The position numbers and the translations under genes are program-made. Under the pieces are notes generated by a model, which was not told the DNA's origin, ran no database searches, and saw only the letters and a program-made list of their open reading frames with translations. This document shows positions 1-32,267 of a stretch of 32,267 nt of DNA, piece after piece (within the stretch, counting starts at the first letter, position 1; every line of letters begins with the position of its first letter). The stretch is from Chitinophagales bacterium (GTDB lineage: Bacteria > Bacteroidota > Bacteroidia > Chitinophagales > LD1). The stretch covers positions 1 through 32,267 of the forward strand of contig JANWXI010000026.1 in NCBI GenBank assembly GCA_025057415.1, in the 5' to 3' direction.

Positions 1-268
1 AAAGGCAGGCGACCCGCAAACAAACACATTAAATGAACCCAATCACTACCGTAAAAATTCCAACTACGCAAAAAAATTGCGTTGTAACTTAATAATTTGG
101 CTGTTGTAACCGCTAACTTTTGCTCAAGCTCTGAAACATCTCTATTTTTCTGCAATACTCTTTAAGCAGTTCGGCATACCACGAGCACATGCATCGTTTA
201 CTTTGTCAAAACACTTCCCATAAATTATACTCCGGTAACAATATGCCTACCTCAACAAAACTATCAGC
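1..268. other. gene-free window edge downstream of gldG
   Basis: This stretch lies downstream of the gldG stop and reaches the window edge. I see no convincing gene on either strand; the short open stretches on the minus strand are about 25 codons at most. It holds GCGACCCGCAAA (9-20) and CGCTAACTTTT (111-121). Both also occur, in the same order, at 17796-17848. Confidence 0.5.
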
Positions 269-2020
269 TCAGCGCACGTAGGTTTTTTTGCGCCACCAGT
301 TCCAAACAAAACCCGCTGCAACTATTAATAAAATGGGTGCGGCTACATTGATTAACTGCCACCGCAGTTTCTGCTCACCTGCTTTCAGGTGGTCCAGCAG
401 CCGTAGTTTCACTTCTTTGTTGCGGGTTTCAATAATGCCGCTGTTATCTGTCAGATACTCTATGCAGTTTAGGATAAAGTCCTTATTGGCAAACTGCTGT
501 CGGGTATAGGGATAGTAGCCGAGAGGGAATGCCGTGCTGTCGCTGCGTACTTCGTTTCGGATGATGTCGCCATCGCTGATGACAATCATTTTTGTTTCGG
601 GGCTTTGGTCTATAAAGCGAAGTTGCTCAATAGTGTCGGTAGCGGCAAGGTACTCGGTGCGCATACGGTTTTTGTAGCAGCTCTCAAACTTGCCTTCTAA
701 CAATACAGCTACGGGTAATTCTGACTGATTGTAATACGCCGGGTTGGGCTTCCCTTGCAATATGCCAAAGTGCACACGCGAGGGTGTGAGTTGTGCTTTG
801 GCGTTTTGTGTAGTATGCAGCAGGATGGTCTTGCGGATGCCGGCTTTTTTAATAGTGTCAATACTGCTGGCAAAGAAGGCAGCCACCGGGTCCAGATTGC
901 GGCTAATGGGGTGTGTATTGTCGCTCACCAGCAACGGAAAGTAGTACCACGAAAACATGCGCGTTTGCGGGGCATTGCCCATTTGCCCCACTACTAAAGG
1001 TATGGGGAGGTTGAGATTAATGTCCTGCAATATGTCGTTATTAATGCGCACACCATATTTAAAAAGCATATCCTCCAGGCCTAGTTCATTGGCCATTACA
1101 ACCTGCCCGGTAGGGTTGCCGCGTAAACTGTCCATGGTAGCGTTGGTGCCGTCAATCAGCCAAAGCACTTTACCGCCGCGCATTATATATTGGTCAATTT
1201 TGAATTTGTGTATTTCCTCTTTATCTTTTACCGGGTTGAGAAAAGAGAAGCGGGGCTTGGCGATAACAATGGCATCAAAGCGATCGGGGATGTAGTAGTT
1301 TTGTGTAATGTCAAAATCTTTCACTTCGTAGTGAAGTTGCTGAAGGGTTTGTTTGATATCGGCAAGCTCTATTTCACTCAGTTCTCCGTGGCCGCGCAGA
1401 AATCCTATACGCGGAGGGCGGTATTGTGTGAGTTTTTTTATGGCATTGGCAAATTTGTACTCCAGCAGGATGATAGAGTTGTTGATGATTTCCACCGGGG
1501 AGTAACCAATTTGGTTTTCTAATAACTGCACAGGCATTTCGCGCCCCCCGTAAGCGACTGTAGCGCCGGGAAAAATCAGTTGCTCTTTACTGTCGCTGTT
1601 GCTCACCGTGGTGAGGTTTGTGGGTTTTATGCCGCGGTTAATGAGGTCGGTGATAAGCGCTTTGCGCTCGTCAAGATTTTCCACGGCCATCGGGTCAATG
1701 AAGGTATATTGTATGTTGCTGCCTCCGTAAGCACGCAGTGCGTCCAGGGTGTGTCGCACACTCTCACGCAGGCGGGTAAAACCGGCGTTCAAATCTCCTG
1801 CCAGATACACTTTCACCGTTACCACATCTTTCAGCCCGCGCATCATCTTTTTGGTGGAGGGGGAAAGTGAGTAGCGCTTTTCAGACGTGAGGTCAAAGCG
1901 TTGATAAAAGAAATATCCGGCAATGTTGGCTAAAGCGATAATCAGCAACGCCAGCGACAACCGGATAAGCGCATAGCGCAACGGGGAAGAGGAACTATTG
2001 CCGCCTGCTGTGCTTCTCAT
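269..2020 (-). CDS. gldG: GldG-like gliding-associated ABC transporter accessory protein
   Basis: The 583-residue protein has an N-terminal membrane segment at about residues 15-40, a long soluble region, and a C-terminal membrane segment at about 557-577 just before a basic tail. This is the layout of GldG and the wider auxiliary-protein family of ABC-2 transporters. The mid-region contains a family-typical GHGELSE stretch after a predicted beta-strand. In Flavobacterium, GldA (ATPase), GldF (permease) and GldG form an ABC transporter required for gliding; the substrate is not established. gldF lies directly upstream on the same strand, 87 bp away, which supports the call. The ATPase gldA is not in the window and is often unlinked. 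The ATG at 2018-2020 places the first membrane segment near the N terminus. Presence of gldFG does not by itself show that the cell glides. Confidence 0.9.
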   Translation of the reverse strand: MRSTAGGNSSSSPLRYALIRLSLALLIIALANIAGYFFYQRFDLTSEKRYSLSPSTKKMMRGLKDVVTVKVYLAGDLNAGFTRLRESVRHTLDALRAYGGSNIQYTFIDPMAVENLDERKALITDLINRGIKPTNLTTVSNSDSKEQLIFPGATVAYGGREMPVQLLENQIGYSPVEIINNSIILLEYKFANAIKKLTQYRPPRIGFLRGHGELSEIELADIKQTLQQLHYEVKDFDITQNYYIPDRFDAIVIAKPRFSFLNPVKDKEEIHKFKIDQYIMRGGKVLWLIDGTNATMDSLRGNPTGQVVMANELGLEDMLFKYGVRINNDILQDINLNLPIPLVVGQMGNAPQTRMFSWYYFPLLVSDNTHPISRNLDPVAAFFASSIDTIKKAGIRKTILLHTTQNAKAQLTPSRVHFGILQGKPNPAYYNQSELPVAVLLEGKFESCYKNRMRTEYLAATDTIEQLRFIDQSPETKMIVISDGDIIRNEVRSDSTAFPLGYYPYTRQQFANKDFILNCIEYLTDNSGIIETRNKEVKLRLLDHLKAGEQKLRWQLINVAAPILLIVAAGFVWNWWRKKTYVR

Positions 2021-2107
2021 TTCGAATATTCTTTTATTTTAATATGAAGCCGAACAGATACGGTAACGCATAGCTGCGGGCTTCATCTGTTTGTTTTTAA
2101 AATCGTA

Positions 2108-2839
2108 TTACCATCTGCGACTGCTTAATGCCGTTTGTGTCAACAATAAGAAAAGGGCTATCATACTCAGGAAATATATCACATCGCGTGTATCTATCAC
2201 TCCTTTACCCATGGCGTTGTAGTGGGCGCTTAACCCGATGTACTCAACCCAGTAATCCAGTTTGCCGACAAAAGCGCCAAACTGCGCTATGTAATCAAAC
2301 GCCAGATACAGAAAAAAACACAAAAATACTCCTGCTATAAATGCCACAATCTGGTTAGCCGTAATAGACGAGCAAAAGATACCTATTGCCGTAAACACTG
2401 CACCCAAAAACAACAACCCGAAATAACTTCCGGCTATGCCGCCCGCATCAATGTTCCCTACGGGCTTGGCGAGCAAATACAGCGTAACCACATACACGAG
2501 CGTAGGAAATATAGCCACCGTTACGAGCGTGAGCGCGGCTAAATATTTACCTGCAATAATTTGCATTTCGGTGACGGGGCGTGTGTAGAGCAGTTCTATG
2601 GTGCCTGTGCTAATTTCTTCTGCAAACGAGCGCATGGTAATGGCGGGTATCAGAAAAATAAGTACATACGGGGCTATGTAGAAAAATGAGTCCATCGTAG
2701 CATATCCGTATGTGAGAATGCTTGTATCGGGAAACACCCAGATAAACAACCCCAGTACGAGCAGAAACACCACGATAGCCAGGTAACCAATCAGCGACCC
2801 GAAAAATTGCTGTATCTCTTTGCGGTAAATTGCCCACAT
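2108..2839 (-). CDS. gldF: GldF-like ABC-2 type permease
   Basis: This is a six-helix ABC-2 family permease of 243 residues, the usual GldF length. The frame is open to a TTG at 2857, but I take the ATG at 2837-2839. Starting there gives MWAIYRKEIQQFF, which matches the cytoplasmic start typical of GldF (short basic-acidic helix, then SLIGYLAI). The TRPVTEMQIIAGKY stretch after the second helix is the cytoplasmic loop that contacts the ATPase in this family. It is the membrane channel subunit of the putative GldAFG transporter and precedes gldG on the minus strand, so the two are probably co-transcribed. No Shine-Dalgarno sequence is seen, as is usual in this phylum. Confidence 0.9.
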   Translation of the reverse strand: MWAIYRKEIQQFFGSLIGYLAIVVFLLVLGLFIWVFPDTSILTYGYATMDSFFYIAPYVLIFLIPAITMRSFAEEISTGTIELLYTRPVTEMQIIAGKYLAALTLVTVAIFPTLVYVVTLYLLAKPVGNIDAGGIAGSYFGLLFLGAVFTAIGIFCSSITANQIVAFIAGVFLCFFLYLAFDYIAQFGAFVGKLDYWVEYIGLSAHYNAMGKGVIDTRDVIYFLSMIALFLLLTQTALSSRRW

Positions 2840-2960
2840 GGGTGGCGAAGATAGCAATAGCGCGATAGTTTATACCTTTTGCACCGCGCGGGGAGTTAGT
2901 GGCGGGGTCAGGGCGATACAACAGGTCGTTCAATCAGTAAAAAAAGTTTATGCGAAATGA

Positions 2961-3671
2961 TTACCGCATGTTGTGAAATACGTGACTTACGTCATCGTCT
3001 TCTTCAATTTTTTCAATGAGTTTTATGACTTCTTCTGCCTGCTCATCCGTGAGCCCTTCTTTGTAAAAATCCGGTATTTTTTCGTATCCGCTTTCCAGCA
3101 CCTCAATTCCTTTTTCTTCCAGCGCTTTCGATAATTTGCCGAAATCCACAAAATCGCAGTAAGCAATTACAATGTCGTCCTCGCATTGCATATCGGTAAG
3201 GCCGGCATCAATCAATTCTAATTCTAATTCATCCAGCGCCAGCTTGCCTTTGTTGAATTTAAATGTGGCTTTTTTCTTAAACATATATTCCACCGAGCCA
3301 CTGGTGCTGAGCGCGCCACCGAGTTTGTTGAAATAGCTGCGGATGTTTGCCACGGTGCGCGTCGGGTTATCAGTTTGCGTATCAATAATGATAGCTACAC
3401 CGTGTGGTGCATAGCCCTCGTAGGTGATTTCTTCGTAGTCCTTTTCTTCTTTACTGCTGGCGCGTTTGATGGCTGCCTCTACGCGGTCTTTGGGCATGTT
3501 GGCAGCTTTGGCGTTTTGTATAGCTGCGCGCAGCCGGGCGTTCGTATCGGGATTGGGCCCGCCCAGTTTTACGCTTATAGCTATCTCGCGCCCGATGCGG
3601 GTAAAGGCCTTGGCCATGGCGCCCCAGCGCTTAAATTTTCGCTCTTTGCGGTACTCAAATGCACGACCCAT
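2961..3671 (-). CDS. yebC: YebC/PmpR family regulator or translation factor
   Basis: The 236-residue protein has the full YebC/TACO1 length and fold signals. The N-terminal MGRAFEYRKERKFKRWG is the form typical of Bacteroidota in place of the MAGHSKW of proteobacteria. It is followed by AIQNAKAANMPKDRVEAAIKRA, the conserved helical domain, and by ITYEGYAPHGVAIIID and LGGALSTSGSVEYMF, the conserved middle domain. YebC proteins were long annotated as DNA-binding regulators; work on relatives also supports a role in ribosomal translation of difficult sequences, so the role here is open. It stands alone between the gliding genes and the glycosyltransferase operon. The acidic tail (EEDDDVSHVFHNMR) is normal for the family. 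Confidence 0.93.
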   Translation of the reverse strand: MGRAFEYRKERKFKRWGAMAKAFTRIGREIAISVKLGGPNPDTNARLRAAIQNAKAANMPKDRVEAAIKRASSKEEKDYEEITYEGYAPHGVAIIIDTQTDNPTRTVANIRSYFNKLGGALSTSGSVEYMFKKKATFKFNKGKLALDELELELIDAGLTDMQCEDDIVIAYCDFVDFGKLSKALEEKGIEVLESGYEKIPDFYKEGLTDEQAEEVIKLIEKIEEDDDVSHVFHNMR

Positions 3672-3789
3672 ACATCCGGTTTTGCCGCGCTAAGTTAATG
3701 CGCTTGCGCGAATGAAAAATACGCAACCCGAAACGCCTTTTCGTGCTAATGCTGAAATCTCTGCTTTTGAAAACTGAGGGGAGTATCGT

Positions 3790-3810
3790 TTAAAATGATT
3801 TTCATTTTAA
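3790..3810. repeat. AT-rich perfect inverted repeat
   Basis: TTAAAATGA and TCATTTTAA form a perfect 9-bp inverted repeat around a TTT spacer. It lies 22 bp past the stop of the glycosyltransferase at 3833 and about 120 bp upstream of yebC, both on the minus strand. It lacks a following T-run on the minus strand, so it is a weak terminator candidate. A protein-binding palindrome for yebC is the alternative. Confidence 0.4.
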
Positions 3811-3832
3811 TAGTATGAAAAACCCTCCTGCA

Positions 3833-4885
3833 TCAGGCCTCGGAAGGAGACAGCGTAATCTCCTCGAGCTGTTCATTCGCCAGCCCCCAGTCCGGCGGGT
3901 TAATATCGTACCGGGTAATTCCCTCTTTTTTCATCTGCAGTGTGGCGCGCACCACAAGCCACCAATCGAGGCCCGGCTTTTTTATTAAAAAGCGAAGTGT
4001 GCTCAGGTCATCCTGTAGGGTTTCCCATCCGTCGCTGTGATGGATGTGGTAAACGCACTCATACCATTCAAAAATTTCCTGTTTCATGCCTGCCAGATGG
4101 GCTGCATAAAGCGCCAGTGTATCTACGTGAATGGAGTACATGTCTAACTCGGCATAACCATCAATCTGTAACCAGGCGTTTTTGTGCATAAGGGTAAAAT
4201 CACCGCAAGCCATGGTGTCAAGCTGCAGCAGGTCGTACATTTTACCTTGCTGCAGGCGGTCGTACCAACCCCAGGGGATATCGAGCAGTTTGGTGAGGCG
4301 TTTAAACCGATAGAGGTAATCGGGAATGCCGCGCACATGTTTCAAATGGCGGTTTTTGCCGAGCCGCTTGAGGGGGTGTTGGGCTGCGTATTGCAACTGT
4401 TCACTAACACTCGTTAGTTTCAGCACATCATCGGGTATATCGAGGCGGTTGGCGCGATAAAATGTATCGCTGCGAAAATCACGACGGGCGATTCGGTCAA
4501 AGCAAGCATCGCTGAAGAGAATGTCCACATTGGTACAGAGTACAAACTCACCGCATGCCCGCCGTATGCCAACATTTTTGGCGCTCATCTGAAAGAGCGG
4601 TATCTGTTCGCTCATCCACCTGCGGCGGTGCAGCGCTTCGGGCACGATGATGTACCTTATCGTGAGGAAATCGCCCGGCTGGGGTGCAGGTAACACTTCG
4701 CGCAAAGGGGGACTTGCAGCAGGCGGGTTCCACTCCACGATGATGAGTTCACACGCCATGCGGCATCGTCTGGTATGATACAGCAATCCGTTTACGAACG
4801 CGCGGGTGCGCCCGAGCATGTCTCCGCCGTGCCGGTCGTTGCGCGTGGTTACCACAATGCTCAGGTAGGGCGTTTGTACACTCAT
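3833..4885 (-). CDS. GT2-like glycosyltransferase, second of a tandem pair
   Basis: This 350-residue soluble protein has a GT-A type glycosyltransferase layout. It opens with a beta-strand and RND motif (residues 8-17, SIVVTTRND, then HGGD). It continues with LIIVEWNP (48-54), AKNVGIRRA (102-110), TNVDILF (118-124, in the position of the DXD-type metal and nucleotide-sugar site), CGDFTLM (227-233), HVDT (253-256) and YHIHH (279-283). It ends with DWGL...EEITL. Each of these motifs recurs at nearly the same position in the gene at 4882-5925, so the two are paralogues. Their start and stop overlap by 4 bp (ATGA), implying translational coupling. No membrane segment or signal peptide is seen. 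Donor and acceptor cannot be read from the sequence; decoration of a surface glycan is the likely role from the operon context. Confidence 0.75.
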   Translation of the reverse strand: MSVQTPYLSIVVTTRNDRHGGDMLGRTRAFVNGLLYHTRRCRMACELIIVEWNPPAASPPLREVLPAPQPGDFLTIRYIIVPEALHRRRWMSEQIPLFQMSAKNVGIRRACGEFVLCTNVDILFSDACFDRIARRDFRSDTFYRANRLDIPDDVLKLTSVSEQLQYAAQHPLKRLGKNRHLKHVRGIPDYLYRFKRLTKLLDIPWGWYDRLQQGKMYDLLQLDTMACGDFTLMHKNAWLQIDGYAELDMYSIHVDTLALYAAHLAGMKQEIFEWYECVYHIHHSDGWETLQDDLSTLRFLIKKPGLDWWLVVRATLQMKKEGITRYDINPPDWGLANEQLEEITLSPSEA

Positions 4886-5925
4886 ATAGTAATTTCATTT
4901 AATGTAACATCGCCCAGCCCCCAGTTTTCCGGATTGTTGTTGAGCGACTTACGGAATTGCACCATCTCGTTGCCTTCGCTTACCAGCCGGCTGTACATCA
5001 ATTCCATATCGGCATTGTACGCACCAAAGTCAAAACGGCGGTCGTGCTCCTGATGATACACCACATAAGGGAATGTAACCTGCCTCAACCCGCTTACGGC
5101 TGTCATCACTAAGTGCAGGGAGTCAGTGTGGGTGCTTATCCAGGTATCTTCGGGATAACCGCGCCCAGCCATCCATGCCTCTTTGCTCATCAGCATAAAG
5201 TCGCCACCTGCGTTGCAAAACCAGCGAAACGTAAACAACTCGTTGGTGTGCGGTATGCCGAGGTGCCTTAAAATACCTCTTAACGGGAAAACCGCTTTGA
5301 AAAACAAACCCCGCAACCAATTGTACATTTGTAAATAACGAAGTTTTATCACAAACGGCAAACGGCTGTTGTCATCATACGTGCCCCCCTGCAAAAAAAA
5401 GCGAAAAACGCTTTTGCGAATTTTCTCAAGCAACAGATTGGGGTTATCGTGAAATACCAGCGGGCTTTCGCTGCGAAAATCTACCCGGGCGGCTCTGTAA
5501 AATGCGTTGTGCTGAAGGGGTGTATGTGCAATGCAGGCAAATATTCCGGGGTCAAAGAGCACATCGGCATTGGTGGCAAGCACAAAACTACCCCGCGCCC
5601 TTCGGATGCCGATGTTTTTGGCAACAAACTCAATGAGCGGCACTGGCTTGCGCACATCTGCGTGGAGAATTTTTTCGTGTTCTTCAGGCGGTACATCAAT
5701 CACGCGGATACACACCCGGTCGTTCATTTTAGGGAACTCTACCATTTCATAGATGGCTGGCCGGTGGGGCAATGGGTTGTAGTTTACAAGTACAATCTCA
5801 GAGGGAATGTTGTACCGTGTGAGCCAGTAATGCAGCCAGTGCAGCGTGTTGTAGAGACGGGCGTTGAAATCACCGCCGTAGTTGTCGTTGCGACCTGTGA
5901 GTATTACGCTCAGTTTTTTTTCCAT
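4882..5925 (-). CDS. GT2-like glycosyltransferase, first of a tandem pair
   Basis: This 347-residue protein is a paralogue of its downstream neighbour. It shows GRNDNYGGD (residues 11-19), EIVLVNYNP (43-51), AKNIGIRRARG (102-112), TNADVLF (118-124, the DXD-like site), AGGDFMLM (239-246), HTDS (266-269), YHQEH (290-294) and a C-terminal NWGL...NEITI. The conserved C-terminal NWGL-x-EIT motif is shared by both copies and is not a general GT2 motif, so it may define this subfamily. The start overlaps the end of the SGNH gene by 16 bp and the stop overlaps the next start by 4 bp. The two copies differ most in residues 140-225, which could carry acceptor specificity. Cytoplasmic; substrate unknown. 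Confidence 0.75.
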   Translation of the reverse strand: MEKKLSVILTGRNDNYGGDFNARLYNTLHWLHYWLTRYNIPSEIVLVNYNPLPHRPAIYEMVEFPKMNDRVCIRVIDVPPEEHEKILHADVRKPVPLIEFVAKNIGIRRARGSFVLATNADVLFDPGIFACIAHTPLQHNAFYRAARVDFRSESPLVFHDNPNLLLEKIRKSVFRFFLQGGTYDDNSRLPFVIKLRYLQMYNWLRGLFFKAVFPLRGILRHLGIPHTNELFTFRWFCNAGGDFMLMSKEAWMAGRGYPEDTWISTHTDSLHLVMTAVSGLRQVTFPYVVYHQEHDRRFDFGAYNADMELMYSRLVSEGNEMVQFRKSLNNNPENWGLGDVTLNEITI

Positions 5926-7226
5926 TCCCCGCGGATGATTTTCTCCAAAAAATCGGCATAGGCGCGATGACCGGCTTCATTAAAGTGCCCGTCTTCTGTT
6001 TTGTAGTGTGCCGGAGTAATCTCTTGAGGCACTAAGAAAGGAATTTGCCGCGAGAGTCCCCTGTAATGCGCGGGGTTGCTCAACCTGCGCAAGGGCAGTA
6101 ACTCGGGAATAAAAACAAACTCGCAACGCGCTCCGTGGCTTTGTGCCAGCGTTGCGATTTGCGGTAATACGTCATTGGCGGTGGGTGTTTTTCTTTTTAA
6201 GGCGATGGAGCGTTCAAAGTATTCATCAAAACCTATTGGGTTGGTATGAAGAAGGTCTGATTTGGCAAGAACTTTCCACAACAGTGTGCTCAGCGCCGTG
6301 GTGGCGCTAAGTTTGTTGAACAGCGTGCGCAGCGGTATGTAGCTACATGCCATGGCAAAACGATAGGCACTATCAGCGCTGCGAAGGTAACAGTGCTGCG
6401 GGTGCGATATGATGTTGCCGGCGTTTGTGGCATAAAACAATGGTTGGTACGGCTCCGGTGTGCGGTCAAAGTAAATCACATCGTTGCCGCTGTAAAAATT
6501 GACAATTACCACATCGGGTTTCAGGACGGGGATGTATCGTTTTGCAATCATCAGGTACTGCGCCGGGTCGGCTCCGCTGATGCCGGTGTTGTAAACTGCG
6601 TAGCCGCGCGCGAGTAAACAGTCGGCAAAAGAACCGGTGATGTTATGGGCAGAGTGTCCCCAGGTAAAGGAGTCGCCCAGCAGTAGTATTTTTTTTGCAC
6701 CGGGATATGGCTTAAATGCAATGCTGCGGAAACCGTCTTCGTTAACAGGATGCTGCACATATGCTATCAGCGCTTTCTCCAGCTCACTCATATTTACTTT
6801 GCTTTTCAGGGTATGGTAGCGTGTGCTGAGTTCGTTTTTTACCAAGCCGTGTATCACAAGCAGCATTTCGTAATGCAGCGAGTAAACTTCGTGTACCTGC
6901 CACGGTAATGTGCTGCGGTCTGTTGTATAATGTCGGTTATCGCACTCTGCGCCAATCACCGAGTCAATCCAAAGGCGAGCCGCCGGGTGGATTTTAAAAA
7001 CGCCTTCGCTATCTGCCGCAAAACCATGCAATGCCCGCAGCGTATCGGGGTTTATTTCTTTTATCCAGGGCGAGTAAATGTACTTGCCCGGTTTAAAACC
7101 ACAACAGCGGAGCGCCACTTCTGCTGCTAAAAGCGCTGCTACCGTTACTACAACACTAACGAACAGTTTGCGAAACACGCCGCAATATATGCCTCGCACG
7201 CACAATCGTACAAAATTCAATAGCAC
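5910..7226 (-). CDS. membrane-anchored SGNH/GDSL-family hydrolase or acyl esterase
   Basis: The 438-residue protein has one N-terminal membrane anchor at about residues 20-38, so the domain probably faces the periplasm. SGNH blocks are visible: GDSFTWG (184-190, nucleophile Ser186), NTGISGADPAQY (213-224, Gly block), SGND (246-249, Asn block), and DGHFNEAGH (412-420, Asp/His block). The GDSFTWG form with a late DxH-N-x-x-GH resembles the AlgJ/AlgX-like and DHHW-type branches that add or remove acyl groups on glycans. That function is an inference. The frame starts at a GTG at 7226 with no in-frame ATG near it; a TTG two codons on is an alternative. It is the first gene of a three-gene operon with two glycosyltransferases. 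A modification enzyme for the glycan they make is the simplest reading. Confidence 0.78.
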   Translation of the reverse strand: MLLNFVRLCVRGIYCGVFRKLFVSVVVTVAALLAAEVALRCCGFKPGKYIYSPWIKEINPDTLRALHGFAADSEGVFKIHPAARLWIDSVIGAECDNRHYTTDRSTLPWQVHEVYSLHYEMLLVIHGLVKNELSTRYHTLKSKVNMSELEKALIAYVQHPVNEDGFRSIAFKPYPGAKKILLLGDSFTWGHSAHNITGSFADCLLARGYAVYNTGISGADPAQYLMIAKRYIPVLKPDVVIVNFYSGNDVIYFDRTPEPYQPLFYATNAGNIISHPQHCYLRSADSAYRFAMACSYIPLRTLFNKLSATTALSTLLWKVLAKSDLLHTNPIGFDEYFERSIALKRKTPTANDVLPQIATLAQSHGARCEFVFIPELLPLRRLSNPAHYRGLSRQIPFLVPQEITPAHYKTEDGHFNEAGHRAYADFLEKIIRGEWKKN

Positions 7227-7541
7227 GGCTTATGTTATTTGGCTATACATTATATTTTTTCTAAATACGTTTTGCCGGATTATCGCTGTGATTTGAACCT
7301 TCACAATAATCGGGATGGTGATGAATTTATTCGCATAAGCAAGTTTGGCGTTCGTTGGTATGAAAAACTAAGTACTGAAAATGCAACACAGAAATTCAGA
7401 ACCGTAACACAAACGCATAAAAACTATAGCGAGCGGCAAAAACGTTAATCTCTGACGCACTGAGAAGAAAAGAAAAAGCCCGCCTGCGTGAGCAGGGGGC
7501 TTTGTTCAACCCTAAAACCCTTCCCGAAAGATACATCGGGA
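7227..7541. other. intergenic region between SGNH operon and hsp20
   Basis: About 315 bp without a gene. It must hold the promoter of the SGNH-glycosyltransferase operon, although I cannot pick a convincing -33/-7 pair. It also holds the terminator of hsp20 at 7467-7501. The short plus-strand frames here have no protein-like features. Confidence 0.5.
7467..7501 (-). terminator. rho-independent terminator of hsp20
   Basis: Read on the minus strand, AGCCC plus CCTGC pairs with GCAGG plus GGGCT (one bulged C) around a TCAC loop. A TTTTTCTTTTC run follows. It lies 40 bp past the hsp20 stop. Confidence 0.8.
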
Positions 7542-7991
7542 TTATGATATAGTTACCTCAAACGCTGTACCATTCTTGGCTTCTTCGCGTTTGGGCAATG
7601 TAATTTTCAGGATGCCGTTTTCATAAGCTCCTGATATTCTAGTTGTTTCAACGGTTTTGGGCAGGGTGAAACTACGGGTGAAGGATGACATGTTAAACTC
7701 CCGGCGGGTGTACTTTTCATCAGACATTTCTGTCTCATTTTTTGTAACTGCCGAGATGTTCAGCAAGTTACCCTCAACTTTCACACTGAAATCTTCTTTT
7801 TTAAATCCCGGCGCTGCAACCTCAATCACGTAGCTGTCGTTGGTGTCTTTGATGTTTACCAGAGCCGGTGTTTTAAAAAACTCGCGGTGTGCGAAAGTGG
7901 GAAACTCGCTTTCAAAGAAGCTGTCAATAAAGCTGCTGATGCTTGGGAATGTTAAACGTCCGGTGTCGGGTTTTACAGTTACGAGTGTCAT
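7542..7991 (-). CDS. Hsp20/alpha-crystallin small heat-shock protein
   Basis: The 149-residue protein has the normal length for a bacterial small heat-shock protein. An N-terminal arm rich in Phe and Ser (about residues 15-45) precedes the alpha-crystallin domain (about 46-140). In that domain VAAPGFKKEDFSVKVEGNLL and the closing ENGILKITLPK strand are diagnostic. The family forms oligomers that hold unfolding proteins for refolding by Hsp70 and ClpB. A short C-terminal extension follows, but the usual I-x-I/V tail motif is only loosely matched (FEVTIS). It is monocistronic and ends in a strong terminator. Upstream there is a short symmetric TTGC-AAA-GCAA (about 8027-8040) that might be regulatory; no known heat-shock operator such as CIRCE is seen. 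Confidence 0.93.
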   Translation of the reverse strand: MTLVTVKPDTGRLTFPSISSFIDSFFESEFPTFAHREFFKTPALVNIKDTNDSYVIEVAAPGFKKEDFSVKVEGNLLNISAVTKNETEMSDEKYTRREFNMSSFTRSFTLPKTVETTRISGAYENGILKITLPKREEAKNGTAFEVTIS

Positions 7992-8475
7992 AGTTGTATG
8001 TTTTTTGGGTTAACTAATCGGTTTACGCAATTTGCTTTGCAACTCAAGTGCCATTGAATTGTTTCGGAAAAAATAGCAGAAGATGGAAATTTTAATGTGA
8101 CAATTTGGCTGGCTTGTTGTGTTTCTTCTTTCTATTTTGAATTTTTTTTTGTGGGATTTCTTTGGTCTTACTTTCCTTTAGTGTTTATTCATTTACCTTT
8201 TGCTTTAATCTTTCTTGCTTTCAGAACACGTTGCGGATGTGCCCCATCATTTTATTGGAATATAATAAGTTGTATGATTGTTGTAAAAATTTTAATACTC
8301 CAACTTTTGTTTTGATGAGCTTGGTTTAGAGGTTAACCTTTTGATTGTGAATTACCATCAAAACATGTTTACATAAAAATAAAAGAATTATAAAGAACAA
8401 TGTAAGACCCAGCATCTATGCAGCGCCAAGGTATTATGGTAATAGTTTCATAATGTTGGTTATTTTTACCACACC
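7992..8475. other. AT-rich intergenic region between divergent hsp20 and desaturase
   Basis: About 484 bp between divergently transcribed genes, strongly T-rich on the plus strand at 8095-8330. One 72-codon frame (8097-8315, GTG start) exists, but its Phe/Leu/Ile-heavy translation only reflects the T-richness, so I do not call it. Promoters for hsp20 and the desaturase should be here. TATTTTTA just before the desaturase ATG resembles the -7 element, but no TTG lies at the right distance. Confidence 0.5.
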
Positions 8476-9465
8476 ATGCAAAATGACTTTCACCGCTCGC
8501 AGCTCGACCAGCCGCACCCGCAGCGTACCCGTGAGCTAATTCAAAAGTACCCCGAAATCAAAAAATTGATGGGGAAAAATCCTTATACGTTTCTCATCAT
8601 GCTTTTTGTATTGGCGCTGCAAACGTCCATTGCCTATTGGATGGGGCAACTTGGTATGTCGTATTGGTGGCTTGCGTTTATTGTGGCGTACCTGATTGGC
8701 GCTTTCGCCAACCATTGCATGTATGTAATTATACACGAAGCAAGCCACAACCTCATATTTACCAACAAAAGCTGGAACCGCTGGACAGCCATCCTCGCTG
8801 ACCTGCCAAATCTTTTTCCGGGCTCAATGGGGTTTTTTGTTTATCACCTGAAACACCACGCGCATCAGGGCGACTATGACTACGATGCCGACATCGCCAA
8901 CCGTTGGGAAGCGCGCCTCATTGGCAACACCCCGCTGGGCAAAGCGCTCTGGCTGGCTTTCTTTCCGGTATTTCAGCTTACGCGCCCGCCGCGCCTCAAA
9001 GCCATTACCATGTGGAGCAAGTGGAGCTGGTACAATTTAATTGCCGCTATTGTTTATGATGTATGCATCGTGTATTTCTGCGGGTGGGCCGGCTTGTTGT
9101 ATCTTGCTTTTTCATTTTTCCTTTCGATAGGGCTGCATCCCGTGGGGGCGCGCTGGATACAGGAGCATTACACACCCGATGGCTCGCAGGAAACTTTCAG
9201 CTACTACGGGCCTATTAATTACGTGGCGCTCAATGTGGGCTATCACAACGAGCATCACGATTTTCCTTCGGTACCCTGGAACAACCTGCCCAAAATACGC
9301 GCCATTGCACCGGAGTATTACAACAATATCCGCTATCACACCTCGTGGATGAAATTGCTGTTGCAGTTTTTGTTTGACAGCCGGTATTCACTTTTCAGCC
9401 GGGTGGAGCGCATTGGCGAGGGCAAGGTAAACCTGATGAAAAAACAAACTGCTGCGGTAATGTGA
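8476..9465 (+). CDS. DES1/DEGS-like sphingolipid delta-4 desaturase homologue
   Basis: This is a membrane fatty-acid-desaturase family protein of 329 residues with the three histidine boxes: HEASH (87-91), HLKHH (124-128, then AHQGD) and HNEHH (257-261). Flanking sequence matches the eukaryotic sphingolipid delta-4 desaturase subfamily far better than acyl-lipid desaturases. Examples are KYPEIKKLMGKNP near the N terminus, GLHPVGARWIQEHY, ETFSYYGPINYVALNVGYHNEHHDFPSVP (in pieces, 239-267) and RAIAPEYYNN (275-284). Family members introduce the 4,5-trans double bond of ceramide using O2, iron and electrons from cytochrome b5 and its reductase. Many Bacteroidota make dihydroceramides, so a sphingoid-base substrate is plausible here; it is an inference, as is the redox partner. 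Four or more membrane helices are visible. The small secreted-protein gene follows after 39 bp. Confidence 0.85.
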   Translation: MQNDFHRSQLDQPHPQRTRELIQKYPEIKKLMGKNPYTFLIMLFVLALQTSIAYWMGQLGMSYWWLAFIVAYLIGAFANHCMYVIIHEASHNLIFTNKSWNRWTAILADLPNLFPGSMGFFVYHLKHHAHQGDYDYDADIANRWEARLIGNTPLGKALWLAFFPVFQLTRPPRLKAITMWSKWSWYNLIAAIVYDVCIVYFCGWAGLLYLAFSFFLSIGLHPVGARWIQEHYTPDGSQETFSYYGPINYVALNVGYHNEHHDFPSVPWNNLPKIRAIAPEYYNNIRYHTSWMKLLLQFLFDSRYSLFSRVERIGEGKVNLMKKQTAAVM

Positions 9466-9504
9466 TATGCAGCAGTTGTATTGATATTCTCAAACACACT
9501 AACT

Positions 9505-9834
9505 ATGAAAACTACAATTCTCTTTTTGTTATTGATACTGGCAACCGCCGTACATGCCGTACCGAACGGCTACGCCATTATGCGCGTATTTGACTGCAAC
9601 CGTGCCGTAGGGTTAGGCGGCGGGTACGTTAACTCACGCATCATTATCGTATATGAGGATGGTAAGGTTGAGGAAGTGGAGCTATTGCCCTTTAGCGAAA
9701 AGAATGTGATTGAGAACATGCGCACTATCGTTAAAACCCTCAATAAAATCAGCGCGCAGGGTTATTTGCTGATATCGCAAAGCACCAGCGGTGAGCAAGG
9801 TTCGCTGGTAACAGATTATACGTTTCATAAATAA
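9505..9834 (+). CDS. small secreted protein of unknown function
   Basis: I do not recognise this 109-residue protein. The frame opens at a TTG at 9481, but I choose the ATG at 9505 because it gives a clean signal peptide: MKTT, then a leucine-rich core, then an A-V-H-A cleavage site near residue 18. The mature part is about 90 residues with a single Cys, a glycine cluster (GLGGGY) and the pattern IIIVYEDGKVEEVEL, followed by a helix with NMRTIVKTLNKISAQGY. The ending, a strand reading GYLLISQSTS then TDYTFHK, resembles small secreted Bacteroidota proteins in which a terminal Y-T-F-x-K strand closes a beta-sheet; this is an impression, not a family match. It lies 39 bp after the desaturase on the same strand and is probably co-transcribed with it. 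Confidence 0.7.
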   Translation: MKTTILFLLLILATAVHAVPNGYAIMRVFDCNRAVGLGGGYVNSRIIIVYEDGKVEEVELLPFSEKNVIENMRTIVKTLNKISAQGYLLISQSTSGEQGSLVTDYTFHK

Positions 9835-9902
9835 GCGCTGGAGTACGGTAGCGCATCAACCGGCTGTTACGCAGGTATGCTGCTGCCGTGTCGTTCACGC
9901 TC

Positions 9903-10035
9903 GGGTGAGGGATGCGAGCGGAAAGCCCGCAGCCGCGCCCCCGCCGGTGGCGCGGGCGCGGCGGGGGCTTGGTGCGGCTCAGCCCGCCCCCCCGGCGGCG
10001 GAAGAGGTACGAGCAAGACGCAGCGGGGGCACCCC
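9903..10035 (+). repeat. dispersed GC-rich structured element, copy A
   Basis: This 133-bp element begins with GGGTGAGGGATGCG (9903-9916) and ends with CGGGGGCACCCC (10024-10035), as do copies at 17477-17636 and 28064-28192. A long hairpin in the middle pairs GCCCCCGCC (9937-9945) with GGCGGGGGC (9960-9968), extended by AGCCGC (9931-9936) with GCGGCT (9974-9979). A terminal hairpin pairs CCCCCG (9989-9994) with CGGGGG (10024-10029) and contains GAGGTACGAGC, which copy B also has in its loop. The block AGCGAAGCGG...AGCCAGCCCGACCCCG shared by copies B and C is missing here. It sits between two convergent genes and is followed by an A-run. Confidence 0.8.
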
Positions 10036-10093
10036 AAAAAAACATAATATATTTTTCTAATATAAAATTTGTTGCGCTACGGGCAGGCGGTTA

Positions 10094-12292
10094 TCAGTTG
10101 CCCATTTCGCTGATGAATTTGACACGCATGAGGCGAAGGTCGTCAATGTCAACATCGTCATTTTTAAACTCTTCATACATTTCATCTATGGAGCCGGTGG
10201 GGTGTTCGCGCAGGTATTCGTAGATGTAGCCCATCAGTTCATCGTCAATGCGCTCGCGCAGGTGGTAGTCGAGGTTGATTTTGGTGCCGCTGTTGACGAT
10301 GCTTTCAATTTCGCTGATGAGGTCGTGGCGTTTCATGTTAAGGGTTTTGGCAAGCTCGTCAATCGGGATGCGCTTGTCTATGCCCTGGATGATGCGGATT
10401 TTTTCGGTGCCTTTAGAGGCAACGGTTTTTACGTGAAACTCGGTGGGGCGGTCTATCTCATTTTCTTCTACATATTTTTTTATAAGCTCAATGAAGGGTT
10501 TGCCGTAGCGCTCGGCTTTGCCTTTGCTAACGCCGTTGATGGTGATGAGCTCCTCCATGGTGATGGGGTAGCGGGTTGCCATTTCCTCGAGGGAGAAATC
10601 CTGAAAAATGACGTACGGTGGCAGGTTATTTTGCCTGCCGATTTTTTGTTGCAGCTCTTTGAGCATTTTGTACAGGTTGGGGTCGAGTACGGCTTTACCG
10701 CCGGTTTCTACTACCACATCGGTGCCATCGTCATCAAAGTTGTGGTTCACGGCTACCATCACTTTGGTAGGTTTTTTGAGGAATGCTTCTGATTTGCTAG
10801 TAAGTTTTATCAATCCGTATTTTTCGATGTCTTTATCGAGCAGCCCCCGCATCATAGCGTTGCGGATGACGGAGTTCCAGAAGTGCTCGTCTTTATCGGC
10901 ACCGATACCGAAGAAAGGACTGCGGTCGTATTTAAAGTCGGTGAGTTCTTTTACTTTTTTACCGAGGAGAATTTTTACGAGGTAAGGAAGGTCATGTTTT
11001 TCTTTAACGGCCTTAACCAGTTCGATGGCGGTTTTGGTTTCTTTGGTTACGTCTATCTTTTCTTTAGGGTGGCGGCAGTTGTCGCACATTTTGCCGCAAT
11101 CTTTTTCGTTGAACTCTTCGCCAAAATAGTGGAGCAGGAATTTTCTGCGGCACTCTGCGCTTTCAATATACGCCACACTCTCGTTGATGAGCTGGATATT
11201 GCGCTCACGCTCAGCAACGGTTTTATCGCGGAGCAGTTTTTCTAATTTGCCGATGTCTTTGTATGAAAAGTACACGATGCACTCGCCATCAAGCCCGTCG
11301 CGCCCGCTGCGGCCGGTTTCCTGGTAGTAGTTTTCTAAACTCTTGGGCATATCGTAGTGGATGACAAAGCGAATGTCGGGTTTGTCTATTCCCATACCGA
11401 AGGCGATGGTGGCTACGATGACGTCTAACTCTTCCATGAGGAAGGCGTCTTGCGTTTGGGTACGTATTTTGCTGTCTAAGCCGGCGTGGTAGGAGCCGGC
11501 CTTGATGCCATTGGCGCGCAGCACTTCAGCCAGGTCATCGGCAGTTTTGCGATTAATGACGTAAACTATGCCGCTCTTGCCCGGGCGCTGTTTGATGAAC
11601 TGCACCATGTTTTTAATGGCGAGCTGAGGAGTTTTTTTGGGGCGAACTTCGTAATACAGGTTAGGGCGATTAAATGAGGAAATGTAAATATCGGGCTTGC
11701 GCAGCTCTAAGGTTTTGAGGATGTCGCTCTGCACTTTAGGCGTTGCCGTCGCGGTGAGAGCAATTATCGGGAACTCCTGTTTAATTTCATGGATAATTTC
11801 TTTAATGCGTCTGTACTCGGGTCTGAAATCGTGCCCCCACTCCGATATACAGTGCGCCTCGTCCACCGCAATAAAACTCACTTTCACTTCTTTGAAGAGG
11901 TCGATGGTGTCTTGTTTGGTGAGGGTTTCGGGCGCCACGTAGAGCATTTTGGTTTTGCCCGATTTGATGTCTTTAATAACCGCCGTGCGTTGGCCCCGCG
12001 TGAGTGATGAATTGAGAAAGTGTGCAATATCGTCTTTAGCAGAGTAGTTTCGCACCAAATCTACCTGGTTTTTCATAAGCGCGATGAGCGGAGAGATGAT
12101 GATGGCAACGCCATCCATGAGTACGGCCGGTAACTGGTAGCATAGCGATTTGCCGCCCCCGGTGGGCATAATTACGAAGGTGTCTTTACCACTCAACAGA
12201 GAGCGGATGATTTTTTCCTGATTGCCTTTGAAACTACTGAACCCGAAGTAGTCCTGAAGGGCAGCATGTAAGTTTATAGATTTAGTTGCCAT
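10094..12292 (-). CDS. recQ: ATP-dependent DNA helicase RecQ
   Basis: The 732-residue protein is a complete RecQ with an extended C terminus. Helicase motifs include TGGGKS (Walker A, Lys48), DEAH (144-147) with HCISEWGHDFRP (aromatic-rich loop) and the ETGRSGRDG motif VI region. A four-Cys zinc module follows (AECRRKFLLHYF...DCGKMCDNC), then a winged-helix RQC domain. Next is an HRDC domain at about 520-600 (LPPYVIFQDFSLEEMA, then TINGVSKGKAERYG). A C-terminal helical/HTH-like extension of about 120 residues is common in Bacteroidota RecQ. It unwinds 3'-to-5' in recombination and fork repair. The ATG at 12290-12292 gives the usual short lead into the helicase core, and a Bacteroidota-type promoter lies just upstream. 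Confidence 0.97.
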   Translation of the reverse strand: MATKSINLHAALQDYFGFSSFKGNQEKIIRSLLSGKDTFVIMPTGGGKSLCYQLPAVLMDGVAIIISPLIALMKNQVDLVRNYSAKDDIAHFLNSSLTRGQRTAVIKDIKSGKTKMLYVAPETLTKQDTIDLFKEVKVSFIAVDEAHCISEWGHDFRPEYRRIKEIIHEIKQEFPIIALTATATPKVQSDILKTLELRKPDIYISSFNRPNLYYEVRPKKTPQLAIKNMVQFIKQRPGKSGIVYVINRKTADDLAEVLRANGIKAGSYHAGLDSKIRTQTQDAFLMEELDVIVATIAFGMGIDKPDIRFVIHYDMPKSLENYYQETGRSGRDGLDGECIVYFSYKDIGKLEKLLRDKTVAERERNIQLINESVAYIESAECRRKFLLHYFGEEFNEKDCGKMCDNCRHPKEKIDVTKETKTAIELVKAVKEKHDLPYLVKILLGKKVKELTDFKYDRSPFFGIGADKDEHFWNSVIRNAMMRGLLDKDIEKYGLIKLTSKSEAFLKKPTKVMVAVNHNFDDDGTDVVVETGGKAVLDPNLYKMLKELQQKIGRQNNLPPYVIFQDFSLEEMATRYPITMEELITINGVSKGKAERYGKPFIELIKKYVEENEIDRPTEFHVKTVASKGTEKIRIIQGIDKRIPIDELAKTLNMKRHDLISEIESIVNSGTKINLDYHLRERIDDELMGYIYEYLREHPTGSIDEMYEEFKNDDVDIDDLRLMRVKFISEMGN

Positions 12293-12330
12293 AATTCGCT
12301 ATTGGTGCCTTCGTCTGCATTAAAACGATT

Positions 12331-12360
12331 GAAACTTACACGATTTCAAACAAAATGCAA
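12331..12360 (-). promoter_or_regulatory. predicted Bacteroidota-type promoter of recQ
   Basis: On the minus strand a TTG (12360-12358) is followed by exactly 19 bp and then TAAGTTTC (12338-12331). This matches the -33 TTG / -7 TAnnTTTG promoter of this phylum in all but the last base. Transcription would start about 30 bp before the recQ ATG. Confidence 0.5.
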
Positions 12361-12873
12361 ACAATTTTTCAAAGGGGTCGCGAATTTATGAACATAGACC
12401 ACATTACAAAGCGCTTTTAACTTGTTTTTATTTTATTTACGGTTTGTATTTCTTTTATCGGTAACCCTTTGATGGTAATTTGTGGCGGTACTACGTGCGT
12501 AATCCCGGCATGCTACCGTTAATTATTACCGTAGAATTTACTCTTCCTTAACACAGCGCCGGTAGGGTATTATGCGCAGGTTCAGGCGAAGAGCTTGAGT
12601 GGATAGTTATCTGTGTTAACAGTTGTTACGTCTGTTTGTTTAACGTTCACCATTGAAACGATTTACTTTGTTCAACATTTGTAAAGCAGTAACTTTTCGG
12701 GTTCTTTCTTTTGTTTGTGAGGCGCAGGAACTACACTAATCTATTCATTTCGTTCAACCTGATATGTTGATGTTGCGGTAATGTTCGTAAAAACTGTGTT
12801 GTGATTATGTGTTATTCCATTCTGTGAAACCTGTGTAACTACAGGTGGTATGAGCAATAATATATGAAGGCGC

Positions 12874-12899
12874 CTTGGTCAGACCAAGGTCTGACCGAG
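12874..12899. repeat. long near-perfect palindrome upstream of serS
   Basis: CTTGGTCAGACC and GGTCTGACCGAG are reverse complements except for one position that can pair G-U, separated by AA. The inner 20 bp, GGTCAGACC-AA-GGTCTGACC, is perfect. Within it TTGGTC-A-GACCAA is a second, overlapping palindrome. It ends 91 bp before the serS ATG. It could be an operator or an RNA hairpin; there is no T-run after it on either strand. Confidence 0.6.
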
Positions 12900-12989
12900 T
12901 ACCCTACCCCGCACTCTACTCATACCCGATTATAATCTCCCACCTCAACTCCGCATATCCTTTTTATCATTGCAGCGCAATTGTTCAGT

Positions 12990-14273
12990 ATGCTTGAAAT
13001 TGCTTACCTGCGCGCTCATCCTGATGAAGTGAAGGCACGCTTGGCAAAAAAACATTTTCCCGAGCTGCATCTGGTAGATGAAATTCTGACTGCAGACGAA
13101 AAGCGTCGCCAAATCCAAAAACAACTTGATAATAACTTAGCCGAGCAAAACAAACTCGCCAAAGAAATCGGTGAACTCTTTAAGCAGGGCAGGCGCCAGG
13201 AGGCAGAGGAGCGCAAGAGCGCTACCGCGCAGCTCAAAGAACAATCCAGACAACTTGAACAGCAGCTTACTGAGGTAGAGCAGGAGCAGCAGAATCTTCT
13301 TGTGCGGTTACCCAACCTTCCGCATCGTTTGGTACCTGAAGGGCGTAGTGCGGAAGACAACCTGGTAGTGAAGCAGCATGGCAAACTGCCGGAACTTCCG
13401 CAGGGCGCCAAACCCCACTGGGAGTTGGCTGAGCAGTACGGTTTATTCAGTTTAGAACTGGGAGTAAAAATCACCGGAGCGGGGTTTCCGGTTTACATGG
13501 GCAAAGGCGCCAGGTTGCAACGCGCGCTGGTAGCATTTTTTCTCGACCGCGCGCTGGAAGCCGGCTATCGCGAAGTAGTTCCGCCGTATCTTGTCAATAG
13601 TGCCACAGCATTCGGCACCGGTCAGCTACCTGACAAAGAGGGCCAGATGTACCACGTAACGGAAGATGATTTCTACCTCATTCCAACGGCAGAAGTGCCT
13701 GTCACTAACATCGTTCGCGATGATATACTGGATGAGAAGTCACTGCCTCTGAAGTTTGTAGCATATTCTCCCTGTTTCCGACGCGAAGCGGGCAGCTACG
13801 GCAAAGATGTGCGTGGGCTTAATCGCGTACACCAGTTTGAGAAAGTTGAAATCGTGCAGATAGCGCACCCTGATAAAAGCTACGATACGTTAGACGAAAT
13901 GGTAACACACGTAGAGCAACTTTTACAGGCGCTTGAGTTGCCCTACCGTATTGTGCGGCTTTGCGGTGGCGATATGAGTTTCGCTTCGGCACTCACGTAC
14001 GATTTTGAAGTTTACAGTGCAGCGCAGCAGCGATGGTTAGAGGTAAGCTCCGTATCAAACTTTGAGACCTTCCAGAGCAATCGGATGAAGACCCGTTTTC
14101 GGGATGAGAACAAAAAAATACGCCTGGTACATACCCTTAACGGCAGCGCCCTGGCTTTGCCGCGCATTGTAGCTGCGTTGTTAGAAAACCACCAGACGCC
14201 AGAGGGGATACGCATCCCTGCAGCTTTGCAACCCTACTCGGGCTTTCAGATTATTACCGGTAATACTCCGTAA
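12990..14273 (+). CDS. serS: serine-tRNA ligase
   Basis: This class II aminoacyl-tRNA synthetase charges tRNA-Ser with serine. I take the ATG at 12990 (MLEIAYLRAHPDEVKARLAKKH) rather than the upstream TTG at 12981, giving 427 residues, the usual length. The first 110 residues form the two-helix antiparallel coiled coil that clamps the long variable arm of tRNA-Ser (EQNKLAKEIGELFKQG and the Gln/Glu-rich return helix). Motif 2 is visible as FRREAGSYGKDVRGLNRVHQFEKVE and motif 3 as LNGSALALPRIVAALLENHQ. TAEVPVTN and the LCGGDMSFAS region form the serine pocket. A long divergent upstream region with a palindrome may regulate it. A tRNA-Ser gene lies elsewhere in the window at 28987. Confidence 0.97.
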   Translation: MLEIAYLRAHPDEVKARLAKKHFPELHLVDEILTADEKRRQIQKQLDNNLAEQNKLAKEIGELFKQGRRQEAEERKSATAQLKEQSRQLEQQLTEVEQEQQNLLVRLPNLPHRLVPEGRSAEDNLVVKQHGKLPELPQGAKPHWELAEQYGLFSLELGVKITGAGFPVYMGKGARLQRALVAFFLDRALEAGYREVVPPYLVNSATAFGTGQLPDKEGQMYHVTEDDFYLIPTAEVPVTNIVRDDILDEKSLPLKFVAYSPCFRREAGSYGKDVRGLNRVHQFEKVEIVQIAHPDKSYDTLDEMVTHVEQLLQALELPYRIVRLCGGDMSFASALTYDFEVYSAAQQRWLEVSSVSNFETFQSNRMKTRFRDENKKIRLVHTLNGSALALPRIVAALLENHQTPEGIRIPAALQPYSGFQIITGNTP

Positions 14274-14694
14274 GCTGCCATCTGTAAATACTGGCTATAT
14301 ATTTAGAAAATAAAAAATATAATCTTTTATTAATATTTCAAATATCGTTTTCACTCACCCGGCATGTGGTATTTCGTCACAACTGCGCGCATACTGGCGC
14401 TGAAACGGTTTGTGGCATGCGGTTTAACGCTGTTGTGTCTTAGCATGATTGAAGAGACAGCTTAATTGGCGATGCAGATAATATTACTGTCTTTAACACT
14501 TTGAAAATATCAATACACATTGCTTTAGTTAAACCAATAGTGTCAGTTATTCGGTACAGCAAACATTGTTAACCTCACTTACCATAGGCAATCTGCCTTA
14601 TTTTCAGGAAATCACCCTGTTTAATGCGCCAAAATTACATTGGCACGCGTATTGGGTTACTTTCACAACCCCAATTTTGTATTTATTTGTGGTT
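14274..14694. other. intergenic region between serS and lon
   Basis: About 421 bp. The lon reading frame stays open back to a TTG at 14566, but I treat those 43 codons as untranslated (see lon). No terminator with a T-run is seen after serS. The first 60 bp are very AT-rich. I could not identify a convincing promoter. Confidence 0.5.
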
Positions 14695-17187
14695 ATGAAC
14701 GATTTGCGGTTTTTTCAAAACTCTGATACAGACGAAGAAGTGGACTTTTTGCCCATTCTGCCCGATGAAGACGGGGCAGACGGGAAAAAGATAGATATTC
14801 CGGAGGCCCTTCCGATATTACCGCTGCGAAACACCATACTTTTTCCGGGCGTGGTATTGCCCATCACTATCGGGCGCGATAAGAGTATTCAAGCCATCAA
14901 GTATGCCTACAAGGAGCATCGCCTGATTGGAGTTTTGGGGCAGGTGGACGGCTCTATAGAGGAGCCGGAGTTTAACGACTTATTTTCGATTGGCACTGTG
15001 GCGCAGATTATGCGCCTCATCAAAATGCCCGATGGTAGCACCACCGCTATTATACAAGGCAGGCATCGCTTTATGGCAAAAGCATTGGTGAGCAACGAAC
15101 CGTTTATGCTCGCCAGTGTAGAGCCGCTGCAGGATATCATGCCGGTGGACGACAAAGAATTTGAGGCATCGGTACTCACGGTTAAAGACCTCGCTGCCGA
15201 AATCATCAAACTCAACCCGCAAATACCCAGCGAAGCCACCATTGTTTTAAAAAACATCGCAAATCCCATCACGCTCATTCATTTTATCTCCAGCAACCTG
15301 AATATCCCCAACTCCGAAAAACAGAAACTGCTGGAGGTAGCCGACATGAAAGAGCGCGTGCGCTTGGTGCTGGAGGCGCTCAACCGCGAGCTGCAGATGC
15401 TCAAAATGAAAAACGACATTCAAGCCAAGGTAAAGCAGGATATTGACAAGCAGCAGCGCGATTACTTTTTGTCGCAGCAACTCAAAACCATCCAGGACGA
15501 ACTCGGTATTACGAGTGCCGATAAAGACGTAGAGCGGCTCAAAGAAAAACTATCTAAGCTCACTTTACCTCAAAAAGCTAAAGAACAGGTAGAGAAAGAG
15601 TTAGAAAAGCTACAGCGAATGAACCCTGCGGCTGCGGAGTATTCGGTGGTGTTGAATTATGTTGATTTGATACTGGACTTGCCCTGGGGGATATACACAC
15701 AAGACAATTTTGACATCAACAACGCCCGCAAGGTTTTGGACAAAGACCACTACGGTATTGAGAAAGTAAAAGAGCGTGTGCTGGAATATCTGGCTGTGCT
15801 TAAACTCAAGGGTGATATGAAAAGCCCCATCTTATGTTTGGTGGGGCCGCCCGGCGTAGGGAAAACATCGCTCGGGCAGAGCATTGCCAATGCACTGGGG
15901 CGCAAATACGTGCGCATTGCCCTGGGCGGATTACACGATGAGGCAGAAATACGCGGGCACCGTAAAACGTACATAGGCGCCATGCCCGGGCGCATCATAC
16001 AAAGTTTGAAGAAAGCCGGCAGCAGCAACCCTGTGTTCATTTTAGATGAAATAGATAAAGTGGGCGCTGATTACAAAGGAGACCCTTCCAGCGCATTGTT
16101 AGAGGTATTGGACCCCGAGCAAAACAACGCCTTTTACGACAACTATCTGGAGTTAGAATATGACTTAAGCAAAGTACTTTTTATTGCTACAGCCAACACA
16201 CTGCAAACCATACAACCTGCTCTGCGCGACCGCATGGAAATTATCCCCATTGAGGGCTACAGCGTAGAAGAGAAAATTGAGATAGCCAAAAAACATCTCA
16301 TCCCCAAGCAGATTACCAACCACGGTCTCAAGCCCAGGCAGGTAAGCATTTCTGACAAAGTGCTGGAACAGCTGATTGAAGAATACACCAAAGAAAGCGG
16401 AGTGCGCGAGCTAGACAGGCAACTGGCATCGGTGATGCGCCACATCGCCAAAAAAGTAGCAACAGGCGAACGGTACAGCCCGGTTATTAAATCGCACGAC
16501 TTAGTAAAAATTCTCGGCCCTCAAAAATTCGATAAAAGCATTTACAACGAAGAAAATATCCCGGGAGTGGCAGTAGGCCTCGCCTGGACACCGGTTGGAG
16601 GCGACATTCTGTTCATTGAAGCGACCGCAAGCAGAGGCACCGGGCAAATTATCCTCACCGGAAACCTCGGCAATGTAATGAAAGAAAGCGCCACCACAGC
16701 CGTCACTTACCTGAAAAGTAACGCTGCCCGTCTCGGTATCCCCGATGGGATATTCGCCAAAGTGGATATTCATCTGCATTTTCCGGAAGGAGCCACCCCT
16801 AAAGATGGCCCAAGCGCCGGCATCACCATACTCACTGCCCTCGCCTCGCTCTTTACCCAGCGAAGGGCAAAACCTTATTTAGCTATGACCGGTGAAATTA
16901 CGCTGCGGGGCAAAGTGATGCCCGTGGGCGGTATTAAAGAAAAAATCCTCGCTGCCAAGCGGGCTGGCATGCGTGAAATCATCATGTGCCACCACAATGC
17001 CCGCGATGTGCAGCAAATAAATCCGGCATACATCAAAAACATGAAGTTTCACTTCGTGAAAACGATGGATGAAGTCATTACCCTCGCCTTGCAAAAAAAC
17101 AGAGTTAAAAATCCGATTGATTGGAACATCTATTTAAAAACCGATACAAACACCGCCCCTAAGCAACCTGTTACAGCTCAGCGGTAG
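14695..17187 (+). CDS. lon: ATP-dependent endopeptidase Lon
   Basis: This is a LonA-type AAA+ protease that degrades misfolded and regulatory proteins in the cytoplasm. I take the ATG at 14695 ([20 protein letters not shown]), giving 830 residues. The acidic N terminus followed by [19 protein letters not shown] is the usual Bacteroidota start, whereas the 43 upstream codons look non-coding. Domains in order: LON substrate-binding domain to about 250, a coiled-coil linker, the AAA+ module with Walker A GPPGVGKT (384-391) and Walker B ILDEID (449-454), and the protease domain. In that last domain KDGPSAG carries the nucleophile Ser707 and GGIKEK carries Lys750 of the Ser-Lys dyad (spacing 43, as in E. 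coli Lon). It appears to be monocistronic. Confidence 0.97.
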
Positions 17188-17476
17188 CATACGCCTTATG
17201 ACTATATCATAACAACTGCGCCGGGCCAATTATATATTGAAAAATTTTAATATAAAATCAAGCGCCATAAAGGGTCAGTGCCGCCAGTTTTAACCCCAAC
17301 TATTTTGGTCTTGTCCGGCAATCATCTTTTTTCATTGAAACGTACACATTAATAACTCTTCAAAGTACCAAACGCTGCCGGTGTTAGTTTGAAAATTTGC
17401 GCGGGCATTATCAATTGTGTTTTGCTTCAAAAACTGTAACCACTACGGGGTCATTAATTTCCCAATTTAATTATAA

Positions 17477-17636
17477 GGGGGTGCCCCCGATGCTGTGCGC
17501 TCGTACCTCACGCACAGCATCGGGGTCGGGCTGGCTTCGGGGTACGCTTCGCTCCCGCCCCGCCCGTGTATTGTTTATTTTCATAGGTACGGGCGGGGCC
17601 GCTTCGCTATGCTCGCGCCCTGCGCATCCCTCACCC
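17477..17636 (-). repeat. dispersed GC-rich structured element, copy B
   Basis: Read on the minus strand it starts with GGGTGAGGGATGCG (17636-17623), continues AGGGCGCGAGC..AGCGAAGCGG, and ends in CGGGGGCACCCCC. Two strong hairpins are visible. The middle one pairs GCCCCGCCCGT (17557-17567) with ACGGGCGGGGC (17589-17599), 11 bp with an AT-rich 21-nt loop. The terminal one pairs 17485-17499 with 17511-17525, a perfect 15-bp stem closed by CCCCG/CGGGG with an 11-nt loop. Between the hairpins, AGCGTACCCCG-AGCCAGCCCGACCCCG is nearly identical to copy C. Confidence 0.85.
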
Positions 17637-17743
17637 AAGCAAACGCAATGGCAGCCCTTGTATTACGCTAAGCAGCATAGCTAAGCAAGTGTTGCCGTGA
17701 TGTCTTGTATAAAGAATAAATTTAACGTGATAAGCGGATGTTT

Positions 17744-17759
17744 CGGGGCGCGCGCCCCG
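17744..17759. repeat. perfect 16-bp GC palindrome
   Basis: CGGGGCGCGCGCCCCG reads the same on both strands. It stands alone in AT-rich sequence about 108 bp outside repeat copy B. It may be a protein site or a remnant hairpin of a repeat element; no further support is visible. Confidence 0.5.
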
Positions 17760-18039
17760 TGATCCTCATCTAACCTACTTCACAGCAACAATCCTGCGAC
17801 CCGCAAATAACCACATCCTAACCAAAATACTCACATTCGCTAACTTTTCTCCTTACACTTCAACACCTCCCTTTCCTGCTACACTCCACAAATAATCGGG
17901 GTGCATCAGGAATATAAATTTGTACCGGAGTAACTAAACGCCTGTTTCAGTTATCATAAATATTCAATTTGACCTACACATACAGACGCATCATGCAATG
18001 CTTGTTTGAAATCACGGGCGGTCTGTATTATTTTGCTCC

Positions 18040-18936
18040 ATGCTCTTACGACCCCCCGCCCTCAAAACGGGCGATACAGTTTATCTGCTCAGCACAGCCC
18101 GAAAAATAACGTTTGAAGAAGTGCAGCCGGCCATAAACTTGTTTGAAAGCTGGGGCCTGAACGTAAAAATCGGAAAAACTATTGGTGCAGAATACAGGCA
18201 GTTTGCCGGCACCGACACCCTTCGCGCAGAAGATTTTCAGGCGGCGCTCGATGATGCTGAGGTCCGCGCGGTTATTTGCGCACGCGGCGGCTACGGCACT
18301 GTGCGCATGATGGACGCCATTCGCTATGACTCGTTTCTGGCAAATCCGAAATGGATAGTGGGTTTTAGCGATGTCACCTTTTTGCATACGCACATTACGA
18401 ATACACTTGGCATTCAAACCCTGCATGCTCCCATGCCCTTTAACTTTGCCACTGCTACTGCCGAGTCGCTGGAGGCGTTGCGAAGTGAGTTGTTTGGCAT
18501 TAAAAAAGAATTTGAAGTACCCCCGCATCCGCTTAACAGGTTGGGAAGTGCCGGTGGCGTACTTACCGGAGGTAACCTTTCCATACTTTACAGCATTACC
18601 GGTACGCACAGTGTGTTCAACACATGTGGCAAATTGCTGTTTCTCGAAGACCTGGACGAATACCTTTATCATGTTGACAGAATGATGATGAACCTCAAAC
18701 GAAGCGGCAAACTCCGCGATTTGGCAGGAGTTATAGTAGGCAGTTTCACAGAGATGAAAGATAACAAGGTGCCTTTTGGTTGTACTGCCGAAGAAATCAT
18801 TGCCGAGCATTTGAGCGAATATGATTATCCGGTGTGTTTTGGCTTCCCTGCCGGTCATATACCCGATAATCGCGCCTTGGTTATGGGCAGGCGTTATCAA
18901 CTTACCGTAAGTGCCTCGGGAGCTTATCTTATATGA
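18040..18936 (+). CDS. ldcA: LD-carboxypeptidase (muramoyltetrapeptide carboxypeptidase)
   Basis: This family S66 peptidase of 298 residues removes the terminal D-Ala from the tetrapeptide of recycled peptidoglycan. The catalytic set is visible: nucleophile Ser110 in GFSDVT (108-113), Glu203 in FLEDLDE (201-207), and His273 in GFPAGHIPDN. The N-terminal PPALKTGDTVYLLSTAR and RAVICARGGYGTVRMM are typical of the family. It has no signal peptide, so it is cytoplasmic as in other LdcA proteins. The stop overlaps the pnuC start by 4 bp (ATGA), which implies a shared transcript with the NAD-salvage genes. Confidence 0.93.
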   Translation: MLLRPPALKTGDTVYLLSTARKITFEEVQPAINLFESWGLNVKIGKTIGAEYRQFAGTDTLRAEDFQAALDDAEVRAVICARGGYGTVRMMDAIRYDSFLANPKWIVGFSDVTFLHTHITNTLGIQTLHAPMPFNFATATAESLEALRSELFGIKKEFEVPPHPLNRLGSAGGVLTGGNLSILYSITGTHSVFNTCGKLLFLEDLDEYLYHVDRMMMNLKRSGKLRDLAGVIVGSFTEMKDNKVPFGCTAEEIIAEHLSEYDYPVCFGFPAGHIPDNRALVMGRRYQLTVSASGAYLI

Positions 18937-19478
18937 AACTCTTAGAAACATCGGCAGCCGTATGCACTTTGCTTTATGTATGGCTGGCAGCTCGTGGCAT
19001 CATCTGGTGCTGGCCCTTCGGTATAGCCGGTGCTGTATTGTATATCATCTTTGATGTACACGTTAAATACTATCAGGATGCGCTGGTACAAACTTACTAC
19101 GTGTTTGCCGGTATATATGGCTTGTATTACTGGAAAACCCACAGCAACACGTTTGCCGATGTATATGTATCGCGCCCGCTGAAAGAAATGTGGCTGCCCG
19201 TAGCATTATGCGCAGTGCTGGTGCTGCCTTTCGGGTACTTATTTTCCGCTTTGGGTAATGCTTACAGCTACCTTGACTCTGCCACTACATTATTTAGTTT
19301 TTTAGCTACCTGGTACACAGCCCGTAAAGTATTGCAAAGCTGGCTGATTTGGATACTTGTGGATGTTGCCCTTGCAATCCAGTTTTTGCTCAAGTCGGCA
19401 TATATAACTTCATCGCTATATTTGTTACTGGCCTGTATGGCGCTTTACGGATACGCACAGTGGAAGCAAAAATTATAG
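18933..19478 (+). CDS. pnuC: PnuC-type nicotinamide riboside transporter
   Basis: This is an integral membrane protein of 181 residues with about six or seven helices, slightly shorter than many PnuC proteins, as is common in Bacteroidota. The helices contain the aromatic-rich pattern expected for the NR-binding channel (RGIIWCWPFGIAGAVLYII, then YYQDALVQTYYVFAGIYGLYYW). The second half repeats the half-channel pattern (ATWYTARKVLQSWLIWILVD). PnuC proteins allow facilitated entry of nicotinamide riboside, which is trapped by phosphorylation. The next gene encodes a NadR-type kinase and overlaps this one by 19 bp, which strongly supports the substrate assignment. Confidence 0.92.
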   Translation: MKLLETSAAVCTLLYVWLAARGIIWCWPFGIAGAVLYIIFDVHVKYYQDALVQTYYVFAGIYGLYYWKTHSNTFADVYVSRPLKEMWLPVALCAVLVLPFGYLFSALGNAYSYLDSATTLFSFLATWYTARKVLQSWLIWILVDVALAIQFLLKSAYITSSLYLLLACMALYGYAQWKQKL

Positions 19479-19987
19479 CCATAACCGGTCCGGAGAGTAC
19501 CGGTAAAACTACCCTGGCCACGCAACTGGCACAGCACTTCGGCACTGTGTGTTTACCCGACATTTCACGCGGTTACATTGACAAAATACAACGCCCCTAC
19601 ACCTGCGATGATGTTTATGAAATAGCGCGGGAAATCATTGCAGAAGAGACCAAAGCGCTCTCATTACCACACAGGTTTGTTTTTAGCGACAACTGTTTGC
19701 TCAACATCAAAATATGGCTGGAGTTTTACGGATGGCACGTGCCGGACTGGCTGATAGAGCACATTCAACACTCTCCGGTCGCGCTTTATATACTCTGTGA
19801 TATTGATGTAGAGTGGCAAAAAGACAACCAGCGCAGCAACCCTGACGACCGCGAGGAACTGCTCTTTCGCTTTATGAAAGAACTGACCAGTTTTGATAAA
19901 ACTTACTATCTGCACTCCGGGCTGGGGGAAGCCCGACTGTTGGGAGCGGTACATATCATCAATAACCACTTTGGCTTGTTGGTATAA
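19460..19987 (+). CDS. NadR-type ribosylnicotinamide kinase (P-loop ATPase)
   Basis: A P-loop NTPase with Walker A GPESTGKTT (residues 10-18) and DISRGYI after the first beta-strand-helix unit. Next come FSDNCLLNIKIWLEFYG and a Walker-B-like LYILCDIDVEWQKDNQRSN, the pattern of the kinase domain of NadR (AAA_28 group). It should phosphorylate nicotinamide riboside to NMN after entry through PnuC. The NMN adenylyltransferase and HTH domains of full-length NadR are absent, so NAD formation needs another enzyme. The frame is open from 19349, but that part lies inside pnuC. I choose the GTG at 19460 because it gives MEAKIIAITGPESTGKTT, with the beta-strand directly before the P-loop (175 residues). 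No ATG is available at the right place. Confidence 0.85.
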   Translation: MEAKIIAITGPESTGKTTLATQLAQHFGTVCLPDISRGYIDKIQRPYTCDDVYEIAREIIAEETKALSLPHRFVFSDNCLLNIKIWLEFYGWHVPDWLIEHIQHSPVALYILCDIDVEWQKDNQRSNPDDREELLFRFMKELTSFDKTYYLHSGLGEARLLGAVHIINNHFGLLV

Positions 19988-20006
19988 ACTTTTTTTGCTA
20001 TTTTTC
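19976..20006 (+). promoter_or_regulatory. possible promoter of the histidine kinase gene
   Basis: TTG (19976-19978), a 20-bp spacer and TATTTTTC (19999-20006) fit the -33/-7 pattern of this phylum with one mismatch. It overlaps the end of the kinase gene and would start transcription a few bases before the ATG at 20017. That would favour the later ATG at 20029 as the translated start. Confidence 0.35.
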
Positions 20007-20016
20007 GTAAATAGTA

Positions 20017-21819
20017 ATGATGCATTGTATGGATGAAGCTGTCACTCAGGATGTAGTGAAGCAGGTTAACCGATTGTTGGCCGAGTTTGAAGAGCAAAAA
20101 AAACTTCGGAACAAGTCGTGTGCGCATCTGGGGACAGAAGCCCTCAACCTCGCCAAACTTACGGGAGATAAAGACCTGATTACAAAAGCATGTTCCGAAC
20201 TGACCCATTACTACTCCGAAATTACCAACGAGTTTGCCAAATCCATAGAGACGATAAAGGAGGTAATGCCATTTTACAACGAGAAAGACGATGCTGTTAC
20301 AATTTCGGAATACTACCGCCGTATAGGCCTCAACTATGATTATTTGGGGGCTTTTATTGAATCAAAAGATGCCTACGATGAGTCCGTGCGCCTGCTCGAA
20401 GGCAAGCCCGATTTGGACGAAAGAGGTACGTTAACCTTGGCGCGTTCTTATCTAAATCAGTCAATAATCTATCAGGACCTGGGGCTGACTACTTTAACCA
20501 AAGATTACCTGCAAAAAGCTTTTGAATGCTTTCAGAAAGTTAATGATAAGGGCGGGCTGGCTCGCTGCTATATCTCTTTTGGTGTATTTGCTCATAAGAA
20601 CGGGGACACAGAAAAAGCCCTGGAAAATTACCAGAAAGCAATTGAACTGGTTAATGGCACAAATGATGTACCCCCTTTTTGCATTGCCACGGCCAATTCA
20701 GGGTTGGTAAACGCTGAGTGCGGGAGAAAATCAGAGGCGATTGAGTGTATCGAAAAAGCAATTGCCCGCGTTCGTAATCAGGTGAACAAGCATTTTGAGT
20801 TGAGTATTTACTTTCTGGCGGGCCGTACATATCAAATCGTGGGAGAGTACGAACTCGCCAATAAATGGTTTAGTGAGGCGGAAAATTGCTATCGGGAAAT
20901 GGGGAAAGTAGTGGAAAATTTTGACATTTATCGCTATTGGGCTGAATCGCTTGCAGAACTGGGGAAACACCGCGAAGCCAACGAAAAATTATTGCACTAT
21001 ATCAAGCAGCGGGAAGAGATGCACAAGCTGAATAAACTTGCAGAAATAAACGATACCAAATTGCGGCTGCAACTCGAAGAAGGTAAAAAAGAACAGGAAT
21101 TACTCAAGAAAAAAAATGCCGAAATAGAAAGTTATGCACGCAAACTGGAAGCCATGAACTACGATCTTACTCAATTTGTACACGTGGCTTCGCACGATAT
21201 GAAGGAACCATTACGCATGGTAACCAACTACTCTCAATTACTCACCCGCAGCTTAGGGGACAACATCACCCCCGAGCAAACTGACTACCTGAAATTTTTG
21301 AACGATGGCGCCAAGCACATGCTTAACGTCATCAACAGTTTATTGAGTTTATCTAAGATTAATGCAGTGGAGCACAGAGAAGAAGTGTGTATGAACGATG
21401 TGTTGAATGAAGTGAAACAACTCTTACATGACGAGATAGTGAAAAACAATGCCGTAATTCACGCAGATAAATTGCCTTCCGTAAATGCAGAACGCACTTA
21501 CATGGTACGTTTGCTCCAAAACCTTATCGGCAACGCATTAAAATATAATGAAAGTAAGGTGCCGAAGGTGCACATCTACTACAAACCATCGGAGCGCGAA
21601 CACCTTTTTTCTATTGCTGATAATGGTATCGGAATACCCGCCCCTTATCGCCAGAAAGTGTTTATCATGTTTCAGCGATTACATCGCAATCATGAGTATC
21701 AGGGAAGCGGAATCGGCCTAGCTATTTGTAAAAAAATCATTGACTCCCTGAACGGCAAAATCTGGATTGAAGATAGCCCGCTGGGTGGCACCTGCATTTG
21801 TTTTACCATACCATGCTAA
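20017..21819 (+). CDS. soluble TPR-containing sensor histidine kinase
   Basis: The 600-residue protein has no signal peptide or membrane helix, so it senses something in the cytoplasm. About residues 60-330 are tetratricopeptide repeats (for example GGLARCYISFGVFAHKNGD and EKALENYQKAIEL), followed by a coiled coil at about 335-385. Then comes the kinase core: H-box FVHVASHDMKEPLR with phospho-acceptor His393, N-box LLQNLIGNALKYNE, G1 DNGIGIP (535-541), F-box MFQRLH and G2 GSGIGLAI (563-570). The H-box with HD-x-KEPLR-x-V and the HATPase F-x-x-FQRLH belong to the phytochrome-like HK group. No response regulator is adjacent, so it is an orphan kinase. The start is either ATG 20017 or ATG 20029. 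Confidence 0.93.
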   Translation: MMHCMDEAVTQDVVKQVNRLLAEFEEQKKLRNKSCAHLGTEALNLAKLTGDKDLITKACSELTHYYSEITNEFAKSIETIKEVMPFYNEKDDAVTISEYYRRIGLNYDYLGAFIESKDAYDESVRLLEGKPDLDERGTLTLARSYLNQSIIYQDLGLTTLTKDYLQKAFECFQKVNDKGGLARCYISFGVFAHKNGDTEKALENYQKAIELVNGTNDVPPFCIATANSGLVNAECGRKSEAIECIEKAIARVRNQVNKHFELSIYFLAGRTYQIVGEYELANKWFSEAENCYREMGKVVENFDIYRYWAESLAELGKHREANEKLLHYIKQREEMHKLNKLAEINDTKLRLQLEEGKKEQELLKKKNAEIESYARKLEAMNYDLTQFVHVASHDMKEPLRMVTNYSQLLTRSLGDNITPEQTDYLKFLNDGAKHMLNVINSLLSLSKINAVEHREEVCMNDVLNEVKQLLHDEIVKNNAVIHADKLPSVNAERTYMVRLLQNLIGNALKYNESKVPKVHIYYKPSEREHLFSIADNGIGIPAPYRQKVFIMFQRLHRNHEYQGSGIGLAICKKIIDSLNGKIWIEDSPLGGTCICFTIPC

Positions 21820-22635
21820 TGAAATTACACAGTAGATTAAAAATATTTTAAGAGTAAACACTATTGTTAAAGTCAAGATTTAATTTGACTGTTTAGGTCT
21901 TTGGAGCAATTAAAATTCTTTTTAATGTTCCACTTTTGCCTATAACAGGTAAACTTTAAAGGATTACCTATCAGGGTTTAGCCGTAATAGCACCTTGCAA
22001 CATCTCACCCTTCTTAGTTACAAAAGGTTTTGCGTTCATCTGAATTTCCTTAAATTCCTTTATAGCTGCATACATCACCCAAGCTGAATACAAACACAAA
22101 TAATTTATGCTGAATAGTCCGGTAAAAGCGAAGGTAAATATTATTGCCAGGAGCGCTGCTGATTTTTGTACTGGAATATTTTATGTTTAAATACATGTCG
22201 TATTGGCGGTATTCAGGTTTTTTACAGTGTAGTTTTTATTTCAGATCTGGCTACATTCGGCTTGCTACACTCAGTGTTGCTTCGCGTCCCGCATCATACA
22301 TCTTTTTATATTACGAAAATCCTTGCGGCCGCATCACATCACTCAATAGGAGACAGGATATGTTGCCTTACTATTCTGATACTTTTAGCGGATTGACTTT
22401 TATTTGGATGAGCTTAGTTTCGGTATTATTTTAGCAATTAAAGTGTTACTGAAATATTTTTATTCAAATTTACACTTAAACAATAGGATTAAGTTTAAAC
22501 TACCTATCCATGCGCAGCACACTCTACTCAGATTATTTAATAAGGTTCTAAGACCCTATCGGGTTTGGAAATATTAAAATATGTTTACAATTTGTGAAAC
22601 AATAAATCACTAATCGGTTTATACCCCAAAACAAA
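21820..22635. other. AT-rich intergenic region, left edge of AT-rich segment
   Basis: About 816 bp that begins a distinctly AT-richer segment. It holds a frameshifted small minus-strand reading frame (21971-22196). Two overlapping plus-strand frames (about 22144-22434) are not called, as neither has a start or features I trust. No terminator with a T-run is seen after the histidine kinase gene. Confidence 0.5.
21971..22196 (-). pseudogene. small membrane protein gene with a +1 frameshift
   Basis: On the minus strand a frame of 69 codons (22180 to the TGA at 21971-21973) reads like a real protein. A hydrophobic helix (SAALLAIIFTFAFTGLFSIN) is followed by SAWVMYAAIKEFKEIQ and a polar tail ending in GAITAKP. 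It has no usable start. An ATG at 22196 lies 16 bases upstream in another frame (MYLNIK). Dropping one A from the AAAA run at about 22183-22186 would join the two into a 74-residue protein. Either the gene is decaying or the base is a sequencing error. I do not recognise the family. Confidence 0.4.
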
Positions 22636-24225
22636 ATGAGAATGATTAATTTTCTTAAAAGAATTTTCAGACCAGAAAACCACACTCTATACATCGTATG
22701 GTTGTTGTTTACCGGATACTTTCAATTTCTCATATTTTACGGTGAAATGGGTATAGACCCGGGATACTGGACATCGATCCGTGGAGATGCTGTAACTTAT
22801 CTCAGGTTGAGTGAGAACTTATATGAGCATGGTACTTATTCCAACGATGAAAAACCTCCTTACACCCCGAGTATTTATCGGCTCCCAGGCATGGCGATTA
22901 TTTATTTACCTCTGCGTATCTTTTTTTCCAAAGAAGGTGCGGTTAATGCTTTTTTGATTTTGCAGGTTTTTGCCCTGGCGGTTTCAAAATTTGCTGCTGG
23001 TCGAATCTTATATCATAAAACCAATAGTGCCGTTGCATATGTTTTTTTCATATTACTGGTAAGTTTTAACTACCCGCTATCACGCTTCCAAAACCGTTTT
23101 CTACCTGAATGTTTCTCAACAGCTTTTTTAACATTAAGCATTTGGTGTTTATTCCATTATGCACGCAACTTAAAAATGAATTTCTTATTTTTTTCAGGGC
23201 TTTTTTACGCATTAGCCCTGTTTCTTCGTCCGTACTTGGGTGTGTTTATACCGTTGTATTTCTATTATATTTATAAAGCCGATAGAAAGCCGATTAATTT
23301 CTCTACAATATTAAATCGTTTCACATTATTCCTTTCAGTAGCCCTAGTAATAGAAACATGTTGGGTTGTTCGTAATTTTTTGTCATTAAAGAAATTTGAG
23401 CCCTTCGATGGAACAATGTTTTGTACTATGAACGTACCTCCTTATTGTGAAATCAGAAAACTAATTGCGGGCTTTGGTGGAGATTACACTTACTGGACTA
23501 AAAATTCACATGGAAGGTGGTTCGCTAAATATTTGGTCAATGACAGCACTGAAATACCTGTTACTATATTCCCAAATCATTTATTTACAGAAGGACTTAC
23601 CGTTGATTCGCTCATATTAGCCCGCGAATTAGGTTTCAAGCCATTTAATCCTCAAACAATGGATAGTGCTGTTTATTTGGCTAATGTCGAGCATTCAAGG
23701 CAGATTCTTGTTCGTTTTCGTAAAGCGCTAAAAAAGAACCATCCCCTCAGGTATTATTTGGAAGGTAGATTACGCTATTTATTCAAAGGCATCTTCCCAG
23801 TAGGTGGAGGAGTTTACCACCTTAATGTACCTTTACCCCGATTAGACTTAATTAAAACATTTTTTCATGTATTTTTGAACTCTGGTACAATACTAAGTAT
23901 TGGTGTAGGGTTTCTATCTTCAGTTATAATATTTTTTTACTATTTGAAAAAGCCTGATAAGGACTGGTTAGTACTTTCATTATTTTGCATTTTGTCTTAC
24001 ATGCTTACTTACATTTACTTCGTATCTGTTGAAGTAAGACAAACATGGCAAGTATCACTTCTATTACCAATGTTTACCTCATTTGTTTTTACAACCGACA
24101 TAATTTTGAGGCATAAAGTTTTGCGACTCTGTATATTAACATTAATTATAATAGTAGCCGTAATTGTTTCATTGTTGCAATCTATGCCCGCTTTGAGCCA
24201 GATTGTAATGTCAAAACTTGTCTAA
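22636..24225 (+). CDS. polytopic GT-C-like glycosyltransferase (ArnT/PMT-like)
   Basis: This integral membrane protein of 529 residues has about 10-12 helices. After the first helix it has the acidic loop expected of lipid-linked-sugar transferases: RGDAVTYLRLSENLYEHGTYS (49-69, Asp51 in the catalytic position), then YRLPGMAIIYLPLR (81-94). This D-x-x-x-Y-x-x-L-x-x-N-L-x-x-x-G-x-Y...R-x-P-G pattern is typical of GT39/GT83-related GT-C proteins. A large periplasmic loop lies at about 265-400. Such enzymes move a sugar from a polyprenyl-phosphate donor to a lipid, glycan or protein acceptor; acceptor and sugar are unknown here. It stands alone on the plus strand. The GT2 at 26699-27616, of the type that makes polyprenyl-phosphate sugars, could supply its donor. 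Its AT-rich codon use differs from the flanks. Confidence 0.72.
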   Translation: MRMINFLKRIFRPENHTLYIVWLLFTGYFQFLIFYGEMGIDPGYWTSIRGDAVTYLRLSENLYEHGTYSNDEKPPYTPSIYRLPGMAIIYLPLRIFFSKEGAVNAFLILQVFALAVSKFAAGRILYHKTNSAVAYVFFILLVSFNYPLSRFQNRFLPECFSTAFLTLSIWCLFHYARNLKMNFLFFSGLFYALALFLRPYLGVFIPLYFYYIYKADRKPINFSTILNRFTLFLSVALVIETCWVVRNFLSLKKFEPFDGTMFCTMNVPPYCEIRKLIAGFGGDYTYWTKNSHGRWFAKYLVNDSTEIPVTIFPNHLFTEGLTVDSLILARELGFKPFNPQTMDSAVYLANVEHSRQILVRFRKALKKNHPLRYYLEGRLRYLFKGIFPVGGGVYHLNVPLPRLDLIKTFFHVFLNSGTILSIGVGFLSSVIIFFYYLKKPDKDWLVLSLFCILSYMLTYIYFVSVEVRQTWQVSLLLPMFTSFVFTTDIILRHKVLRLCILTLIIIVAVIVSLLQSMPALSQIVMSKLV

Positions 24226-24757
24226 ATTTTGCCCATAATAGGCAAGGGGCTTTAAAATCGCGTTCTTTACACGAAGGAGGAGAATAAACAAAATCTAAAC
24301 AGCTTTTAATTTTTTAATCAAATTATTTTTGGGTCATAATATTTATTATAGTCGCCACCTTTTGGTAACTACCACTTCGCCACCCGTCCCAACCTAAATA
24401 CCTTACATGAAGTAACATTAGCAATGAGACTAAACAAAAACGCAATTGTGAAATCCAAAAATGTAATTGTTCTACTGTTTTTTATAAAATATTGCCTGAT
24501 TAAATTCTACAAGCTATACTATGACATAACAAGTTATCTGTCTAAAAGTTTCTACGAACAGGCCTTAAAGATAAAGTGTATCCACAGTCGTTTACCATTC
24601 TATGTATGTTTTATGTTCTATGCTACGTGGCGTGTGATAGGAACCGGAAACGTCAACACACTCCGGGCAAAGGTCAAACCTACTAATTTAGCATCAATTT
24701 TTTCGCTTGAAATTTACATGATGGAAAATTGAGGACGAATTCTCCGAAATTTACAAA
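24226..24757. other. AT-rich region between GT-C gene and methyltransferase
   Basis: About 532 bp between the ends of the plus-strand GT-C gene and the minus-strand methyltransferase. It contains one doubtful 102-codon frame (24424-24732) and an isolated GAAGGAGG at about 24274 that leads to no reading frame. No clear terminator is visible for either flanking gene. Confidence 0.5.
24424..24732 (+). CDS. doubtful small hypothetical ORF
   Basis: This is an ATG-started frame of 102 codons in AT-rich sequence. The translation starts with a basic stretch (MRLNKNAIVKSKN), then a hydrophobic segment (VIVLLFFIKYCLIKFY), then a mixed tail rich in Lys, Tyr and Cys. I do not recognise it and see no ribosome site or promoter. 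Its composition could arise by chance from AT-rich DNA. I list it because it is the only frame of this size in the gap. Confidence 0.2.
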   Translation: MRLNKNAIVKSKNVIVLLFFIKYCLIKFYKLYYDITSYLSKSFYEQALKIKCIHSRLPFYVCFMFYATWRVIGTGNVNTLRAKVKPTNLASIFSLEIYMMEN

Positions 24758-25519
24758 TTACTTCTTTATTGCATATATGGCCTTGTAATCTCCCCATTGC
24801 CATCCTAAAGTATTCATTATCCATTGGCCGATATGATAAATAGGTTTGGTGATAAACATGGGTATGTTGAAGTAGCTTAAAAGTAATCGGGCAGGAACAA
24901 AATGCAAATGCCGTGTTTCCTTCACTTCGAGTCCGTTTTTTTCCAGTATTTTTTTAAACTCTTGCAAATTCATCTTTAGAACCCTATGTAGAAAATTACT
25001 ATGTATCGGTTCTATAATCAGGCATTTGCCATTATGTTTTAAACTGCCGGCAATGTTTTGGATAGCTTTATCCAGTTCGTCTGCATTTTTACAAGCTACA
25101 GTCAAGCATGTTCTGATATGTATTAGGTCATACTTTTCTGGTTCATAAAAATCAAAAATAGATTTTACTACATAATTTATATTGGGATACATCACAGATT
25201 TTTTGCGCGCTATTTCAATTGCCTTTTCTGAAAAATCAAGCCCTGAAACATTTGCGTTTCTTTTTGCGAAGTAGCGGGTTACGTTACCTACACCACAACC
25301 TAAGTCCATCACAGCTAAGTTCTCAATGTTGCCAACACATGATTCATAAAATGCAAAGTGTTCTTTTTCATATAGTTCGTTTAGATTATTGTTAGGCCAA
25401 AGCGATACGGCAGTTCCTTCTAACTCTACAGCTTTGGCGTCCCAATAATCCGGTTGGGTGTACAATTTCTCTCTCGACATACGATTTTTAATCATCGTTA
25501 ATATGCCCGTTGCTTTCAT
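24758..25519 (-). CDS. class I SAM-dependent methyltransferase
   Basis: The 253-residue protein has a Rossmann-like methyltransferase core. Motif I VMDLGCGVGN (70-79) binds SAM, and the acidic end of strand 2 is seen in VSGLDFSEKAIEIA. Motif II/III corresponds to YDLIHIRTCL, and a post-core strand to KCLIIEPIHSNF. The C-terminal helices (LSYFNIPMFITKPIYHIGQWIM) are amphipathic and could contact membrane or lipid. It starts within the stop of the ATP-grasp gene (ATGA, 4 bp) and closes a three-gene minus-strand operon. From the context it may methylate a sugar, lipid or small molecule made by the ATP-grasp ligase; the substrate cannot be read. Confidence 0.85.
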   Translation of the reverse strand: MKATGILTMIKNRMSREKLYTQPDYWDAKAVELEGTAVSLWPNNNLNELYEKEHFAFYESCVGNIENLAVMDLGCGVGNVTRYFAKRNANVSGLDFSEKAIEIARKKSVMYPNINYVVKSIFDFYEPEKYDLIHIRTCLTVACKNADELDKAIQNIAGSLKHNGKCLIIEPIHSNFLHRVLKMNLQEFKKILEKNGLEVKETRHLHFVPARLLLSYFNIPMFITKPIYHIGQWIMNTLGWQWGDYKAIYAIKK

Positions 25520-26706
25520 TTTTTGTTAAATTTTATTTTGGGTTCAATAATATCTTTTTCAATCTTGTAAATTTCCTCCATACTTTCCGCTTCAATCACA
25601 ACCTCGCCGGCGCGATATTTACCATTGGTGAAGGGCCTCAATTCGGTCCCCGGCGGGTAATCCAAACTGATGTGTTTGATGTTTGGATGTTTACTTAATT
25701 CAATAAGGTCACCCTTATCATATTCTAAAATAGATGGATATGTTTTACCGAACAGCATGAGCTTTGTCAACCTGGGCGAACTGTTCAGTGGTGTACTATA
25801 ATCCATACCTAGCGAGTGAAGTACAGCATATTTAACCATGTCAAAGCCATAAGCGTTTAAAATGATTTTTGTGAGGGAGTTGCCTCCTGGTCTAGGGGTG
25901 ATTTCTATAATATACACCTTTTCTTCGTTGTCTACAACAACGTCAGCGTCAAAAGGTCCGCTAGCATAGTTTAACACACCCATTATCTTTTCGATTTGAT
26001 ACTTTATTTCCTTTAGAAGCTGTGTATTTTGGCTCAGTACGCTGGGCATGATGTGCCCCCATGTAGCCACAAAAGGACGAGGAGCTGTAATCCGGTCCGA
26101 CAAAAATAAGTGCTCTACCTTTTCATTTCGTATAGTGCCTTCTGCGGTAAGGTGGTGACCGAGGATCTCTTTTTCAATAATTACTTTTTTATTCAGAGAA
26201 TTAGCAACACTGTCATCCCATCTATCTTGCAGTTCTGATTCTTTATTGATGATATAAATACCTTTACTGCCCGATGATTTATCGGGCTTAATAACGAATG
26301 GATAAGAAATTATTATATTATCAGACAAAGAATTTACATGTTGGAAAGCAGGATGTGGTAAATTGAGCATTAATTGAAATTCTCTGAAATTTAGCTTGCT
26401 GGTTAGTGTTTCGGTACACTTTATATTGGGTGCAATTAAATTCATCCGTTCACCTACATACGCAGCTGTGAGCAACGACACATCCGAACAAGGTGAGAGG
26501 ATGGCGTTGATTTTTTCACTTTCTGCAAATTTCAGCACCTCATTTATGTCTGTAGAGCTGATTATTACGCTTTTATCGGCAATCTGATGCCCCGGGTTAT
26601 CCGGCACATTATCAAGGGTGTAAACTTTTATGCCAATCTCCCTCGCATATTTAATAAACGGAACCTGATAAACAGATGCCGGAAGTATCAATATTTTTTT
26701 ACTCAT
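25516..26706 (-). CDS. ATP-grasp family ligase
   Basis: The 396-residue protein has the carbamoyl-phosphate-synthase-like layout. An N-terminal pre-ATP-grasp Rossmann unit (KILILPASVYQVPFIKYAREIGIKVYTLD) is followed by ATP-grasp subdomains. These show FVIKPDKSSGSKGIYII (the lysine and glycine-rich ATP loop), VIIEKEILGHHLTAEG, and a metal and phosphate site FDADVVVDNEEKVYIIEITPRPGGNS. Proteins of this group join a carboxylate to an amine with ATP hydrolysis (D-Ala-D-Ala-ligase, PylC and BacD-like relatives). The nearest family is not certain. It overlaps the GT2 start-side gene by 8 bp and the methyltransferase by 4 bp. The set resembles O-antigen or capsule clusters in which an amino acid or amide is attached to a sugar; that is an inference. 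Confidence 0.8.
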   Translation of the reverse strand: MSKKILILPASVYQVPFIKYAREIGIKVYTLDNVPDNPGHQIADKSVIISSTDINEVLKFAESEKINAILSPCSDVSLLTAAYVGERMNLIAPNIKCTETLTSKLNFREFQLMLNLPHPAFQHVNSLSDNIIISYPFVIKPDKSSGSKGIYIINKESELQDRWDDSVANSLNKKVIIEKEILGHHLTAEGTIRNEKVEHLFLSDRITAPRPFVATWGHIMPSVLSQNTQLLKEIKYQIEKIMGVLNYASGPFDADVVVDNEEKVYIIEITPRPGGNSLTKIILNAYGFDMVKYAVLHSLGMDYSTPLNSSPRLTKLMLFGKTYPSILEYDKGDLIELSKHPNIKHISLDYPPGTELRPFTNGKYRAGEVVIEAESMEEIYKIEKDIIEPKIKFNKK

Positions 26707-27616
26707 GTATTTCGCTGATAACGTAACTACTTTTGGCTCGCATGGTTAATTGGTAAACACGCGCCAGATACAAACCAAAAATCAGTAAAGTAAATAAATT
26801 GAGAGTACTGAAAAATGAAACAACCAACATGGTGCTGACCCAACCCATTTTGTAATCATAGAAAAATAAAGCACTGATAAGCAAATATGAAGCAAAAGCA
26901 ACTGACGTAAGCAGGGATATAAGTAGTATAAGTGAAACAGCGTAAAGAGGTAGTGATGAGTAATTGAATATCAGGTTCATTGCCAAGTTTAAACTTCGGC
27001 CTAAGTTGTAGTTGCTTGTTCCTTGTTGTCTGGCTAAATGAACCACATCTACATTTACGTAATTAGTTGTTTGCGACAGCAACATGGCTGTAACATAGGG
27101 ATAAGGGACGCTCATTTGGTTTACCACGTCTATTACGCTTCTGCGAATAGCCCTGAAGCTGGTTAATTGAAAATCGTCCGGCAATTTAAATATGTAGCGT
27201 TGTATGTTATCTATAAGAGATCCACCCATGTTTCGAAGCTGATTATGTTTCTTTTCACCATACGCGCCTATCACGAGGTCGAATCCCATTTCGATGCCCT
27301 GCAGTAACTTTTGAATTTCCTCTGGTGGATTTTGCAAATCATCATCCATGGTGATTACTACATCACCTTTTGCGTGTTTAAAACCACATAAGATGGCATT
27401 GTGCTGGCCGTAGTTGCGCATCAAATTAATTACCTTGAGGTTGCTAAACTTTAACTTCAATTCTTTAAGCACATCTTTTGTATTGTCCGGACTGGAGTCA
27501 TTAACTACTACTATCTCATAGGTGTAATTATGCGATGTAAAAAATTTGTGTAATCGTGTAATTAACTCAGGCAGTGTGTTGGCACCTCTGTATGTGGGAA
27601 CTACTACCGATATCAT
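26699..27616 (-). CDS. polyprenyl-phosphate glycosyltransferase, GtrB/DPM1-like (GT2)
   Basis: The 305-residue protein has an N-terminal GT-A domain and two C-terminal membrane helices (about 220-250 and 258-290), the classic GtrB/ArnC/DPM1 layout. Motifs are VVVPTYRGANTLPEL, VNDSSPDNT, and DDDLQNPPEE (91-100, metal and nucleotide-sugar site). Next come FQLTSFRAIRRSVIDVV and the RQQGTSNYNLGRSLNLAMNLIF stretch (in two parts) just before the helices. These enzymes transfer a sugar from a nucleotide donor to undecaprenyl phosphate on the inner face of the membrane. It is the first gene of the operon with the ATP-grasp and methyltransferase genes. Confidence 0.9.
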   Translation of the reverse strand: MISVVVPTYRGANTLPELITRLHKFFTSHNYTYEIVVVNDSSPDNTKDVLKELKLKFSNLKVINLMRNYGQHNAILCGFKHAKGDVVITMDDDLQNPPEEIQKLLQGIEMGFDLVIGAYGEKKHNQLRNMGGSLIDNIQRYIFKLPDDFQLTSFRAIRRSVIDVVNQMSVPYPYVTAMLLSQTTNYVNVDVVHLARQQGTSNYNLGRSLNLAMNLIFNYSSLPLYAVSLILLISLLTSVAFASYLLISALFFYDYKMGWVSTMLVVSFFSTLNLFTLLIFGLYLARVYQLTMRAKSSYVISEIHE

Positions 27617-27655
27617 CCCTCTAAAATGGTGCTATAATAGAAAAACAAAGCGACA

Positions 27656-27887
27656 CTACAAATTGTACATCAAAAAATTGGACAATATATCCAGATACAT
27701 ATTGTATGCGCTACACAGCAGAAAAATAGATGATAGTATTTCACGAATATATTTTTGCGCATCCTTATTAGGCATGGGAGAAGTATCAATTTCAACGGGC
27801 TTATTCGGCAGTTTGTACCATACGAAAGCAAAGCAATTAGATTTAGCATCTGCAAATGTTTATTGAACAACAGACCCTGAAAATCAT
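27656..27887 (-). pseudogene. possible small gene remnant with a frameshift
   Basis: On the minus strand 67 codons are open between stops at 27860 and 27656. They read like protein: SNCFAFVWYKLPNKPVEIDT, then PMPNKDAQKYIREIL and a hydrophobic tail SSIFLLCSAYNMYLDIL. No ATG opens the full frame; an internal ATG at 27775 would give only 39 residues. An ATG at 27887 in another frame would join it if one A of the AAA at about 27860-27862 were removed. It lies 39 bp upstream of the GT2 operon on the same strand. I do not recognise it, and a chance open frame in AT-rich DNA is possible. Confidence 0.3.
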
Positions 27888-28063
27888 TAAATCGGTATAC
27901 GCATTTTGATGTGTATATCAAATATGTAATCGAAAGTGTAGACCTTAGTAGTTGAATTTGCAAAATACTTTATCCTGCAATACATCACCACAAATTACAT
28001 GTAACCCTAATACAACAACAGTGGTCGGACGGTGCAAGGTCGTCCTACCGCTCTTTTCAAACC

Positions 28064-28192
28064 GGGTGAGGGATGCGGAGGGCGCGAGCGCAGCGAAGCG
28101 GTGCGAAACGCAGTGGAGCACGGAAGCGGCAGCGTACCCCGTAGCCAGCCCGACCCCGCTGCCTTGCATCGCTTGGCAGCGGGGGCACCCCC
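28064..28192 (+). repeat. dispersed GC-rich structured element, copy C
   Basis: This 129-bp element starts with GGGTGAGGGATGCG (28064-28077), continues AGGGCGCGAGC..AGCGAAGCGG as in copy B, and has the shared AGCGTACCCCG-AGCCAGCCCGACCCCG. It ends CGGGGGCACCCCC. The terminal hairpin pairs CCCCGCTGCC (28154-28163) with GGCAGCGGGG (28175-28184), 10 bp with an 11-nt loop. Compared with copy B the inner stem bases differ on both sides but remain paired. It lies between the GT2 operon promoter region and the 3' end of alkB, and an A-rich run follows it. Confidence 0.85.
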
Positions 28193-28270
28193 AGAAAAAA
28201 AATATCAGCATCCACTCACATTACTACAACCCTGCTGAGGCAAAAACAGGCGAGAGGGTTTGCAAGGAGA

Positions 28271-28885
28271 TTACGCGATAATGTAGCGGAATGTGAGATT
28301 GATGCGCCCTTGTGTGAGGCGTGGTTGTTTGGGCAGGGCGTGTTGCCAGTAGTGTTGGGTTTCGTTTTTCATCACCAGCAGGCTGCCGTTGCCGAGTGTG
28401 AGGCGCAGGCGCAGGTGGCGGTGGAGGCGGTGGCGCATGCAAAAGGGGCGCTCAGCGCCTAAACTTACCGAGGCGATAACGGGGTTGATGCCCAGCTCCG
28501 GCTCGTCATCGCTGTGCCAGCCCATGCTGTCGTTGCCGTGGCGGTAGTAGTTGAGCAATACGCTGTTGAATTGTGCGCCGCATGCGGTTTCGGCAAGCGA
28601 CTTTAGCTGCAGCAGTTCGTCTGTCCACGGCTGTGGGCGCATGGTAATGCCCGAGTAGCGGTACTGCCTGCCTTCATCGCCATACCATGCCGTAAGGCGG
28701 GGCTGCATGACGCGGCGCCCAAAGAGGGTGATGGGCTCCTGGCGCCACGATATGTTATGAAGCAGTAACCCGTAAAAGCGCTGCGAATCGGCATGGCTCA
28801 GAAAATGCTCGCAGTATGCCAGCGAGCCGTCTTGCAGGGCATATTCGCGCCAGGTGGCGTTAGGATGGAACAGCGCGTGGAGCAC
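28271..28885 (-). CDS. AlkB-like 2-oxoglutarate/Fe(II)-dependent dioxygenase
   Basis: The 204-residue protein has the length of short AlkB/ALKBH2-like enzymes that reverse alkyl lesions on DNA bases by oxidative demethylation. The iron ligands are visible: His124 and Asp126 in WHSDDE, and His182 in WQHALPK. Arg194 and Arg200 in GRINLTFR bind 2-oxoglutarate. NSVLLNYYRHGNDSMGWHSDDEP (in pieces, 107-129) and the preceding RLTAWYGDEGRQYRYSG are characteristic of the nucleic-acid-binding group. It is transcribed alone, away from the tRNA genes, and no Ada-type regulator is next to it. Confidence 0.93.
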   Translation of the reverse strand: MLHALFHPNATWREYALQDGSLAYCEHFLSHADSQRFYGLLLHNISWRQEPITLFGRRVMQPRLTAWYGDEGRQYRYSGITMRPQPWTDELLQLKSLAETACGAQFNSVLLNYYRHGNDSMGWHSDDEPELGINPVIASVSLGAERPFCMRHRLHRHLRLRLTLGNGSLLVMKNETQHYWQHALPKQPRLTQGRINLTFRYIIA

Positions 28886-28986
28886 AGCCGACAGGTTGGG
28901 AATGTAGGTCTAATTTATATTTTTGCCGTATAATCCAAAGCAGATAACGCGCAATGCGCTGTTTTGGTTTACGCATCAAGCAAGAG

Positions 28987-29077
28987 GGTGAGGTGGATGA
29001 GTGGCTGAAATCAACAGTTTGCTAAACTGTCGTACTGGCTAAAACCGGTACCGAGGGTTCGAATCCCTCCCTCACCG
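28987..29077 (+). tRNA. tRNA-Ser (anticodon GCT)
   Basis: A complete class II tRNA. The acceptor stem GGTGAGG/CCTCACC is perfect, the anticodon arm is ACAGT-TTGCTAA-ACTGT (GCT, reading AGC/AGU), and a long variable arm is present. The T-arm is GAGGG-TTCGAAT-CCCTC, and the discriminator is G. The CCA end is not encoded. Confidence 0.97.
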
Positions 29078-29085
29078 CCCGGCTC

Positions 29086-29112
29086 AAGGAACATAGCAAT
29101 ATGTTCCTTTTC
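29086..29112 (+). terminator. hairpin terminator after tRNA-Ser
   Basis: AAGGAACATA pairs perfectly with TATGTTCCTT around a GCAA loop and is followed by TTCTT. It would end the tRNA-Ser transcript or be a processing hairpin between the two plus-strand tRNAs. Confidence 0.55.
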
Positions 29113-29133
29113 TTATTGTGATGCTATATGGTA

Positions 29134-29208
29134 CGGGGTGTAGCGCAGCCCGGTTAGCGCACCTGGTTTGGGACCAGGGGGTCGCAAGTTCGAATCTTGC
29201 CACCCCGA
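29134..29208 (+). tRNA. tRNA-Pro (anticodon TGG)
   Basis: Acceptor stem CGGGGTG/CACCCCG, anticodon arm CCTGG-TTTGGGA-CCAGG (TGG), T-arm with GTTCGAA, discriminator A. The CCA end is not encoded. Confidence 0.97.
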
Positions 29209-29213
29209 CATAC

Positions 29214-29239
29214 AGCCCGCTCGCACAGGCGGGCTTTTT
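29214..29239 (+). terminator. rho-independent terminator after tRNA-Pro
   Basis: AGCCCGC pairs with GCGGGCT around an 8-nt loop and runs directly into TTTT. It is 6 bp past the tRNA-Pro end. Confidence 0.85.
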
Positions 29240-29291
29240 GTTTCGGCTCGCGGCCGAAGAGCGTAAAGACGGAAATTGAAAAGGATGGGAG

Positions 29292-29365
29292 TGGTCCCTG
29301 CTGGGATCGAACCAGCGACCCTCTGATTATGAGTCAGATGCTCTAACCGGCTGAGCTAAGGGACC
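29292..29365 (-). tRNA. tRNA with CAT anticodon (elongator Met or Ile2)
   Basis: On the minus strand: acceptor GGTCCCT/AGGGACC, D-arm TAGCTCAGCCGGTTAGAGCA, anticodon arm CTGA-CTCATAA-TCAG, T-arm GCTGG-TTCGATC-CCAGC, discriminator A. It is not an initiator, because the first pair of the acceptor stem is a normal G-C. The body resembles E. coli tRNA-Ile2 (lysidine-modified), with C4-G69 and C5-G68, but Bacteroidota elongator tRNA-Met can look similar. Identity needs comparison within the genome. It faces away from the other two tRNA genes. Confidence 0.93.
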
Positions 29366-29430
29366 AGAAAGTGTAAATTTATCTGAATTGCGCGCTAAAA
29401 TAACGATTCACGCCTATTTTTGAAAAAAGT

Positions 29431-30063
29431 ATGCCGGCGTATCAGTATTTGATTTTTGATTTGGGCGATGTGATTATTGATATTGACTATCATGCCACCA
29501 TAAACGCGTTTCAGCAGTTGTCGCGGGTTGATTTCAGCGAGGTGGTTTCGTATGCGCGTCAGCACCCGGTGTTTGACCGGCTGGAAAGGGGCGAAATCAG
29601 CGCGCAAGAGTTTCGCAGCGAGCTGCGCAGGTTTTTGCACCCGCAGGTAACCGATGAGCAGATTGACGCGGCGTGGAACGCCATCCTGGTGGGGTTCCCG
29701 CCCGAGAAGCTGCAACTCGTTGAAAATCTCAAACAAAACTACGAGGTTTATGCGCTGAGCAACATCAACGAAATCCACACTGCGCAACTCGACCGCGTAG
29801 CCCGCGAGCGGTTTGGCAAAGAGAGGTTCAGCGATTTTTTTCACCACGCATTCTATTCGCACGAAGTGGGGCACCGCAAACCCGAACCCGAAATTTTCAG
29901 GTACGTGACTGAAGTAAAAAATATCGCGCCGGAGCGGACGTTTTTTGTGGATGATAAAAAAGAAAACGTAGAAGCAGCGAGCGCGGCGGGCTGGCATGCT
30001 TACCAGCTTACCGACCGAAACGCGCTGTTTCACCTGTTGCAAACACATAAAATTATTTCGTAA
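29431..30063 (+). CDS. HAD-superfamily hydrolase, subfamily IA
   Basis: The 210-residue protein has the four HAD motifs: LIFDLGDVI (motif I, Asp10), ALSNINEIH (motif II), GHRKPEPEIF (motif III, Lys) and TFFVDDKKENV (motif IV). A helical cap follows motif I. In motif I the second acidic position is replaced (D-L-G-D rather than D-x-D), as in the YihX-like FDLGNV group of sugar-phosphate phosphatases, although here Asp follows the Gly. Substrate is unknown; a small phosphorylated metabolite is likely. Its stop shares one base with the next start (TAATG), so the two genes are coupled. Confidence 0.88.
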   Translation: MPAYQYLIFDLGDVIIDIDYHATINAFQQLSRVDFSEVVSYARQHPVFDRLERGEISAQEFRSELRRFLHPQVTDEQIDAAWNAILVGFPPEKLQLVENLKQNYEVYALSNINEIHTAQLDRVARERFGKERFSDFFHHAFYSHEVGHRKPEPEIFRYVTEVKNIAPERTFFVDDKKENVEAASAAGWHAYQLTDRNALFHLLQTHKIIS

Positions 30064-31007
30064 TGCGTATCCTCCTGGCGGTGTGGGGAGTTGCAGGGCT
30101 GTGGGTTTCGCTGCGGGCGCAAACCCACGTGATGCTGCGCGACTCTGTGCCGATGTTCTGGATAAAAGGCAACGCGTTTTATACGCCCGACCGCCGGCAG
30201 CTGCTTTATATACTCAAAGGCAACATTTTTTTTACCGGTGAAAGCGACTCGCGCGAAAACATTTATCTGTACGGCACCTCGCTAAACCCCTTTGACAAAA
30301 AGAAAAACACCCTGTACCTGCGCAATCAGAGCAAGCCCGTGCTCACGTATGCCTCGGGTGTATTTTACGCCATCCCCACCGATGCAGACCCTGACAACCG
30401 CAATAACGAAGTGCTCCGGGTGCAGCGCAGCGGCAAATGGCTGGCGTTTTACGCCTCATACAACGACTCGCTGCTGGCTTATTACGCAGCCGACTCGGCA
30501 CCGCCCGCTGCAGCCATTTTAGTTGCCTTTGCGCTTGCTGAGCGTTACGACCTGTTGAAAAACATTACCAATAATACTAATACCTTGCCCCCTGCCCGGC
30601 CCGCTTTCAGCACCCTGCGCCCCCTGTGGGGCAACACCACCGCGCGCGAGTGGATATGGGACGGCCGCCTGCTGCGCCCCCGCTGGAACAACAACCCCTT
30701 CCTGGCATGGACCTTTGACGGGCGGTATATTAAACCCTACATGGGCAACAATATTTACGAAGAGTACGAGTGGGATGGCGAGTACCTGCGCCCTGTGTGG
30801 CGAAGCAACCGCCAGTTTGAGTGGCAGTGGGACGGGCGCATCTTTAAACCCGTGTGGGATACCGACTGGAAAAACCAGTACACCATCGCCAATGGAACCG
30901 TAAAGCCATGGAGCAATGTGCACACCGAACGCGAGTGGGTGATAGAGGGTGATTTTCCCCTGCCTTTAATAATTATGGTAGTAAGCGGCGCGGCGCGCAG
31001 CGAGTAG
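30063..31007 (+). CDS. secreted protein with tandem W-x-W-D-G repeats
   Basis: I do not recognise a named family. The 314-residue protein has a signal peptide (1-19, cut near LRAQ-T) and a first domain to about 145 with beta-strand patterns (KGNAFY, LYILKGNIFFTGES, ENIYLYG). An Ala/Pro linker follows. From 184 to about 298 there are six degenerate repeats of about 18-20 residues. The consensus is hydrophobic-R/K-P-x-W-x-x-N, then a W/Y-x-W/F-D-G-R turn (LRPLWGNTTAREWIWDGR; LLRPRWNNNPFLAWTFDGR; YLRPVWRSNRQFEWQWDGR). The last units degrade to IANG and IEGD and the protein ends in a hydrophobic stretch (PLPLIIMVVSGAARSE). Such short W-D-G repeats suggest a repeating beta-strand or beta-hairpin fold. 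Translational coupling to the HAD gene is seen, but a joint function is not evident. Confidence 0.75.
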   Translation: MRILLAVWGVAGLWVSLRAQTHVMLRDSVPMFWIKGNAFYTPDRRQLLYILKGNIFFTGESDSRENIYLYGTSLNPFDKKKNTLYLRNQSKPVLTYASGVFYAIPTDADPDNRNNEVLRVQRSGKWLAFYASYNDSLLAYYAADSAPPAAAILVAFALAERYDLLKNITNNTNTLPPARPAFSTLRPLWGNTTAREWIWDGRLLRPRWNNNPFLAWTFDGRYIKPYMGNNIYEEYEWDGEYLRPVWRSNRQFEWQWDGRIFKPVWDTDWKNQYTIANGTVKPWSNVHTEREWVIEGDFPLPLIIMVVSGAARSE

Positions 31008-31012
31008 AGCGG

Positions 31013-31495
31013 CTATGCCTTGGCAATAACAAACAGCGGCTGGTCAAACTCCACGGGGCTGGCATCGTCCACCAGCACTTTGGCAATAGTGCCCGCGGGG
31101 CCATCGTATTCTATCTGATTGAACAACTTCATGGCTTCTATGATGCATAGCACGGTGCCCGGTTGCACAGGGTCGCCCACCTTCACAAAGGGCTCCTTAT
31201 CTACGCCCGGCTTGCGGTAAAACGTACCCACCATGGGCGAGCGGAATATGTACTCGTTATCAGCCGATTTTGCCGGCTTTACCTCCGTGCCCGATACAGC
31301 CGCGGATGTATTCACAGGGGGCTGCGGAGCAGCGGGGGCGGTAACCGCAGGCGCCTGTGCCGGGGCGGTGTAAACCACCGTTTCAGCCGCCTTGTTTTTG
31401 ACTGTTATCGTCAGGTCGCCCTCCTTTACGGTCAGCTCGCTAATGTCTGATTTTTTAACTAACCTGATGAGGTCTTGAATAATCTTTAAATCCAT
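31013..31495 (-). CDS. accB: biotin carboxyl carrier protein of acetyl-CoA carboxylase
   Basis: The 160-residue AccB has an N-terminal helix pair (1-35, MDLKIIQDLIRLVKKSDISEL), a flexible Ala/Pro-rich linker (40-75) and a biotinyl domain (80-160). The biotin attachment site is EAMKL (120-124, Lys123). The residues after it are FNQIE rather than the usual MNEIE. SPMVGTFYRKPG marks the start of the biotinyl domain. It carries CO2 between biotin carboxylase and carboxyltransferase in the first step of fatty-acid synthesis. It lies 49 bp after efp on the same strand. accC usually follows in this phylum but does not here: the next gene is the convergent secreted-protein gene, 5 bp away. Confidence 0.95.
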   Translation of the reverse strand: MDLKIIQDLIRLVKKSDISELTVKEGDLTITVKNKAAETVVYTAPAQAPAVTAPAAPQPPVNTSAAVSGTEVKPAKSADNEYIFRSPMVGTFYRKPGVDKEPFVKVGDPVQPGTVLCIIEAMKLFNQIEYDGPAGTIAKVLVDDASPVEFDQPLFVIAKA

Positions 31496-31544
31496 GGGCC
31501 GGGGTTCATCACGCGAGAATAGTAAAAATGCCCGACAGGCGAAA

Positions 31545-32117
31545 TTATTTGTCCTTTACCCGCTCTACGTACTCACGGGTGCGGGTGTCTATTTTTATTT
31601 TGTCACCGGTTTTTACAAACAACGGCACCTGTATCTCTGAGCCGGTTTCGAGCGTAGCGGCTTTGGTGGCGTTGGTAGAAGTGTTCCCCGCCACGGCATT
31701 ATCATCGGTGAGAGTCACCTCAAGCACAACATGCGCCGGCAGTTCACACGAGAGTATCTGGCCGGTTTCTTCGTGTATGAGCACCTCACACGTATCGCCC
31801 TCGCGCAAAAAATCGCTGTTCTCTATCATCTTCTCCTCAATGCTAATCTGGTCAAAGGTCTCCTGGTCCATAAAGTTATACCCGCTGTCGTCTTTGTACA
31901 GATACTGGTAGGGTTTGCGTATCACACGGGCGGTCACAATCTCGTGCCCCGAAGGGAACGTATGCTCCAGCACTCTGCCCGTGCGCAGCGCCTTCATGCG
32001 GCACCGTACAAAGGCGTTCCCCTTTCCGGGCTTCACGTGCTGAAACTCGATAATCGTATAGATTTCGTTGTCCAAAAGGATAGACAGACCGTTTCGGAAA
32101 TCGCTGGTGTCGATCAA
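31545..32117 (-). CDS. efp: elongation factor P
   Basis: EF-P rescues ribosomes stalled at consecutive prolines. The three beta-barrel domains are visible: the KOW-like N domain with KPGKGNAF (29-36, Lys32 at the modified loop tip), the OB domain and the C-terminal domain ending in GDKIKIDTRTREYVERV. The frame stays open up to an ATG at 32234, but the extra 39 residues do not resemble EF-P. I choose the TTG at 32117, which gives MIDTSDFRNGLSILL and 190 residues. It has AAGGAG nine bases upstream (32132-32127), a rare clear Shine-Dalgarno sequence for this phylum. The alternative is an N-terminal extension to the ATG. It is followed by accB. Confidence 0.9.
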   Translation of the reverse strand: MIDTSDFRNGLSILLDNEIYTIIEFQHVKPGKGNAFVRCRMKALRTGRVLEHTFPSGHEIVTARVIRKPYQYLYKDDSGYNFMDQETFDQISIEEKMIENSDFLREGDTCEVLIHEETGQILSCELPAHVVLEVTLTDDNAVAGNTSTNATKAATLETGSEIQVPLFVKTGDKIKIDTRTREYVERVKDK

Positions 32118-32267
32118 AGCGTCAATCTCCTTCGGAATGCAGAACGGCACCCCATATAGAAATCGTCTTATGATAGCACAACAGCGGGGTCGGCGCAAGG
32201 CAGGGGTGTTGTCATCGATTGAAACCATTTCCAAAAGAAGAACTCGCTTAGGCTTTGGAAGTGGTCA
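32118..32267. other. upstream region of efp at window edge
   Basis: No gene is seen. On the minus strand TTGCGC, a 17-bp spacer and TATCAT look like a sigma70-type promoter, and CCGACCCCGCTG (also present in repeat copy C) occurs at about 32194. Both could be chance, and the region is cut by the window end. Confidence 0.3.

Follow-up and report, generated by a model that had tools for sequence, protein, structure and literature searches.

The window analysed here, a stretch of 32,267 nucleotides from a Chitinophagales bacterium, encodes a protein that resembles sphingolipid delta-4 desaturases (Table 1). The reading frame is open and complete, with an ATG start. Matches to two Pfam families were identified, FA_desaturase (101.8 bits against a cut-off of 29.7) and Lipid_DES, which carries the annotation 'Sphingolipid Delta4-desaturase' (47.6 bits against a cut-off of 23). 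Among 14 control genomes, PF00487 has matches in 5 and PF08557 in none; thus, PF08557 sets the DES family apart from ordinary bacterial desaturases. NCBIfam returned weak matches to unrelated hydroxylase and ketolase models, far below their cut-offs.

Table 1. Coordinates of the desaturase gene and its features in the window.
Feature	Position	Strand	Basis
Sphingolipid delta-4-desaturase-like gene, 329 aa, type II (bacterial) branch	8476..9465	+	ORF, Pfam PF00487 and PF08557, tree
Lipid_DES domain, N-terminal, residues 2-37; marks the DES family	8479..8586	+	PF08557; same span by genome search
Histidine box 1, HEASH (H87, H91)	8734..8748	+	Both His invariant in rows with letters; position by codon count
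Histidine box 2, HLKHH (H124, H127, H128)	8845..8859	+	Invariant in 129/129 rows
Histidine box 3, HNEHH (H257, H260, H261)	9244..9258	+	Invariant in 129/129 rows

An earlier note had pointed to the motifs KYPEIKKLMG, GLHP, SYYGPIN, NVGYHNEHHDFP and RAIAPEYY, and all were found in the translated gene. The eight histidines of the boxes, together with H14, H221 and H231, are invariant in those rows that have letters at these positions, in an alignment of 129 rows that comprises 128 bacterial relatives (one row incomplete) and human DEGS1, whose sequence was entered by hand. Alignment A1 of the desaturases comprised 22 of the 30 sequences extracted by that stage. The human enzyme (DES1/DEGS1) shares with the window protein the Lipid_DES N-terminus, the three histidine boxes, H14, H221 and H231, the NVGYHNEHHDFP block and its length. 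The two proteins differ in motifs, the window protein having GARWIQEHY and IPWNNLP-type sequences where the human sequence used has SGHFIAEHY and IPGKSLP.

An AlphaFold model of the desaturase (mean pLDDT of 86.7) was compared with solved structures using VIA-align. The nearest chain is 8xks_K (Z 19.1, rmsd 3.8, 281 residues aligned), followed by 8xqw_M (Z 17.5, rmsd 3.9, 281 aligned) and AlkB (8f6t; Z 15.3, rmsd 4.0, 253 aligned). Stearoyl-CoA desaturases are further off (Z 5.7-6.4, rmsd 5.2-5.8, 201-209 aligned). The protein is thus predicted to have a membrane di-iron fold. A phmmer search of the PDB gave no match at E 0.01, so there was no solved DES relative for comparison. A viral origin of the gene was considered and rejected, as neither a related viral contig nor a PHROGs family was identified; a Foldseek search of viral proteins returned general giant-virus desaturases only. 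Directly downstream (9508-9834, + strand) is a gene for a small predicted secreted protein without a Pfam family match. It recurs beside the desaturase, forming a cluster of eight loci including the window, and was present in 8 of 17 loci of relatives.

The protein is 38.7% identical to the human DEGS1 sequence used (BLAST, E 1.6e-70), whereas its best match among seven other Bacteroidota desaturases has an E value of 4e-6. A tree of 55 rows was built using 47 of the 128 desaturases, with human DEGS1 as its single eukaryotic sequence, and contains two bacterial branches, here called type I and type II. Type I, sampled by six proteins (L003-L005 and L174-L176), groups with human DEGS1 at 100/100. 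Three of these six are from other families of the window's order, where they co-occur with a gene for an enzyme like serine palmitoyltransferase (SPT). Bacteroidota type I proteins reach 50% identity to the human sequence used. The window protein belongs to the same family as the type I proteins but sits in type II, which forms a 33-row branch at 97/99; near the base of this branch, additional rows from Bacteroidota are unresolved. Members of type II occur in Bacteroidota, Ignavibacteriota, Verrucomicrobiota, Acidobacteriota and Alphaproteobacteria. The root of the tree is weak (47/80), and L237, an outgroup row of great length, was left unresolved within the DES rows; for the family grouping, the similarity gap therefore carries more weight than the rooted tree does. 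Taken together, the comparisons support placement of the window enzyme with the DES/DEGS kind, apart from other desaturases. The earlier note had described a eukaryote-like delta-4 desaturase of the DES1/DEGS branch, distinct from bacterial acyl desaturases. The assignment to the DES kind stands, both by domain and by sequence similarity. The eukaryote-like subtype does not, as it is the type I branch that human DEGS1 joins.

The gene is widespread, well beyond what chance would give. Thirteen of the other 17 genomes in the genus encode an orthologue (14 of 18 counting the genome of the window), and relatives are encoded by at least 581 stretches from a set of bacterial and archaeal genomes. 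Among the matches listed, the nearest named relatives are from Chitinophagales and other Bacteroidota metagenome-assembled genomes (68-73% identity), followed by those of Verrucomicrobiota (63-70%). Such closeness across phyla suggests transfer of the gene.

The earlier note would have given up its reading had the genome lacked any genes for sphingolipid synthesis, and had proposed a search for serine palmitoyltransferase. An SPT-like enzyme is in fact encoded. The genome has three alpha-oxoamine synthases. One is a glycine C-acetyltransferase (KBL; 692.6 bits against the NCBIfam cut-off of 493). Another is nearest to BioF in NCBIfam and is adjoined by what we take to be biotin genes. The third (C42, locus L152/L034; here L152) has as its best PDB match the Sphingobacterium SPT 3a2b (402 bits), ahead of 8-amino-7-oxononanoate synthase and KBL entries (291-293 bits) and cysteate acyltransferase (225 bits). 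In a tree of 66 alpha-oxoamine synthases, from which 17 of 83 sequences had been dropped beforehand, L152 falls in a 36-row clade (support 100) with the 15 curated SPTs, defined as those passing the NCBI equivalog cut-off, and apart from cysteate acyltransferase (CFAT), KBL, BioF and ALAS. It scores 487.9 bits with the SPT equivalog model NF047600, under the cut-off of 640, and for this reason we call it SPT-like only. L152 is sister to the curated SPTs and, on this placement, is predicted to be a serine-palmitoyltransferase-like enzyme. Cysteate acyltransferase (SulA/CFAT; 7u7h, 28eh), which belongs to a sister pathway with a sphingoid-like base and is present in some desaturase carriers, has no match in this genome (G000) at E 1e-90 or in any of the 30 genomes of its family, in a search that covered 80 of 98 genomes.

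Other ceramide-pathway genes were also sought. A profile built from six GNAT proteins of the neighbourhoods described below gave no ceramide-synthase-like match at E 1e-20 in the genome of the window, the assembly of which is 93.9% complete, and a single-protein search of the same genome, run without a positive control, was empty. The profile was rejected as a discriminator, since 63 of 80 genomes have a match to it, among them 14 of the 17 relatives with cysteate acyltransferase. Short-chain reductases of this genome were likewise rejected as decisive candidates for 3-ketosphinganine reductase, since the matches are weak and the model matches 13 of the 14 control genomes.

Where GNAT genes score highest, they tend to lie beside SPT genes. 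Fourteen of the 17 top matches sit 18-152 bp from an SPT or SPT-like gene, adjoining a curated SPT in six genomes (G002, G214, G253, G099, G091, G033) and an SPT-like gene in eight (G236, G224, G051, G127, G089, G191, G384, G447). The other three are from G433 (no SPT-like match) and from G426 and G444, in which the GNAT and SPT-like genes are on separate contigs. These counts refer to the top 17 only; the matches from the window's genus score lower. In G436, genes for the SPT-like enzyme, an epimerase (CerR-like) and the GNAT protein are consecutive. Bacterial CerS is described as an N-acyltransferase (PMC11324152), and the adjacency supports the name SPT-like. At 9 of 17 loci (L246-L250, L253, L255, L260, L261), the SPT-like gene also adjoins a gene for a protein of ~430-455 aa. 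The one copy scanned has no Pfam family match; it may be a lipid-pathway gene.

Within the order, the desaturase and the SPT-like enzyme occur together. Of 57 genomes, 21 encode both, three the desaturase only, one the SPT-like enzyme only and 32 neither (Fisher p 1.9e-11, with genomes counted regardless of relatedness). Counted by genus, six have both and 23 neither, with no discordant case (29 genera, p 2.1e-6). Three of the six genera carry a type I desaturase and three a type II desaturase. Because both types show the pairing, it is not a single inherited event. Cysteate acyltransferase was identified in 17 of the 57 genomes, all of which are without the desaturase and without the SPT-like gene. 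In the lineage of the window, the SPT-like enzyme takes the place that cysteate acyltransferase has in many of the sampled relatives of the order, and the desaturase accompanies it. The SPT-like enzyme (22 carriers) and cysteate acyltransferase (17) are never found together in these 57 genomes (G395-G450 among the relatives), as if sphingolipids and sulfonolipids replaced one another in the order. Three genomes carry the desaturase with matches to neither synthase, namely G398 and G399 (both 99% complete) and G423 (73% complete).

Six desaturase-bearing Bacteroidia (G150, G391, G146, G249, G371, G387) encode cysteate acyltransferase and have no SPT-like match at E 1e-120; the desaturase family is thus not bound exclusively to SPT. 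Across the sample of the phylum, an SPT-like match was present in 34 of 40 desaturase carriers and in 265 of 355 non-carriers. We rejected such phylum-wide counting, given how common the match is whether or not a genome has the desaturase. Among the Bacteroidota sampled from outside the window's class, SPT-like enzymes of the type in the window's genome are very frequent, in carriers and non-carriers of the desaturase alike.

In three other phyla the two genes are physically linked. We searched for an SPT-like gene in the fetched flanks of the desaturase at 80 named loci among the matches listed. Within this set it was identified at 9 of 9 alphaproteobacterial loci, 21 of 25 Verrucomicrobiota loci and the single Acidobacteriota locus; the remaining four Verrucomicrobiota contigs end 356-884 bp past the desaturase gene. 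Of the linked SPT-like genes in the set, 30 of 31 are on the same strand as the desaturase. No SPT-like gene was found beside the desaturase in the fetched flanks of the 34 Bacteroidota and 11 Ignavibacteriota loci among the matches listed. Often co-located in the linked loci are genes for a GNAT N-acyltransferase, a fatty-acid hydroxylase and a CDP-alcohol transferase. The usual order in Verrucomicrobiota is desaturase, fatty-acid hydroxylase, SPT-like enzyme, CDP-alcohol transferase and GNAT, and that in Methylocapsa, Methylovirgula and Beijerinckia is SPT-like enzyme, GNAT and desaturase. As the Verrucomicrobiota are close relatives, their loci represent few independent events.

The SPT-like proteins of Verrucomicrobiota and Alphaproteobacteria form clades separate from the Bacteroidota SPTs in the 66-row tree, from which it follows that the desaturase family is joined to three SPT-like lineages. 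One SPT-like protein per group was compared with the PDB; the best matches are the SPT entries 3a2b and 8guh, with glycine C-acetyltransferases and related entries slightly lower. The desaturase/SPT-like cluster on the contig labelled Acidobacteria (L049) is near-identical to that of Verrucomicrobiota, its SPT-like protein and that of L065 having branch lengths of 0.036 and 0.013. This cluster may be either a recent transfer or a mis-binned contig.

The family signature, the full set of histidines, the fold class, the SPT-like enzyme in the genome, the co-occurrence within the order and the operon-like linkage in three other phyla together suggest a function in sphingolipid modification. The desaturase probably introduces a trans double bond between C4 and C5 of the sphingolipid long-chain base, and probably does so on a dihydroceramide-type lipid. 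It would be a membrane-bound, oxygen-dependent di-iron enzyme that uses O2 to remove hydrogen at C4-C5. The substrate may be the free sphingoid base or dihydroceramide, with the N-acylated, dihydroceramide-type lipid the most likely. Where the double bond lies, and its geometry, are predicted by likeness to DEGS1 in animals. Electrons could be supplied by cytochrome b5, ferredoxin or another donor. A desaturase-family enzyme that acts on bacterial sphingolipids has been described in Caulobacter (CC_0202; PMC11324152). CC_0202 is described there as a DesA-family desaturase/hydroxylase that hydroxylates the amide-linked acyl chain rather than the long-chain base, and this description sets it apart.

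The same substrate and carbon could be involved in a different reaction, namely C4 hydroxylation to form phytosphingosine-type bases. DES2/DEGS2 enzymes are bifunctional and can hydroxylate C4, so that both activities occur in one family with the same histidine set. The position of Asn113 in the human DEGS1 sequence used is also suggestive, as it is Asp in the window protein and in those of Verrucomicrobiota and Alphaproteobacteria; the type I proteins shown have Asn. This position matters, because Asn113His of human DEGS1 is reported as a disease variant. The closest characterised enzyme, DEGS1, is however chiefly a desaturase, and we consider hydroxylation unlikely.

A sulfonolipid of the capnine type, formed via cysteate acyltransferase, could instead be the true substrate, with the capnine base being desaturated. 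All six of the Bacteroidia that carry the desaturase without an SPT-like match have this enzyme, and that of L162, one of the six, matches A. finegoldii SulA (7u7h) with 610.7 bits and CFAT (28eh) with 577. Given the presence of cysteate acyltransferase and the absence of an SPT-like match, a sulfonolipid substrate is possible in these six lineages, and it may be used by other desaturase carriers. For the window enzyme, this substrate is highly improbable. The genome and its family lack matches to cysteate acyltransferase, the order relatives that encode it lack both the desaturase and the SPT-like enzyme, and the desaturase adjoins SPT-like genes in three other phyla. Least probable of all is that the protein resembles DES in appearance only and serves ordinary membrane lipids, as an acyl-lipid or acyl-CoA desaturase; FA_desaturase is a broad Pfam family and related genomes encode several other members, but the Lipid_DES domain, the wide distance in sequence from the seven other desaturases of Bacteroidota in the comparison, and the linkage and co-occurrence with SPT-like genes all argue against it.

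The sphingolipids of bacteria are in general regarded as saturated, of the dihydroceramide type, and the double bond is what sets ceramide apart from dihydroceramide in animals. Unsaturated ceramides are usually attributed to animals, plants and fungi; the combination of the desaturase with an SPT-like gene suggests that some bacteria produce them too. In the open-licence literature searched, we found no report of a characterised bacterial delta-4 sphingolipid desaturase. A broader reading is possible, though we hold it tentatively and with some doubt. In this reading 4,5-unsaturated ceramides would be widespread in bacteria, and the desaturase family would have been paired separately with at least three SPT-like lineages (Bacteroidota, Verrucomicrobiota/Acidobacteriota and Alphaproteobacteria). 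Some Bacteroidota that have cysteate acyltransferase and lack SPT would use a sulfonolipid substrate, and eukaryotic DEGS would derive from, or have been exchanged with, the type I branch still found in Bacteroidota.

If C4-C5 desaturation of the long-chain base is correct, many soil and water bacteria would make the unsaturated form of ceramide. This would bear on what microbes pass to their hosts, on the use of 4,5-unsaturated bases as a eukaryote marker in environmental lipidomics, and on the origin of the animal enzyme. The prediction is probably directly testable in carriers whose strain names suggest that they are isolates, Methylocapsa palsarum NE2 (L096) and Beijerinckia sp. L45 (L095), in both of which the desaturase gene adjoins the SPT-like gene.
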